Below are positions 1 through 64,000 of a stretch of 64,000 nt of DNA, piece by piece. A model generated the notes under the pieces. That model did no database searches. It was not told the DNA's origin and was given only the letters and a program-made list of their open reading frames with translations. Source of the DNA: Demequina sp. (GTDB taxonomy: Bacteria; Actinomycetota; Actinomycetes; Actinomycetales; Demequinaceae); contig JANQAD010000001.1 of the NCBI GenBank assembly GCA_024707205.1, positions 1,515,979-1,579,978 of the forward strand, written 5' to 3'. A program made the position numbers and the translations under genes. The number at the start of each line of letters is the position of its first letter. Position 1 is the stretch's first letter.

Positions 1-1
1 G

Positions 2-490
2 GTGGGCGACACCGGCGATCTGTGGGTGCACGCCACCCACGGCCAGGTGACAGCCGGCCGCGTCGCGGGCGACCTCGATGCCTCGTGCGACCACGGCTCC
101 ATCCGGGTCAAGTCCGTCGCGGGCGCGGCCAACCTCAAGTCATCGCACGGCAACATCACCATTGGGGACGTGGGCGGCGAGGTCGAGGCGAAGATGTCCT
201 ATGGTGACCTCGAGATCTCCTCTGCTGCCGCCTCCGTCGCCGCAAAGACGGCGTACGGCGCCATCGAGATCGGCGAGGTCAGCTCGGGTGCCATCGAGCT
301 GGAGAGCGGCTTCGGCTCGCTCACCGTTGGCGTCCGCGAAGGCGTGCCAGCGTGGCTGGATCTGTTGTCCAAGAACGGCCACGTGCGCAATGACCTCGCG
401 AGCCAGGACGCCCCTACATCGACCGAAGGGTCGGTCTCTGTGCACGCGCGAACCAACTTCGGTCACATCGCGATCCACCGGGCTGCGTAA
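2..490 (+). CDS. DUF4097-type beta-strand repeat protein (C-terminal part)
   Basis: Only the 3' part (about 162 codons) lies in the window; the reading frame is open to the left edge, so the GTG at position 2 is not necessarily the start. The protein is a run of short alternating segments such as HGSIRV, HGNITIGDV, YGDLEIS, YGAIEIGEV and FGSLTVGV, each a Gly-turn followed by a beta strand. This is the pattern of the DUF4097 putative-adhesin family, which folds as a stacked beta helix or solenoid. No enzymatic residues are seen. In actinobacteria such proteins often sit next to small regulators or membrane proteins, but that context lies outside the window. It ends with TAA and converges on the permease gene, whose stop is 5 bp away. 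Function unknown; the family call is fairly secure, the role is not. Confidence 0.7.
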   Translation: MGDTGDLWVHATHGQVTAGRVAGDLDASCDHGSIRVKSVAGAANLKSSHGNITIGDVGGEVEAKMSYGDLEISSAAASVAAKTAYGAIEIGEVSSGAIELESGFGSLTVGVREGVPAWLDLLSKNGHVRNDLASQDAPTSTEGSVSVHARTNFGHIAIHRAA

Positions 491-495
491 CCTCG

Positions 496-1296
496 TCAGC
501 GGTGCGTCTGCTCCGATCCCGCGAGGCGCTGCGCCAGGTATATGGGGATGATGGAGACCACGACGAGCACCACCGCGATCACCGCGACGATCGGCGCCTG
601 GTTGGGCCGGAACATGTTGTTGAGGATGAAGATCGGCAGAGTGGTCACGCCGGAGCCGGCGGTGAAGGTCGTGACGATGATCTCGTCGAAGCTGAGCGCG
701 AACGCCAAGAGCCCGCCGGCCATGAGCGCGGAACGCAGCTGGGGGAACGTCACCAGCCGGAACGTGGTCCACACGCCGGCGCCGAGGTCGGCGGACGCAT
801 CCTCGAGGTTCACGCCCGTGCGGCGCAGGCGCGCGATGACGTTGTTGAACACGGTGACGATGCAGAACGTCGCGTGCGCGATGACCACCGTCCACAGCGA
901 CAGCGGCACCCCAAGGATGGTGCGGAAGAAGTTGTTGAGCGCGATGCCGGTGATGATGCCGGGAAGCGCGATGGGCAGCACGATCAGCAGCGAGATCGCC
1001 TGGCGTCCGAAGAACGCGAAGCGCTGCAGGGCGAAGGAAAGCAGCGTGCCCAGCACCGTGGCCGTGGCCGTGGCGATAAGTGCGATGACAACGGAAGTCG
1101 CAACAGCGTCGGCCGCCCCCTCGCTTTGGAACGCCTTCCCCCACCACTCGAGCGTGAAGCCGGGCGGCGGCCAGGAGAGCGAAGTGGACGTGGAGAACGA
1201 GTTCACGAGCACCACGAACAGCGGCACATAGAGCCCAACGAGGATGAATCCCGTCACCACCGCGAGGGTGACGCGAGCGCCTTTGCCTAGTCGCAT
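496..1296 (-). CDS. potC: Polyamine-type ABC transporter permease, PotC-like
   Basis: A 266-residue inner-membrane permease with about six hydrophobic helices. The EAA loop that docks on the ATPase is visible as EDASADLGAGVWTTFRLVTF (residues about 170-190), followed by the typical LSFDEIIVTTF segment of PotC/PotI permeases. It is the last gene of a minus-strand operon in the order potA-potD-potB-potC, 9 bp downstream of potB. With PotB it should form the membrane channel for spermidine or putrescine, or a similar cationic substrate. Start ATG at 1296. The specific substrate is inferred from family resemblance only. Confidence 0.85.
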   Translation of the reverse strand: MRLGKGARVTLAVVTGFILVGLYVPLFVVLVNSFSTSTSLSWPPPGFTLEWWGKAFQSEGAADAVATSVVIALIATATATVLGTLLSFALQRFAFFGRQAISLLIVLPIALPGIITGIALNNFFRTILGVPLSLWTVVIAHATFCIVTVFNNVIARLRRTGVNLEDASADLGAGVWTTFRLVTFPQLRSALMAGGLLAFALSFDEIIVTTFTAGSGVTTLPIFILNNMFRPNQAPIVAVIAVVLVVVSIIPIYLAQRLAGSEQTHR

Positions 1297-1305
1297 GTCA
1301 CGCCC

Positions 1306-2229
1306 CTACAGGTTGTCCAGGGCGCCCGTGCGCTTCACGAGCGCGAGGTAGCCGAAGATGATGACGATGGGGATGAGGGCGATCGCGGCGGCGAGGGGCA
1401 GATTGTTCGCCGCGCCGACGTTGGTGTAGACGAGGTTGCCGAGCATCTGGCTGGCGCCGCCGACGATGTTGACGGTGATGTAGTCGCCGAGAGAGAGCGC
1501 GAACGCGAAGATCGTGCCGGCGACGATCGCGGGGAATGCGAGGGGAAGCACCACCGAGCGCATGGTTCGCGAGGCCGTGCCGCCGAGGTCGGCGGAGGCC
1601 TCGAGCAGCGAATCGGGGACGCGCTCCAGGCCCGCGTAGATGGGCAGGATCACGTACGGAAGCCACAGGTAGGACAGCGTGATGATGGTCGCGGGGATGC
1701 CGTAGCCGGGGGAGTGCAGCCCAAAGGGCTTGAGGATCCACTCGAGGATGCCGTCTGAGGACAGCACGGAGCGCCAGGCGTAGGCCTTGACCAGGTACGA
1801 CGCCCACAGGGGCATGAGCACGGCGATGACGAGCAGCCGCTGCGCCCGCGGCGAAGCGACCTTGGCCATGAAGAAGGCGATCGGCAGCGCGATCATGACG
1901 TCGATGAACGTCACGGCGATCGCGATGCCGAGGGTGCGCACGGTCACCGTCTGATACAGGGAACCCGTGACGACCGTGATGATGTTGTCGAACGTCCACT
2001 CGCGCTGGATCTCACCGGTGAAGGTGTCTACCTGCCAGAACGCGGTGACGAGCAGCAGCGCGAGCGCCACCACGTACACGACGACGAGCCAGAACAGCGG
2101 CGCGGTGAGCAGCAGCGTGAGCCGCGTTCGCGGGTGGGTGGACAGGAAGGCGGACGTCTTCCTGGCTGGCGACTGCCGAGGCGGAGCGATGTGCCCCGCC
2201 TCGGCAGTCGTGGTGTCGGTTACCGCCAA
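1306..2229 (-). CDS. potB: Polyamine-type ABC transporter permease, PotB-like
   Basis: The first permease of the importer, about 307 residues. It has a cytoplasmic N-terminus followed by membrane helices, and an EAA loop of the form EASADLGGTASRTMRSVVLP near residues 195-215. The frame has no ATG near the beginning. I take the TTG at 2229, two bases after the potD stop, as the start (LAVTDTTTAEAG), because it has an AAGGGC-like Shine-Dalgarno inside the potD end; an upstream ATG at 2283 would overlap potD by 52 bp. The C-terminus ends 9 bp before potC. PotB and PotC would form a heterodimeric channel fed by the lipoprotein PotD and powered by PotA. Start uncertain; family assignment good. Confidence 0.82.
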   Translation of the reverse strand: MAVTDTTTAEAGHIAPPRQSPARKTSAFLSTHPRTRLTLLLTAPLFWLVVVYVVALALLLVTAFWQVDTFTGEIQREWTFDNIITVVTGSLYQTVTVRTLGIAIAVTFIDVMIALPIAFFMAKVASPRAQRLLVIAVLMPLWASYLVKAYAWRSVLSSDGILEWILKPFGLHSPGYGIPATIITLSYLWLPYVILPIYAGLERVPDSLLEASADLGGTASRTMRSVVLPLAFPAIVAGTIFAFALSLGDYITVNIVGGASQMLGNLVYTNVGAANNLPLAAAIALIPIVIIFGYLALVKRTGALDNL

Positions 2230-2231
2230 AG

Positions 2232-3407
2232 TCAGCCCTTGATCTCCGACCAGGCCTCTGTCCACTTGGCGTAGTCGATGCACTTCACATCGGTGCGGCC
2301 GTCGACGCAGTCCGCGATCGGCGTGGTCCAGTACCAGATCTGTGCCGCGTAGTCCGCGTCGCCTGCGTGGTAGGCCTCGCAGTCGTCGCGGTAGTTGCAG
2401 GCATCCTGGCTGGACGGGGCCTCACCGAAGTAGGCGGTCGCCTGTGCGTTGACCTCCGGGCTGGCGATCCAGTCGAGCCACGCGTAAGCGCAGTTGGGGC
2501 TCTTGGCCTTGGACGCGATCATCCAGGTGTCTGACCACCCTGTTGCGCCCTCGCTCGGAAGCACGGCCGCGGTGTTGCTGACCTCGCCGGCCAGCACGTT
2601 CTGGATGACCTGCCACGTGGTCCCCACCACGGAGTCGCCGGACTCGAACGCCTGGATCTCCTTGAGGTAGTCGGACCAGTACTCGCCAACGTGAGCACGC
2701 TGATCCTTGAGGAGCGCAACCGAGGCGTCGAACTGCGCCTGGTCGAGCGCGTAGGGGTTCTTGATGCCGAGGTCGGGCTGCGTCTTCATGAGATACAGCG
2801 CCGCGTCCGCGATGTAGATCGGCGAGTCATACGCCGTCACCTTGCCGCTGTACGCGGAGGCGCCGTCGAAGACCACGCTCCACGACGTCGGCGCCGGGGT
2901 CACGACATCCGTGTTGTACAGCAGCAGGTTGGCGCCGTATCCGTGGGGCACGCCGTAACTGACGCCGTCAACCGAGTTCCACGCCTGGTTCTTCAGGAAG
3001 TCGAAGACGCCCGCATAACTGGGGATCAGGTCCGTGTTGACGGGTGCCACGTCCTTCGCCGCGATGAGGCGCAGCGTGGCGTCGCCGGAGGCCGCGACCA
3101 CGTCGTAGTCGCCCGTCTTCATGAGGCTCACGGCCTCGTCGGAGGTGCCGTACGACTTGGACACGACCTTGCACCCCGTCTTGTCGGTGAAGCCGGTCAC
3201 CCAGTCCACCGAGGGGTCGTTGCTGCCGTCCTCGACGTATCCGGGCCACGCGAGGATCGATACCGAGTCCTCCATGTCGCCCAGGGCCGTCGCCATTGCG
3301 GCTGGCTCGTCGCCACCCGAACTGCCGCAGGCGGTAAGCGCAACGAGCGCCCCCGCGGCAAGGGCGGATGCGACTGCTGCGCGCCGCCCGCGTGTGATGT
3401 CTCGCAT
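2232..3407 (-). CDS. potD: Polyamine-type ABC transporter substrate-binding lipoprotein, PotD-like
   Basis: An extracytoplasmic solute-binding protein of 391 residues. The N-terminus has basic residues, a hydrophobic stretch and a lipobox LVALTAC, so the mature protein is a lipoprotein anchored at Cys. The body shows the PotD/PotF pattern: a first-domain SILAWPGYVE segment, a KTGCKVVSKSYGTSDEAVSL strand-helix, and a WQVIQNVLAGE segment near residue 260. The ATG at 3407 is preferred over an upstream ATG at 3425 because GAGAGGA lies at the right distance before it. It sits second in the potA-D-B-C operon, 35 bp after potA. The ligand is probably a polyamine; related proteins bind other amines or amino acids. 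Confidence 0.85.
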   Translation of the reverse strand: MRDITRGRRAAVASALAAGALVALTACGSSGGDEPAAMATALGDMEDSVSILAWPGYVEDGSNDPSVDWVTGFTDKTGCKVVSKSYGTSDEAVSLMKTGDYDVVAASGDATLRLIAAKDVAPVNTDLIPSYAGVFDFLKNQAWNSVDGVSYGVPHGYGANLLLYNTDVVTPAPTSWSVVFDGASAYSGKVTAYDSPIYIADAALYLMKTQPDLGIKNPYALDQAQFDASVALLKDQRAHVGEYWSDYLKEIQAFESGDSVVGTTWQVIQNVLAGEVSNTAAVLPSEGATGWSDTWMIASKAKSPNCAYAWLDWIASPEVNAQATAYFGEAPSSQDACNYRDDCEAYHAGDADYAAQIWYWTTPIADCVDGRTDVKCIDYAKWTEAWSEIKG

Positions 3408-3442
3408 GGTGTTGTCCTCTCCCAAGGGTTGTCTGGTTTGCC

Positions 3443-4472
3443 TTAAGTACCAGGTGGGATGAGTGCCACGACATCGTCGTCGTGCCAGCTCACGTGGACC
3501 CGGTCCCCCCGGTCCTTGTCCGCCTTCCGTGACCGGTCGTTGTGCTCAAGCACGCTCACTCGCGGCCCTGCATCGAGATCCACCACACGGCGGATGCCGC
3601 TGCCAAGGTAGATGGATTCGACGATCGTTCCCTGGGCGCTGCGCATGCCCGACGCTGTGGCGGCTCCTCGCCAAGGGTCAGTTTCTCTGGTCGAACGGAG
3701 AACTCGCCGTCGCGGCCCAAGAGGGTGCGGGCGTGCTCCTCGCCAAAGAGGTTGGACGTGCCGACGAAGTCGGCGACGAAGTGGGAACTGGGGCGCTCGT
3801 AGAGCTCGAACGGGGTGCCGAGCTGCTCGATGCGGCCGTCGTTGAACACCGCGATGCGGTCGCTCAGGGTCAGCGCCTCTTCCTGATCGTGCGTCACGAA
3901 GATGAAGGTGATGCCGAGGTCGCGCTGGATCTGCTTGAGCTCCACCTGCATCTGCTCGCGGAGCTTGAGGTCTAGCGCGCCGAGCGGCTCGTCGAGGAGC
4001 AGCACCTTGGGCTGCACCACCGTGGCACGGGCCAGCGCTACGCGCTGGCGCTGGCCCCCGGAGAGTTCGGAGGGCTTGCGGGTGGACAGATGGTCGAGGC
4101 GCACGGAGGCGAGGGCCCGCATGGCGCGCTCGTGGCGATCGGCCTTCTTCATGCCGCGCACGCGCAGGCCGTAGGCCACGTTGTCGATCACGTTCATGTG
4201 GGGGAACAGCGCGTAGTCCTGGAAGACCGTGTTGACGTCGCGGTCGAACGGCGCGGCGTGGGTCACGTCCTCGCCGAAGAGCTCCACGGTTCCCGACGTG
4301 GGCTGGGCGAAACCGGCGATCAGGCGCAGCACCGTCGTCTTGCCGGAGCCGGAGGGTCCGAGCATGGAGAAGAACTCGCCCTCGGCGATCTCCAGGTCGA
4401 CGTTGTCGACCGCGGTGACAGTGCCGAACTCCTTCGTGAGTCCGGTCAGCCGAATGGCGGCTGTTCGCTCAT
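3443..4472 (-). CDS. potA: Polyamine-type ABC transporter ATPase, PotA-like (two apparent frameshifts)
   Basis: This is the ATPase of the importer, first gene of the minus-strand operon. The central frame shows Walker A GPSGSGKT, the signature [14 protein letters not shown], Walker [13 protein letters not shown] and the His switch VTHDQEE. The N-terminus ([18 protein letters not shown]) starts at ATG 4472 in another frame, which meets the main frame if one C is missing near 4458. The C-terminal TOBE domain ([17 protein letters not shown]) lies in a third frame, reached by restoring one base near 3655-3660. The two corrections give 343 residues, normal for PotA. The second break abuts a copy of the GCCCGACGCTG motif at 3647-3657. 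Sequence error is the simplest explanation because the other operon genes are intact. Confidence 0.8.
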
Positions 4473-4583
4473 CGTTCTCCTCGTGACGTCGTTGTCATCG
4501 AAACATATAGAACCATATCTAATCGAGTCGGGAGTGTTACAGTCTCGTGAAATATCGCTCCCGGCCCCAGGATCGAGACCGCC
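4473..4583. promoter_or_regulatory. Divergent promoter region between potA and gntR
   Basis: The 111-bp gap contains the only AT-rich island nearby, at 4501-4522 (aaacatatagaaccatatct), in otherwise GC-rich DNA. It can supply -10 hexamers to both sides. The core ATATAG-AACC-ATATCT is only a loose palindrome. A GntR-family regulator is encoded immediately downstream on the plus strand, so an operator for it here is expected but not proven. Confidence 0.5.
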
Positions 4584-5327
4584 ATGCCACGCTCCACCGG
4601 TCAGCGCGACGCGCACCGCTCGGTGGTCTTCGCGCCGCTGGACGCCACGGGGCGCGCGGAGCTCGTGGCCAGGCGGCTAAGCGACGCGATCATCAGCGGC
4701 CTGCTGCACGACGGTGAGAAGCTCCCGAGCGAGGCCGATCTCGCCCGCTCCATGGGCGTGGCGCTCGTCACCGCTCGAGAGGCGCTCGAGGTCCTCCGGG
4801 TGAACTCCCTGGTAGAGACCCGACGCGGGCGTGAGGGCGGCAGTTTCGTCACCTACGACAAGGACGCGGCTAGGCGCGTGCTCGAGCAGCGGCTCCAGGG
4901 CCACTCGCGGATCGCACTGCGCGATCTCGCCACCCACCTCTCCGCGATCGCGGGCACGGCGGCGGAGCTAGCCGCCCAACGCGCGAGCGACGACGACGTC
5001 CACACCCTGCAAGCCATCCACCGCGATGCCGACCTCAGTACGGAAGGAGGCGCGCGTCGGGCCTTGCTGCGCTTCCAACTGGAAGTTGCCGCTATCAGCC
5101 AGTCCCCTCGGCTGGTGCGCGAGGAGGTGCGGCTGCAGTCCGAGGCGGGCCCACTTATGTGGCTGTGCCTGCGCGACGAGGAGTACCGACGCCGCTCCGC
5201 GCTCGCGCGCGAAGAGGCCATCGAGGCCATCGCCGCGGTGGACGCGGCCGCGGCCAGGGGCGCGATACTTGGGTTGATCGAGGAGGCGATGATGTGGCTC
5301 ATCGACGAGAAGCTGAGGCTGGGATGA
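4584..5327 (+). CDS. GntR/FadR-family transcriptional regulator (FCD domain)
   Basis: A 247-residue regulator. Residues about 25-90 form the winged helix typical of GntR proteins (LVARRLSDAIISGLLHDGEKL, then SEADLARSMGVALVTAREAL and a wing with RRGREGGSFV). Residues about 110-240 are an all-helical FCD ligand-binding domain. The gene is divergent from potADBC with 111 bp between start codons and overlaps the next gene by ATGA, so the two products are probably made together. It most likely represses the importer and responds to a transported ligand or a related metabolite; the ligand is unknown. Confidence 0.82.
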   Translation: MPRSTGQRDAHRSVVFAPLDATGRAELVARRLSDAIISGLLHDGEKLPSEADLARSMGVALVTAREALEVLRVNSLVETRRGREGGSFVTYDKDAARRVLEQRLQGHSRIALRDLATHLSAIAGTAAELAAQRASDDDVHTLQAIHRDADLSTEGGARRALLRFQLEVAAISQSPRLVREEVRLQSEAGPLMWLCLRDEEYRRRSALAREEAIEAIAAVDAAAARGAILGLIEEAMMWLIDEKLRLG

Positions 5328-6097
5328 GCGCTGTGAGGTTGAACGACGTGGGGTTGAACGGTGCAACGCTCGCGGCGGCGGAGGTTGCCGCGACCATCGA
5401 GGGGCTCGCCGCGGCGGTGGAGGGCTGGCGGCTCGAGCTCGTGGAACACCTTGCCACGGAGCGCCTGCGCACCGCGGCGGCCGTGGATCCGCTCGTCGAG
5501 GCTTTCGCTGTCCCTGCGGTGACCGACGGCCCGCTCATCACCGGCTCCGGCTTTGTCGCGGCGCCCGGGCTGCTCTCGGACGCGAAGTGGCATCTTGCCT
5601 GGTGGCTCGGCTCTCCAGAGGCCGAGGTTCAGCGACTGGCGACCGTTGACGACGAGGCGGCCGACGGCTTTCGCGACTACACGGCTCTCGAGTGGTGGCG
5701 CGTGCCTTTCGGCACGGGCGACCCGCACCTCACCGGGCCGTACGTCGACTACCTGTGCACGCAGGACTACGCGGTCACGCTCACGGTGCCGGTGGTAGTC
5801 GATGGCTCGTTTCTTGGCGTTGTTGGGTGTGACGCGCTCGTGAGCAGGCTCGAGGAGCAGCTGCTGCCGGTGTTGCGCCGGCTCGCCGCGCCTGCGGCCG
5901 TGGTCAACGCCTCCGCGCGCATTGTGACCGCGACCGACTCCCGCCACGAGCCGGGCGACATCCTCAGGCTCGAGGGGTTGGCCGACGCTCTCTCGCCGTT
6001 GCGCGAGACGCGGCCTTCGGCGGTGGACGCGGTCCTGCCGGGAGGGGCCCACGTGCTCTCGTGTGGGGCGAGCTCGCTCGCTCTCGTTGTTGGTTAA
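5324..6097 (+). CDS. Cache/PDC-like sensor domain protein coupled to the GntR regulator
   Basis: A 257-residue protein with no signal peptide or membrane helix, so probably cytoplasmic. Two features recall the Cache (PDC) sensor fold: a segment WWRVPFGTGDPHLTGPYVDYLC around residues 125-145, and a following VTLTVPVVVDGSFLGVVGCD strand pair around residues 150-170. This Y..P...G/Y.D and T...PV...G..GVVG.D pattern is seen in dCache domains that bind amines and amino acids. It starts at ATG 5324 overlapping the gntR stop (ATGA), implying translational coupling. An N-terminal helical stretch precedes the domain. No catalytic or output domain is present. It may be a ligand co-sensor for the regulator or importer; this is inference. 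Confidence 0.65.
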   Translation: MSAVRLNDVGLNGATLAAAEVAATIEGLAAAVEGWRLELVEHLATERLRTAAAVDPLVEAFAVPAVTDGPLITGSGFVAAPGLLSDAKWHLAWWLGSPEAEVQRLATVDDEAADGFRDYTALEWWRVPFGTGDPHLTGPYVDYLCTQDYAVTLTVPVVVDGSFLGVVGCDALVSRLEEQLLPVLRRLAAPAAVVNASARIVTATDSRHEPGDILRLEGLADALSPLRETRPSAVDAVLPGGAHVLSCGASSLALVVG

Positions 6098-7380
6098 CGT
6101 TGTGTGCGAAGCGTGCGCGCGAGCGTCTCGCAGTTGTCGCCAACAACTGCGGCTCGACCACGCAAGGTTTCAAGTTCCGAGGATGAGCCGGTGGTCGCCT
6201 GCGCCTGATCGAGCGCGGCCAGTAGCGCGTCTCCCACACCCTCGGCCATCTCGACGAGCCGTCCCCGAAACCAGTCCGCGTCGACGGCCAGGCTTCCGGA
6301 TGCGTAGAGCACCCGCTTCGGCGCCAGCGGTCGGAGATTGTACGAGCCGCCAAACCTGAACGCCATCCGCCCGGAGGCAAACGCCGTCTCAGGTGTCTCG
6401 AACAGGCCCGCCGAGATTACGTCGTACGCCGGTGCCAGCCGCGCCTCAGAACCGTGAAGAAGCAGCGAGTGGTTCTTGGCGTGACCATCGGTGCCAGCGA
6501 TGAGCATGTTGAAGGCTTGCAGTAGAGCGAGCTGGTTCAGTGATCGCTCCCTGTCCGCGGGCGTGACGTGGCGTCGGATCGCGTCGGTCACGACCTTGAG
6601 CGACGGCCCGCCGTCGAACTCGTACTTGACCGATCGGCTATACCCCAGCATCTGGCAGAAGTCCTCTTGGTGCACTCGCCTCACGGCTCCGTCGGCCACG
6701 ATGCGGTCGAAGCGCTCGACGATGACGGCCATTCGCCCCTCAAACGTCCCGAGCTCGACACGCGACGCTGCAATGCCCAACGCGGCCGCCGCGCGCATCG
6801 TCACGAACTCCGCAATGTCAGAGCCAGGAAGGCCCGGCATGCCTACCTTGAAGATGTGGGTGCTGGGGGCGTCAGCCCGCGGCTCGATCCAGGCGTCGCC
6901 ATCGCGCGTCAGCGCGAATTTCCCGAACTGGCCCGCAAGCGACCAATGACCGAGCCTGCGTTCGGGGGCGGCGGTCGCGGGGTCCGCGCGGAGCCTGTCT
7001 ATTTCGCTTGCGATCCGCTCGGAACTCCAGGGGATCCGAGTACTGCTGCGGTCCAGCGACTCACCAGAAGGAGCAAACTGCACGGCCCCCGCAAGGTCGA
7101 GGCCCACGTGATGGAGGAGTACGTACGCCGAATCGGTGCGTTCGCCGAACTTCGCGGCCAGGGCGGCACGGAGGCGGTCATTGTCGGGAAGCAGGTTGTC
7201 GATCCACCTGGCGGGCGCAGTGCCCAAGTGCTCCTCGTCCCTCAGCGGCATGGACAGTGACAGTGGCGTCGGTCGTGGTTGCGCACGATAGTCAGCGTCG
7301 TAGGCGAACCGCACGCGCCCTTCGACGTCGTCAGTCATGACCCCGGCACGGTGTCCGCCCAGGTAGACGTCGAGCGTCAT
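6094..7380 (-). CDS. hipA: HipA-like serine/threonine kinase toxin
   Basis: A 428-residue HipA-family kinase from MTLDVYLGG (ATG 7380). Visible family marks are the N-terminal HipA_N region (LSLSMPL, IDNLLPDNDRLR), the glycine-rich ATP loop SLAGQFGKFAL (about residue 147), the catalytic segment AGTDGHAKNHSLL with its Asp and Asn (about residue 290) and the metal-binding LAPAYDVIS. In well-studied members HipA phosphorylates glutamyl-tRNA synthetase and induces dormancy, and is neutralised by HipB. The start lies about 50 bp inside hipB, so the pair is translationally coupled. The gene converges on the Cache gene with a 4-bp overlap. All catalytic residues appear intact. Confidence 0.88.
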   Translation of the reverse strand: MTLDVYLGGHRAGVMTDDVEGRVRFAYDADYRAQPRPTPLSLSMPLRDEEHLGTAPARWIDNLLPDNDRLRAALAAKFGERTDSAYVLLHHVGLDLAGAVQFAPSGESLDRSSTRIPWSSERIASEIDRLRADPATAAPERRLGHWSLAGQFGKFALTRDGDAWIEPRADAPSTHIFKVGMPGLPGSDIAEFVTMRAAAALGIAASRVELGTFEGRMAVIVERFDRIVADGAVRRVHQEDFCQMLGYSRSVKYEFDGGPSLKVVTDAIRRHVTPADRERSLNQLALLQAFNMLIAGTDGHAKNHSLLLHGSEARLAPAYDVISAGLFETPETAFASGRMAFRFGGSYNLRPLAPKRVLYASGSLAVDADWFRGRLVEMAEGVGDALLAALDQAQATTGSSSELETLRGRAAVVGDNCETLARTLRTQR

Positions 7381-7657
7381 TGTCCGCTGCCCGTGATCTG
7401 GTCCAGGGGCTGCCCAGAGACTCCGGGATGACGTCAACGACGAGGCCTGTCCACCTCAGCGCTTGAAGTACCAGGTCGATCCGCGCGGTTGGGGCACCCT
7501 TCTCCACGGACACGACCCACTGCCTTGAGGTGCCCACGCGATCGGCGAGTTCCTGCTGCGACCAACCCTTCGCGCGGCGTGCCGAGCGGATCTGCGCGCC
7601 GAGGTCCTGTGCATCGAGGGCGATCACCGGGAGCCTCCTGTCAGCTGCGGTTGACAT
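7331..7657 (-). CDS. hipB: HipB-like XRE-family antitoxin and autorepressor
   Basis: A 108-residue DNA-binding protein. Residues about 15-75 are an XRE/Cro helix-turn-helix: LGAQIRSARRAKGWSQQELA, then DRVGTSRQWVVSVEKG. It continues with the LDLVLQALRWTGLVVDV-type end seen in HipB. The last 25 residues overlap the start of hipA in another frame. ATG 7657 is taken as start; a TTG at 7672 is in frame upstream. Neither has a good ribosome-binding site, so the message may be leaderless or poorly translated. The ATG lies inside an inverted repeat, consistent with autoregulation by a HipB dimer. Confidence 0.85.
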   Translation of the reverse strand: MSTAADRRLPVIALDAQDLGAQIRSARRAKGWSQQELADRVGTSRQWVVSVEKGAPTARIDLVLQALRWTGLVVDVIPESLGSPWTRSRAADNDARRLPGRTPCRGHD

Positions 7658-7700
7658 TCCACCTTGTGTCAACTATCGCCGACATTGACGTCTGTGTCAA
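7651..7700 (-). promoter_or_regulatory. Putative hipBA operators
   Basis: Two inverted repeats built from the same half-site lie at the hipB start: TTGACA-N10-TGTCAA at 7651-7672 and TTGAC-N6-GTCAA at 7685-7700. The first covers the hipB initiation codon. Such paired palindromes are the usual arrangement for HipB autorepression. The half-site also contains TTGACA, so operator and -35 box may coincide. Confidence 0.6.
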
Positions 7701-7723
7701 CCATGGATGACAGGTCGACGCGT

Positions 7724-9550
<1,827 letters not shown>

Positions 9551-9633
9551 GGGGTCAAGGGTAGTTGGGGAGGACCCTTGCTCAGTGCCGGGGCCTGGAC
9601 TCCTTCTGACGCTCACGAGGGGCGAAGGCGCGA

Positions 9634-9639
9634 TACCGT
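9634..9639 (+). promoter_or_regulatory. Extended -10 hexamer of a leaderless promoter (DUF3054 gene)
   Basis: TACCGT lies exactly 6 bases before the ATG at 9646, the spacing that puts transcription start on the initiation codon. No Shine-Dalgarno is visible. Confidence 0.5.
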
Positions 9640-9645
9640 TCCGGC

Positions 9646-10032
9646 ATGAAGCTGAAGCAGGCCGCGGTGGGAGCTGCGGGGCTGGACGTGGCCGCGATCC
9701 TGGTCTTCGCGAGCATCGGCCGCGCGAGCCACGAGGAGGGCATCCTCGGCGACAACGGCGTTGGGCTCGCAACCACACTGTGGCCGTTCCTCGCGGGCGC
9801 TGCCGTGGGGTGGCTCATCGCTCGCGCGTGGAAGCGACCCTGCGACTGGCGCCGCACGGGCGTGATTGTGTGGGCGTCAACCCTGGTAGTTGGCATGGTC
9901 CTGCGCGCGGTCTCCGGCCAGGGCGTCCAGCCCTCGTTCGTCATCGTCGCGGGGCTGTTCCTCGCGCTGTTCCTGATCGGCTGGCGCGTGGTCTCCGGCT
10001 GGATCGCGCGGCGGCGCGGACTCAAGGGCTAA
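9646..10032 (+). CDS. DUF3054 family membrane protein
   Basis: A 128-residue integral membrane protein with four predicted helices. The family pattern LDVAAILVFASIGRASHEEG at the N-terminus and the later VGWLIARAWKRP and RAVSGQGVQPSFVIVA segments match DUF3054, a common actinobacterial family of unknown function. It is divergently arranged from the ABC-F gene and converges on the methyltransferase gene. The start appears leaderless (see 9634). No function can be given. Confidence 0.75.
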   Translation: MKLKQAAVGAAGLDVAAILVFASIGRASHEEGILGDNGVGLATTLWPFLAGAAVGWLIARAWKRPCDWRRTGVIVWASTLVVGMVLRAVSGQGVQPSFVIVAGLFLALFLIGWRVVSGWIARRRGLKG

Positions 10033-10044
10033 CAGAGCCGCGGG

Positions 10045-10660
10045 TCAAGCCCGCCTGAGCAGGATCACGCCATCCCGCAGCACCCCGGGCTCGCCGTCAG
10101 GGCTCACAGCATGCCGCTCACGGACGGCAACCTCGATCGGTTCCCACAGCGACCCGTCGAGCGCGAGCGACGCGAGGTCAACCTCGGGAGCCTGGAGCTG
10201 CGCGTGATGCTCATGCGCGAGCCCGCTCCACCACGGTGCCTCGGCATGGGTGAGCACAAAGAGGTGGCCTCCCGGCTTCACCCATGACGCCGCCGAGCGC
10301 AGGATCTCGATGCGCGGCAGGGCCACGGTCGAGTGCAGGAACGACGAGCACACGAGGTCAACCGGCGCGTCGGGCACCCACTGGGAGAGGTCCGCGGCCA
10401 CGAACGTCGCCCCAACCACGCCAGCCGCGGCCTCTCGCGCGCTGGATCGCCGTCGGCGAGATGTCCACGCCGGTCACGTTCCAGCCCTGGGACGCGAGCC
10501 AGGCGGCATCGGCGCCCTCGCCGCAGGCCAGATCGAGCGCGGTGCCGGGGGTGAGGCCGGAGATCACCGACACCAGCGTCGGGTTGGCGCTTCCCGACCA
10601 CGCCCGGGTGTTCTCGCGGTAACGCTGCTCCCAGTGCTCCGCCGGATCCTGTTCCCTCAT
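10045..10660 (-). CDS. Class I SAM-dependent methyltransferase (frameshifted)
   Basis: The N-terminal frame holds motif I (ALDLACGEGADAAWLASQGW), the D of motif II (VTGVDISPTAIQRAR) and an N-terminal EHWEQRYRE. The rest, from GVVGATFVAADLSQW through VDLVCSSFLH and GGHLFVLTHAE, is in another frame starting near 10440-10431. Restoring two bases in a GC-dinucleotide run (or removing one) joins them into about 205 residues with the conserved QRAREAAAG junction. It resembles TehB/UbiE-like small-molecule methyltransferases; substrate unknown. Both halves keep conserved residues, so the break is probably a sequence error. A TAGCCT hexamer 6 bases upstream suggests a leaderless start. Confidence 0.7.
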
Positions 10661-10666
10661 GCGAGC

Positions 10667-10672
10667 AGGCTA
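10667..10672 (-). promoter_or_regulatory. -10 hexamer of a leaderless promoter (methyltransferase gene)
   Basis: On the minus strand TAGCCT stands exactly 6 bases before the ATG at 10660. Confidence 0.5.
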
Positions 10673-10698
10673 GCGGCGCGGAGGCGCAGCGCGGAATA

Positions 10699-10746
10699 AC
10701 TTGACGTGTCAAGTAGTTACCTCTATCGTCACTTGAACACTCAACT
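10699..10746 (+). promoter_or_regulatory. Tandem operators upstream of doxX-like gene
   Basis: Two related palindromes precede the gene: ACTTGACGTGTCAAGT at 10699-10714 (perfect arms of 7 around GT) and ACTTGAACACTCAACT at 10731-10746. Their starts are 32 bp apart, about three helical turns, so both face the same side of the DNA. The ACTTGA-N4-TCAAGT type is common for MarR- and HxlR-like dimers. No regulator gene is adjacent. Confidence 0.6.
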
Positions 10747-10760
10747 TAATGAAGGAAATC

Positions 10761-11180
10761 ATGGACGTCGTATTTCTCATTGCCCGCATCCTCTTTGTGC
10801 TCATCTTCGCGACGAGCGCGATCGGGCACATCGTCAAGGCCAATGACATGGCGGGTTACGCCAAGTTCAAGGGCGCCCCCGGCGGCAAGTTCGGTGTGAT
10901 CTTCTCCGGAATCACGCTCGGCGCGGGCGCGATCATGGTGCTGCTGGGCATCTGGGGTGACGTCGGCTCGCTCCTCATCGCCGCGACCCTCATCCCGATC
11001 ACGTTCTTCATGCACGCGTACTGGAAGGACGGCGACGCCCAGGCCAAGCAGGGCGACCAGGTCATGTTCAACAAGAACGTGGGCCTCATGGGCGGCGCGC
11101 TCGCCTTCTTCCTGCTGTTCGCGGTGACCGCGGCCAACCTCGGCCTCACGATCACGGGACCGCTGTTCCATCTCTCGTAA
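10761..11180 (+). CDS. DoxX-family membrane protein
   Basis: A 139-residue protein with four hydrophobic helices and the DoxX pattern: an N-terminal LIARILFVLIFATSAIGHIV helix, a YAKFKGAP turn, and the later HAYWKDGDAQAK loop between helices three and four. DoxX-type proteins are quinone-linked or thiol-stress membrane proteins; the exact role here is unknown. ATG 10761 is preferred to the in-frame ATG at 10749 because GAAGGA lies 5-10 bases before it. It has its own paired operators upstream and a strong terminator downstream, so it is a single-gene unit under dedicated control. Confidence 0.78.
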   Translation: MDVVFLIARILFVLIFATSAIGHIVKANDMAGYAKFKGAPGGKFGVIFSGITLGAGAIMVLLGIWGDVGSLLIAATLIPITFFMHAYWKDGDAQAKQGDQVMFNKNVGLMGGALAFFLLFAVTAANLGLTITGPLFHLS

Positions 11181-11188
11181 CGACGGAA

Positions 11189-11222
11189 GGGGAGGCGGGC
11201 CGCTTGGCTCGCCTCCCCTTTT
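11189..11222 (+). terminator. Rho-independent terminator after doxX-like gene
   Basis: A GC-rich stem pairs GGGGAGGCGGGCC with GGCTCGCCTCCCC around a short loop (one mismatch) and is followed by TTTTCT. Confidence 0.8.
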
Positions 11223-11262
11223 CTCTTGCCCAGGCGGCCCGACGCTAGGGTTGCGCAGTCTC

Positions 11263-11268
11263 TAGGAT
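11263..11268 (+). promoter_or_regulatory. -10 hexamer of a leaderless promoter (amidotransferase gene)
   Basis: TAGGAT ends exactly 6 bases before the GTG at 11275; the DNA between has no Shine-Dalgarno. A near-copy of the dispersed motif (GCCCGACGCTA, 11237-11247) lies 15 bp upstream. Confidence 0.55.
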
Positions 11269-11274
11269 GGCGCT

Positions 11275-11952
11275 GTGCGCTGCGACGTCCTTCGCTTTGT
11301 TGCCTTTGAGGATCTCGGCACGTGGGAGGCGGAGATCCGCGCCCATGGATACGAGGTGCGATACCTCGAGGCGGGGATTGACGATCCTTCGCCCCTGGCC
11401 GACGCTGACCTCGCCTTTGTGCTAGGCGCACCCATCGACGCGGACGACGAGGCGCACTACCCGTGGCTCGCAGATGTGCGCGCGGTGCTCGAATCGCGAA
11501 TGGATGCCGACCTTCCCACAGTAGGCATCTGTCTTGGCGCGCAGCTCATGTCCCTCGTCCGTGGGGGCGAGATGACCCGCGGCAACAGGGAGGTTGGCTG
11601 GGCTCCGCTCGTTCTCACATCCCACGCAGCTGACACCCCGCTGCGCCACCTCGCGGGGGCGCCGGTGCTGCACTGGCACCAGGACGTGGTCTCGGTTCCC
11701 GACGGCGCGACGCTGCTCGCGAACTCTCAGCTCAACCCGAATCAGGCGTTCTCTTTGGGGAGGTCGCTCGCGCTGCAGTTCCATCCTGAGGCGGATCCCG
11801 AGATGAACGAGCGGTGGCTCGTGGGCCACGCGGGCGACCTTCAGCGCTGGGGATTCGACCTCGGCGACCTGCGCGCGCAGCGCGCCGAGCACGGCGACGC
11901 GGCCGCGATGGCCGGAATCTCGATGGTGCGGGAGTACCTCAGGGGCCTCTAG
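11275..11952 (+). CDS. Class I glutamine amidotransferase
   Basis: A 225-residue single-domain amidotransferase. The nucleophile elbow is VGICLGAQLM (Cys near residue 83), the oxyanion/substrate region VGWAPLVLT follows, and the His-Glu pair sits in LQFHPEAD near residue 168. The pattern HWHQDVVSVPDGA matches the GuaA-like GMP-synthase-amidotransferase-related group. There is no synthetase domain, so the acceptor is unknown; some members degrade glutamine-linked compounds such as gamma-glutamyl polyamines. It begins with GTG 11275 and appears leaderless. Catalytic residues are intact. Confidence 0.8.
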   Translation: MRCDVLRFVAFEDLGTWEAEIRAHGYEVRYLEAGIDDPSPLADADLAFVLGAPIDADDEAHYPWLADVRAVLESRMDADLPTVGICLGAQLMSLVRGGEMTRGNREVGWAPLVLTSHAADTPLRHLAGAPVLHWHQDVVSVPDGATLLANSQLNPNQAFSLGRSLALQFHPEADPEMNERWLVGHAGDLQRWGFDLGDLRAQRAEHGDAAAMAGISMVREYLRGL

Positions 11953-12026
11953 CGCTGGATCCGGCCACGGCGTCGGGCACGTTCTCACAGCGGCGCGGCA
12001 GCGACCGTGCGGGAGAATTCACCAGA

Positions 12027-12057
12027 CCGTTTCGGCGGCGATCTTGGGGCGAAACGG
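12027..12057 (+). repeat. Short inverted repeat between amidotransferase and focA-like genes
   Basis: CCGTTTCG at 12027-12034 pairs with CGAAACGG at 12050-12057 across 15 bases. It could be a weak terminator for the upstream gene or an operator for the transporter; no U-run follows. Confidence 0.4.
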
Positions 12058-12116
12058 CGCGTCGTTAGCGTCGGAACAGCCAACACACGCTGGCTTCACC
12101 CAAGAGGAGTCCCCGC

Positions 12117-12983
12117 ATGACGTACGTCAAGCCGCCGGAATTCGCAGCGTCGCTCATCGACGTAGGCGAGTCCAAAGTCCACCTGTCCACGCCCGACACG
12201 CTGATCCGCGCCTTCATGGGCGGGGCGCTGCTCACGCTCGCGGCCGCGTTCGCCATCAAGATGGCGGTGGACACCGGTCTGCCCATCGTGGGCGCCATCC
12301 TGTTCCCCATTGGCTTCGCCCTTCTCTACCTGCTCGGCTACGACCTCCTGACCGGGGTCTTCGTGCTCGCCCCGCTCGCGTGGGTCGCGAAACGGCCAGG
12401 AGTCACCGGGCGCGCGGTGCTGCGCAACTGGGGGCTCGTATTCGTTGGCAACTTCGCGGGCGCACTCACGGTGGCGCTGCTCGTGACCATCTTCGTCACC
12501 TACGGATTCAGCACCTCCATCGACGACGCGGCGAATCAGTTCGCGGCCTACGGGCAGAAGCTCGCGGCGATCGGCCACGACCGCACGCTTGGCTACGCCG
12601 CGCACGGCGCCGGCGGCTGGCTCGCGGTGTTCACCCGCGGAATGCTGTGCAACTGGATGGTGTCCACCGCCGTGGTCGGCGCGTACATGGCGAAAGACGT
12701 CGTGGGCAAGATCCTGGTGATGTGGCTGCCGGTCATGCTGTTCTTCGCCATGGGCTTCGAGCACTCGGTGGTCAACATGTTCCTGTTCCCCGTTGGGATC
12801 ATGCTCGGCGCGGACTTCACGTGGGTGGACTACTTCACCTGGAACGAGCTGCCGGTGGTGCTGGGCAACCTCGTTGGCGGGCTCACCTTCACCGGTGCCG
12901 CCATCTACCTCACCCACTACCGCACGGCGTCCAAGCCCAGTGTGGCCGCCGACCTGCCAGCGGCGGTCAGCGCGAGCGCCTAG
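12117..12983 (+). CDS. Formate/nitrite transporter family channel (FocA/NirC-like)
   Basis: A 288-residue membrane channel with the six-helix FNT fold. It starts with TYVKPPEFAASLIDVGESK and shows the family's first-helix pore region AFMGGALLTLAAAF, the central GAGGWLAVFTRGMLCNWMV (which includes the conserved N in the second half), and FEHSVVNMFLFPVGIM. FNT channels move formate, nitrite or hydrosulfide with protons as pentamers. Which anion is carried cannot be told, though phosphoketolase metabolism nearby makes formate or acetate plausible. AAGAGGAG precedes the ATG at 12117. It is monocistronic by spacing. Confidence 0.88.
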   Translation: MTYVKPPEFAASLIDVGESKVHLSTPDTLIRAFMGGALLTLAAAFAIKMAVDTGLPIVGAILFPIGFALLYLLGYDLLTGVFVLAPLAWVAKRPGVTGRAVLRNWGLVFVGNFAGALTVALLVTIFVTYGFSTSIDDAANQFAAYGQKLAAIGHDRTLGYAAHGAGGWLAVFTRGMLCNWMVSTAVVGAYMAKDVVGKILVMWLPVMLFFAMGFEHSVVNMFLFPVGIMLGADFTWVDYFTWNELPVVLGNLVGGLTFTGAAIYLTHYRTASKPSVAADLPAAVSASA

Positions 12984-13001
12984 ACCCCGGCGCGCGAACT
13001 C

Positions 13002-13110
13002 CGGCCCTCCTCCACACAATCGGCGCTGCCCTCAACCCTCCTGCGGGCAAACTGCCTGGTATCTGCCATGCCGGGAACAGCGTCGGGCCAAAATGTGTGG
13101 AGGAGGGCCG
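13002..13110. repeat. Intergenic element with 17-bp perfect inverted repeats (element C)
   Basis: CGGCCCTCCTCCACACA at 13002-13018 is matched exactly by its reverse complement at 13094-13110, with 75 bp between. It lies between focA and a lipoprotein gene. The interior contains one copy of CAGCGTCGGGC (13078-13088) and a second, inverted copy lies just outside (13124-13134). There is no coding sequence inside, and no run of U. Confidence 0.75.
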
Positions 13111-13165
13111 TTGAGCGCGGGCTGCCCGACGCTGCGAGCGGGTCTGCCCGATAGTGTGAGGGGGC

Positions 13166-13855
13166 ATGAGGCTGGCTTTGATGGGCGCGGGGATGGTGAT
13201 CCTCGCACTCGCGGGCTGCTCGGCAGCGCACGGTACCTCGCCGAGTCCGTCGCCCAGCTATGCCGGTCCCGCGGCGATCGACGTGCACTGCAACGAGGAC
13301 CTCAGCATCACTGTCTCGAGCGCCACCGTCGCGGCCACTTCCGGCGGGGTGGTCCTCAATGTCTCGAGCGAGGCGCCAGCGGGTGCGTACCTCAACTATG
13401 GGACTGGCGGCGATGAACTCCCGGCGGGTCCGGCCACCTGGACCCTGGGCAACCCGCCTGGGCCGATGACGCTCTCGTGCTCGACTCTCGATGTTGAGGG
13501 CGACCCGGTCACCGTCAGTGTCACCGATCCGAATGGTTACTGGTCGAACGCCACTACCGAGGACCTCGGCTGTGTCATCGGCGGCATGCCCGGATGGGCG
13601 ATCGAGGGTGGCTCCGGTTCCACCCCAGATGACGCACTCGCGGAACTCGCCGCGAACTTCAACGCGGCGACGAACGGCGAGCCGCTGACCACTTGGCGCC
13701 CTGCCTCGGCGGGATACCCGGATGCGACGCGCGAGACCTGGGTCGTGGGCACCGCCGAGAAGGTGAAGATCACCGCGATCGTCGTGCAGACGGCCACCGG
13801 CTACGAGTCCTACCCGGATGCTCTGTGCGTCGAGGGACCGTGGGCGGACTCCTGA
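13166..13855 (+). CDS. Secreted lipoprotein of unknown function
   Basis: A 229-residue protein with a lipobox (VILALAGC) near residue 18, so it should be a membrane-anchored extracellular lipoprotein. It carries a Ser/Pro-rich linker (SPSPSPSY) and beta-rich segments. There are Cys residues at intervals (VHCNED, LSCSTL, LGCVIGG, ALCVEG) that could form two disulfides. No family recognised. AGGGGG before the ATG at 13166 serves as ribosome-binding site. The preceding 180 bp hold element C. Confidence 0.7.
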   Translation: MRLALMGAGMVILALAGCSAAHGTSPSPSPSYAGPAAIDVHCNEDLSITVSSATVAATSGGVVLNVSSEAPAGAYLNYGTGGDELPAGPATWTLGNPPGPMTLSCSTLDVEGDPVTVSVTDPNGYWSNATTEDLGCVIGGMPGWAIEGGSGSTPDDALAELAANFNAATNGEPLTTWRPASAGYPDATRETWVVGTAEKVKITAIVVQTATGYESYPDALCVEGPWADS

Positions 13856-13861
13856 CCTCTG

Positions 13862-14200
13862 CTAATCCAGGTAGGCGATGTAGCCGAAGGCCACCACCGC
13901 GGACCACAGCGTCGCGGCGAGCAGCGCCACCAGCACCAGGTTGAACACCCAGCCCGGCGCGTCACCCGGCGAGCGCACGCCAGCGACCCCAGAGATCATG
14001 CCTATGAGGGCCGCGAGGAACGTCACCAGCAGACAGATCAGGATTGCGTAGTAGTACACGGGGTCCTGCGAACTCATGTTGTGGTACGCCGAGCCGTGGT
14101 TGCCCACGAGCGCATACACCGCCCACGCGACCGCGCCGAAGGATGCGAGCGAGAGCAGCACGCGCAACCAGCCGGTGCCCTTCGAGACGTTAACGATCAT
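13862..14200 (-). CDS. Small membrane protein of unknown function
   Basis: A 112-residue protein with three predicted membrane helices (LLSLASFGAVAWAVYALVG, YYAILICLLVTFLAALIGMI, WVFNLVLVALLAATLWSAVV). ATG 14200 begins MIVNVSKGTGWL. The frame is open further upstream but that part is arginine-rich and probably noncoding. It ends 7 bp from the lipoprotein gene (convergent). No homology recognised. Confidence 0.6.
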   Translation of the reverse strand: MIVNVSKGTGWLRVLLSLASFGAVAWAVYALVGNHGSAYHNMSSQDPVYYYAILICLLVTFLAALIGMISGVAGVRSPGDAPGWVFNLVLVALLAATLWSAVVAFGYIAYLD

Positions 14201-14226
14201 CGCTGTACCCAGCTGCCGCGTCGGGC

Positions 14227-16685
14227 CTACTCGTTGTCGCCGCCGGTCGCTGCCACGGCGTCGACCTTGCCGGCGTCGCCGCCCTCGCCCCGAGCGTCGG
14301 GCCACACCCAGTCGTTGACCTCAGGGGTGTCGATGCCGAACTCGCGCGCGTAGCGGCGCGAGTGCAGCCGGGTGTCGAACATCTTCTGGCGCAGCGACGC
14401 GGCCCGCGACCCCAGTTCGGGCACGCGATCGATGACGTCGATCACCAGGTGGTACCGATCAATGTCGTTGAGCATCGCCATGTCGAACGGCGTGGTGGTG
14501 GTGCCCTCCTCCTTGTAGCCGCGCACGTGTAGGTTGTCGTGGCCGTGGCGGCGGTAGGTGAGGCGGTGGATGAGCCACGGGTAGCCGTGATACGCGAAGA
14601 TGACCGGCTTGTCGGTGGTGAAGAGCTGGTCGTACTCGCGGTCGGCCATGCCGTGCGGGTGCTCCTTCTCGGGCTGCAGCCGCATCAGGTCAACCACGTT
14701 GACCATGCGGATCTTCAGGTCCGGAAGTTCGGTGCGGAGGATGTCGATAGCCGCGAGCACCTCCAGAGTGGGCACGTCGCCCGCTGCGGCGAGCACAACG
14801 TCGGGCTCCTCGCCTGCCGGCACGTTGGACGCGAACTCCCAGATGCCAAGCCCGCGGGTGCAGTGGTCGATCGCCTGGTCCATGGTCAGCCACGACGCCT
14901 GCGGTTGCTTGCCCGCGACCACCACGTTGACGTAGTCGCGAGAGCGCAGGCAGTGGTCCCATGTGCTCAGCAGCGTGTTCGCGTCGGCGGGCAGGTAGAC
15001 GCGGACAACCTCGGCCTTCTTGTTGATCACGTGGTCGATGAAGCCCGGATCCTGGTGGCTGAAGCCGTTGTGGTCCTGGCGCCACACGTGGCTGGATAGC
15101 AGGTAGTTCAGCGAGGCGACGGGCCTGCGCCACGGCAGTTCGCGCGAGACCTTGAGCCACTTCGCGTGCTGGTTGAACATCGAGTCGACGAGATGGATGA
15201 ACGCCTCGTAGGACGTGAACATGCCGTGGCGGCCGGTGAGCAGGTAGCCCTCGAGCCAGCCTTGGCATTGGTGCTCCGAGAGCATCTCGATGACGCGGCC
15301 ATGTTTGGCCAGGTGGTCGTCGTTGTCATAGATCTCCGCCATCCACACGCGGTTCGTGACCTCGAGGGCCGCGCCGAACCGGTTGGACGCAAGCTCGTCT
15401 GGAGCGAAGATGCGGAAGTTGTCCATGTTCTGCGCGACCACATCTCGCACCCAGTCGCCGAGCACGCGCGTGGCCTCCACCACCGCAGTACCGGGCACCG
15501 GCACGTCCACCGCGTAGTCCCGGAAGTCGGGCAGGCGCAGGTCCCGCAGGAGCATGCCGCCATTCGCGTGCGGCGTCGCGCTCATGCGCAGGTCGCCCTC
15601 GGGCGCGAGCGAGGTGTACTCCTCGAGCGGCGTGCCCGCCTCGTCGAATAGCTCGTCCGGCCGGTACGACTTGAGCCAGCCCTCGAGGATGTGCAGGTGC
15701 TCCTCGGTGTCGCGGGCCGACGCCAGGGGCACCTGGTGCGCGCGCCACGAGCCCTCCGTCTGCTTCCCGTCGATCTCCTTGGGGCAGGTCCAGCCCTTGG
15801 GAGTGCGGAACACGATCATGGGCCACATGGGGCGCTCCATGTCCGGGTTCCGCGCGGCCTCGGCCTTGATCGCGGCAATCTCGTCGAGCACGGTGTCCAG
15901 CAGCTCGCCAAAGCGGCGGTGGATGGACTCGTGAGACTCGTCGTCGAATCCGGCCGTGAAGACGTGCGGCTTGTGGCCGTACCCCTTCATGAGGTCAACG
16001 AGCTCATCCTCGCTGATGCGCGCGAGCACCGTGGGGTTGGCGATCTTGTATCCGTTGAGGTGGAGGATCGGCAGCACCACACCATCGGTGGCGGGGTTGA
16101 GGAACTTGTTCGAATGCCAGCTCGTGGCGAGGGGACCCGTCTCCGCCTCACCGTCGCCCACGATCGTCGCGACGAGGAGGTCCGGGTTGTCGAAGGCGGC
16201 GCCGTACGCGTGGCTCAGCGAGTATCCGAGCTCGCCGCCCTCGTGGATGGAGCCCGGCGTCTCCGGCGCCACGTGCGAGGGGATGCCGCCAGGGAAGGAG
16301 AACTGCTTGAACAGGCGCTTGATCCCCGGCTCGTCATACGAGATGTCCGGATAGGTGGCGGTGTACGTGCCGTCGAGGAAGCTGCTCGCAACGAGGCCGG
16401 GCCCCCGTGGCCGGGGCCGATGATGTACATCGTGGGCTGCTGGCGGTCCGCGATGACGCGGTTGAGGTGCGCGTACAGGAAGTTGAGGCCCGACGTTGTG
16501 CCCCAGTGGCCAACAAGGCGCGGCTTCACATGGTCGCGGGTGAGCGGCTCCCGCAGCAGCGGGTTGTCGAGCAGGTAGATCTGCCCGACGCTGAGGTAGT
16601 TGGAGGCCCTCCACCACTTGTCGATCTTGGCGATCTCCTCGTCAGAGATGCCGTCCGGGTTGACGCTCCAAGGGGCCGCGTTCAT
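14227..16685 (-). CDS. xfp: Xylulose-5-phosphate/fructose-6-phosphate phosphoketolase (one apparent frameshift)
   Basis: Thiamine-diphosphate enzyme that cleaves X5P (or F6P) to acetyl phosphate and G3P (or E4P). The N-terminal frame (ATG 16685, after GGAGGAAG) holds [19 protein letters not shown] and the [17 protein letters not shown] and [12 protein letters not shown] segments. From [17 protein letters not shown] the protein continues in another frame (Thi-PP motif [20 protein letters not shown], and later [29 protein letters not shown] and [10 protein letters not shown]). Restoring one base in the G/C run near 16396-16403 fuses them to 819 residues, the usual length. With ackA and pta downstream this is a phosphoketolase-to-acetate/acetyl-CoA route. 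Confidence 0.88.
16583..16593 (+). repeat. Copy of the dispersed GCCCGACGCTG motif inside xfp
   Basis: One of at least 16 exact copies of the 11-mer in this window; listed as an example within a coding region. See the finding for all positions. Confidence 0.6.
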
Positions 16686-16786
16686 GACTTCCTCCAGGTG
16701 GTTGCCGCTCACCCAACCCTATGCGCAAGCGTGTGAACGCACAGCCCGAAATGACCCAGGTACACCGGCTGTTCACCCGCGAAACG

Positions 16787-16825
16787 CACGAGGTCCCGGC
16801 CGCTGTGCGCGACCGGGACCTCGTG
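16787..16825 (-). terminator. Hairpin terminator after the secreted Ig-like protein gene
   Basis: CACGAGGTCCCGG at 16787-16799 pairs perfectly (13 bp) with CCGGGACCTCGTG at 16813-16825. It lies 13 bp past the stop of the minus-strand secreted-protein gene. The following GTTTCG is a weak U-tract on that strand. Confidence 0.65.
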
Positions 16826-16837
16826 TCGGAAGAACTG

Positions 16838-18346
16838 CTAGTGCGTCATGACCCTGTACGTGTACGTGACCTTGAGGCTGGTGTTGTACACCCACTCGCC
16901 CCCGTCGAGGCCAACGTAGACGTAGGTCTTCTTTGACCCCGTGGCGAGCGTCACCGTGCCAAGGCTGTTGGTGCCCGTCTTCAGGTGGCCGCTGCGAACG
17001 CTGCCGTAGTCGCCGCCGAGGAGCCAGTCGATCGTGCCCGCCTTCTTGACACCGTAAAGCGTGGCGTTGACCTTAGCGCCGCCGTACGCCTCGGCGCTCA
17101 CCACGTAGGACGGGACGGAGACCGCGCCCAGGCCGATCAGCGCGTAGCCATCGACAATTGACGCGAACGGCGCCTCACAGTAGCTGTATCCGGACTTGGG
17201 ATAGTTGATGTAGCAGGCGTTCTCTTCGTACTGGTCGTTGGCGACGTACTTCTTGAACGCCGACGCCGACTTGTAGGTGAGCGTCTTCGTCTTCGTCTTG
17301 AGCTTGCCCGAGTCGACCTTGACCGTGGTCGAGGCGGTCTTCGTCGACCCCTCCGGTCCCTTGATGGTGACCTTGACGGTGTAGGTGCCGGGCACGATCT
17401 TGCCGTTGACCTTGCCGTCCCACGTGAACTTCTTGGTCGCGGAGGAAGTGAGCGTCCAGGTCTTCACCGTCTTGCCGGAGCGGGTGATCTTGACGCTGCC
17501 GGTCGCGGCGAGGGTCGTGCCAGTGGTGGTCGAAGGCTTGACGGTGAACGAGACGGTGTCGCGGTAGTAGTCCTTGTACGGGTAAACCGACGAGGCGGTC
17601 CTGGCGAGAGACACGCCCGTCACCCCAGTGGAGATGACATCGATGTCGACCGGGTCAGACTCGTAGTTGGTGCTGCCTCCGAAGGCGTGCACGCTGGCGA
17701 CGACTGGACCGGTGCCCGCCTTCAGCGCGGTGCCGCTGATCGTGGCCGTGGCATTCGAACCATCCGTCGAAGCGACGGGAGCCGTCGCGGTCTTGCCCCC
17801 GACGGTGGCGCTCACGGTGCCCTCGAATGGCACAACTTCGCCGGTCTCGTCCCACGCGTAGACGGTGACGGTGGTGGAGTGCGGCGTGGCGCTCGCGAGG
17901 GTGAAGATCGAGTAGGTCGAGAGGTCGGTGAAGACGTCGGTCGGCTCGCCGGAACCGACGGTGAGGCCCGTGGACACGGCGTCGCCGCCAACCGGCGTCG
18001 CAACGAGGTAGTAGTTGCCGGCCTCTAGGCCCGCAACGGGAACCGTCACGTCGGCGCTCAGGTCCTCGGCCGTCAGCTCGACGGACGGCAAGGTCTCGAC
18101 TTCAGCCCAGCTGGTGTCGGAGATCGACAGCGACACGATGGTCGGCGCGTCAGACGTGACCGTCACGTCGGTGCTGTCGCGGACGCCGTCACCCGCGGGG
18201 AGCGTGATGATTCCCGCCTCGGTGATGTCGAGGTTCGGGACGACGGGATCGTCATCATCGGCGACGGCGGTTGTGATGCCGACAGAGGCCATCAGGGCGC
18301 TCAGGGCTGCTGCGCTGAGAACTCGCGAAACGAGCGGTCGTACCAT
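16838..18346 (-). CDS. Secreted repeat protein with Ig-like/FlgD-type domain
   Basis: A 502-residue exported protein. Residues 1-about 31 are a signal peptide (hydrophobic core, cleavage after AVA, then a run of Asp). ATG 18346 follows AGGGGGAAA. The first half is a series of beta-rich segments (VTVTSDAPTIVSLSIS, then VTVPVAGLEAGNYYLVATPV). Around residues 250-340 is an Ig-like fold with the FlgD-type KKFTWDGKVNGKIVPGTYTVKV. The C-terminal 150 residues form a jelly-roll-like beta region with two Cys (ENACYINYPKSGYSYC) that may pair. No enzymatic residues are seen. A surface or matrix role is likely. It sits between xfp and ackA in the same orientation. Confidence 0.6.
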   Translation of the reverse strand: MVRPLVSRVLSAAALSALMASVGITTAVADDDDPVVPNLDITEAGIITLPAGDGVRDSTDVTVTSDAPTIVSLSISDTSWAEVETLPSVELTAEDLSADVTVPVAGLEAGNYYLVATPVGGDAVSTGLTVGSGEPTDVFTDLSTYSIFTLASATPHSTTVTVYAWDETGEVVPFEGTVSATVGGKTATAPVASTDGSNATATISGTALKAGTGPVVASVHAFGGSTNYESDPVDIDVISTGVTGVSLARTASSVYPYKDYYRDTVSFTVKPSTTTGTTLAATGSVKITRSGKTVKTWTLTSSATKKFTWDGKVNGKIVPGTYTVKVTIKGPEGSTKTASTTVKVDSGKLKTKTKTLTYKSASAFKKYVANDQYEENACYINYPKSGYSYCEAPFASIVDGYALIGLGAVSVPSYVVSAEAYGGAKVNATLYGVKKAGTIDWLLGGDYGSVRSGHLKTGTNSLGTVTLATGSKKTYVYVGLDGGEWVYNTSLKVTYTYRVMTH

Positions 18347-18478
18347 GGGTTTCCCCCTAATAGATGTTGTTGCGCCACACAGTATCGCCTTGATCGGCGG
18401 CGTGTTAACCGGTGTGGTGGACTTCACTTGGCGAGAGGCCACGAACCGGTCGAATCGCCCAAAACCAGCGAAGACGCC

Positions 18479-19606
18479 CTAAGAAATCGCGGCCAGCGAC
18501 TGCGCCGCTATCTCGCGCTCCTCATTGGTGGGAACGACCCACACCTGCACCCGTGAGGAATCGGCGGAGATGAGCGTTGGCGCCGTCTTGCGACCCGCAT
18601 TGCGCTCGGGGTCTATGACGATCCCCAGCTCCTCTAGCCCGGAGAGCGAGTTGAGCCGGACGGCATCGTCGTTCTCGCCAACCCCGGCCGTGAACGTGAT
18701 GGAGTCGAGGTGCCCAAGGAGCGCGTAGTAGCGGCCCACGTACCCGCGGATGCGCCGGTAGTAGATCTGCAGCCCAAGCCGGGCGTCCTCGTTGCCGGCC
18801 TCGGCCGCCGCGTGCACGTCCCGCAGGTCGTTGTATCCGGTGAGCCCCAGCATCCCTGACTGCTTGTTGAGCAGATCGTCGATCTCGTCGATCGTCATGC
18901 CGGCCGAGCGGCCGAGGTGCGCCACCACGGCAGGATCGATGTCTCCCGTGCGCGTCCCCATCACCAGACCCTCGAGCGGTGTCAGCCCCATCGAGGTGTC
19001 GAACGAGCGACCGCCCTTCACCGCACAGGCCGACGCCCCATTGCCCAGGTGCAGGACGATCTGGTTCAGGTCGCGAACGTCCCTGCCCATAGCGTCGGCC
19101 GTTGCCCGCGAGACAAAGTCATGAGACGTCCCGTGGAAGCCGTAGCGGCGGATGGCGTGTTCGGCCGCGACCCTGCGCTCGAGAGCGTACGTGTACGCCT
19201 CCGCCGCCATGGTCTGGTGGAAGGCGGTGTCGAAGATCGCCACGTGAGGGATCTCGGGGAACGCCTCGCGGGCCGCGCGGATGCCCGCGGCGTGCCCCGG
19301 ATTGTGAAGCGGGGCCAAGGCGGAGAGCACCACGATGCGCCGCTCAACGTCGTCATCGATGATCGTCGGGGCGGTGAACTCGTCGCCGCCCTGCACCACG
19401 CGGTGCCCGACGACGTCGATCGCGGCGAGCGCCGCGGCGTTCGACGCCTCGAGGCTCCTGATCACCTCGGCGACGCCGGCCGCGTGGTCCGTCACGCGCT
19501 CAACGAGGCCCACGGCGAGCGGTTCCTCCGCCGTCGTGTCGATGAGCTGGTACTTGATGGAGCTCGAGCCGCAGTTGAGCACGAGCGCCAGGCCGGGGAC
19601 GGGCAA
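18479..19606 (-). CDS. ackA: Acetate kinase
   Basis: Catalyses acetyl phosphate + ADP = acetate + ATP. The 375-residue protein shows the ASKHA fold: N-terminal LVLNCGSSSIKYQL, the HRVVQGGDEF and FDTAFHQTM substrate segments, the RRYGFHGTSHDFV motif and the nucleotide loop LHLGNGAS..., and the C-terminal TFTAGVGEND. It starts at ATG 19606, 12 bp after pta, so pta-ackA form an operon. In this organism it should turn phosphoketolase-derived acetyl phosphate into ATP and acetate. Intact and of normal length. Confidence 0.95.
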   Translation of the reverse strand: MPVPGLALVLNCGSSSIKYQLIDTTAEEPLAVGLVERVTDHAAGVAEVIRSLEASNAAALAAIDVVGHRVVQGGDEFTAPTIIDDDVERRIVVLSALAPLHNPGHAAGIRAAREAFPEIPHVAIFDTAFHQTMAAEAYTYALERRVAAEHAIRRYGFHGTSHDFVSRATADAMGRDVRDLNQIVLHLGNGASACAVKGGRSFDTSMGLTPLEGLVMGTRTGDIDPAVVAHLGRSAGMTIDEIDDLLNKQSGMLGLTGYNDLRDVHAAAEAGNEDARLGLQIYYRRIRGYVGRYYALLGHLDSITFTAGVGENDDAVRLNSLSGLEELGIVIDPERNAGRKTAPTLISADSSRVQVWVVPTNEEREIAAQSLAAIS

Positions 19607-19618
19607 GGTGTTGTCTCC

Positions 19619-21679
19619 TTAGGGAAGCTGCTGCGCCTGGATCGCGGTGATGGCAACAGTGTTGACGATGTCTTGCACGAGCGCGCCCCGAGAGAGGTCG
19701 TTCACCGGCTTGCGCAGGCCCTGGAGAACCGGGCCGACGGCGACGGCGCCAGCGGAGCGCTGCACCGCCTTGTACGTGTTGTTTCCCGTGTTGAGATCGG
19801 GGAACACGAGCACGGTGGCTCGCCCGGCCACGGGGGAACCCGGCGCCTTGGACGCCGCGACGGAGGGCTCCACGGCGGCGTCGTACTGCATGGGACCGTC
19901 AACCAGCAGATCGGGCCGACGCTCCCGCACCAGTTGGGTGGCGAGCCTCACCTTGTCCACGTCGGAGCCCGTGCCGGATTCACCGGTCGAGTACGAGAGC
20001 ATCGCGATACGCGGCTCGATGTGGAACAGGGCGGCGGTCTCTGCCGACGAGATGGCGATATCGGCAAGCTGCTCCGCGGTCGGGTCAGGGTTCACGGCGC
20101 AGTCGCCATAGACAAGCACCTTGTCCGGCAGGCACATGAAGAACACCGAAGACACGATCGACACCCCTGGCGGCGTCTTGATGAGCTGGAAGGCAGGGGT
20201 GATGGTGTGGGCGGTGGTGTGCGCGGCCCCGGACACCATGCCGTCCGCGAGCCCCTCCTTGACCATCATGGTGCCGAAGTAGCTGACGTCCTGCACCTGG
20301 TCGCGGGCCTGGTCCAGCGTCACGCCCTTCGCGGCCCTCGCCTCGTGATACGCGGCGGCGAAGCGCTCGATGAGCTGCGGGTCGGTCGGCGACTGGATGG
20401 TGGCGCGCGCGATGTCGATGCCCAGCTCGCCCGCGCGCCCGCGAATGCTCGCCTCGTCGCCGAGGATCGTGATGTCGCACACGTCTCGCGTCAGCAGGCG
20501 CGCGGCGGCGCGGAGGATGCGATCATCGGACCCCTCTGGAAGGACGATGCGGCGCTTCGAGGACCGCGCCCTGTCGATCAGGTCGAACTCGAACATCAGC
20601 GGCGTGATAACGTCGGTGCGCGCCACGTCGAGCGCCGCGAGCAGCGCCTTTGCGTCCACGTACTTCTCGAACATCGCGAGGGCCGTGTCCACCTTGACCC
20701 GGCTGTCCTGGCTGAGGCGCCCGCGGGTCTTGTACGCCCTGGTAGCCGTCTTGAAGGTGCCCGACGCTGTGCGGAGTACCGGAAGCGGCGAGCGCAGTCC
20801 TGCCACCAGTCTGGCGACGGTGGGCGGCGGCTCGAAGCCGCCCGTGAGCAGAATTCCCGCGAGAGCGGGGAAGCCGCCCGCGCTGTGCGCGCTGAGCAGG
20901 GCGAGGACAGCGTCGTCCCTGTCGCCGGCCGTGATGACCAGAGCGCCCTCCTCGAGCCGGTCAAGGAGGTGCTCCGTCGTCATAGCGCCGATGAGGATAG
21001 AGCGCGCCTCCCGGCTCATGAGGTCGGGATCGCCGGAGATGAACTGGGCCCCCGTGGCCGCGGCGAGCTCGCTCAGCAGCGGCGCCACGAGGATGGGATC
21101 CTCAGGGATCGCGCCCATGCGGACGTCGGCGGGAAGCGCAGCGAGGATCGCGTCGAGCTGCGCCGGCTCGCAGCGGTTCGCGAAGATCGCGGCGACATGC
21201 GCGTGGTTGGCCTCGAGCTCACTGCGCGCCTGCTCCGCGACCTGGGCGATGTCCGCTGGGCTGCGATCGATGCCGTGGACCACGAGCGCGACCGGCGCGC
21301 CGAGGTTGGCGGCGATGCGGGCGTTGAACTCGAATTCGGCGGCGCCGGAGACGTCCGTGTAGTCGGTGCCGACGATCACCACGGCGTCCGAGCGCCGCGC
21401 CACGTCGTGATACCTCGAGACGATCGTCGCGAGAGCGGCCTCGGCGTCGTTGTGCACGTCGTCGTAGGTGACGCCGACGCATTCCTCGTACGTGAGGTCG
21501 ATCCCGTCGTGGGCCAAGAGCAGCTGCACCACATAGTCGGAGCCGTCAGCGACGCGAGCAACCGGCCGGAAGATACCCACCCGGCCAACCGACCGCCCAA
21601 GAGCAGCGGTGATGCCGAGCGCGACCGTCGACTTGCCCGAATCTCCCTCGGTGGAGGTGATATAGATGCTCCGCGCCAC
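19619..21679 (-). CDS. pta: Phosphate acetyltransferase (long form with N-terminal DRTGG/AAA-type domain)
   Basis: Interconverts acetyl-CoA and acetyl phosphate. The 686-residue protein has an N-terminal P-loop-like region (YITSTEGDSGKSTVALGI), a DRTGG-type middle region, and a C-terminal PTA_PTB catalytic domain from about residue 365 (RIVLPEGSDDRILRAAARLL), with GMVSGAAHTTAHT and ATVLVFPDLNTGNNTYKAVQ near residues 530-660. This is the large form used by enterobacteria and many actinobacteria. Start GTG 21679. It is directly upstream of ackA. A single copy of the GCCCGACGCTG motif lies inside at 20759-20769. Confidence 0.95.
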   Translation of the reverse strand: MARSIYITSTEGDSGKSTVALGITAALGRSVGRVGIFRPVARVADGSDYVVQLLLAHDGIDLTYEECVGVTYDDVHNDAEAALATIVSRYHDVARRSDAVVIVGTDYTDVSGAAEFEFNARIAANLGAPVALVVHGIDRSPADIAQVAEQARSELEANHAHVAAIFANRCEPAQLDAILAALPADVRMGAIPEDPILVAPLLSELAAATGAQFISGDPDLMSREARSILIGAMTTEHLLDRLEEGALVITAGDRDDAVLALLSAHSAGGFPALAGILLTGGFEPPPTVARLVAGLRSPLPVLRTASGTFKTATRAYKTRGRLSQDSRVKVDTALAMFEKYVDAKALLAALDVARTDVITPLMFEFDLIDRARSSKRRIVLPEGSDDRILRAAARLLTRDVCDITILGDEASIRGRAGELGIDIARATIQSPTDPQLIERFAAAYHEARAAKGVTLDQARDQVQDVSYFGTMMVKEGLADGMVSGAAHTTAHTITPAFQLIKTPPGVSIVSSVFFMCLPDKVLVYGDCAVNPDPTAEQLADIAISSAETAALFHIEPRIAMLSYSTGESGTGSDVDKVRLATQLVRERRPDLLVDGPMQYDAAVEPSVAASKAPGSPVAGRATVLVFPDLNTGNNTYKAVQRSAGAVAVGPVLQGLRKPVNDLSRGALVQDIVNTVAITAIQAQQLP

Positions 21680-21862
21680 GCCCCAAGCATTCCACGAACC
21701 TCAGGCGAGGTTGCCGCCAAAGGTCCCTGAAGCGTCGGGCCGCGTCACCGAGGCGTCGTGTGCACTGTTCCACAGTCCATTCCCGGCTCAAGCGGTCACC
21801 CCTAGACTGCTGGCGGGCGCTACGAGGGAAAGCGCGATGGGCTACCGGTGGGGACAGGCGGC

Positions 21863-22990
21863 ATGGTGAAGCGGGCGCGGGCGTGGTTTCACGCCACATG
21901 GCTAACGCTCGCGCGCCTAGGGACGGACGCGGCACGGGCAGACGACGCCCGCGCCATCGCGTCGGCGAACCGGTTCTACGTGCTCGCGATCGCGGCGAAC
22001 CTGCCCTGGCTGGTGGTGCTCGCGGTCATCGGCGGCCCCACGCCGGCCCCCGTCGCGACCCACGCCGTCATGCTCATCACGTGGGCCGCCGGGCTGTGGC
22101 TCAACAAGCTCCGCATGCCGTTGTTGGGGAGCGTGCTCGCGCTGCTCGCGCCGCTCATGCAGTACACCTACCTCACGGACGTCTACTCGCGGCCGGCCGC
22201 CTTCCAGCTGCACCTTCTCGCTATGCCCGCGCTGAGCTTTGCGCTCTTTCCCGCCAGACGCTGGGGCATGCGGCTTGGCATCGGCCTGCTTGGTGCGGCG
22301 GTGCTCTTCTCCGTGTATCTGTTCCCGGCGTTCGAGGTTCCGAACTTCGAGATCTCCAGTGGCACGATCCACGCGCTCGCCATCTGCAACGTGGTGTCCA
22401 CCCTTGGGCTGCTGTACACGATCGCGGCGTTCAACAGCTTCTTCTACCAGCGCGAACGCAACCGCAACGAGCTGCTGCTGACCGAGGCGCGCGCCGCGGC
22501 TCAGACGGACTCCCTCACCGAATCCCTCAACCGCCGCGGGATCGCCCCGGTCATAGCGTCGGCCGCGCGACAGGGTCAATACGCGCTCGCGCTCGTTGAC
22601 CTCGACCGCTTTAAGCGGATCAACGACGCGCTCGGCCATGGCGCTGGCGACGTTGTGCTCTCCAACGTCGCGCGGTCAATTGCGAGGTCGATCGGCGACG
22701 CGGGCACCGTTGCGCGGTGGGGTGGAGAGGAGTTCCTCATCGTCCTGCCGCAGGTGTCGCTGAATCACGCCCTCGCCGTTCTGGAGCACATGCGGGCCGA
22801 GATTGAGGACGAGTATGCGGTGGACGGTATCGCCCAGCCGGTCACCATCTCGGCAGGGGTGGCGCACGGCAGGCAGCTGGCTCCGAAGGAGGAGCTGCTG
22901 CGCCTTGCAGACGCCAAGCTTTACGAGGCGAAGGCGGCCGGGCGCAACATCGTTCTAGGTGCCGGACTGGAAGACGCCGTCCGCGACTGA
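21863..22990 (+). CDS. Membrane diguanylate cyclase (GGDEF), no I-site
   Basis: A 375-residue protein with about six N-terminal membrane helices (residues 35-190) and a GGDEF domain from about residue 205. The active-site loop is RWGGEEFLIVLP and the metal/nucleotide segment is LVDLDRFKRINDALGHGAGD, so it should make cyclic di-GMP from two GTP. The position of the inhibitory RxxD motif before the loop reads GDAG, so product inhibition by the classical I-site is absent. ATG 21863 is chosen; an in-frame GTG lies at 21848. A related cyclase gene follows 53 bp downstream. The membrane part resembles the MASE-like sensory modules but is not assigned. Confidence 0.85.
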   Translation: MVKRARAWFHATWLTLARLGTDAARADDARAIASANRFYVLAIAANLPWLVVLAVIGGPTPAPVATHAVMLITWAAGLWLNKLRMPLLGSVLALLAPLMQYTYLTDVYSRPAAFQLHLLAMPALSFALFPARRWGMRLGIGLLGAAVLFSVYLFPAFEVPNFEISSGTIHALAICNVVSTLGLLYTIAAFNSFFYQRERNRNELLLTEARAAAQTDSLTESLNRRGIAPVIASAARQGQYALALVDLDRFKRINDALGHGAGDVVLSNVARSIARSIGDAGTVARWGGEEFLIVLPQVSLNHALAVLEHMRAEIEDEYAVDGIAQPVTISAGVAHGRQLAPKEELLRLADAKLYEAKAAGRNIVLGAGLEDAVRD

Positions 22991-23043
22991 CAATCGGGCC
23001 GCGGCGTAGGCTTAAGAACGCTGACGCGCGAGGGAGGTGCTGG

Positions 23044-24220
23044 GTGACCGAGAGGCCAACCGCGCCCTCGCAACGTTCGGGGGTCGGCGGCATCCTGGCC
23101 ACCTACCTGGAGCGACCCACAGGCGGTCAGACGGGCTCCGTTGGTCGGGCCGCGAGTGCGACAAAGGCATTTCTCGCGTTCTCCCTGGTATTGACCGGCG
23201 CGTACACCATCTTCTTCGCCATGTACGACGCGTCGGCGTTCGCGGCGAACATCATCTCCGGAACGGTATCGGTCATCCTTTTCGGGGTCGGTCTGGGGTT
23301 CGTCACTAGGGGCCACCAGCTCACCGCGGCGGTCATCGCGGTCTCGGTGGGCACAGCGCAGGTCGCGTTCACCACCACGTACGTTGGTTGGATCGCGGGC
23401 TTCCAGCTGTACCTCATCGCCGGAGGCCAGCTGGTCTTCATGCTCTTCACCGACCGTCAACAGATGCTGCGGGCGGCGTACGTCGCGGTGGCGATCGGCG
23501 CGTTCTTCTACTGCCAGCTCATCGTGCCGGAGAAGGGGGCTGGTCGAGAGCTTCTCCGCGAAGGCCAAGGGCGTCATGTTCTCCATCAACGCCAGCGTCG
23601 CGCTCCTGCTCGTGTACCTCCTTGCGGCTGCCGGCCACGCCGGAGCGGCTCGCGCTCGCGCTCAGGCTGACGGCGCCGCAGCACGCGCGGAGTTCCTGGC
23701 CAACACGGACGAGCTCACGGGTCTGTCCAACCGCCGGCCGGTGGTGAAGCGCCTCGAGAAGCTCAGCTCCACCGCGCCGTACATCGTCGCGATCGCGGAC
23801 CTCGACCACTTCAAGCGCCTCAACGACACCTACGGCCACGAGTGCGGGGACAGGGTGCTCGCCGCGGTTGGGCACAGGCTCCGCGACTCCGTGCGATCCG
23901 TGGACACTGTGGGGCGCTGGGGAGGCGAGGAGTTCATCGTCGTCATGGAGCAGTCCACGCTTGCGGACGCCACCGAGGTGGTGGAGCGGCTGCGCGCCCG
24001 GATCGCTGAGCCGGTGCCGTGCACCGGCCACTCGCACTCGATCACGGTCTCCGTTGGCCTTACGGACGCTCAGCCGGACGGCACCGCAGCGCGCGCCCTG
24101 CAACGCGCAGACGCCGCGCTTTACGAGGCGAAAGCGGCGGGCCGGAACGCGGTCCACGTAGTCCCCGGTCCACCACCCGCGCCCGGCGCCCCGCCGCCCC
24201 CGAGGCGGCGGCGTTCATGA
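23044..24220 (+). CDS. Second membrane diguanylate cyclase, with I-site (one apparent frameshift)
   Basis: A 391-residue protein when one extra G in the run at 23535-23539 is removed; the N-terminal frame reads up to FFYCQLIVPEKG and the other frame continues LVESFSAKAKGVMFSINASV. Five or six membrane helices precede a GGDEF domain (LANTDELTGLSNRRPV, DLDHFKRLNDTYGHECGD, RWGGEEFIVVM). Unlike its neighbour it keeps RSVD at the I-site position, so it should be product-inhibited. GTG 23044 is the start, preceded by GGGAGG. The C-terminus is a Pro-rich tail that overlaps the surf1 start (ATGA). Confidence 0.82.
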
Positions 24221-24957
24221 AGGCATCCGTCGGCTCACGCGTCGGCGTGGCCCTCGTGGCGCTCCTCGCCGTCGTCGTGTGTGGTGCGCTCGGCCTGTGG
24301 CAGTGGAACAGGGCGCAGCAGAAGGCCGTCACCGTAGCACCGGAACCGAGCGTGCCGATCGCTGAAGTGCTCAAGCCCGCGAGTCAGGCAGGCACGGCCA
24401 TCGGGCGTCAGGTGAGCGTTTCCGGAACCTGGGCGGACGAAGACGCCGTACTGGTCTCCGGCCGCGAGGTCGAGGGCCAGGATGCCGTGCTCTTGGTGCG
24501 CGCCTTCACGGTCGACGCGGACGCCACGGGTACGGGCTCGACGGCGACGATCGCGGTGATCGTCGGGTGGCGCCCCGCGGATTCGCCGCAAGGCCCCGAT
24601 GACGATCCCGCCCACGTCACCCTCGAGGGCTACCTGAGGGCGCCGGAGGAGGCGACCCCAGCGTCGGGCAGCGAAGGCGAGGCGATTCCGGGGACCGTGT
24701 GGAACGACACCATCTCGCCGAGCGAGCTCGCGCAGACCTGGCCGCCGCCGCTGTACTCGGCCGTGTTCTCCTCCTTTGATGGCAGCGAGAGTTGGGAGCC
24801 GCTGCCACCCCCGCCGCCCGAGGAGCACGTCAACCTCCGCTCGATTCTGTACGCACTCGAGTGGTGGCTGTTCGGCGCCTTCGCCGTGTTCGTCGCGATC
24901 CGCTGGCTGCGGGACAATGGCCGCGAGACCCCAAGCCACGAGGAGAGCCACGCGTGA
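24217..24957 (+). CDS. SURF1-family cytochrome oxidase biogenesis protein
   Basis: A 246-residue membrane protein with an N-terminal helix ending in the SURF1 signature LGLWQWNRAQ and a C-terminal helix WWLFGAFAVFVAIRWLRDN. A periplasmic-side beta-rich middle (VSVSGTWADEDAVLVSGREV, VGWRPAD) matches the family. SURF1 proteins help insert heme/assemble cytochrome c oxidase. It overlaps both neighbours by 4 bp (ATGA upstream, GTGA downstream), forming an operon with the cyclase, DUF3817 and guaA. A copy of the 11-mer motif is inside (24659-24669). Sequence divergence is high, so the family call is moderate. Confidence 0.72.
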   Translation: MKASVGSRVGVALVALLAVVVCGALGLWQWNRAQQKAVTVAPEPSVPIAEVLKPASQAGTAIGRQVSVSGTWADEDAVLVSGREVEGQDAVLLVRAFTVDADATGTGSTATIAVIVGWRPADSPQGPDDDPAHVTLEGYLRAPEEATPASGSEGEAIPGTVWNDTISPSELAQTWPPPLYSAVFSSFDGSESWEPLPPPPPEEHVNLRSILYALEWWLFGAFAVFVAIRWLRDNGRETPSHEESHA

Positions 24958-25310
24958 CCGACGCTGCCCTTGACCCGCGAGTGAGCGGCGCCCTGACGCG
25001 GTACCGCGTCATGGCCGTCATCACCGGAACGTTCCTGCTGCTGGTGTTCACGGGGGTGATCCTCAAGTACGTGTTGAGGATCGACAACCCCACGGTCGTG
25101 ACGATCACCGGCTATATCGCGATGGTCCACGGCTGGATCTACGTCATCTACCTGATCACGACGATCCACCTCTGGCTGCTCATGCACTGGGGGCTGGGGC
25201 GCCTCGTAGTCATGGGCCTCGGCGGCATCGTGCCGTTCCTCTCCTTCATCCTCGAGCACCGCATCGCGCTGGAGGTCAAGGCGGCGCGCGCCGGTACCCT
25301 AGACGCGTGA
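24954..25310 (+). CDS. DUF3817 family membrane protein
   Basis: A 118-residue integral membrane protein. It has the family pattern: [44 protein letters not shown], the amphipathic loop [12 protein letters not shown] and [13 protein letters not shown] near the C-terminus, with three helices. DUF3817 is usually next to guaA or heme/oxidase genes in actinobacteria; function unknown. GTG 24954 overlaps the surf1 stop (GTGA), and the stop overlaps the guaA start the same way. Confidence 0.85.
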
Positions 25311-26872
25311 GCACAGCCCACCGTCCCGTCCTTGTTGTCGACTGCGGGGCGCAGTACGCCCAGCTCATCGCGCGCCGCGTGCGCGAGGCGCACGTCTATT
25401 CGGAGATCGTGCCCCACTCCATGAGCGCCGCGGCGATGCTCGAGAAGAACCCGGCCGCCGTGATTCTCTCCGGCGGCCCCTCCTCCGTGTACGAGCCGGG
25501 AGCCCCCGTCATCGATCCCGCGCTGTTTGAGTCCGGGGTGCCGGTCATGGGCATCTGCTACGGCTTCCAGGCCATGGCGCAGGCGCTCGGCGGCACGGTC
25601 GCGCGGACCGGGTTGCGTGAGTACGGGCGCACCCAGGTGCAGGTGTCCGACGCTGGGACGGCTTTGGCGGGCAGCCCAAGCGAGCAGCAGGTCTGGATGA
25701 GCCACGGCGACTCGGTGCAGGCCGCGCCTGAGGGCTTCACGGTGCTCGCGACCACCGAGGGCGCCCCCGTTGCCGCATTCGAGGACGTCGCGCGGCGCAT
25801 GAGCGGGGTGCAGTGGCATCCCGAGGTCAAGCACTCTCCGCTCGGCCAGGCCGCCATCGAGAACTTCCTGTACCGGATAGCAGGCATTTCGCCCGACTGG
25901 ACCAGCGCGGGCGTGATCGACGAGCAGGTCGCACGCATCCGCGAGCAGGTTGGATCCGCGCGCGTCATCTGCGGGCTGTCTGGGGGAGTGGATTCTGCCG
26001 TGGCCGCCGCGCTCGTGCACCGCACCGTTGGCGACCAGCTCACGTGCATCTTCGTTGACCACGGCCTGCTGCGGGCAGGCGAGGCTGAGCAGGTGGAGCG
26101 CGACTTCGTAGCGTCCACGGGCGTGAACCTCGTTGTCGCAGACGAGAAGGCACGGTTCCTTGACGCGCTCGCTGGCGTGACCGATCCAGAGACCAAGCGC
26201 AAGATCATCGGCCGCGAGTTCATCCGCGCGTTCGAGGAACAGGCGAGCAAGCTTGTGTACAACGCGGCACTGGGCGAGGAGGTGCGCTTCCTCGTGCAGG
26301 GAACGCTCTACCCCGACGTCGTGGAGTCCGGAGGCGGCGAAGGTGCCGCGACCATCAAGAGCCACCACAACGTCGGCGGCCTTCCGGACGATCTCAAGTT
26401 CGACCTGGTGGAGCCCCTGCGCGCGCTGTTCAAGGACGAGGTGCGGGCCGTGGGGCTTGAGCTTGGGCTGCCGGAGGAGATCGTCTGGCGCCAGCCGTTC
26501 CCCGGACCTGGCCTCGGCATTCGCATCATCGGCGAGGTCACTCACGACCGGCTCGAGGTGCTGCGCGCGGCCGACGCCATCGCGCGCGCCGAACTCAGCG
26601 CCGCCGGGCTCGACCGCGACATCTGGCAGTGCCCCGTGGTGCTGCTCGCGGACGTCCGCTCCGTTGGCGTCCAGGGGGACGGCCGCACCTACGGCCACCC
26701 GGTGGTGCTGCGCCCCGTGTCGTCAGAGGACGCCATGACCGCCGACTGGACGCGCGTGCCCTACGACGTGCTCGAGCGCATCTCCACCCGCATCACCAAT
26801 GAGGTGCGCGAGGTCAACCGCGTGGTTCTCGACGTCACGTCGAAGCCCCCGGGCACCATCGAGTGGGAGTAG
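25307..26872 (+). CDS. guaA: GMP synthase (glutamine-hydrolysing)
   Basis: Converts XMP, ATP and glutamine to GMP. The 521-residue protein has a class I amidotransferase domain ([11 protein letters not shown] with the nucleophile Cys near residue 85; VQWHPEVKH with the His-Glu pair), an ATP-pyrophosphatase domain starting with [17 protein letters not shown] near residue 228, and the C-terminal dimerisation domain with [15 protein letters not shown] and [25 protein letters not shown] at the very end. GTG 25307 overlaps the DUF3817 stop. The last gene of a translationally coupled operon. Complete and typical length. Confidence 0.97.
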
Positions 26873-26894
26873 GCGGCGAGCTCAGCGCCGCCCC

Positions 26895-27203
26895 CTAGCT
26901 GTCTTCGGTGCCCGACGCTTCGGCGAGTTGGGGCTCTTCCGTAACCACAGCGTCGTTCATAACTACGGCGTCGTTCATGACTACGGCGTCGGGCTGGCTG
27001 TGCACCTTGCGCGGCCTCACCGACGCGAGAGCGGACACCACGAGCCAGCCGCCGAGCACGAACAGACCCACGATCACGACGTTGGTGAGATTGACCTCGG
27101 TACCGCTGAGCGCGTACATCGCCGCGACGGCGGCGCCGGTGACAATGAGCCCCCAGAGGGCGCCCGTGACCCGCTGCATGGGGGAGAGTCGAAGCTCCTT
27201 CAT
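26895..27203 (-). CDS. Small membrane protein with a C-terminal MNDAVV repeat
   Basis: A 102-residue protein with two membrane helices (ALWGLIVTGAAVAAMYALSG, VVIVGLFVLGGWLVVSALASV) and a cytoplasmic tail of tandem hexapeptides (DAVVMNDAVVMNDAVV) encoded by 18-bp DNA repeats. ATG 27203 overlaps the pspC stop by a few bases, so it is the second gene of a minus-strand pair. Its function may be linked to the envelope-stress PspC protein, but this is only from position. A near-copy of the dispersed motif (GCCCGACGCTT) lies at 26910-26920. Confidence 0.62.
   Translation of the reverse strand: MKELRLSPMQRVTGALWGLIVTGAAVAAMYALSGTEVNLTNVVIVGLFVLGGWLVVSALASVRPRKVHSQPDAVVMNDAVVMNDAVVTEEPQLAEASGTEDS
26943..26990. 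repeat. 18-bp tandem repeat inside the small membrane protein gene
   Basis: About 2.7 copies of an 18-bp unit (core GCGTCGTTCAT-aNCTACG) encode the repeated VVMNDA hexapeptide. Copy number may vary by slippage while keeping the frame. Confidence 0.65.
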
Positions 27204-27205
27204 GA

Positions 27206-28698
27206 TCAGTCCTCCTCGATCCACAGGCTCATGTTGCCCGCGCCCTGGTTGTCGTCGAGCCGCACGGTGAGCACCGGCTTGTCGGAGTTCGTCAGCACCA
27301 CCGCATCGGTGGCCCCGTAGTTGGTGTCGCAGTTCACGTCTCGGTCCGGCCAGAAGATGGAAGCGCCGGTCGCCCACCCGTTCTCGTCATCGCTCGTGTG
27401 GTCCACGACGACGACCCGGAGACTGGTGCCCTCCGGGATGACGAGGCGCGTGTTCTGGGAGGTGACCGTGATGGTCTGGTCCGCGGGCACGCTCGAGAGT
27501 CGCACCGTGCCCTCGGTGTCCGGCGTGGCAAGGTCCTCGGTCTGATAGCACGAGCCGCTGATCGCCACCGTCTCGTACGCAAGGAACGCGGCGGAAGGGT
27601 CGAAGGCGGGCGGAGGGGTGTAGACGGGCTCTGGCTCGCCGACTGTGACGTCGTGGTACGAGTCCTGCCACCAGATCCGCCAGTCCCCATCGGCGTAGTG
27701 CTCGCGCAACTGGGGAGCCATGCCGATCGCCACGCCCACCGGGATCAGGGCGAGCACGGATACGAAGCCGAGAAAGCCGAGCTTGCGGCCCCGGAGCGCC
27801 GTGATGACAAGGATCAGTCCGAGCCCCGCAACGTAGATGACGCCGCCGGCCACCACGGGGAACACCGCGAGTCGGTCGGTGCTCCACAGGTAGAGCGTGA
27901 TCGCCGCGGAGATCGGGAACAGCGCCAGCGCAAGGAGATAGCCGAGCTTGCCGGGGCCGGGCACGTGCGGGCGTGGCTGACGGGGTGGCGCGGTGTAGAC
28001 GGGAGCGCTCGGCGGCACAAACTGGCCCGACGCCATGGCGGGCATGGCGGCATAGGTGACCGGAGCGTCGGGCACCGTGGCGGGCGCTGGGGACTGTGCT
28101 GGCTCGGCGGCGGGCTCGGCGGCCGCGTCGGGGGCTACGTCGGCCGCAGGTGGCGCGGGGATCGTGCCGTCCGGGAGGCGCGCGAAGCCCTGTGCGGGAT
28201 TGGCGCTCTTCGAGGAGTTGACGGCCCAGATGATGAGCCACACCAGGCCGGCCACAATGGCGAGCGGGATCAGGATGAGGAACACCCTGCCAAGACCTGG
28301 GAAGCCGTATCCCGCGTTTCCCATGGCGGGCATGTTCGATAGCCAGCCCCAGCCACCCGAGACCGCATTGCGATCGAGGAAGATGAGGCCGAACACCGTG
28401 AGGATGCCGATCACGACAAGCGAGCCCACGTTGGGGCGGCCGCGGCCGAAGTCCTGGATGACGATGCGGCCCTCAGTGTCTGGCAGGAGGGCCCACCCCG
28501 CCGCATACGCGAGCAGCACGAGGCCGCCGGTGAAGATGCCGATGAGCACGAAGATGAGCCGTGTGGGGGCCGGGGCCATCCCGATGCGGTTGCCGACGCC
28601 GGCGAGCACGCCGCCCATCACTCGGCTGTCCGAGCGAACGATTCCCCACGACCGGATGGTCGAGAAGAACGCCGCCTCTTGGGGGGTTCCGTTGACAC
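27206..28698 (-). CDS. PspC-domain membrane protein with C-terminal extracellular region (one apparent frameshift)
   Basis: The protein has an N-terminal PspC domain (RVMGGVLAGVGNRIGMAPAPTRLIFVLIGIFTGG, then YAAGWALLPDTEG), several more membrane helices, a long Ala/Pro-rich linker (PAADVAPDAAAEPAAEPAQS), and a C-terminal globular part (SGSCYQTED through DNQGAGNMSLWIEED). The real start is GTG 28698, preceded by AAAAGGAG; its frame (MSTEPP...) joins the main frame if the C6 run at 28681-28686 is C7, giving 497 residues. Divergent from the histidine kinase gene, which together with it resembles PspC/Lia-type envelope-stress systems. The extracellular C-terminus could be the sensing part. Confidence 0.78.
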
Positions 28699-28838
28699 GA
28701 GTGGCTCCTTTTCTCTTGCCTCGCTGCAAGTGTGCGTGCCGCGGCTTGGCGCCCGCCATGAGGTAAGCCCCTGATTCGGACCCTGAATGAACCCTTGCGT
28801 CCGGGCCCTGGCGCCCTGACGTGTGTGACGATTGGCGC

Positions 28839-29873
28839 GTGACGGCAACCCCCAGAGCTCCGCGCGCCACTCGCGTTGCGCGCCCGCTTGAGCGCCCGTC
28901 GGCGCCCAGGCTCTGGTGGCGCGCGCTGGTGGGGTTGGCGATGCTGGGGACGGCCGTGGTGCTGGCGCTGGGCCAGGGCGACGACCTGGCCGTACCCCCG
29001 TGGTTGATCCCGCTCATCATCTACTCGGCGGCCGTGGTGCTCGTGTGGAGCCCGCTCGACGCGGTGGTCGCCGCTGACGCGCGACGGCCCGACGTGGTCT
29101 CGCTTGTCTCGCGCGACGCGTGGCTGCGGATCGTCATCGGCTGGGTGGCCGCGGCGTTCGCCGTGTGGCTGTTCGCCATCAGCCCGTTCACGACGTCTCC
29201 TTTGGTGCGGACCTGGGTGGTTGTTGGGGTGGCCATGATCGCGACCGCCCTCCTGCTCGCCCCGTGGTGGCTGCGGCTCATCCGCCAGGTCACCGTGGAG
29301 CGCGAGAGGCGGGTTCGCGAGTTCGAGCGCGCGGAGATCGCCGCCCACCTGCACGACTCCGTGCTGCAGACGCTCACGCTCATCCGCGCGCACGCGACCG
29401 AGCCGGAGACGGTCGCCCGACTGGCTCGCGCCCAGGAGCGCGACCTGCGCGCGTATCTCTACCAGGAGCGACGCTCCCCGTCGGATTCGGTAGCTGCCGC
29501 CCTCACCGCCGCGATCAACGAGGTCGAGGACGCACTCGGGACTGCCATCGAGGTCGTTACCGTGGGCGACGTGCCCACCACGCCCGCCCTCGCCGCTGCG
29601 GTGAGCGCCGCGAGAGAGGCGGCGACAAACGCGGCCCGCCACGGCGTCGGGCCCATCTCCGTGTATGCCGAGGTGACGCCGGGAGGCTACGAGGTGTTCG
29701 TGCGCGACGCGGGCCCCGGCTTTGACCCCGAAGCCGTTTCCGAGGACCGCCTGGGGATTCGCAACTCGATCGTTGGGCGCGTCCGGAGGGCAGGCGGCGA
29801 CGCGTCGGTGAAGTCCGCGCCAGGGGAGCCGACCGAAGTGACCATCTCCGTCCCGCGAGAGGAGCAGAAGTGA
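28839..29873 (+). CDS. Sensor histidine kinase (HisKA_3 / NarX-LiaS-DesK type)
   Basis: About 344 residues from GTG 28839. The N-terminus has four membrane helices with little periplasmic sequence, an intramembrane-sensing layout. The HisKA_3 phosphoacceptor is AEIAAHLHDSVLQTLTLIRAH (His near residue 170), and the HATPase shows AAREAATNAARHG and RDAGPGFDPEAV with a short GIRNSIVGRVRRAGG region. It is the first gene of a two-gene unit (GTGA overlap with the LuxR regulator). Divergent from the PspC gene, so it probably senses envelope stress with that protein. A GACGAT hexamer 6 bases upstream hints at leaderless transcription. Confidence 0.88.
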   Translation: MTATPRAPRATRVARPLERPSAPRLWWRALVGLAMLGTAVVLALGQGDDLAVPPWLIPLIIYSAAVVLVWSPLDAVVAADARRPDVVSLVSRDAWLRIVIGWVAAAFAVWLFAISPFTTSPLVRTWVVVGVAMIATALLLAPWWLRLIRQVTVERERRVREFERAEIAAHLHDSVLQTLTLIRAHATEPETVARLARAQERDLRAYLYQERRSPSDSVAAALTAAINEVEDALGTAIEVVTVGDVPTTPALAAAVSAAREAATNAARHGVGPISVYAEVTPGGYEVFVRDAGPGFDPEAVSEDRLGIRNSIVGRVRRAGGDASVKSAPGEPTEVTISVPREEQK

Positions 29874-30520
29874 CCGTGCGAGTAGTGGTGGTCGACGACC
29901 ACGACGTGATCCGCGTCGGGGTGCGCGAGTCTTTGGATGCCGATATCGAGGTGGTGGGCGAGGCCCGCGACGTCGAGGGCGCGATCGAGGCCGTGCGGGT
30001 GACCCGCCCCGAGGTCGTCATTCTCGATGTGCATCTGCCAGGGGGAACCGGCGGCGGGGCGCTCGATGTGCTGGCCGAGGTACTGGGTGGCGCTGGCGCG
30101 CCGCGCGTGCTGGCCCTGTCCGTGTCCGATGCCGCGGAGGACGTGGTCGCCGTGGTGCGCGCCGGCGCTCGCGGCTACGTCACCAAGTCCATCTCCGGGC
30201 CCGACCTGAGCGACGCGGTGCGGCGCGTAGCCACGGGAGACGCGGTGTTCTCGCCGCGACTGGCCGGGTTCGTTCTTGACGCCTTCAACGCGGCCGGCGG
30301 CGAGGTCGCGGCCGCGGACGAGGACCTCGACAAGCTCACCGAGCGTGAGCAGGAGGTCATGCGGCTGATCGCGCGCGGATACACGTACAAGGAGGTGGGG
30401 GCGAAGCTCTTCATCTCCGTCAAGACCGTGGAGACCCACGTGGGGAAGGTGCTGCACAAGCTGCAGCTGTCGAACCGGCACGAGCTCGCGCACTGGGCGG
30501 CAAGGCGCGGGATCGCGTAG
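29870..30520 (+). CDS. LuxR/NarL-family response regulator
   Basis: A 216-residue regulator. The receiver domain (residues 1-120) keeps the acidic pair VVDDHD, the phosphoacceptor VVILDVHLPGG (Asp near residue 53) and the ALSVSDAAEDVV and GYVTKSISG switch segments. The output is a LuxR helix-turn-helix (LTEREQEVMRLIARGYTYKE, then VSVKTVETHVGKVLHKL-type recognition). GTG 29870 overlaps the kinase stop. With its kinase it is expected to control the divergent pspC gene and envelope functions. Confidence 0.92.
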   Translation: MTVRVVVVDDHDVIRVGVRESLDADIEVVGEARDVEGAIEAVRVTRPEVVILDVHLPGGTGGGALDVLAEVLGGAGAPRVLALSVSDAAEDVVAVVRAGARGYVTKSISGPDLSDAVRRVATGDAVFSPRLAGFVLDAFNAAGGEVAAADEDLDKLTEREQEVMRLIARGYTYKEVGAKLFISVKTVETHVGKVLHKLQLSNRHELAHWAARRGIA

Positions 30521-30545
30521 GGCGAGTCCTGGGGCCATCCCCCAA

Positions 30546-30750
30546 CGCGGTTTAGGCAGACTACGCATACCTCAGGCCGACTTTGGGGCTCGCCTAGGCA
30601 CGTTACGCATACCTTGCGGTCGTGACTCGCCAGCACCACCGCGCGCCCGGCGACAGCTTGTTGTGACTCGCCAAACTCCCAAGGTATGCGTGACCTGCCT
30701 AAACCGCGCGACTTTGGTTCCCAAGGTATGCGTGGGTTGCCTAAACCGCG
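30546..30750. repeat. Element A: paired direct/inverted 42-bp-spaced repeat units
   Basis: Between the response regulator and the convergent DUF1345-like gene are four related units. Two forward units begin GTTTAGGCA (30550) and GCCTAGGCA (30592), each ending in TACGCATACCT(TG). Two reverse-complement units start CAAGGTATGCG (30680 and 30722) and end TGCCTAAAC (30704 and 30746). Forward starts are exactly 42 bp apart and reverse ends exactly 42 bp apart; the symmetry centre is about 30648 and the total span is 197 bp. No ORF or promoter is evident. An element with the same geometry is at 38075-38270. Confidence 0.8.
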
Positions 30751-30774
30751 GGGAGCGGTGCGCGGGGCGGCGCG

Positions 30775-31473
30775 TCAGCCCAGCAGCGACACGGCGCGCG
30801 CGATCACAAGCGCAAGGATCACGAAGCCAGAGAGCGCCTCAAGCCCCATGATCGCCTTGGCACGGATGGACAGCGGCATAGAGTCGGACGCGGAGAACGC
30901 CATCGCGTTCGACAGCGACGAGTACAGGTAGTCGAAGAACTGCGGCCGCCAGTCATCAGGGCTGAAAGCGGAGGCCTTCTTCACCTCGGGGTCGGTGTCC
31001 TTGTCCTCGTCCTGGCTGAAGCGAAGATCGGCGGCGGGCACGGCGCTGCGGGGATTGGACCAGCGCTTGAAGGGTCCGCCGCGGTCCATCTCCCACAGCA
31101 CCAGAGCCACCGCGATCACGTTGGTGAGCCACACTTGCGCTGCGGTGAGGAGCAGGCGCGGCCCGGAATCGGGATCGGGCTCCACGAGCGCGATCACGAG
31201 TGTCACCACCGCCACCTGATTCGCCACGAACAGCACCAGCGCCTGGATGATCGACAGGACGCGTGCCGGTCCCGACTCGTTCTTGAACCTCACCGGGTTC
31301 AGCGCGATGAGCGGGATGAGCAGGCCTATCGTCACCGCCACGATGCCCCAGTGCAGCACCGGGTGCAGCAGGTTGGGCAGCATCGCGTAAAGAGTCGCGG
31401 CCGCGACCACGGCGATGACGGCGGGCCAGCGATGCTCGCCCGCGGGCAGTTCCTTGACCTTGGGTTTGGTCAC
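30775..31473 (-). CDS. DUF1345-like integral membrane protein
   Basis: A 232-residue protein with four or five membrane helices. The best marks are the C-terminal WRPQFFDYLYSSLSNAMAFSASDSMPLSIRAKAIMGLEALSGF segment, whose YLYxSxxNAxAFSxxDxMPL pattern matches the DUF1345/voltage-gated-channel-like family, and the early LLIPLIALNPVRF. A charged loop of about 40 residues (RFSQDEDKDTDPEVKKAS) lies in the middle. GTG 31473 begins VTKPKVKELPAGEHRWP. A TAGCCT hexamer lies 7 bases upstream. It is divergent from the HEAT-like gene and convergent on element A. Function unknown. Confidence 0.72.
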   Translation of the reverse strand: MTKPKVKELPAGEHRWPAVIAVVAAATLYAMLPNLLHPVLHWGIVAVTIGLLIPLIALNPVRFKNESGPARVLSIIQALVLFVANQVAVVTLVIALVEPDPDSGPRLLLTAAQVWLTNVIAVALVLWEMDRGGPFKRWSNPRSAVPAADLRFSQDEDKDTDPEVKKASAFSPDDWRPQFFDYLYSSLSNAMAFSASDSMPLSIRAKAIMGLEALSGFVILALVIARAVSLLG

Positions 31474-31491
31474 GTGGCTCAGGCTATCGCT

Positions 31492-31502
31492 GCCCGACGC
31501 TG
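31492..31502 (+). repeat. Intergenic copy of GCCCGACGCTG
   Basis: The motif lies in the divergent gap between the DUF1345-like gene and the HEAT-like gene. It is followed by GGGTTGCGCA, as is the near-copy at 11237, so both sites share about 21 bp. Confidence 0.6.
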
Positions 31503-31527
31503 GGGTTGCGCAAGCGCGCGAGCTGAG

Positions 31528-31533
31528 TAATCT
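31528..31533 (+). promoter_or_regulatory. -10 hexamer of a leaderless promoter (HEAT-like gene)
   Basis: TAATCT ends exactly 6 bases before ATG 31540; TTGCGC at 31506-31511 could be a -35 with a spacer of about 16. Confidence 0.55.
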
Positions 31534-31539
31534 GTGGCC

Positions 31540-31986
31540 ATGCCGAGTGACGTATCTCACACTGTGAGCACGCAAAGTGCTGTGCGACACGTGGATGTCG
31601 CCTATCTGCCAAGCGCCTACCGTCGCGACGAGGCAGACCCGTTGCGCGCGATCGCCTTCTGGAATGGCCAGCATCAGTACGAGCCGCCCACGGAGAGCGG
31701 CGCGCTGCGCATCCGCGAGGCGATCCGCGCGGAGCGCATCGGCGCCCTCGCCGCCCTCGCCCCGCAGCTGATCGGCCTAGCGCGCGACCCGCGTCCGTCT
31801 ATTCGCGCCGCCGCGGCCACGTGCTTCTCGATCCTGGCCACCGCGGGCCAGGCTCCCGCCGACCGCGAGGCGTGGCGCGCCATGCTCGGACTTGCGAAGT
31901 ACGACGACGACGCCGAGGTGCGCGCCGCCGCTGAGCGAGCTCTGCGGCACTTCGAGCACTGCGGAACGGTCGCCCTCGCCAGCTGA
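31540..31986 (+). CDS. Small protein with HEAT-like helical repeats, unknown function
   Basis: A 148-residue protein that is mostly helical. The middle shows paired helices with an alternating pattern: RIGALAALAPQLIGLARDPR, SIRAAAATCFSILATAG and EVRAAAERALRHFEHCG, recalling HEAT or Armadillo repeats. No catalytic residues or membrane segments. A basic/acidic N-terminus of about 45 residues precedes the repeats. ATG 31540 is preferred over the GTG at 31534 because it is 6 bases after the TAATCT hexamer. It is followed 80 bp later by pcrA. Family unknown. Confidence 0.55.
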   Translation: MPSDVSHTVSTQSAVRHVDVAYLPSAYRRDEADPLRAIAFWNGQHQYEPPTESGALRIREAIRAERIGALAALAPQLIGLARDPRPSIRAAAATCFSILATAGQAPADREAWRAMLGLAKYDDDAEVRAAAERALRHFEHCGTVALAS

Positions 31987-32021
31987 GGCCGCCCAAGCCG
32001 GCAACAGCGCCGTACTAACAA

Positions 32022-32032
32022 CAGCGTCGGGC
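32022..32032 (-). repeat. Intergenic copy of the motif upstream of pcrA
   Basis: CAGCGTCGGGC lies 17 bp upstream of the TAGACT hexamer (32050-32055) of pcrA, at a -35-like position. Confidence 0.6.
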
Positions 32033-32049
32033 CTGTGGGAGGCAGGACC

Positions 32050-32055
32050 TAGACT
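32050..32055 (+). promoter_or_regulatory. -10 hexamer upstream of pcrA
   Basis: TAGACT is 10 bases upstream of the ATG at 32066, leaving room for only a very short leader. Confidence 0.45.
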
Positions 32056-32065
32056 TCATCGGGTC

Positions 32066-34424
32066 ATGGATGCCCTCTTCTCGGTCGACGAATCTCCCCT
32101 CATCGCGGGCCTCAACCCACAGCAGGCGCAGGCCGTGCTGCACTCGGGGAGCCCGCTGCTGATCATGGCCGGCGCCGGGTCCGGGAAGACCCGCGTGCTC
32201 ACGCACCGGATCGCGCATCTGCTCGAGTCCGGCCGCGCGCGGCCCCACGAGATCCTCGCGATCACGTTCACGAACAAGGCCGCCGGCGAGATGCGCGAGC
32301 GCGTCCAGGCGCTCGTCGGCGGCGAGGCGCGCTTCATGTGGGTGGCCACGTTCCACAGTGCGTGCGTGCGGATCCTGCGCAAGGAGCACGAGGCCGCGGG
32401 GCTGACCAGCTCGTTCTCGATCTACGACACCGCGGACTCGGTCAATCTCATGAAGCTCGTCATGCGCGAGCTCGACCTGGACCCCAAGAAGTTCACGCCC
32501 AAGTCCATCCTGGGACGTATTGGGCGCTTCAAGGACGAGCTCATCTCGCCGGAGGTCGCGCTCGCGGCCGCCGACACGGTGAGCCGCCACAGCATCGACC
32601 ACGCCGCCGCGATCGCGTACCCGGAGTACCAGCGTCGGCTCGAGGCCGCGAACGCAGTGGATTTCGACGACATCATCGTCAAGACCGTGCGCCTGCTTCA
32701 GGAGAAGGACGGGATCGCACACGAGTACCGCACACGCTTCCGCCACATCCTCGTGGACGAGTACCAGGACACGAACCACGCGCAATACGTCCTGGTTCGC
32801 GAACTGGTTGGCCCTGCAGACGATCCCGCGCTGCCTCAAGCGGAGCTCACGGTGGTCGGCGACGCGGACCAGTCCATCTACGCCTTCCGCGGCGCGTCCA
32901 TCCGCAACATCAACGAGTTCGAGAAGGACTATCCGGACGCCGAGGTCATCCATCTTGAGCAGAACTACCGCTCCACGCAGACCATCCTGAGCGCGGCGAA
33001 CGCGGTCATCGCGAACAACGCCGACCGCCGCCCCAAGAACCTGTGGACCGACTCCGGGGCCGGCGAGCGCATCACCGGCTACGTCGCGGACACCGAGCAG
33101 GATGAGGCGCGCTTCATCGCCGACCAGATCCGCGCCCTGGTCGGCTCCGGCGAGTTCGCTTGGTCCGACGTCGCGATCATGTACCGCGCCAACGCCCAGT
33201 CCCGCTCCATCGAGGAGCGCTTCATCCGCGCCGAGATTCCCTACAAGCTCGTTGGCGGCACTCGCTTCTACGAGCGCAAAGAGATCAAGGACATGCTCGC
33301 GTACCTCGCGGCCGTGGTTAACGAGGACGACGACATCGCCACGCGCCGCGCCATCACCGTCCCCAAGCGCGGCATCGGTGACGTGGCCATCGAGGGTGTG
33401 GATCGGCCTGCGGCGCTCAAGGCCCGACGCTGGGCTGAGTTTCGGCAGGGCGTTGCGTTTCGCCTCGGAGGCCGGGATAGCTTCGCGTTCGGTGTCCGCG
33501 ATCGACGCCTTCGTCGCGCTCATGGACGACCTGCGCTCTCTCGCGGCCGACAACGGCCCCGCGGGTGTGCTCGACGCGATCGCGGACCGCTCCGGCCTGC
33601 TGTCCGCGTTGCGCGCTTCCGAAGACCCTCAGGACGCGAGCCGGATCGAGAACATCATGGAGCTCGTTGCTGTAGGCCGCGAGTTCAGCGAGGAGAACCC
33701 GGAGGGCACCCTCGCCGACTTCCTCGAGAAGGTGGCCCTGGTCGCCGACGCCGACCAGATCCCCGACGCCGAGGCGGGCGGGGGCGTGGTCACCCTCATG
33801 ACGCTGCACACCGCCAAGGGCCTCGAGTTCCCGGTGGTGTTCCTCACGGGACTCGAAGACGGCACTTTCCCTCACGTGCGCTCGATCGAGTCCGGGAGCA
33901 CCAAGGACATGGAGGAGGAGCGCAGGCTCGCCTACGTTGGCCTCACGCGCGCGCGCCAGCGGCTGTTCCTCACCCGGGCCGAGCTGCGCGCGAGCTTTGG
34001 CGCTCCGCAGTACTTCCCACCGTCGCGCTTCACCGAGGAGGTGCCCGCGGACCTCGTCGAGTGGTCGCGGTCGCAGACCTCCATGGCGACGCTGCGTGCT
34101 CGCTCGGACAGGGGCTCGTCCCGCTCGGGAGCCTGGACGTCGATGGGCTACGGCGTCAACCAGGACCGCGACGACGGCAACGTCTACGGTCGGGCCGGCT
34201 CGGTGAGCTCGCGCAAAGTACCCCCAAGCCCACCGGGAAGCGGTGGCGGGGCAGCGTCGGACCTTGGGCTTGAGGTTGGCGACCGGGTCACCCACGACAA
34301 GTTCGGGCTCGGCAAGGTGGTCGCGCTCGAGGGCGGCGGGGCGAGCGCGGCCGCGAAGGTGGACTTTGGCGCGGAGGGCGTGAAGCGGCTGCTTCTCAGG
34401 TTCAACCCGGTGGAGAAGCTGTAG
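32066..34424 (+). CDS. pcrA: ATP-dependent DNA helicase PcrA/UvrD (one apparent frameshift)
   Basis: Superfamily I 3'-5' helicase for repair and replication restart. The first frame shows motif I GAGSGKT, motif II DEYQDTN, GDADQSIYAFRGA and the RRITVPKRGIGD region; the second frame continues GLSFGRALRFASEAG, then TLHTAKGLEFPVVF and VGLTRARQRLFLTRA. The C-terminal tail ends KVVALEGGGASAAAKVDFG... typical of PcrA. The frames join if one A near 33419 is removed, giving 785 residues. The break touches a GCCCGACGCTG copy at 33422. Because the enzyme is essential in related bacteria, sequence error is more likely than inactivation. Confidence 0.9.
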
Positions 34425-34446
34425 GGCCCCGCTAGGGCTGGCGCGC

Positions 34447-35401
34447 ATGGAGACCAAGACCTCGAAGGTGTCGATCGTTGGCGCGGGAGCCGTGGGTTCG
34501 ACCCTCGCGTATGCGGGCCTCATGCGTGGCTTCGCGCGCACCGTGGCGCTGTACGACATCAACACCGCGAAGGTCGAGGCGGAGGCGCTGGACCTGCAGC
34601 AGGGCATCCAGTTCATGCCTGAGGCCAGGGTCATCGGCTCGGACAAGGTCGAGGTCGTGGAGAACTCCGACGTGGTGGTCGTCACCGCGGGGGCCAAGCA
34701 GCAGCCGGGCCAGACGCGCATGGACCTCGCGGGCGCCACGATCTCCCTCATGGAGAAGGTCATGCCGCCGCTGCTCGAGGCGGCCCCGAACGCCATCTTC
34801 ATCCTCGTGACCAACCCCGTTGACGTGGTCACCTACGCCGCAATCAAGATGTCCGCCGCGGACCCCGCCCGCATGTTCGGCTCGGGGACCGTGCTCGATT
34901 CGTCGCGGCTTCGCCACGAGATCGCGCGCGAGGTCAACGTGGCCGTGGGCAACGTCCATGCGTACATCGCGGGCGAGCACGGCGACAGCGAGGTGGCGCT
35001 GTGGTCCTCCGCCTCGATCGGCGGCGTGCCGCTGCTCGAGTGGGTGGACGAGAACGGCGTGGTGGTGATGACGGACGAGGTTCGCCATCGTATCCACAAC
35101 GACGTGGTCCAGTCCGCGTACACCATCATCGCTGGTAAAGGGGCAACTAACTACGCGATCGGCGCCGCCGGCGCCCGCATCGTGGAGGCAGTGCTCGGCG
35201 ACCAGCACCGGGTGCTTCCCGTCTCGACCCTCACCGAGTTCCCCGGCGTCGGCGAGGTCTGTATGTCCCTTCCCGCGATCCTTGGCCGTGGGGGCATCGT
35301 GCAGCAGGTTGACGTGCGACTCCTCACCGGGAGAGCAGGCCGCGCTTGCGGCATCGGCACGCTCCATCAAGGAGACGGCAAGCAAGTTCGGCGTGGTGTA
35401 G
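34447..35401 (+). CDS. ldh: L-lactate dehydrogenase (one apparent frameshift near the end)
   Basis: NAD-dependent pyruvate/lactate interconversion. The Rossmann GAGAVGSTLAYAGLMRG is at residues 11-27, the coenzyme Asp in LYDINTAK follows, and the catalytic His is in AGEHGDSEVALWSSA with Arg/Asp residues in TNPVDVVTYAA. The direct reading frame leaves the family at RLLTGRAG; removing one C near 35320-35326 gives SPGEQAALAASARSIKETASKFGVV and a stop at 35399, total 317 residues, normal for LDH. The rest is intact. ATG 34447, 22 bp after pcrA. Could be malate-like, but the active-site pattern is that of L-LDH. Confidence 0.87.
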
Positions 35402-35459
35402 CGCGGGGCAAACACGCGCGGCTAGTAGGGCCTACGCAGGTCGGGGAGCATCGTCGGCC

Positions 35460-35867
35460 TCAGTACAGATGGATCGTCAGCGCGCCAGCAACGATTCCGA
35501 TTGCGCCGGCGATGATCGCGAAGATCGCGCGCCCGGCCCCGTGCTTGCCCCTCCGCGAGAGCATCAGCGCCCAGACGCCTAGGCCAAGCGCAACGGCGCC
35601 AACGATGATCCCTGCCCAGCCAAGGAACGACATCACGAGCGCCGCGATCCCCACGTACCCGGCGGCGATGGCCGCGCCGGACCGGCCAACGGGCAAGAGC
35701 CAGTGCTCCGGAGTCTGCGGCCCATGGTCCGAGGCTGGCGCAACCATCTGCGGCGGAGCGCTGGGCGCCAGCGGCGCGATGTGCGCCGTCCACGCGGCGC
35801 CGTCCCAGTAGCGCTGGGTCTGCGCCATGCCCGGGTCGGGGTACCAGCCGGCCGGGGGTGTGCTCAT
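35460..35867 (-). CDS. DUF2510 domain membrane protein
   Basis: A 135-residue protein. Residues 5-30 are a DUF2510 motif (AGWYPDPGMAQTQRYWDGAAWT), common in actinobacterial membrane proteins. A Pro/Ala linker is followed by two or three membrane helices (AAIAAGYVGIAALVMSFLGW, IIVGAVALGLGVWALMLSRR, IFAIIAGAIGIVAGALTIHL). A weak TAGAAA hexamer is 6 bases before the ATG. Convergent with ldh. Function unknown. Confidence 0.82.
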   Translation of the reverse strand: MSTPPAGWYPDPGMAQTQRYWDGAAWTAHIAPLAPSAPPQMVAPASDHGPQTPEHWLLPVGRSGAAIAAGYVGIAALVMSFLGWAGIIVGAVALGLGVWALMLSRRGKHGAGRAIFAIIAGAIGIVAGALTIHLY

Positions 35868-35909
35868 GCCCGTTTTCTACCACGGCGAACCCGCGCAACT
35901 GGGCAAGCA

Positions 35910-35920
35910 CAGCGTCGGGC
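35910..35920 (-). repeat. Intergenic copy of the motif upstream of sucC
   Basis: CAGCGTCGGGC ends 6 bp before the TAGTCT hexamer (35927-35932) of the sucCD promoter. Confidence 0.6.
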
Positions 35921-35926
35921 CGCAGC

Positions 35927-35932
35927 TAGTCT
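35927..35932 (+). promoter_or_regulatory. Likely sucCD -10 hexamer
   Basis: TAGTCT lies 46 bp upstream of the sucC ATG, which has an ordinary leader with GGACTGAGG as ribosome-binding site. Confidence 0.4.
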
Positions 35933-35978
35933 TGTCCCTGGCGCATAGAAGCGCAGCCCCCACCGCAAAGGACTGAGG

Positions 35979-37148
35979 ATGGACCTCTTCGAGTACCAAG
36001 CGCGCGATCTGTTCGAGAAGCACGGTGTACCCGTGCTGCCGGGCATCGTCGCCACCACCCCCGCCGAGGCACGAGCCGCGGCAGAGACTCTTGGCGGCGT
36101 GACCGTCGTCAAGGCGCAGGTCAAGGTGGGAGGCCGCGGCAAGGCCGGCGGCGTGAAGGTGGCTCGCAGCCCCGAAGAGGCCGAGGCGGCCGCCGCCGCG
36201 ATCCTGGGAATGGACATCAAGGGCCACACCGTGCACCGCGTGATGGTTGCCGCGGGCGCTGCGATCGCCGAGGAGTTCTACTTCTCTGTTCTCCTTGACC
36301 GCGCAGAGCGGCGCTACCTGGCCATGTGCTCGGTTGAAGGCGGCATGGAGATCGAGCAGCTCGCCGTTGAGCGGCCCGACGCTCTGGCCAGGGTGGCCGT
36401 GGACCCTCTCGTTGGCATTGACGCGGCTAAGGCGGCCGAGATTGTGGCCGCCGCCGGGTTCTCTGCGGAACTTGCAGGTCCCGTCGCCGACGTAATCCAG
36501 AAGCTGTGGGCGGTGTACCGCGACGAGGATGCGACGCTCGTCGAGGTGAACCCACTGGTGCGAGTGGAGAGCGGCGAGATCATCGCGCTCGACGGCAAGG
36601 TGACGCTGGATGCGAACGCCGACTTCCGGCACCCTGACCACGCCTCACTGGAAGACACGGCAGCTGCGGACCCGCTCGAGGCGAAGGCCAAGGCGCTCGA
36701 CCTCAACTACGTGAAGTTGGATGGCTCCGTTGGGATCATCGGCAACGGCGCGGGGCTCGTCATGTCCACGCTGGATGTCGTCGCCTACGCGGGGCAGGAG
36801 TTCGGCGGGCAGAAGCCTGCGAACTTCCTCGACATCGGCGGCGGGGCGTCGGCGGAGGTCATGGCGAACGGCCTCGACGTGATCCTCAATGACCCTCAGG
36901 TCAAGAGCGTGTTCGTCAACGTCTTCGGCGGCATCACCAGCTGCATCGAGGTGGCCAACGGCATCGTCGGGGCGCTCGAGACTCTGGGCGACGAGGCGTC
37001 GAAGCCCCTGGTGGTCCGGCTTGACGGCAACGCCGTGGACGAGGGCCGCGCGATCCTCGCGGCCGCCAACCACCCCCTCGTGACCATCGTCGACACCATG
37101 GACGGCGCCGCGGCCAAGGCCGCAGAGCTCGCCGCCGCGGCAGCGTAA
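35979..37148 (+). CDS. sucC: Succinyl-CoA synthetase beta subunit
   Basis: ADP-forming subunit of the TCA enzyme. The 389-residue protein starts [19 protein letters not shown], with the ATP-grasp loop [17 protein letters not shown], and keeps [20 protein letters not shown] (metal-binding region) and the C-terminal subunit-interface segment [18 protein letters not shown]. Followed by sucD after 13 bp. Complete. It acts as a heterodimer or heterotetramer with SucD. Confidence 0.96.
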
Positions 37149-37161
37149 GGAGTCTGTACCC

Positions 37162-38049
37162 ATGGCAATCTTTCTGACTGCACAGTCCAAGGTCATCGTT
37201 CAGGGCATGACCGGCTCCGAGGGCATGAAGCACACCACGCGCATGCTCGCCTCCGGCACCGCGATCGTCGGTGGCGTGAACCCGCGCAAGGCGGGGGAGC
37301 AGGTTGACTTCCCTGGGGATGTCACGATCCCCGTGTACGGCACGGTGGCCGAGGCCATCGCCGCCACGGGTGCGGACGTCTCCGTGGTCTTCGTGCCGCC
37401 GGCCTTCACCAAGGCCGCCGTAATCGAGGCGGTCGACGCCGGCATGCCGCTCGTGGTAATCATCACCGAGGGTGTGCCCGTCAAGGACACCGCCGAGTTC
37501 TTCGAGTACGCGACCGCCCACGGCACGCGGCTGATCGGCCCCAACTGCCCCGGTCTCATCACTCCCGGCCAGTCCAACGTGGGCATCACCCCTGCAAACA
37601 TCACGGGTGCGGGCCGCATCGGGCTGGTGTCCAAGTCCGGAACGCTGACCTATCAGATGATGTTCGAGCTCAGGGATCTCGGGTTCTCCACGTGCGTCGG
37701 CATCGGCGGCGACCCCATCATCGGCACCACGCACATCGACTGCCTCGAGGCGTTCGAGAACGACCCCGACACGGCTGCGATCGTGATGATCGGCGAGATC
37801 GGCGGCGACGCGGAGGAGCGCGCGGCTGCGTACATCCGTGACCATGTCACCAAGCCGGTCGTGGGCTACGTTGCCGGATTCGAGGCGCCGGAAGGCAAGA
37901 CGATGGGCCACGCTGGGGCCATCGTGTCTGGATCGTCTGGGACTGCACAGGCCAAGAAGGAGGCCCTCGAGGCCGCCGGCGTTCGCGTGGGCAAGACCCC
38001 TTCCGAGACCGCCAACCTGATGCGGGAGATCCTCACGGCGAACGGCTAA
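37162..38049 (+). CDS. sucD: Succinyl-CoA synthetase alpha subunit
   Basis: A 295-residue CoA-binding subunit. It has the Rossmann-type CoA-binding [18 protein letters not shown] and the VNPRKAGEQ segment; the phosphohistidine is in [20 protein letters not shown] near residue 252. Ends [11 protein letters not shown]. Complete, normal length. Downstream is element B, not another operon gene. Confidence 0.96.
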
Positions 38050-38074
38050 GCCCATCCGCCGCCCCCCGCCAGGG

Positions 38075-38270
38075 GTTTAGGCACGTCAGTCCTGCTTCCG
38101 CGGCGTGGATCCCGTCGTTTAGGCACGTGGGTCCTGCTCCGCACCCTCGACCCCTCGACGCGCGGGCTGGCCCGGTCGCAGCGGCTACAGCCCGCAACTG
38201 GCCGTGATCAGGACTGAGCTGCCTAAACCGCGGGAGTTAGGCCCGGGACTCAGGACTGAGCTGCCTAAAC
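38075..38270. repeat. Element B: paired direct/inverted 42-bp-spaced repeat units
   Basis: Four 20-bp units lie between sucD and the PerM-like gene. Forward units start at 38075 (GTTTAGGCACGTCAGTCCTG) and 38117 (GTTTAGGCACGTGGGTCCTG); two identical inverted units CAGGACTGAGCTGCCTAAAC lie at 38209-38228 and 38251-38270. Spacing is exactly 42 bp on both arms, symmetry centre 38172.5, total 196 bp. The outer GTTTAGGCA is shared with element A (30546-30750); the inner word differs. No ORF. Confidence 0.85.
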
Positions 38271-38288
38271 CCCCGGGGGCGGGGGTTT
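38267..38288. terminator. Hairpin at the end of element B
   Basis: AAACCCCC (38267-38274) pairs with GGGGGTTT (38281-38288) around a 6-base loop. It overlaps the last repeat unit. Could terminate sucCD transcripts or isolate the downstream promoter; the U-run is short. Confidence 0.45.
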
Positions 38289-38337
38289 GCGCGCGGCGTT
38301 ACCGCGGCGCTGGCTGGGCTCGGGAGAGTATGAGCGG

Positions 38338-39561
38338 GTGACCGCCACGCCCCAACAGACGCGCCTCCAGGCCGCGCTCGCGGGCGCGCCCGGCTGGCTC
38401 GGCGGCGCGCTCACGGGCGTGCAGGCCGCGGTGATCGGGCTGCTGGTGGTGATGACGCCCGCGTTCGCGGCCGCGGCAGCGGCGCCCACGACAAACGGGT
38501 CCGCGGCGATCGACTGGATGGGGATCACCAAGATCTCTGCGCGCCTGTGGCTCCTCGCGCACGGCGTGCCGTTCATCGTCGAGGGCGTCGCCTTCACCCT
38601 GGTGCCGCTCGGCCTTACCGCCCTCATCGCCGCCATTCTCGCGTCCATCGCTCGCCGCTTCTGCACCAAGAGCTGGGCCAGTTGGGCGGTGGCGACGGGC
38701 ACCTACGTGGGGCTGGTGACCCTCGCCGAGATCGCCGCGATGCGCGGCTACCCCGACTTCGCGCGCAACACCGTGCACGCGATCGCGGTCTCCACCGTGG
38801 TCGCGGGCGGCTCAGTCGCCGCCGGCATCTGGCGCGCCCACGGCGCGGAGTTCGGCTGGGTCCCGCGGATCCCCATCAATGTGCGCAGAGGCTTGAGGCT
38901 GGGGCTGGCGACCTTCGCGCTGACGCTCGGCATCGCCGCACTGCTTGGGGGCGCCTTCACCTATCTGGGCCGGGGCCGTATCGCCGACGCCGCCGCTTCC
39001 CTTGGCATCGACCCGCTTGGGGGCGTGGCGCTGGCCTTCGGGCAGGCGCTCTACGCGCCAAACCTCTCGGTGTGGATGCTCGGCTGGATGACCGGGCTCG
39101 GCTTCTCCGTAGGCGAGGGGAGCGTGTACTCGCCCGGTGACATTGCGGCCGACGCGGTGCCCGCCTTCCCGCTGTTCGGGGCACTCCCCACGATCTCGGG
39201 TGGGTGGCTGATGTGGGCCCCGGTGGGCATTGTGGCCGCCGCCGCGCTCATGCGACTGGCGCTTCGGCGCCGCATCTCGACGTCCGTAGCTGAGCTTCCC
39301 GCGCTCGGCGTGGCGATTGTGGTCTCCGGACTGTTGGCCGCGACGGCGGGCGCCGTCGCCTCTGGGGCGCTAGGGCCTGGCCGCCTCGCGTTCGTTGGGG
39401 TCGAGGTGGTTCCGGTCGCCGTGCTCTTCGCGCTGCTCAGCGCGCTGGGGTTCGGTATTGCCCACGGGCTGCTGATGCTGGCCCAGCTCGCGCGCGGGAA
39501 ACGCCAGGGGCCGCTGCTGTCGGTGGTCCCGGACCCGGAGCCGGTGTCTATCCCGTCGTGA
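38338..39561 (+). CDS. DUF6350 / PerM-like cell-envelope membrane protein
   Basis: About 407 residues with roughly ten membrane helices and no soluble domain. The opening LAGAPGWLGGALTGVQAAVIGLLVV, the internal RIADAAASLGIDPLGGVALAFGQALYAPNLSVWMLGWMTGLGFSVGEG segment, and its place between sucD and purN match the DUF6350/PerM-like family of actinobacteria, which has been linked to cell division and envelope integrity in mycobacteria. Start GTG 38338 is chosen; a weak GAGTAT hexamer lies 6 bases upstream. The 3' end overlaps the convergent gene by 14 bp. Confidence 0.72.
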   Translation: MTATPQQTRLQAALAGAPGWLGGALTGVQAAVIGLLVVMTPAFAAAAAAPTTNGSAAIDWMGITKISARLWLLAHGVPFIVEGVAFTLVPLGLTALIAAILASIARRFCTKSWASWAVATGTYVGLVTLAEIAAMRGYPDFARNTVHAIAVSTVVAGGSVAAGIWRAHGAEFGWVPRIPINVRRGLRLGLATFALTLGIAALLGGAFTYLGRGRIADAAASLGIDPLGGVALAFGQALYAPNLSVWMLGWMTGLGFSVGEGSVYSPGDIAADAVPAFPLFGALPTISGGWLMWAPVGIVAAAALMRLALRRRISTSVAELPALGVAIVVSGLLAATAGAVASGALGPGRLAFVGVEVVPVAVLFALLSALGFGIAHGLLMLAQLARGKRQGPLLSVVPDPEPVSIPS

Positions 39562-39976
39562 CCTTGCCGTAGTTCGAGTACTTCTCCATGAGGTCCTCGA
39601 GGTCCTTCTGGTATTGCGTCTCGCACTCGCGCCGAGCAGTGTCGGTGATGGCGCGATCGAGGCATGCCTGCAGCTGCTCCTGGGGCACCCGGAACATGAC
39701 AAGGCTCAGGCCTCCGAGGAGGATCATCCCGCCCATCCCGATGGCGATCCACAGCCAGATGCGGATGCCCGCAACGGCGTCGACTCCCCTCGAGTTGACC
39801 AGCGCCGAGATCGCGAACGCCATCGCTGCGGGACCCGTGATGAGCACGAGGAACTGTGTGGGCAGCCCGGTCGCCCACAACAGCGCGCTCACGCCGAGCA
39901 GGGCGAAAGTCCACAGCGAATCGCGGCGAAGCTCCCGCGGAAGCGTTGGCCGTTCGGGCGTGGACGTTGGCGTCAT
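39548..39976 (-). CDS. Small membrane protein of unknown function
   Basis: A 142-residue protein with three membrane helices (LWTFALLGVSALLWATGL, FLVLITGPAAMAFAISALV, IWLWIAIGMGGMILLGGLSLV) and a C-terminal cytoplasmic part with two Cys (QACLDRAITDTARRECETQ) that could form a pair. No family recognised. Convergent overlap of 14 bp with the PerM-like gene. ATG 39976 is 6 bases after a TACCCT hexamer on its strand, another leaderless start. Confidence 0.62.
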   Translation of the reverse strand: MTPTSTPERPTLPRELRRDSLWTFALLGVSALLWATGLPTQFLVLITGPAAMAFAISALVNSRGVDAVAGIRIWLWIAIGMGGMILLGGLSLVMFRVPQEQLQACLDRAITDTARRECETQYQKDLEDLMEKYSNYGKVTTG

Positions 39977-39982
39977 GGGACA

Positions 39983-39988
39983 AGGGTA
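39983..39988 (-). promoter_or_regulatory. -10 hexamer of a leaderless promoter
   Basis: TACCCT on the minus strand lies exactly 6 bases before the ATG at 39976. Confidence 0.5.
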
Positions 39989-40010
39989 GGTGGCAATTGC
40001 GGCGCACCGT

Positions 40011-40016
40011 TAGGCT
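40011..40016 (+). promoter_or_regulatory. -10 hexamer of a leaderless promoter (purN)
   Basis: TAGGCT ends exactly 6 bases before the purN GTG at 40023, with no Shine-Dalgarno. Confidence 0.55.
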
Positions 40017-40022
40017 CGTCGC

Positions 40023-40643
40023 GTGGCCCCAGCTCGCGTCGTCGTCCTCATCTCCGGCGCTGGCTCGACCATGAAGGCCCTTCTCGACGCCGCGGAGAGC
40101 CCCGCATACGGCGCCCGCATCGCGGCCGTGATCTCGGATCGCGAAGGGGCGGCCGGGCTCGACATCGCCGCCGCGGCCGGAATCCCCACCGCTACCGTGC
40201 GCATCGGCGACTTCCCCGACCGCGCCGTGTGGGACGAGGCGATCGCCCGCACGGTCGCGAGCTTCGACCCCGACCTCGTTGTGCTCGCGGGCTTCATGAA
40301 GATCCTCGGCGCGCCCTCCCTCGTGCGCTTCGGCGGTCGCATCATCAACACGCATCCGGCGTTGCTGCCGTCCTACCCGGGCGCACATGGAGTACGCGAT
40401 GCGCTGGCCGGCGGTGCCAAGGTCACCGGCTGCACGGTGATGATCGTCGACGCCGGGATCGACACGGGCCCGATCGTCGCCCAGGCGGCGGTCGCCGTGG
40501 AGGACAATGACACAGAGGAATCCCTGCACGAGCGCATCAAGCTCGTCGAGCGCGCGCTCGTGGCCGACACCGTTGGGCGCATGGCTCGTGAGGGATGGAC
40601 CGTGGACGGCCGCGCCGTCAGGATAGGCAAGGAGCCCGCATGA
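40023..40643 (+). CDS. purN: Phosphoribosylglycinamide formyltransferase
   Basis: Third-step enzyme of purine synthesis (GAR to FGAR using 10-formyl-THF). The 206-residue protein has [16 protein letters not shown] near the start, the catalytic [20 protein letters not shown] with Asn and His, and [21 protein letters not shown] with the catalytic Asp. GTG 40023, apparently leaderless. It overlaps purH by ATGA, so the two form an operon with DUF3017. Confidence 0.95.
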
Positions 40644-42193
40644 CCGACCAGATCCCCGTGCGCAGGGCCCTCGTCTCGGTGTACGACAAGACCGGCCTCG
40701 AGGACTTGGCCCGTGGCCTTGCCGACGCCAGGGTTGAGATCGTCTCGACGGGCTCAACGGCCGCGACCATCTTGGCCGCCGGGATCGCCGTGACTCCCGT
40801 CGAGAAGGTCACCGAGTTCCCCGAGTGCCTCGATGGCAGGGTCAAGACCCTGCACCCGCGCATCCACGCGGGGATCCTGGCCGACCGTCGCCTCCCCGAT
40901 CACGTCTCGCAGCTCGAGGAGCTCGAGATCGAGCCGTTCGACCTCGTGGTCGTCAACCTGTATCCGTTCGTCGACACCGTGATGTCGGGCGCCACGCAGG
41001 ACGAGGTCGTCGAGCAGATCGATATCGGCGGCCCGTCGATGGTGCGCGCGGCGGCGAAGAACCACCCGAGCGTCGCCGTCGTGGTAACGCCTAAGGCGTA
41101 CCGGGACGTCCTGGCCGCGGTAGCGTCGGGCGGCTTCACTCTCGAGCAGCGCAAGCTGCTCGCGGCAGCCGCCTTCCGGCACACGGCCACCTATGACATC
41201 GCCGTCGCCTCGTGGATGGGGAACGTCGTTGCGCCCGACGCTGTGGGAGACTTCCCCGGTTGGGTGGGCTTCAGCGCCACTCGCGTTGCGTCGCTTCGGT
41301 ACGGCGAGAATCCGCACCAGCGGGCGGCGCTCTACACGGACGACTACGGAGCCCCCGGCCTCGCCGGAGCCAAGCAGCTGCAGGGCAAGGAGATGTCCTA
41401 TAACAACTACGTCGACGCCGACGCCGCGTGGCGCGCTGCGCACGACTTCTCCGAGCCTGCCGTCGCCGTGATCAAGCACGCGAACCCGTGCGGGATCGCG
41501 GTGGGCGCGACGATCGCCGAGGCGCATCAGAAGGCGCACGCGACCGATCCCGTGTCGGCGTATGGCGGCGTCATTGCTGCTAACGGCGTGATCACGGCCG
41601 ACGCCGCACGCTCCATCTCACCGATCTTCACCGAGGTGGTGGTGGCGCCGGGGTACGAGCCTGAGGCGCTCGAGATCCTCGCCGCGAAGAAGAACCTCCG
41701 GGTCTTGGAGGTTTCCGGCGGGACCGGTGGCGGGGACGTCAGGCACATCAGCGGCGGCATCCTGCTGCAGAGTGCCGATCGCATCGATGCCCCAGGCGAT
41801 GACCCAACCACGTGGTCACTCGTTGCGGGGGACGCGGCCGACGAGGCGACGCTCGCGGACCTCGCGTTCGCGTGGCAAGCGTGCCGCTCCGCGAAGTCGA
41901 ACGCCATCCTGCTCGCCGCGAACGGCGCCGCTGTGGGGATAGGCATGGGCCAGGTCAACAGGGTGGACTCGTGCCGCCTCGCCGTCTCGCGCGCGGGTGA
42001 CAGGGCGGCCGGAGCCGTGGCAGCGTCGGACGCGTTCTTCCCGTTCGCCGACGGGCTGCACGTTCTCATCGACGGGGGCGTGCGCGCGGTGGTCTCGCCG
42101 GGCGGTTCGGTTCGTGACGCGGAGGTCATCGAGGCCGCCGCCGCGGCCGGAGTGACGCTCTACCACACGGGTACAAGGCACTTCTTTCACTGA
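40640..42193 (+). CDS. purH: Bifunctional AICAR transformylase / IMP cyclohydrolase
   Basis: Last two steps of IMP synthesis. A 517-residue protein. N-terminal MGS-like cyclohydrolase domain ([45 protein letters not shown]); C-terminal transformylase domain with [15 protein letters not shown] and the Lys-His active-site pair in [12 protein letters not shown], ending [14 protein letters not shown] 40640 overlaps purN. It carries one motif copy (41233-41243). Complete. Confidence 0.97.
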
Positions 42194-42194
42194 C

Positions 42195-42461
42195 ATGGCG
42201 AAGACTCCTGCCGTTACGCCGCTTCGGCTCGCGATCCTCGCGCCCGCTGGCGGGCTGGTCATCGTGCTGTTTGGCGTGCTCGTGAACGCGCGTGCGGCGG
42301 TGCTGGTGCTCGGCGCCTTCGCGATCGCCGGCGCCGTGGCGCGCTTCGTCACGCCGGATGTGCGGGCCTTCGTGGTGCGCTCTCGCGGCGTGGATGTCGC
42401 GGTGCTCGGCGTGCTCGGCGCGGCGCTCATGCTGCTGGGCATGACAACCCCGCTCACCTAA
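42195..42461 (+). CDS. DUF3017 family membrane protein
   Basis: An 88-residue protein with three membrane helices (LAILAPAGGLVIVLFGVLV, AVLVLGAFAIAGAVARFV, DVAVLGVLGAALMLLGM) separated by the conserved PDVRAFVVRSRGVDV. DUF3017 typically follows purH in actinobacteria. Start ATG 42195, 1 bp past the purH stop. Unknown function, last gene of the purNH operon. Confidence 0.82.
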   Translation: MAKTPAVTPLRLAILAPAGGLVIVLFGVLVNARAAVLVLGAFAIAGAVARFVTPDVRAFVVRSRGVDVAVLGVLGAALMLLGMTTPLT

Positions 42462-42500
42462 GCTGCCCCGCGCCCGCGCACCTGCCCCCTCGCCCGCGCG

Positions 42501-42574
42501 GTCCGTCACAACGGTTGAGCGCGAGTTTGGCGCCAGAACGCCCGCGAAAGCGCGTCTCAACCGTTGTGGCGGAC
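42501..42574. repeat. Element D: 19-bp inverted repeat
   Basis: GTCCGTCACAACGGTTGAG at 42501-42519 is matched at 42556-42574 by its reverse complement with one mismatch; the loop is 36 bp. It lies between two convergent genes, DUF3017 and aquaporin. Because its stem is imperfect and the loop long, it may be DNA-binding or RNA-processing rather than a simple terminator. Confidence 0.7.
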
Positions 42575-42613
42575 GCGTGCGGCGACAGAACGGCCCATGG
42601 GACCGCGCGCAAA

Positions 42614-42641
42614 GGGGCCCGACGCCGTGGCGTTGGGCCCC
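42614..42641 (-). terminator. Strong hairpin terminator after the aquaporin gene
   Basis: GGGGCCCGACGCC pairs with GGCGTTGGGCCCC (one G-U pair) around a 2-bp loop, followed on the minus strand by TTTGCG. It is 24 bp past the aquaporin stop. The stem includes a variant of the dispersed motif (GCCCGACGCC). Confidence 0.72.
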
Positions 42642-42664
42642 TGTCGCGTTGCGGGGGTGCGGGG

Positions 42665-43546
42665 TTACGCCTCGATGACCTCGATGGTCTCGACGACCTC
42701 GATCTCCTCGACCGGGGCGAACGCGCGCCACAGCAGGCCCACGATCGCGGCGCCCACGATGGGAGCCACCCAGAACACCCACAGCTGGGCGAACGCCCAA
42801 TCGCCGGCGAACAGCGCCGTCGACGTCGCGCGCGCGGGGTTCACCGCGGCGTTCGTGAACGGGATTCCCAGCACCACCATGAAGGCGAGCGCGGAGCCGA
42901 TGACGAACGGGGCCGCGGCCTTGGAGGCGCTGGGCTTGGTGGCGCCGAGGACCGCGAGCACGAGACCGCCCGTGATGAGCGCCTCGACGATGAGCGCGGC
43001 CGTGAGGCTGAACCCGCCAGGCGAGTGGTCGCCGTAGCCGTTGGAGACCGACTCCATGGCGGCGCCCCGATCGGCAACGATCGTCGAGGTGCCCGCGAGG
43101 TAGAAGATGGTGAGTCCTGCGAAGAGGCCGCCGATGACCTGGGCGAGGATGTAGGGCACCACATCGCGACCTGGGAACCTGCCGGCGAGCCACACGCCGA
43201 CCGTCACCGCCGGGTTGAGGTGTGCCCCCGATACGCCGCCGAACACGACTGCGGCGATGATCACCGAGACCCCGAACGCGAGGCCGACGGTGAGGGTGGG
43301 TGCAACGACGCTGTAGCCAACGGGCTGGTAGCCCCCGGAGTCGGACTGCAGGAACAGCGTTGACCTTGAGGCGATGCTGAGCGTGATCGCGGTTCCAACG
43401 CCAAGCAGCACCAGGATGAACGTGCCGGCCACTTCGGCGAGCATCTTGCTGATGAGACTCGGGCCAGCGGGCTCGTCCGCCCAGATGTCGGCCTCAAGCT
43501 CCTCGGTGAACTCCTCTGCGGCGTCTGCCGCTTCGGTCTCAGACAT
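42665..43546 (-). CDS. Aquaporin / MIP-family channel
   Basis: A 293-residue membrane channel. Both NPA boxes are present (GAHLNPAVTVG and NAAVNPARATS), with six helices. The first 30 residues are acidic and soluble (SETEAADAAEEFTEELEADI), longer than AqpZ, and the C-terminus is also acidic (EEIEVVETIEVIEA). Water versus glycerol selectivity cannot be assigned; the loop after the first helix is long. ATG 43546 follows GGAGGAG. Monocistronic by its terminator and spacing. Confidence 0.88.
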   Translation of the reverse strand: MSETEAADAAEEFTEELEADIWADEPAGPSLISKMLAEVAGTFILVLLGVGTAITLSIASRSTLFLQSDSGGYQPVGYSVVAPTLTVGLAFGVSVIIAAVVFGGVSGAHLNPAVTVGVWLAGRFPGRDVVPYILAQVIGGLFAGLTIFYLAGTSTIVADRGAAMESVSNGYGDHSPGGFSLTAALIVEALITGGLVLAVLGATKPSASKAAAPFVIGSALAFMVVLGIPFTNAAVNPARATSTALFAGDWAFAQLWVFWVAPIVGAAIVGLLWRAFAPVEEIEVVETIEVIEA

Positions 43547-43607
43547 GTCTCCTCCTAGAGATTCGTGAAGCCACAGCCCCACCGCAAGCCATCCTGCCAT
43601 CTGTACC

Positions 43608-43618
43608 CAGCGTCGGGC
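43608..43618 (-). repeat. Intergenic copy of the motif upstream of icd
   Basis: CAGCGTCGGGC lies 26 bp upstream of a TAGATT hexamer (43645-43650) and 70 bp upstream of the icd ATG. Confidence 0.6.
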
Positions 43619-43687
43619 CGGATATGGGGGCCCCAACCGTGGACTAGATTTGTGCCCAGAACCCACGCCCCGCCGCAAGGAGCCCGC

Positions 43688-45921
<2,234 letters not shown>

Positions 45922-45960
45922 GCCCGCAACGAGGCCCGCGAGATCGGCACCCCCGGCCCG

Positions 45961-48900
45961 ATGACGCGCACCACGGTCCGCCAGCACGGCGAGACCGTGA
46001 ATCTTCGCCTGCACGGGGCGCGGCCCGACGCCGTTGTCGCCTCCGCGCCGGACGGCACCGACATCGAGCTCCCCTCTAGGGACGGCGAGTGGCTCATTGA
46101 GCTCTCGCGGTTCGCGCGGACGGGGCAGACCTGGCGCGTGCGGGCGCGCAAGGGCGCCGTGTGGCTCGAGTGGCCGCAAGCGCTTGAGGGAGATCCGCTC
46201 GAGCCGTGGGTCGAAGGTGGCGCCTGGGCGCTTGTCACGCTCGAGGGCGGCGCGCGGCCGGCGTTGGTCATCGCCACGTCTGCGACAACGGGACAGCTCG
46301 AGGTGCTGGCGCCCAGTGTGCGAGCTTCGCGCTCCGGGCTGACGCTCGAGGCGACGGCGCTGCTCGGGCCGCACGGGGGCGCTCGCATCCGCGCCGTGTG
46401 GGAAGACGACAAGCACCGGGTGGTGGCGAACTCCTCTCAGGCTCCCGCGTCGGCCACGGGGCCATGGCGCGCGGTCCGCCTGCAGGCAACCGTGCCGTGG
46501 ACGGAGCTCGCGGGCGGGCGCAGCTGGACCGCCTCCGTGATGGCGGAGTTCGCGCACGGGGAGGTGACGCGTCGCGTCGCGATGCCGACGACGTGGCGGG
46601 CGCCCAACGTGAGGCGGGTACGTATGGGGGAGCGTCAGGTGTTCTTCGAGCCGCGCGCGTCCTACAAGCTGCGCCACCTCGGAGTGCGAGTGGGGGCGCT
46701 GTCTCTGGAGACGTGGTCCGTGCTGCGGCGACCGGCGGGCGCGCGCGAGCGCTCGTCCGCCCCGCTGTGGCTCATCGGCGAGCTTCCCGACCGCGCGCAG
46801 GACAATGGGCTCGCGCTGTTCCGCCACGTGCGCGCGCACCACCCGGAAATCGACGCTCGCTACGTCATCACCGCGGACTCGCCGGACCGGCAGAAGGTTG
46901 AGGCCCTCGGTCCCGTGCTGCTCCACGGGTCCACGGACCACGCCCGCGCCGTGCTCGCGGCGGATCGCATTGCCTCGAGCCACCACCCGGACTACCTCTT
47001 TCCCCTGCGGACCCCGTGGATGCGTCGCCGCGTGAAGGCGACGCGGGTGTTCCTCCAGCACGGCGTGCTCGCTGCCAAGTCGGTCGCCGACATCTACGGC
47101 GCGCGCGCGGCAAGCTTCGAGACCGACCTCTTCCTCGTGAGCTCCCCTCGCGAGCGCGACGCCGTGGTCAGGGACTTCGGCTATGCGCCGGAGCGCGTCA
47201 AGGTCACCGGCCTGCCTCGCTTCGACGCGCTCCTCGCTGAGTCGGGCACGCGCGAGCTGGTGCTCGTTGTTCCCACATGGCGCCCATGGATCACCGCGGG
47301 AACCGAGCTCGCGGACTCTGACTTCCTGGCCCAGTGGCGCTCGCTGCTCGGCGACCCGCGGCTCGTCGAGGCACTGACTGGGCGGGAGACGGTGGTGGTG
47401 GCGCACCCCAACATGGCGGCCCTGGCCACCGAAGGCCTGGAGGGCACGCGCGCCGTGAAGCGGGGCGAGGATCTTCAGTCGCTGATCAGGCGCGCGGCGA
47501 TCGTCGTCACGGACTACTCGTCCATGGCCGTCGACGCCGCGCTGCTGGGCAAGCCGGTGGTGTACTTCCCGTTCGATAGGAACCGCCTTCAGGGCCGGAC
47601 GGGCGGGCACAGCAGCGAACTCCCAGGGCGCGAAGCCCTCACGGTGGACGCCGCAGTCGAGGCGATCGTCGACGCCGCAGCGGGAGGCTTCCAGGCGGGA
47701 GAGGCGCAGTCGCGCATCGCCTCGAGCTTCTTCCCTGCCGGCGACACAGGCTCGGCGGAACGCGTTGTCGCGGCCATCGCGGGCGCGTCGCACTCCCGCC
47801 CTGGGCGCCTGCGGACCCGCCTGGCGGCAGCTCGGCGACGGGCGTGGAGTCGCGCTGCGCGCTCTCGCGCGCGCGTGGCGGTCGTGCGAACCGTGTACGA
47901 GGGCGCGCGCCTCCTCCCCCTCGGAGCGGCGCGGTCCTGTTCGAATGCTCGTTCGGCCGGCAGTACGGCGACTCTCCACGTGCGATCTTCGAGGAGCTTC
48001 GCTCCTCGAGACCCAACCTGACCTGCACCTGGGTTGGCGTGCGCGCCCCAGACGCCGCCACCGTCGGGCGCATGACGCCGCGCTATGCGTGGGAACTCGC
48101 GACCGCGGGCACCCTCGTGGCCAATCAGAGTTTCCCGCATTGGGCGCGCACGCGCCGATCGCAAGTCTGCCTGCAGACGTGGCACGGAACGCCCCTCAAG
48201 CGCATGCTGCACGACCTCCCGCATATCACCGGCCGCGACGCCGGCTACGTCACCAGGGCCAGCAAGGGCGCCGCGCAGTGGACGGTCCTCGTGTCGCCGA
48301 ACGCGCACACGACAGCCGCGATGGCGTCGGCGTTCAGGCATCGCGCGCGCGTGCTCGAGGTTGGCTATCCCCGCAACGACGTCTTCTTCAGGCCCGACGC
48401 TGCGGAGAGGGCCGCTCGCACGCGGGCAACGCTCGGGATAGCTCAGGGAAAGGCCATGGTGCTGCACGCGCCGACCTTCAGGGACGAGGGGCTCGGGGGA
48501 GCCGGTGTGTACGTGCCGACGGAGGCCATCGACATGGCCCGATTCGCCGAACGCTTCGGCGACAGGGCCGTGCTGGTGCTGCGGCGGCACATCCTGGACC
48601 GGACGCCAGCGCGGATTCCTCCGGTCGCGGCGCACTGCGTTGTCGACGCGACAGGAGTCGATGACGCCCAGGATCTGCTGCTCGCGGCCGACGTGCTCGT
48701 TACCGACTACTCGTCCGTCGCGTTCGACTTTCTCAACACGCGCAGGCCCAGCGTGTTCCTTGCGCCCGACATCGACTCGTATCGTGACGACGTGCGCGGC
48801 TTCTACCTCGACCCTACGACGGAGCTCCCGGGACCGGTGGTGCGGACCCAGGACGAGTTCTTCGCGGCGCTGTCCGAGGCACTCGACACGGGTGCCGTCG

Positions 48901-48998
48901 CCGGCTTTGACCTCGAGGCACTTGCCGCTCGCTACTGCCCGCACGGCGACGGCCACGCGGCGGCGCGGGTCGTCGCCGAAGTGTTCACGGTGGGATAG
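45961..48998 (+). CDS. Tandem-domain CDP-glycerol glycerophosphotransferase-like protein (one apparent frameshift)
   Basis: A long envelope-polymer protein reconstructed as 1012 residues. The first half ends in a TagB/TagF-type domain (FLQHGVLAAKSVADIYG, VTGLPRFDALL, IVVTDYSSMAVDAALLGKPVVYF); the second half (LFECSFGRQYGDSPRAI, LQTWHGTPLKRMLHDLP, VTDYSSVAFDFLNTRRP) is another copy of the same domain. The frames meet at a run of C near 47916-47920; restoring one C gives LLPPRSGAVLFECSFG. The N-terminal 250 residues before domain 1 are beta-rich and unassigned. Such proteins link glycerol-phosphate or related units onto wall or capsular polymers. ATG 45961, 39 bp after mdh. Confidence 0.78.
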
Positions 48999-49000
48999 CC

Positions 49001-50455
49001 GTGGTCTTCACCTCCACGACGTTCGTCTTCGTCTTCCTGCCGCTCGCGCTCGGCGCGTTCTACCTGTTTCCCGCGCGCTGGCGTGCCGTGCCGCTGCTCG
49101 CGGCGAGCGCCGTGTTCTATGCGTGGGGCGAGCCCGTGCTGGTGCTGCTTGTGGCCGCGACCGCCGTGGTCACGTATGCGTGGGGCGCATGGATGGCGCG
49201 CGCCGTGCGGGGCCGACGCGCGGTGCTCGCCGGGGGTATAGCCGTGGTGCTGGTGCCCCTCGTGTATCTCAAGTATTCGACGTTCATCGCGGGAGTGCTG
49301 GGCTTCGACGAGTGGGCGCGCGACACGACGCTCGTGCTGCCCATCGGCGTGTCGTTCTACACGTTCATGGCCGTCGGCTACCTGATCGATGTCTACCGCA
49401 GGCGCGAGGACAGGGCCCCGCGGCTGCTCGACTTCGCGGCGTACCTCATGATGTTCCCGCACCTGGTTGCCGGGCCCATCGTGCGGTGGACGCACGTTGG
49501 CGACCAGTTGCGCTCGCCGCGACTGCGACCGGGGATGTTCGGCTTTGGCGCGGTGCTGATCAGCACGGGCCTCGTGAAGAAGGCGGTGCTCGCCGACTCG
49601 CTCGCGCCGCTCGTGGACGAGCTCTTCGCCACGGGGGAGCCGGCGTCCGTTGGCGGCGCCTGGCTCGCCGCCGCCCTCTACTCGCTGCAGATCTACCTTG
49701 ACTTCTCTGCGTACTCGGACATCGCGATCGGCCTCGCCGCGATGCTGGGAATCCACTTCCACGAGAACTTCAGGTTCCCGTATCAGGCAAAGAACGCGCG
49801 CGAGTTCTGGCAGCGCTGGCACATCTCGCTCGGATCCTGGTTCCGCGATTACGTGTACTTCCCTCTCGGCGGCTCGCGAGCGAGGCCGGTCGTGGTGTGG
49901 CGCAACCTGATGGTGGTGTGGGCGCTTACGGGACTGTGGCACGGCGCGGCCTGGACCTTCGTGCTGTGGGGGCTCTACTACGGGGTGCTCATCGGTCTGG
50001 AGCGCTTCGTGTGGGGCAGGGCGCTGGAGCGGGTTCCGCGGGTGTTTCAGCACCTCTATGGCGTCCTCGTCGCGGTGCTCGGATGGGTGCTGTTCCGTTC
50101 GGTCGACATCGCGCAGGCCGGCTCGTACTACCGCACCATGTTCGGCGCGGCCGACGCTCCGCTGTGGGACCCCGGAGCGAACCTCGCGTGGCAGCGCGGG
50201 TGGGCGCTCGCGGCAATCTGCGTGATCCTCGCCGCGGGTGCCGCCGATCCGCTGATGTCTCGCCTCCGACGCCGCTCCATGCCGCCAGCCGACCCCGCCC
50301 AAGGCGGTCACGTCGACACCTCGGTCCCACCCCCTGAGCCGATGACGGCGGTTGGTTCGTCGACAATGGTGGTGATCGTGATCGTCTGCCTCGCGCTGGC
50401 GACGGCGTTCATGGTCTCCGTCGCATACTCCCCGTTCATCTACTTCAGGTTCTGA
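49001..50455 (+). CDS. MBOAT-family O-acyltransferase (AlgI/DltB-like)
   Basis: A 484-residue membrane protein with about eleven helices. The MBOAT core is clear: LVAGPIVRWTHVGDQL, the DFSAYSDIAIGLAAMLGIHFHENFRFPY segment, EFWQRWHISLGSWFRDYVYFPLGG, and the catalytic His in LTGLWHGAAWTFVLWGLYYG. It transfers acyl groups (usually acetyl) from the cytoplasmic to the outer face. GTG 49001 is 2 bp after the glycerophosphotransferase stop, and the following DHHW gene starts 1 bp after its stop; the three form one operon for decorating an envelope polymer. Confidence 0.88.
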   Translation: MVFTSTTFVFVFLPLALGAFYLFPARWRAVPLLAASAVFYAWGEPVLVLLVAATAVVTYAWGAWMARAVRGRRAVLAGGIAVVLVPLVYLKYSTFIAGVLGFDEWARDTTLVLPIGVSFYTFMAVGYLIDVYRRREDRAPRLLDFAAYLMMFPHLVAGPIVRWTHVGDQLRSPRLRPGMFGFGAVLISTGLVKKAVLADSLAPLVDELFATGEPASVGGAWLAAALYSLQIYLDFSAYSDIAIGLAAMLGIHFHENFRFPYQAKNAREFWQRWHISLGSWFRDYVYFPLGGSRARPVVVWRNLMVVWALTGLWHGAAWTFVLWGLYYGVLIGLERFVWGRALERVPRVFQHLYGVLVAVLGWVLFRSVDIAQAGSYYRTMFGAADAPLWDPGANLAWQRGWALAAICVILAAGAADPLMSRLRRRSMPPADPAQGGHVDTSVPPPEPMTAVGSSTMVVIVIVCLALATAFMVSVAYSPFIYFRF

Positions 50456-50456
50456 T

Positions 50457-52587
50457 ATGTCCGAGTCCTCGCGATTGCAGTCGCTGCTCCGGGTAGCACC
50501 GGGGCTGACGCTTGCCGTGGTGACGGCGGTGGCCGGCTTCTGGGCGCTCCAGCACGGCGAGCCGCGGCCGTCGGTCATCGATGGCCGCGAGAAGGCTGAG
50601 CTCTCCAGTCCCACCGCCGCGAACGTGCGCTCTACCGACTGGATGGCTGCGGTTGACACCTACATGGACGAGCGCCTGCCCGGTCGCGACTCGCTGCTCG
50701 CCGCGCATGCCGGTTTCACCACGGTCGCGTTTCGGGATCCGGTTCTTCACGACGTGTACGTCGACGGGCCAAACGGGCAGCTCCTCGAGAAGCCGCCCGC
50801 GATCTCGGTGAGGGCCACCCTCGGTGACGAGGCCGCCCAACTTGCCGCCTCCGTCGGGCCTGCTCCGGTGCTGTGGGTGTACGCGCCCCGCAAAGAGGAG
50901 ATCTATGCCGACGCGCTCCCTGCGTCGTGGGCCAACCCGTACGCCGAGATCCACAAGGAGCTGATCGCCGACTATGCGGCGGCCGGGAGCGTGCTCGATC
51001 TCACCGGCCTGATGCGCGATCGCCGCGCGCTCGGCGACGACTACTTCCGTACGGACCACCACTGGACGCCCGACTCCGCGAAGGCGGCTGCGGATGCCAT
51101 CGCGGACGAACTGACCCAAGCCGGCGCGCCAATAGGCACGGATACCAGGGAGTATGCAGAGAGCACGGGTACCTTGCCGTTCTACGGGTCCACGGGCCGG
51201 ATCGTGACGCTCGGTGCTACGTCAGCGGACACCGTGAGCGTGCCGGTGCCAGTCGGCGGCTTCACGGCGACGATGTGCGCCGGAGACGATTGCGGACTGC
51301 CGACCTTCAACCGCGATTGGCTCGACAAGGGCTCGCTCTACGGAAACCGGTACCGCGCGTTCCTCGGCGGCAACCACGGTCTCGCGGTCATCACGAACGA
51401 CTCGCCGAGCGCGAGCGGGAGGTGCTGCTGCTCACCGACTCGTTCGGAAATGCGGTCGCGACGTACCTCGCAGAGAGGGTCGCGCAGCTCATCGTCGTTG
51501 ACGAACGACAGTACGACGGCGTGCCGCTCAACCAGCTCGCCGCCCAGTTCCAGCCGGACTCCGTCGTGGTGCTGCACAACCCGCAGACGCTTCTCACGCC
51601 CAGCTTCAAACCGGCGGTGTGGACCACGAAGGGCGATGTGGACGTCGCCGCCCCGCCGGGAACACGTACGAGAGGGCCGTCTACGACAAGGTCGCGGTCG
51701 CCGCGGACGACGGCCTGCTGCTCCTCAACAATCACAATCAGAAGCTCGACTCGACCCTCGGCGCGGACGCCAAGACGCTCGCCGATGCGATCTCGTCCAC
51801 GGGGGTGCCGCAAGTGTGGCTCTACGCCCCGCGCAAGGAGGAGGTCTACGCGGATCTCTTTCCCAAGCAATGGGACAACCTCGTTGCCGACAAGCGAGAG
51901 CGGGTGCTCGCGCTGCTGGGCAAGGGGCACGACGTTCTGGACCTCACGCCGTTGCTCTCGGACCCGACGAAGCGCGATTCGTACTTCTATCGCACGGACC
52001 ACCACTGGACGCCGGCGGGCGCGGAGGTTGCCGTGGACCAGATCGTCGCCGAACTCGCGAAGCAGGGTGTGGACATTCCTCACGACTCGCGAGTGTGGCG
52101 CAGGGTTGACGGCCCGCTCGCGTTCGCGGGTTCGGAGGCTCTTGAGTTGCCCAAGTCCGCGCCGAGCGTCACCGAGCCGATGTGGTACCTCGCTCCCGAC
52201 GGCGGGTTCCGTGCGCGGCTGTGCTCGGATGACGCGTGCGATGAGCCTGGCCTTCAGGAGCAGTGGCTCAACAACCCCGACCCGCTCGCCAATCGGTATT
52301 ACGCGTTCCTTGGCGGAGGCTTCCGCACGCAGCACCTGCACAACGACAGCCCCAGCGCGCACGGCACGGTAGTGATGCTCAAGGACTCGTTCTCACATCC
52401 CGCAGCGCTGATGCTCGCCGAACGCGTGACGGACCTCTACCTTGTCGACGAGCGCGGCTACGACGGCGAGGCGCTCGCGGAATTCATTGGCGAGGTCGAC
52501 GCCGACGCGGTCGTGGTGCTGCACAACCAGGTCACGCTGCTGTCCCAGGCCTTCAACAGGGACGTGTGGCGCGACGCAGCGGGCTAG
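50457..52587 (+). CDS. Duplicated DHHW/SGNH (AlgX-like) acetyltransferase partner (two apparent frameshifts)
   Basis: One ORF in three frames. Frame 1 (signal anchor, APRKEEIYADALPASWAN, then YFRTDHHWTPDSAKAAADAI) is followed by frame 2 (EVLLLTDSFGNAVATYLAERV, DSVVVLHNPQTLL) after one restored G near 51419, and frame 3 (NTYERAVYDKVAVAADD, APRKEEVYADLFPKQWDN, YRTDHHWTPAGAEVAVDQ, MLKDSFSHPAALMLAERV) after one restored G near 51658. The corrected protein has 710 residues and two homologous domains with catalytic D..H at TDHHW. Such proteins accept the acyl group from an MBOAT partner. Tandem duplication of the domain is unusual. Confidence 0.8.
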
Positions 52588-54080
52588 TTGGGCAGCTCGT
52601 GGGGGATGTACCAGGCCCAGACGTCGACGACCTTGCGAGAGCGGAGCCAGACGCCGCGATCGGGATGACCCTTGCCGTCGGACGTGTTGCCCTCAACGGT
52701 GAAGATCGAGGCGCCCGAGTGGCCGCGAACGAGTCCGGAGTGGGTGGGGTTGCCGGTCTGCCAGTCGTAGAGCACGATCGCCCCTACCGGCGGGGTGCCG
52801 GAGTAGTGGAGCTTGCCAGACGCCTTGAGCGTCGCGATGAAGCTGGCGTAGGTCTTCTTCTTGGGCACCCAGGTGGAGTTGCCGGACGCCGTGCCCACCC
52901 ATGACTGGAACACGCTGCACCACGCACTGGAACCGCCCACCCACGCGTTGAACTTGTTGTGGCGCCACGAAGGCTCCTTGTAGTTCGCCTGCGAGATGGC
53001 CGTGGCGATCAACTCGGCCTCGGGCACGGTGGCGTACGCGACGAACGCACCGGGCTTGTTGGAGTTCTGGTAGATCGCCCCGCCGGTGAACCGCTGCACG
53101 CAGCCGCCCTCGAGGAGCCCGCACTTGGCGTCGCGCATCGGCAGCCCGAGCTTGCCGCCCCACGAGCCCGTTGACTTGTACGACGACCCAATGCGGTCGT
53201 ACACCCACCACGTGCGGGTCTTGGACGAATCGGTGACCTCCACGAGGGTGCCCTTGGCGAACACCTGGTAGCGGGCAGACGTCACGCCGGAAGGCAGGTC
53301 GCCGTCGGCAACATTCTTTGGGGAGCCCGACGCCGCGCCAGTGACGCTCGACATGATCGCCGCGCGCTGCTCGAGCGTGCGGTCGCCCTCGTGAGCCTGG
53401 ACGGTCACAGGCGCCGACCGCGCGGGCGCACCGTTGTAGGTGACGCGATAGCGATACGTGGTGAGGGGATTGATCTTGAACGTGTAGCCGCCGTTTGAGG
53501 ACGACTTTGCCGTGCCAACGGAGGTCCATGTGGACGAACCGATCCGCGCACGCTGAACCGTCAACGCGGCGCCCGCGTATGCGGAGCCACTCTTGTAGAC
53601 AGTGCCGCGAATCCACACGAGTTCGCCATAGATGTAGTCCGAGGATGAGAAGGACGCAGTGACCGCGCGGCGCGCGGTGTCTTCCATGGATATCGCGAAG
53701 ATCCTGCTGGTGCCGCCGACATCCGCCGTGACCTTGAAGGTGCGGCTCGCCGTCAGCTTGACCTTCGTGCTTCCGGAGCCGTTCGAGATCGCGATCGGCG
53801 AGCCCCAGGCCTGCCACTCGCCTGCTGCGGACCGCGTGTACAGCGTGGCCGTTCCGTTGTGACCCGCCTGCGTCGTGACCTTGATGGTGGCCGTTCCATT
53901 GGAGACCACTTTCGAGGGTGCGCTCACCGTCACGTCGACGGGCGCCGCGGTCGCCACCCGAACGGTTGGGGCTGTCGCCGCCTCGCTTGCGCTCGCGAGG
54001 ATCAACGCTGCGATGGTGGCGACAGCGGTCGCGACCAGGAGGCGCGCGCGGCTGCGGGGGGCTACTTCTTGGTGATGCAT
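52584..54080 (-). CDS. Secreted LGFP-repeat/CHAP-domain protein, probable peptidoglycan amidase
   Basis: A 498-residue exported protein. A signal peptide (LLVATAVATIAALILASASEA) is followed by two or three beta-sandwich units (VRVATAAPVDVTVSAPSKVV, TIKVTTQAGHNGTATLYTRS; SDYIYGELVWIRGTVYKSGS), an LGFP-type repeat (WGGKLGLPMRDAKCGLLEGG, then CVQRFTGGAIYQN), and a C-terminal CHAP-like domain with SSAWCSVFQSWVG (Cys) and GNPTHSGLVRG (His). This suggests cell-wall binding and NlpC/CHAP-type peptide hydrolysis. Convergent with the DHHW gene (the stops overlap by 2 bp). Substrate specificity unknown. Confidence 0.75.
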   Translation of the reverse strand: MHHQEVAPRSRARLLVATAVATIAALILASASEAATAPTVRVATAAPVDVTVSAPSKVVSNGTATIKVTTQAGHNGTATLYTRSAAGEWQAWGSPIAISNGSGSTKVKLTASRTFKVTADVGGTSRIFAISMEDTARRAVTASFSSSDYIYGELVWIRGTVYKSGSAYAGAALTVQRARIGSSTWTSVGTAKSSSNGGYTFKINPLTTYRYRVTYNGAPARSAPVTVQAHEGDRTLEQRAAIMSSVTGAASGSPKNVADGDLPSGVTSARYQVFAKGTLVEVTDSSKTRTWWVYDRIGSSYKSTGSWGGKLGLPMRDAKCGLLEGGCVQRFTGGAIYQNSNKPGAFVAYATVPEAELIATAISQANYKEPSWRHNKFNAWVGGSSAWCSVFQSWVGTASGNSTWVPKKKTYASFIATLKASGKLHYSGTPPVGAIVLYDWQTGNPTHSGLVRGHSGASIFTVEGNTSDGKGHPDRGVWLRSRKVVDVWAWYIPHELPN

Positions 54081-54203
54081 CGGGGGACTCCGTCCGGTTT
54101 GTCCGTGTCATGGTAACCCGGGCGCGCGGGGGCCCCGCGGGTGCTCTTAGTGGGTGTGACGCATTCCACCGGCGGGTTGGTTGTAGCGCCCGCTGAGCAC
54201 GAG

Positions 54204-54286
54204 GTTTGTTACAGGCAGGTAACTTTTCTTGCTCGAAACGTTTGAATGAGTTGCGGAGGGTTTGTTCGTAACCTTTACTAACAAAC
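54204..54286 (+). promoter_or_regulatory. Putative operators of the amino-sugar ROK repressor
   Basis: A symmetric site, GTTTGTT (54260-54266) and AACAAAC (54280-54286), with inner GTTCGTAA/TTACTAAC, ends directly at the repressor ATG. A second site, GTTAC-N6-GTAAC, lies at 54208-54223. The first covers the presumed -10 (TTTACT, 54274-54279), so a bound repressor would block both transcription and translation initiation. Confidence 0.55.
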
Positions 54287-55489
54287 ATGACTACGGAGTC
54301 GATGCGGCCAAGCGCGGCCGATGGTGCCGAGGAAGGCACCGAGCGCCGCAGCCCCAGCAACCGCGCCTGGGCTGCCGCCGTGCGTCCCGGAGCCCGCGTC
54401 CTTCCCGAGCACGCGAGGGCCCACAACCGGGTGCTGGTGCTGCAGGCGCTCTACCGCGCCGCCGGACTCAGCCGCGCCGACCTTGCCCGCGAGGTGGGAC
54501 TCACGCGCGTCACCATCTCCGACCTCGTCGCCGACCTCATCGCCGAGGGGCTCGTCCTCGAACTGGGGATTCGCAACGACGCGCGGCCGGGCAAGCCCGC
54601 GACGCTGCTCGACATCAACCGCACGGGATTCGCGATCGTCGGGATCGACCTCAGCTACGACTCGATCTTCCGCGGCGCGCTCATGGATCTCGACGGCACC
54701 GTGCTGCATCGCGAGCAGATCGACGTCGCGGGCGTGTCCGGCGACTCGGCCGTCGACGCCGTCACCGAGCTCCTCGACCGCCTCGTGCAGCGTGCCACGG
54801 TGCCCGTTCTCGGCGTCGGCGTCGGGTCTCCCGGTGTCGTGACGGCCGCCGGGACGGTGCTCTCCGCTCCAAACTTCGAGTGGACCAACGTGCCGCTCCA
54901 GGAGCGACTCGCCACCCACTCCGGCCTTCACGTGCAGGTCGCGAACGACGCGAACGTCGCCGCGCTCGCGGACCGGACCTTCGGTGGCGGCTCAGCGGAC
55001 ATGATGCTGATCCGTGTGGGCCGTGGTGTCGGTGCCGGCGTCGTCGTCGCCGGGCAGCTGGTCCAGGGATCGCGCTCCGCCGCGGGCGAGATCGGTCACG
55101 TCGTGGTCGGCACCGACGGCGGCGCGCGCTGCGCGTGCGGCAAGGACGGCTGCCTCGAGACCTGGCTCGCGATCCCGCGCCTCCAGTCACGCTTGGATGC
55201 GGCCGACGGCGGCTCGGCCCGTGAGCACATCCTCGCCGAGGCGGGGGAACGGCTTGGCATCGCGATGGCCCCGGTCATCGCAGCTCTGAACCTGGGAGAG
55301 GTAGTCCTCTCCGGGCCCCTTGATCTTCTCGACGGAACGCTGCTCGCCAGCACCGCCGAGACGCTCCGCAATCGAACGATGGCCGACTTCCACGGCGATC
55401 TGACGATGCGGATGACCACGCTCGGTCGCGACATCGTCGTGCTGGGCGCCGCGGTCATGGTCCTTACCGGCCAGCTGGGGATCTCATGA
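54287..55489 (+). CDS. ROK-family transcriptional repressor (NagC/XylR-like)
   Basis: A 400-residue ROK repressor with an N-terminal winged helix (VLQALYRAAGLSRADLAREVGLTRVTISDLVADLI) and a C-terminal sugar kinase-like domain keeping VGIDLSYDSI, VGVGSPGVV, NDANVAALADRTFGG, and the zinc-binding CACGKDGCLETW. The absence of a proper ATP site residues in some places is normal for regulators. It precedes the binding-protein gene by 62 bp in the same direction and has operator-like palindromes at its own start. It should sense an amino-sugar (GlcNAc-6-P or similar) and control the whole cluster. Confidence 0.85.
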   Translation: MTTESMRPSAADGAEEGTERRSPSNRAWAAAVRPGARVLPEHARAHNRVLVLQALYRAAGLSRADLAREVGLTRVTISDLVADLIAEGLVLELGIRNDARPGKPATLLDINRTGFAIVGIDLSYDSIFRGALMDLDGTVLHREQIDVAGVSGDSAVDAVTELLDRLVQRATVPVLGVGVGSPGVVTAAGTVLSAPNFEWTNVPLQERLATHSGLHVQVANDANVAALADRTFGGGSADMMLIRVGRGVGAGVVVAGQLVQGSRSAAGEIGHVVVGTDGGARCACGKDGCLETWLAIPRLQSRLDAADGGSAREHILAEAGERLGIAMAPVIAALNLGEVVLSGPLDLLDGTLLASTAETLRNRTMADFHGDLTMRMTTLGRDIVVLGAAVMVLTGQLGIS

Positions 55490-55551
55490 TCTCCCGCACA
55501 GGACGTGACCGCGCGGGTCACGCACACCACTCAAAGGAAAAGGAAATCGGT

Positions 55552-56865
55552 ATGAAGAAGACGATGCTTGGCATCTCCGCATTTGCGGTTGCCGGTGCGC
55601 TCATCCTCGCTGGTTGCTCGTCGTCAGACGACGAGACCACCAGCGCCGCGCCGTCGGCGACTGGCCCGGTTCAGGGCGAGGACATCACGCTCTGGCTCAT
55701 GGGCGCGCCCGACACCCCCGCAGACCTCGTCACCTACCTGGTGGACGAGTACAAGAAGGAGTACAACGCCACCCTCACCGTTGAGGCCGTGGCCTGGGGC
55801 GACGCTCTCGCGAAGCTCACGACGGCTCTTCCCGACGCTGCGAACACCCCCGATGTTGTCGAGATCGGCAACACCTGGGCCCCCACGTTCACCTCGGTGG
55901 GCGCGTTCTCTGACGTTTCCGACATGTACGAGGAACTGGGCGGCGCTGACCTGCTGCAGTCCTTCGTCGACGTGGGCTCCGTGGACGGCAAGCAGTACGC
56001 GCTGCCGTACTACTTCGGCTCGCGCAACGTCTGGTACCGCAAGGACCTGTACGAGAAGGCTGGCGTTGAGGTTCCCACCACGCTCCAGCAGTTCACCGAC
56101 ATTCACAAGACGATGAAGGACAAGGGCATCGCTGGTGCCTACGTTGGCGGCCAGGACTGGCGCAACGCGATCTCGTGGATCTTCGCCAACGGTGGCGACC
56201 TTGCCAAGAAGGACGGCGACACGTGGAAGTCCACGTTCTCCGACGCCAACTCGATCAAGGGTCTCCAGCAGTGGCAGGAGCTGTTCAAGACCGCGTCGGT
56301 CGCCAAGTCGAACGACACGGACGCGAACAACTACTTCATCATCAACGACGGTCAGCTGTCTGGCCTGCCCGCCGCATCCGCGATGGCTCCCACGTGGGCG
56401 TCGTGCTGCATCGGTGACCCCGTCAAGAACGACGACGGCACCGAGGGCACCAAGTGGAACGACGAGACCGACGGCGCCTACGCGCTGCCCGGTGTTGACG
56501 GTGGCATCGCCCCCGTGTTCGCCGGTGGCTCGAACATCGGCATCTCGGCCGCGTCGACCCACCAGGACTCCGCCCGCAACCTGCTCCGGATCATCTTCTC
56601 CGACGAGTACCAGAACATGCTCGGCGAGAACGGTCTCGGACCGGCCAAGGTGAGCGCCAAGGACTCCTTCGTGACCGACGACTTCCGTCAGATCGCGTGG
56701 GACACCGCTCAGGGCTCCAAGCTCACGCCGGCCGCGCCGGGTTGGGCTGCCGTCGAGGGCTCCGGCCTTCTCGAGGAGTTCTTCCAGAAGGTCGCAGAGG
56801 GTGGCGACATCACCGCCCTCGCCGCCGAGTACGACTCGAAGATCGACGCGCTGCTCAACGGCTGA
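55552..56865 (+). CDS. Amino-sugar ABC transporter substrate-binding lipoprotein
   Basis: A 437-residue lipoprotein (lipobox ALILAGCSS). The carbohydrate-binding (CUT1/SBP_bac_1) pattern is present: VLTVEAVAWGDALAKLTTAL-type helix, PDVVEIGNTWAPTF, the YALPYYFGSRNVWYRKDLY segment and NGGDLAKKDGDTW. ATG 55552 follows AAAGGAAAAGGA. The cluster content (GH3, ROK kinase, NagB, NagA) points to N-acetylglucosamine or chitobiose as ligand. Followed by a stem-loop and two permeases, the NgcEFG/DasABC layout; no ATPase gene is in the cluster, so a shared MsiK-like ATPase is probably used. Confidence 0.88.
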   Translation: MKKTMLGISAFAVAGALILAGCSSSDDETTSAAPSATGPVQGEDITLWLMGAPDTPADLVTYLVDEYKKEYNATLTVEAVAWGDALAKLTTALPDAANTPDVVEIGNTWAPTFTSVGAFSDVSDMYEELGGADLLQSFVDVGSVDGKQYALPYYFGSRNVWYRKDLYEKAGVEVPTTLQQFTDIHKTMKDKGIAGAYVGGQDWRNAISWIFANGGDLAKKDGDTWKSTFSDANSIKGLQQWQELFKTASVAKSNDTDANNYFIINDGQLSGLPAASAMAPTWASCCIGDPVKNDDGTEGTKWNDETDGAYALPGVDGGIAPVFAGGSNIGISAASTHQDSARNLLRIIFSDEYQNMLGENGLGPAKVSAKDSFVTDDFRQIAWDTAQGSKLTPAAPGWAAVEGSGLLEEFFQKVAEGGDITALAAEYDSKIDALLNG

Positions 56866-56886
56866 TCGCTCTTCACGTTCGCAAAG

Positions 56887-56920
56887 GGTCGGGCCGTGGT
56901 CTTGAGACCGCGGCCCGACC
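56887..56920 (+). terminator. Intra-operon stem-loop after the binding-protein gene
   Basis: GGTCGGGCCGTGGTC pairs with GACCGCGGCCCGACC (one G-U) around a TTGA tetraloop. It lies between the binding-protein and permease genes and has no U-run. Such stem-loops commonly stabilise or attenuate so that the binding protein is in excess. Confidence 0.75.
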
Positions 56921-56969
56921 TGCGAACAGGCTCAACCCGTAAGACACTCACACTAGAAAGGAGCGTTGC

Positions 56970-57947
56970 GTGAGCACTCCCATCGTTACCGAAGAGCGTG
57001 CCGAGGCGAGCATCGACACCGCGCGCTACCTGTTCGGAAAGCGCGGCCGCGTTGGCCGCCGCGGCAACAAGACGCCGTACCTGCTCGTCATCCCTGCGAT
57101 CGTTGCGCTGCTCGTCGGCACCGGCTACCCGGTGATCTGGCAGGTCCTCACCTCCTTCCGCGAGTTCGGCCTCGCGCAGCAGTTCGGGAAGCCCGCGCCG
57201 TTCGTGGGTCTGCAGAACTACATCGACCTCATCACGGGTGCCGACTTCTGGACCATCGCGCTGAGGTCCCTCGTCTTCTGCGTCGTGACCGCGTTCGCCA
57301 CGATGATCCTGGGCATCGGCGTAGCGCTCGTGATGCGCGCCGTGTCTCGCGTGCCCCGGATCATTCTCCAGATCGCACTGCTGCTCGCTTGGGCCATGCC
57401 CATCGTGGCGCAGATGACCGTGTGGACGTGGCTCGTCGATGACCGCAACGGCATCCTCAACTTCATGCTAAGCAAGCTGCCGGGCGTGGACATGATCGGT
57501 CACAACTGGCTGGTCAATCCGCTGAGTTTCTTCTTCGTGGCGAGCGTCATCATCACGTGGGCATCGGTGCCCTTCGTGGCGTTCTCCGTCTACGCGGCCT
57601 TCACCACCGTGGGTGAGGAAGTGATCGAGGCCGCCGCGATCGACGGCGCCACCCGGGGCCAGCTGCTCCGCAGGATCATCCTGCCCATCATCCGGCCCGT
57701 TCTCGGCATCGTGCTGCTGCTGCAGCTCATCTGGGACATGCGCGTGTTCGCGCAGATCAAGCTGCTGCAGGACGCCGGATCGTTCGGCTCCCAGTACGAC
57801 CTTCTGGGCACCTACATCTTCAAGCTCGGCACGGGCTCTCAGGACTTCGGCACGGCCTCTGCCGCCGCCATGATCGTGATGTTCCTGACGCTCGGCATCA
57901 GCATCGTCTACATCCGTCGCATGCTCAAGGAGGACGAAGAGTCATGA
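56970..57947 (+). CDS. Sugar ABC transporter permease (MalF-like)
   Basis: A 325-residue permease. After a cytoplasmic N-terminus (RYLFGKRGRVGRRGNKTPYL) come six helices; the EAA loop reads VIEAAAIDGATRGQLLRRIILP (about residues 222-243). CUT1 family, first of a permease pair. GTG 56970 follows AAAGGAG. It overlaps the next permease by ATGA. Substrate inferred as an amino-sugar. Confidence 0.9.
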   Translation: MSTPIVTEERAEASIDTARYLFGKRGRVGRRGNKTPYLLVIPAIVALLVGTGYPVIWQVLTSFREFGLAQQFGKPAPFVGLQNYIDLITGADFWTIALRSLVFCVVTAFATMILGIGVALVMRAVSRVPRIILQIALLLAWAMPIVAQMTVWTWLVDDRNGILNFMLSKLPGVDMIGHNWLVNPLSFFFVASVIITWASVPFVAFSVYAAFTTVGEEVIEAAAIDGATRGQLLRRIILPIIRPVLGIVLLLQLIWDMRVFAQIKLLQDAGSFGSQYDLLGTYIFKLGTGSQDFGTASAAAMIVMFLTLGISIVYIRRMLKEDEES

Positions 57948-58789
57948 ACAAGAGAACCTCGGCAACGCGGCGCTGGCTCGGTGGCGCCGGCGCGATCCTG
58001 CTCGCTCTCGTGTGGGCGTTCCCCGTCTACTGGATGATCAACTCGTCCTTCCTGCCAACGAGCACCCTCACCGCCCTCACGCCAACGTTCTTGCCGTTCG
58101 GCGGCTCCTGGGCGAACTTCAACGCCGTGCTGTTCCACTCCGGCTTCGCCAGGGCGCTCGGCTGGTCCATCGCGATCACGTTCATCACGCTCATCGTCGC
58201 GATCGGCTTCGCCTTCGTCGCGGCGCTCGCGATCTCGCGCTTCCGCTTCCGCGGACGCCGCTCCTTCGTGCTCGCAGTGCTGCTGGTGCAGATGCTCCCG
58301 GCGGAGGCGCTGTTCATCGCGCAGTACCAGATGATCTCCTCGCTCCACCTGCTCAACACCGTCATCGGCGTCTCGATCATCTACATCGCGATGGTCATCC
58401 CGTTCACGGTGTGGATGCTGCGCGGATTCGTCGCCGGCATTCCCGTTGAGCTCGAGGAGGCCGCCATGGTCGACGGGCTGAGCCGCAACAAGGCGTTCAT
58501 GAAGATCACCTTCCCGCTGCTCGCGCCGGGCCTCGTCGCCGCCGCCGTCTACGGATTCCTGCAAGCGTGGAACGAGTTCTCGCTCGCGCTGATCCTGCTC
58601 CCTGACGGCGACAAGCAGACGCTGCCGCTGTGGCTGCGCACGTTCATCCAGTCGTCTGCCGTGCAGACGACGAACTGGGGACAGGTCATGGCAGCGTCCA
58701 CCTTGGTGGCAGTGCCTGTCATCGTGTTCTTCATGTTCGTGCAGGGCCGCATGACGGCCGGGCTCGTCGGTGGAGCGGTCAAGGGATGA
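57944..58789 (+). CDS. Sugar ABC transporter permease (MalG-like)
   Basis: A 281-residue permease, six helices, with the EAA loop VELEEAAMVDGLSRNKAFMK (about residues 168-188) and the C-terminal WNEFSLALILL helix typical of MalG-type proteins. ATG 57944 overlaps the preceding permease and its stop overlaps the GH3 start (ATGA), so these three genes are tightly coupled. Confidence 0.9.
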   Translation: MNKRTSATRRWLGGAGAILLALVWAFPVYWMINSSFLPTSTLTALTPTFLPFGGSWANFNAVLFHSGFARALGWSIAITFITLIVAIGFAFVAALAISRFRFRGRRSFVLAVLLVQMLPAEALFIAQYQMISSLHLLNTVIGVSIIYIAMVIPFTVWMLRGFVAGIPVELEEAAMVDGLSRNKAFMKITFPLLAPGLVAAAVYGFLQAWNEFSLALILLPDGDKQTLPLWLRTFIQSSAVQTTNWGQVMAASTLVAVPVIVFFMFVQGRMTAGLVGGAVKG

Positions 58790-60210
58790 GTTCCGCGCTG
58801 CTGCTGCCTGGATTCACGGGCACCACGCTGCCCGCGTGGCTCGACCGGCGGCTTCGTGATGGCCTTGGCGGCGTCTGCCTGTTCGGCATGAACATCGTGT
58901 CGCGAGAGCAGCTCGCCGAGCTGTGCGCCGCCATCTATGCCGCGAATCCCACGGCGATCATCGCTATCGACGAGGAGGGTGGCGACGTCTCGCGCCTGTA
59001 CCAGGCACAGGGCTCCCCCTTCCCTGGGAACGCGGTGCTCGGGCGCCTGGACGACGCTGAGCTCACCTCTCGCGTTGGGGCGCAGGTCGGGTGGGAGTTG
59101 CGTCAGGCGGGGGTTGGATTGACGCTCGCACCGGACGCGGACGTCAACTCCAACCCGCTCAACCCGGTGATCGGTGTCCGCTCCTTCGGCGCCGATCCCG
59201 CCGATGTCGCGCGCCACGTCTCGGCGTGGACGCGCGGCATCGAGGCGACTGGGGTCGCGTCGTGCGCGAAGCATTTCCCCGGCCACGGCGACACGGCGGC
59301 GGACTCGCATCACGCCCTTCCCGTCATCGAGGCGGATGAGCCGACGCTCCGGGCGCGCGAGCTGGTGCCCTTCCGTGCCGCTATCGAGGCCGGCGCGCGG
59401 ACGATCATGACGAGCCACATCGTCGTGCCCGCTCTGGACCCCGTTAACCCCGCGACCTTCTCGCGCCGCATCCTCGGGGACCTGCTGCGCGACGAGCTCG
59501 GCTTCGAGGGCGTGATCGTCACCGACGCGCTCGACATGGCGGGCGCGAGCGCCGATCGCGGCATCCCTGCCGCCGCTGTCGCCGCGGTCGCCGCGGGCGC
59601 CGAGTTGCTGTGCATCGGCACGCGGAACACGGACGCTCAGCTCACCGACATCCTCCTGGCCCTGGACGCGGCCGTCTCGAACGGCACTCTCCCTTCCGAC
59701 GTCATCGAGACGGCCGCGGTCCACGTTCGCCAGCTGGGAGAGGAGCTCGCGCGTGAGCGCAGCGAGATCCCGATCCCTGACGCCCTGCTTCCCGGCGCGG
59801 TCCCGGGACTCGACAGCCACGCTGTCGCCGGGTCGTTCTATGTCTCGGCGGCGGCTCGCGAGGTCCTGGCTCGTAGCGCGGACCGGCCACTCGCGTGGGT
59901 GAGGCTCGCGACCACAGCCAACATGGCCGTCGGCGATGCGCCGTGGGGCCCCTTCGCGGCCGGCGTTCCGGAGGCGACGAGCAATCCGGAGGGCGCGCTC
60001 GCGATCGCCGTCGGCAAGGACCTGCAACGGCATCCGGCCGCGCGCGAAACCATCGCTAAACTGCGTTCGCAAGGGGATGTGCTGGTCGTCGAGATGGGCT
60101 GGCCGGATTCGAGCCTCGAAGATGTTGACGTTGCCACGTACGGCGCATCGCGCCTGGTAGGCGTGGCCCTTATGGAGTTGATTGGACGTGACACGTGCGT
60201 CTGGGAGTAG
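58786..60210 (+). CDS. Glycoside hydrolase family 3 (NagZ-like beta-N-acetylhexosaminidase)
   Basis: A 474-residue protein without a signal peptide, so cytoplasmic. The GH3 N-terminal domain shows IDEEGGDVSRLY, SNPLNPVIGVRSFGADP, KHFPGHGDTAADSHHALPVI (the NagZ-type KHFPGHGDT with the catalytic His/Asp loop) and a nucleophile Asp in VTDALDMAGAS. NagZ-type GH3 enzymes remove N-acetylglucosamine from chitobiose or muropeptide fragments. The extra C-terminal 130 residues are less conserved. It fits the amino-sugar cluster: imported disaccharide would be split inside the cell. Confidence 0.87.
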   Translation: MSSALLLPGFTGTTLPAWLDRRLRDGLGGVCLFGMNIVSREQLAELCAAIYAANPTAIIAIDEEGGDVSRLYQAQGSPFPGNAVLGRLDDAELTSRVGAQVGWELRQAGVGLTLAPDADVNSNPLNPVIGVRSFGADPADVARHVSAWTRGIEATGVASCAKHFPGHGDTAADSHHALPVIEADEPTLRARELVPFRAAIEAGARTIMTSHIVVPALDPVNPATFSRRILGDLLRDELGFEGVIVTDALDMAGASADRGIPAAAVAAVAAGAELLCIGTRNTDAQLTDILLALDAAVSNGTLPSDVIETAAVHVRQLGEELARERSEIPIPDALLPGAVPGLDSHAVAGSFYVSAAAREVLARSADRPLAWVRLATTANMAVGDAPWGPFAAGVPEATSNPEGALAIAVGKDLQRHPAARETIAKLRSQGDVLVVEMGWPDSSLEDVDVATYGASRLVGVALMELIGRDTCVWE

Positions 60211-61099
60211 ACATCGGCGGCACCAAGACTGACGTCGTGCTCGTGCACGCAGGCGCGATTGTCGCGCGCCACCGCACGCCGTCCGGCTTTGGGCCCGACG
60301 CTGTCATCGCCGCGGCGACCAGCGCCGTCGACGTCGTGCTCGCCGAGGGCGGCGTCACGTGGGACCGCATCGAGGCCATTGGCATCGGCGTGCCAGGGGA
60401 GTAGCCGACGGCGTGGTCACCTATGCGCTCAACCTGGGGCTTGAGCGGCTGGACCTTGCCGGCGCTCTCGAATCGGCGTGGGGCGTGCGTCCCGCGATCG
60501 ACAACGACGTCAACGTGGCCGCCCTTGGGGCGTGGGTGCTCCGCGGCCGCACGCCTTCATCGCTCGCCTACCTCAACCTCGGAACCGGGCTCGCCGCCGG
60601 GCTGATCCTCAACGGGCAGCTCTGGCGCGGAGCGCGGGGAACGGCGGGCGAATTGGGGCACATCAGTGTGGACCCCGCCGGTCCGCTCGACGCCGACGGT
60701 CTGCCGGGTGCGCTCGAGACGTATGCCTCCGGCTCGGGCCTCGTCCGGCAGTGGGACGCCGAGGGCGCCATCGCCCGGGATGTTCTCGACGCCGCCGAGC
60801 GGGGCGATGCGCGCGCGGTCGCGATCCGCGACGGCCTGTTCTTTGGAGTGGCGTCCGCCGTGCGGGCGCTCGTCCTGATGCTGGACGTAGAGAAGGTCGT
60901 GCTCGGCGGCGGCCTCGCGAGCTACGGTGAGCCGCTCGTCGAGGGCACGCGCAGACACCTTGCGGACTGGTCCGCGCGCAGCCCATTCCTCGCGTCGCTC
61001 GCGGTTGCGGACCGCATCGAGCTGCTGGACCCCGAGGTGCCCATCGCGGCGCTCGGCGCCGCTGACCTCGCCGAACAGGGGAGCGAAGCGCATGGCTGA
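60195..61099 (+). CDS. ROK-family sugar kinase, probably GlcNAc kinase (one apparent frameshift)
   Basis: The N-terminal frame (MRLGVDIGGTKTDVVLVHAG... IGIGVPG) stops at TAG 60402; the remaining protein (GVADGVVTYALNLGLERLDL, DNDVNVAALGAWVLRG, LNLGTGLAAGLILNGQLWRG, GTAGELGHISVDPAG) is in another frame starting near 60399. Restoring one G in the GGGG run at 60398-60401 gives 301 residues. ATP-binding DIGGTKTD and the substrate loop are intact. Unlike the repressor above it lacks a helix-turn-helix. It would phosphorylate the released amino sugar. It starts at GTG 60195 inside the GH3 3' end and overlaps nagB. Confidence 0.82.
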
Positions 61100-61874
61100 G
61101 GTGCTCGTCCTCGAGTCTCCGGAGGCCGCAGGCGAGTTCGTCGCCGCCCACATCGCTCGCGAGGCGACGCAGAACCCTCGCTTCACTCTGGGGGTCGCGA
61201 CGGGCTCCACCCCGCTGCCCGTGTACGAGGCGCTTCGAACGCATGCCGCTCGAGGCGTCGACTTCTCGCGAATGGCCGCGTTCGCGCTCGACGAGTACGT
61301 GGGGCTGCCCGCCGGCCACCCGGAGAGCTACCGGGCGGTCATCGACCGTGAGGTGGCGGCGCCGCTCGGGATGGACGCCGCCTCCGTGCACGTGCCGGAC
61401 GGTTCCCTCGAGGGGATCGAGACCACAGGCGAGCGGTACGAGCGGGCCCTCATCGACCACGGCGGCGTGGACCTGCAGCTCCTCGGCATCGGTCGCACGG
61501 GTCATTTGGGCTTCAACGAGCCTGGCTCGTCCTTCGGGTCGCTCACGCGGGTCAAGACGCTGACGGAGCAGACGAGGATCGACAACGCCCGCTTCTTCAG
61601 CAGCCTCGACGACGTTCCGATTCACTGCGTGACGCAGGGCCTCGGCACCATTCTCCGTGCCCGCCACCTCGTGCTGCTCGCCTTTGGCGAGGGCAAGTCC
61701 CACGCGGTCGCCGCCGCCGTGGAGGGGCCGGTCACGGCGTCTATGCCGGGAAGCGCGATCCAGCTCCATCCCCACGTGACCGTGGTGCTCGACCCGGCGG
61801 CAGCGTCGGGCCTCGAATACCGCGACTACTACCGGCTCGCGCAAGAGCGCAAGCCCGGCTGGCAGGGGATCTAG
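61092..61874 (+). CDS. nagB: Glucosamine-6-phosphate deaminase
   Basis: Converts glucosamine-6-phosphate to fructose-6-phosphate and ammonia. The 260-residue protein keeps VATGSTPLPVYEALR (phosphate loop), FALDEYVGLPAGHPESY with the active Asp, GIGRTGHLGFNEPGSSF and THCVTQGLGTILRARHLVLL-type C-terminal catalytic residues. ATG 61092 overlaps the kinase stop. Complete; last-but-one step of GlcNAc degradation. Confidence 0.94.
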   Translation: MAEVLVLESPEAAGEFVAAHIAREATQNPRFTLGVATGSTPLPVYEALRTHAARGVDFSRMAAFALDEYVGLPAGHPESYRAVIDREVAAPLGMDAASVHVPDGSLEGIETTGERYERALIDHGGVDLQLLGIGRTGHLGFNEPGSSFGSLTRVKTLTEQTRIDNARFFSSLDDVPIHCVTQGLGTILRARHLVLLAFGEGKSHAVAAAVEGPVTASMPGSAIQLHPHVTVVLDPAAASGLEYRDYYRLAQERKPGWQGI

Positions 61875-61877
61875 GCT
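61872..61877 (+). promoter_or_regulatory. Internal -10 hexamer of a leaderless nagA promoter
   Basis: TAGGCT, whose first three bases are the nagB stop codon, ends exactly 6 bases before the nagA ATG at 61884. Confidence 0.55.
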
Positions 61878-61883
61878 CTGCGT

Positions 61884-62759
61884 ATGAGCGGCTACCTCGA
61901 CATTCACTGTCACGGAGGTGGCGGGCACGCGTTCGGCGACACCGACGCGGGCACCAGGGCCGCGTTCTCCGCGCATCACGCGCACGGCACCGAGGAGCTG
62001 GTCGCGTCCCTCGTCTCGCTGCCGCTCGACGAGCTTGACAGGGCGATGGACGTGATCCGCGTGGCGATGACACATCAGCGGGGCATCATCGGCGTCCACC
62101 TCGAGGGCCCGTTCCTCGCTCCCCAGCGCCGTGGCGCCCACGACCCGGCCGCGCTCGCGGAGCCGACCCCGGAGCTGGTCGGCGACATCCTCGACATCGT
62201 CGGTGACGATCTCCGCCAGATCACCATCGCCCCCGAACTGCCGGGCGCGATGGATGCCATTCGCGCCTTCACCGCGGCCGGTGCCGTGGTGGCCGTGGGC
62301 CACACGATGGCAGACGCGGAGACGACGACGGCCGCGTTCGAGGCCGGCGCTTCCCTGCTCACCCACGGCTTCAACGCGATGGCCGGCATCGGCGCCCGCG
62401 AGATCGGACCCGTCGGCGCCGCCATCGCCGATCCTCTGGCACACATCGAGCTCATCGCGGACGGCATCCACGTGAGCCCAACGCTCATTCGCACCCTCTT
62501 CTCCGTGGTGCCTGACCGCATCGTGCTCGTGACCGACGCCATGGCGGCCGCGGGATCGGCTTCGGGCCGCTACCGCCTAGGCTCCCTCGACGTCGAGGTG
62601 ACGGACGACGGCCGTGCGGTGCTTGCGGGCACCGATACCCTCGCGGGATCCACGCTCACGCTCGACAGGGCGGTGGAGGTGTGTGTCGCGGCGGGGGTGC
62701 CGCGCGCGCAGGCGGAGACGGCGGCCAGCACCACGCCGCGACGGCTGCTCGGCGTCTAG
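61884..62759 (+). CDS. nagA: Minimal N-acetylglucosamine-6-phosphate deacetylase
   Basis: Deacetylates GlcNAc-6-P. The 291-residue protein consists of the TIM-barrel only: it starts directly at the metal-binding YLDIHCHGGGGHAF and has VHLEGPFLAPQRRGAH (metal-binding Glu), VAVGHTMADAETT (His), TNAM-type THGFNAMAG, the catalytic Asp in VTDAMAAAG, and ends at TPRRLLGV. The roughly 50-residue N-terminal and C-terminal beta-sandwich pieces found in usual NagA (about 380 residues) are both missing, and there is no room for them: nagB ends 9 bp before and purU 4 bp after. All catalytic residues are present. Confidence 0.85.
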   Translation: MSGYLDIHCHGGGGHAFGDTDAGTRAAFSAHHAHGTEELVASLVSLPLDELDRAMDVIRVAMTHQRGIIGVHLEGPFLAPQRRGAHDPAALAEPTPELVGDILDIVGDDLRQITIAPELPGAMDAIRAFTAAGAVVAVGHTMADAETTTAAFEAGASLLTHGFNAMAGIGAREIGPVGAAIADPLAHIELIADGIHVSPTLIRTLFSVVPDRIVLVTDAMAAAGSASGRYRLGSLDVEVTDDGRAVLAGTDTLAGSTLTLDRAVEVCVAAGVPRAQAETAASTTPRRLLGV

Positions 62760-62763
62760 CAGG

Positions 62764-63639
62764 CTATTTGAAGACGATGGTGCGGTGGCCGTCGATGAGC
62801 ACGCGGTGCTCAGCGTGCCAGCGCACGGCTCGGGCAAGCGCGCGTCTCTCCACGTCTGCGCCGATCGCCGTCAGCGCCTCCGGCGTATGGGCGTGGTCCA
62901 CCCGCTCAACGTCCTGCTCAATGATGGGGCCCTCGTCGAGGTCGCTCGTGACGTAGTGCGCCGTGGCGCCGATGAGCTTGACGCCGCGATCATGCGCCTG
63001 GAAGTACGGCCGGGCTCCCTTGAACGATGGCAGGAATGAGTGGTGGATGTTGATCGCCCGCCCGCGCAGCGCCGCGGCGAGCTCGGGTGACAGGATCTGC
63101 ATGTAGCGCGCAAGCACCACGAGCTCAACGTCGAGCTCCTCGACCATCGCGAGCAGCGCGGCCTCGGCGTCTGCCTTCGTGTCCGGCGTCACGGGGATGT
63201 GGACGAACGGCTTGCCGTAGAACCTGGCGAGGTCCTCAAGGGCGGAGTGATTGCCCACCACCGCGACCACATCGATGGGCAGCGTGCCGGCGCGCTCTCG
63301 GAACAGCAGGTCGTTGATGCAGTGCTCCGCTTTCGACACGAGCACCAGCGTGCGCATCTTGCGGCCGGCGGTGTCGAGGTTCCACGTCATGCCGAATCGC
63401 TCCGCGATGGGAGCGAGCGCGGCCCTCAGCGTGTCCTCAGAGGCCCCGGCCTCAAGTTCTACCCGCATGAAGAACTGACCCGTGTCTGCGGCCCCGAACT
63501 GCTGTGACTCTGTGATGTTGCCGCCGAGCCCAGCGATCGCTCCGGACACCGCGTGAACGATGCCGGGGCCGTCGGGGCATGACAGGCTGAGCACGTACGC
63601 CGCTGGTGCCGCTGCATGTGGTGTCACCGCGTCCTCCAT
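62764..63639 (-). CDS. purU: Formyltetrahydrofolate deformylase
   Basis: Hydrolyses 10-formyl-THF to formate and THF, balancing one-carbon and purine pools. The 291-residue protein has an N-terminal ACT-like domain (SLSCPDGPGIVHAVSGAIAG) and a formyltransferase domain with INIHHSFLPSFKGARPYFQA and a catalytic Asp in YVTSDLDEGPIIEQDVERV. ATG 63639 chosen. Convergent with nagA. Complete. Confidence 0.94.
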   Translation of the reverse strand: MEDAVTPHAAAPAAYVLSLSCPDGPGIVHAVSGAIAGLGGNITESQQFGAADTGQFFMRVELEAGASEDTLRAALAPIAERFGMTWNLDTAGRKMRTLVLVSKAEHCINDLLFRERAGTLPIDVVAVVGNHSALEDLARFYGKPFVHIPVTPDTKADAEAALLAMVEELDVELVVLARYMQILSPELAAALRGRAINIHHSFLPSFKGARPYFQAHDRGVKLIGATAHYVTSDLDEGPIIEQDVERVDHAHTPEALTAIGADVERRALARAVRWHAEHRVLIDGHRTIVFK

Positions 63640-63660
63640 TCGCCAGCCAATCCTAGAGGG

Positions 63661-63999
63661 CTAGATGACCGGCGGACGTCCCAGCTTGGTCATGGTCCAC
63701 ACCGCGCGCCACGACAGCGGCCGACGCCGTCCCGCCTCCTCGCGGAAACCCTCCTTGGCGCCAGCGCACCAGGCGGTCAAATCAGACGGGTGGCGAGCGT
63801 GCCGTACAACGGTCACCGCGGACCAGTTGGCCACGTAGCCGATGCCGAGCAGCAGCGGGAGGTTGCGCCGCGCGAGCCACACGCGGTTGCGCGAGTCGTG
63901 GCGAAGGTGATCCGGGTGCCGGTCGCGGGACGTGAGCGGGTGTTCGGCCGCGAGGCTCGCGTCGTAGGCGACGCGGAAGCCTGCGTCCCATGCCCGCCA
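63661..63999 (-). CDS. Family 2 glycosyltransferase (C-terminal part)
   Basis: The 3' part of a minus-strand gene that runs off the right edge; 113 codons are in the window. The visible piece reads WRAWDAGFRVAYDASLAAEH, then RHDSRNRVWLARRNLPLLLGIGYVANW, which resembles the C-terminal end of actinobacterial GT2 rhamnosyl- or glycosyltransferases. It ends TMTKLGRPPVI. The catalytic part is outside, so the sugar cannot be inferred. Confidence 0.7.
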   Translation of the reverse strand, partial: WRAWDAGFRVAYDASLAAEHPLTSRDRHPDHLRHDSRNRVWLARRNLPLLLGIGYVANWSAVTVVRHARHPSDLTAWCAGAKEGFREEAGRRRPLSWRAVWTMTKLGRPPVI

Positions 64000-64000
64000 C

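Follow-up and report, generated by a model that had tools for sequence, protein, structure and literature searches.

Facing arms of paired 22-bp sites in a Demequina genome and an AbiEi-Vsr-type gene as their possible partner

The window analysed here, a 64,000-nucleotide stretch of a Demequina sp. genome (assembly GCA_024707205.1, contig JANQAD010000001.1, positions 1,515,979 to 1,579,978, forward strand), contains two intergenic elements, A and B, each composed of four sites in two arms that face one another (Table 1). Element A is situated between two convergent ORFs, whereas element B is flanked by two same-strand genes, sucD and the gene that follows it. A preliminary description of this DNA had placed the four units of element A by forward starts at 30550 and 30592 and reverse ends at 30704 and 30746, with a spacing of 42 bp in both arms and symmetry about 30648, and all of these values were exact. 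The inner word that it ascribed to all four units is present in the left units, where it reads TACGCATACC, but the right units carry CACGCATACC. Element B had been described as the geometry of A with a different inner word, and this one geometry was indeed found at 18 places in the genome.

Table 1. Sites of elements A and B and adjoining genes, in window coordinates.
Feature	Position	Strand	Remarks
Response-regulator-like ORF, LuxR-type end (ORF reading)	29870..30520	+	left of A; stop 29 nt before A
Element A, outer left site	30550..30571	+	GTTTAGGCA + 3 nt + word A (TACGCATACC)
Element A, inner left site	30592..30613	+	degenerate core GCCTAGGCA; 42 bp past outer site
Element A, inner right site	30683..30704	-	GTTTAGGCA + 3 nt + CACGCATACC
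Element A, outer right site	30725..30746	-	GTTTAGGCA + 3 nt + CACGCATACC
Membrane-protein ORF (putative function)	30775..31674	-	right of A, convergent; 28 nt from A
sucD-like gene (ORF reading)	37162..38049	+	left of B; stop 25 nt before B
Element B, outer left site	38075..38094	+	GTTTAGGCA + 3 nt + word B (CAGTCCTG)
Element B, inner left site	38117..38136	+	
Element B, inner right site	38209..38228	-	
Element B, outer right site	38251..38270	-	

Seven copies of TTTAGGCA are present in the window against 0.18 expected, a number that none of 100 shuffles reached. A blind scan of the window for four-site arrangements ranked B (106) and A (102) highest and the next best place at 71, which was also the peak of control scans at 36- and 47-bp spacing (n=508). 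A tRNA scan found none.

According to the preliminary description, the common geometry would be coincidence if a genome scan found no further copies with the same spacing, or a spacing that varied freely. The host genome is a single contig of 2,538,242 bases (2.54 Mb), in which a search for GTTTAGGCA pairs with 20-50 free bases allowed returned 19 pairs, every one at exactly 42 bp, whereas the reversed pattern had no match in the whole genome. The spacing is rigid also when mismatches are allowed: each of the 33 two-site arms found in the regions that were fetched is spaced at 42 bp. TTTAGGCA is found at 60 places genome-wide and its reverse at 12. A census of 20 fetched regions and the window, which holds 7 further TTTAGGCA places, gave at least 18 elements, 16 with two facing arms and 2 single arms; four sites were recognisable in 15 of the 18 and three in 1. 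This is a lower bound because the place at 2053023 was not fetched and elements without an exact TTTAGGCA would be missed.

The inner word divides the 18 elements evenly, with word A in 9 (GTTTAGGCA-N3-YRCGCATACC) and word B in 9 (GTTTAGGCA-N3-SAGTCCTG); a mixed element at 1611214-1611411 combines three A sites with one B-like inner site. Pairwise identity was 0.86 among outer sites in both A arms (n=17) and B arms (n=16), 0.78 and 0.75 among inner sites, and 0.38 and 0.36 in the spacers, so dissimilar that the copies are either old or without a common source. Three bases inside each site vary freely. Facing inverted sites at gene ends could be taken for structured-RNA terminators or DNA cruciforms, but these variable triplets showed no co-variation between facing sites (1605 of 5000 shuffles reached the observed value), so no hairpin pairing is maintained between the arms, and the RNA or cruciform reading was rejected on this test. 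It is further opposed by the absence of any match in an Rfam scan of the window, by spacers that are unrelated to one another and by the gene-bearing copy described below, in which the arms are about 1 kb apart. The earlier view that element A is not a simple terminator is supported, and we give structures of this kind hardly any credence.

In 15 of the 18 elements, outer sites lie close to the end of the inward-reading gene, beginning -6 to 43 nt from its stop codon, and the gene contexts, as determined with a home-made simple codon-usage gene caller, are 10 convergent, 8 same-strand and 0 divergent. All eight same-strand A and B elements sit behind + strand genes and none behind - strand genes (two-sided p about 0.008), possibly by chance or as a product of the simple gene caller. 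The preference for stop codons and the lack of divergent contexts are among the points in favour of what is the main rival to the interpretation developed below, namely that the elements have a regulatory or roadblock role: the protein introduced in the next paragraph would be a regulator or architectural protein, and the arrays of two or four sites behind genes would be transcription roadblocks, insulators or anchors under host selection. The conservation of sites over spacers in old copies speaks for the same reading, as does the report that AbiEi proteins are autoregulators (PMC7319586, available to us in part).

Outside the window, two facing A arms about 1 kb apart, at 1114690-1115798, bracket a gene, P0001 (1114734-1115648, 304 aa), the stop codon of which falls within the inner site of the left arm. 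Its product scored 23.2 bits against Pfam DUF559, above the cut-off of 20.6, and 25.6 against MTES_1575, below the cut-off of 38.2; the match to Pfam AbiEi_4 reached an E value of 0.14 only, and that to PADLOC AbiEi 1.5e-9. An AlphaFold model built on a 33-sequence alignment (pLDDT 93.3, pTM 0.86) had a single Foldseek match at E < 0.001, the AbiEi antitoxin 6y8q. In structure comparisons of the model, residues 1-190 aligned with 6y8q (Z 11.3), residues 195-299 with the homing endonuclease I-Bth0305I (3r3p; Z 12.9) and residues 193-298 with Vsr (1cw0; Z 10.3), while 3hrl gave Z 13.5 on the C-terminal part (within residues 193-299). D230, E241, D243, H248, D257, R260 and D261 show no variation in any of the 33 sequences of the alignment. 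The model thus predicts that P0001 consists of an AbiEi-antitoxin fold followed by a PD-(D/E)XK domain of the Vsr/homing-endonuclease kind; nuclease activity has not been shown. Tn7 offers a precedent for several transposase sites per end together with a restriction-enzyme-like nuclease; TnsA itself appeared in the fold list at Z 6.2, but this lies in the background range and the match was set aside.

A partner gene for word B was not found among the six other P0001 homologs of this genome, within 350 bp of each. One of these regions, at the homolog L104 (2010907-2011722), has CCCGTACGCACATGAGCGTCG repeats at 41-bp spacing on both sides and no clean facing quartet. A third word, AGTGGANNNTSAGTTCC, forms a four-site element with 41-bp spacing near a dnaB-like gene (L015:6377-6510, genome about 1137377-1137510) and also adjoins the own-genome homolog L100.

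Homologs of P0001 were found in 46 of the 47 genomes of the family, and the GTTTAGGCA pair in one, being absent from the 46 others. All 27 named loci retrieved for this protein family came from Demequina. We scored 30 best homolog loci and the 6 own paralogs for facing four-site arms at 40-43 bp. The score was at least 76 at 20 of these 36 loci, and 24 exceeded the best of 30 sucD control loci (maximum 72). Two stricter controls ran higher: swapped flanks (150 draws) had a 95th percentile of 82 and a maximum of 87, inflated because related words are common to different loci, and other spacings in the same flanks (144 scans) had a 95th percentile of 75 and top values of 77, 81, 83, 87 and 93. 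As the controls reach 87 and 93, by score alone 11 of the 36 loci exceed 87 and 9 reach at least 94. The arms at homolog loci are spaced at 41 or 42 bp and their words vary from locus to locus. A cca-like gene adjoins 13 of the 30 loci, our own included, and 7 of these 13 also share a transporter neighbour; given this common neighbour, the loci are orthologs with different words.

Twenty-two of the 36 loci, in which the arms were readable, were compared for co-divergence of protein and sites. L104 (81) and L061 (84), which have repeats without a clean facing quartet, and L041 (74), with low-complexity repeats, were excluded, and L042, L045, L046 and L056 (72-74) were added by eye. Protein identity and site similarity were correlated across the 22 loci with r 0.77 (0 of 5000 permutations). 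When the comparison was repeated with a control, the sites gave r 0.74 (0/3000) against 0.17 (176/3000) for the DNA just outside; without two near-identical partners the values were 0.67 (0/3000) and 0.09 (651). Among the 11 orthologs at the cca locus the sites gave r 0.61 (1/3000) and the outside DNA -0.06 (1788), and among the 9 other loci 0.63 (28/3000) and 0.22 (675). This co-divergence of site words with the protein is the strongest evidence that P0001-type proteins read the sites, a strong inference from sequence comparison in the absence of binding data.

Beyond the family, matches to the MTES_1575 profile were found across the class in 212 of 296 genomes, although many of these matches lay within long ORFs. 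Clear arms on both sides were found at 3 of 20 sampled homologs of about 300 aa from other families: at 30 bp in L280, with a 22-bp period in L281, and at 40/41 bp, as two same-direction arrays, in L274. A further three had partial arms (L277, and L268 and L270 with 42-bp repeats upstream only), and no recognisable arms were found at the remaining 14 of the 20. The exact arm pair of L280 occurs six times in its genome (G140), twice bracketing the gene and four times elsewhere; it was absent from 8 other genomes, and the reversed control gave 0.

Gene-less copies are most readily followed through word E, GGGGAANTSAGCGACG, of which there are 61 exact sites in 6 of the 47 family genomes (13 in G010, 19 in G015, 15 in G019, 4 in G020, 8 in G024 and 2 in G036), the reversed pattern having one match in all 47. 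In five of the six genomes with E sites, these sites lie on both sides of the best P0001 homolog or next to it; the best homolog of G010, the sole one looked at there, carries a different word, even though E sites are frequent in that genome. A blast search with one E element and its flanks gave at least 24, 18 and 9 arm matches in G015, G010 and G019, respectively, at 72-89% identity (about 65 bases including the spacer, starting at query positions 1166-1198, orthologous place excluded). Since E arms match each other with the spacer included, they are copies of one another; the identity of their spacers was 0.52 (n=54). Of the 43 E arms that face a gene end, 24 begin at a distance of 28-46 nt past the stop codon, and the contexts (n=45) comprise 22 convergent, 19 same-strand and 4 divergent cases, a distribution that a regulatory function could again claim in its support. 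The 25-45 nt between stop codon and outer site (L136-L175) appear, on the coding strand, to be rich in C and poor in G, which recalls a Rho-loading sequence; no comparison was made with other gene ends. Two facing E arms lie 8-9.4 kb apart in both G010 (L163) and G015 (L173) and could be a single long unit or a pair of independent arms.

The preliminary description had argued that 42 bp, as four helical turns, puts all sites on one DNA face. The spacings within arms fit this idea: the 41-42 bp of the present arms is close to four turns, and the 30 and 22 bp seen in other families are close to three and two, from which we infer that neighbouring sites lie on one face. Phasing between the two arms is suggestive only, with p 0.0016 by jitter and 0.015 with equal distances kept together for the own elements, and 0.0096 and 0.16, respectively, for word E.

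Some E elements are at the same place in related genomes and others are not. The place behind sucD, occupied here by element B, was examined in 29 of the 43 other genomes with a match, and no four-site element was found in these 29: the best scores were 61-77, against 106 for B and 63-80 for other-spacing controls. At three other places, words were assigned by eye at the first two. A first convergent junction carries an E arm in G019, G024 and G010, a four-site element of another word, F, in G015, and the same F arms around an ORF of about 140 aa in G020; there is no clear element in G006, a different gene in G009, and other sequence follows in G008, G014 and G042. The ORF within the F arms of G020 (L180/L186), absent in G015, is possible cargo or points to an internal deletion. 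At a second junction (the L149 place), word E forms a single arm in G024 and a four-site element in G019, and G010 carries an E-like array; an F arm is present in G020, a further word in G042, and in G008 four sites with the word found around that genome's own gene (L054). Nothing was seen in G006 and G014, and G015, with one flank only, was not resolved. At the third place, G019 alone among five resolved genomes has E. Where G019 has an E arm, unrelated long inverted repeats were seen in G024 (L284, CTCCCGCTTTTCATGC...GCATAAAAAGCGAGAG) and G015 (L286, CTCTCCACACA...TGTGTGGAGAG).

It is here that the regulatory reading meets difficulties. Positions turn over between species, with different words or none at one and the same place, and at orthologous positions the sites were better conserved than the surrounding DNA in only 3 of 13 comparisons, so that turnover fits better than steady selection; we do not claim purifying selection on sites at such positions. 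Nor would a regulator need arms on both sides of its own gene or an invariant nuclease motif. Regulation remains conceivable and is to be taken seriously, but we think it improbable.

The elements are also compact, inverted, intergenic and multi-copy, as ordinary MITEs of an unlinked conventional transposase would be, in which case the AbiEi-Vsr-type gene would be a chance passenger between arms; the F arms of G020 demonstrate that arms can surround an unrelated ORF. Facing arms are present, but the relatives are too diverged for boundaries or target-site duplications to be defined. This reading is already disfavoured by the finding that one gene family is bracketed in many genomes by different, co-diverging words, and again in other families, and we regard it as very unlikely.

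Comparison with known systems brings out a likeness of life cycle rather than membership. REPINs are short, dispersed, intergenic facing repeats, with several families per genome that each have their own word; cognate repeats adjoin a single-copy RAYT gene with which they have long co-evolved, and RAYT genes are mostly stationary while REPINs spread and turn over (PMC3116915, as far as the accessible part of that paper goes). The 18 dispersed intergenic elements, one of which brackets the partner gene, resemble this arrangement. Protein and repeat type differ, however: the predicted partner has an AbiEi fold and a PD-(D/E)XK Vsr-like domain in place of a Y1 HUH transposase, and the repeats are not imperfect palindromes but bipartite sites of about 22 bp, not self-complementary by reading, paired head to tail at 41-42 bp in facing arms that lack hairpin co-variation. 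AbiEi antitoxins of type IV toxin-antitoxin systems bind 23-bp repeats, one monomer each and up to four in a row, Rv2827c occupying four at once (PMC7319586, from the portion open to us). The N-terminal fold of P0001 and the site length (about 22 against 23 bp) are similar, co-divergence of protein and sites agrees with them, and the sites would thus fit one monomer each, although there are no binding data. The AbiE operator lies in the antitoxin-toxin promoter, whereas the arms described here stand on either side of the gene and are found again behind genes of other kinds, and P0001, unlike AbiEi, ends in a nuclease-like domain (6y8q covers residues 1-190 only). That domain shares its catalytic fold and the invariant acidic/His motif with the Vsr-like (EDxHD) homing endonuclease I-Bth0305I, but the P0001 gene is outside any intron or intein, is bracketed by multi-site arms and has gene-less satellites.

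We consider it probable, without being certain, that elements A and B are gene-less satellites of an AbiEi-Vsr-type gene-plus-sites system. The anatomy, the copy number, the bracketing of the gene, the co-divergence of protein and sites and the lineage-specific occupancy are observed; binding, cutting and movement are inferred. Several points weigh against this reading. No movement, excision, target duplication or cutting was observed, only differences in occupancy between species, and the relatives are too diverged for clean empty-site boundaries. The spacers of the own-genome copies are dissimilar, word B lacks a gene in this genome, the stricter controls leave only 11 or 9 of the 36 homolog loci standing out by score, 14 of the 20 homologs sampled outside the family had no recognisable arms, and the homolog looked at in G010 does not carry word E. 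In such a system, one protein would bind each bipartite site of about 22 bp, two proteins would sit four helical turns apart on one arm, and the facing arm would be bound likewise. The nuclease domain may then use the bound arms as ends, copying the element or moving it, with new copies usually landing in the space just behind gene ends. The partner gene would be mostly stationary and vertically inherited, while the short satellites spread and are replaced. Word A would be the present word of P0001, and word B, which shares its first half-site with A and has no gene here, is probably left over from an earlier specificity or from a partner since lost; the shared half-site and the mixed element look as if this lineage had altered one half of the specificity, which is an inference.

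No description of such a system was found in the open-access full-text literature, among the matches listed, in agreement with the preliminary view that element A belongs to no known element class, and the findings point to an actinobacterial repeat-and-partner-gene system of a kind so far undescribed. A wider conjecture, which we put forward tentatively and hold to be quite possible rather than probable, is that actinobacteria have a second repeat-and-enzyme system, independent of REPIN-RAYT, in which single-copy AbiEi-Vsr-type genes act in trans on pairs of sites two, three or four turns apart, multiply gene-less satellites behind gene ends through copying driven by their nuclease, and re-tune their half-site words fast, giving every species a word of its own and leaving old words as fossils. 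If this is true, many genes annotated as DUF559 or AbiEi-like are parts of such units. Proteins of this type are common and unexplained in actinobacteria, and one branch of them would acquire a testable substrate in the form of sites, a spacing rule and a species word. The REPIN authors left open how short repeats in bacteria can persist alongside single-copy genes (PMC3116915, in the part accessible to us), and to this question the system would add a second, unrelated solution. It would also provide a set of naturally occurring protein-word pairs from which DNA recognition of the AbiEi type could be read.
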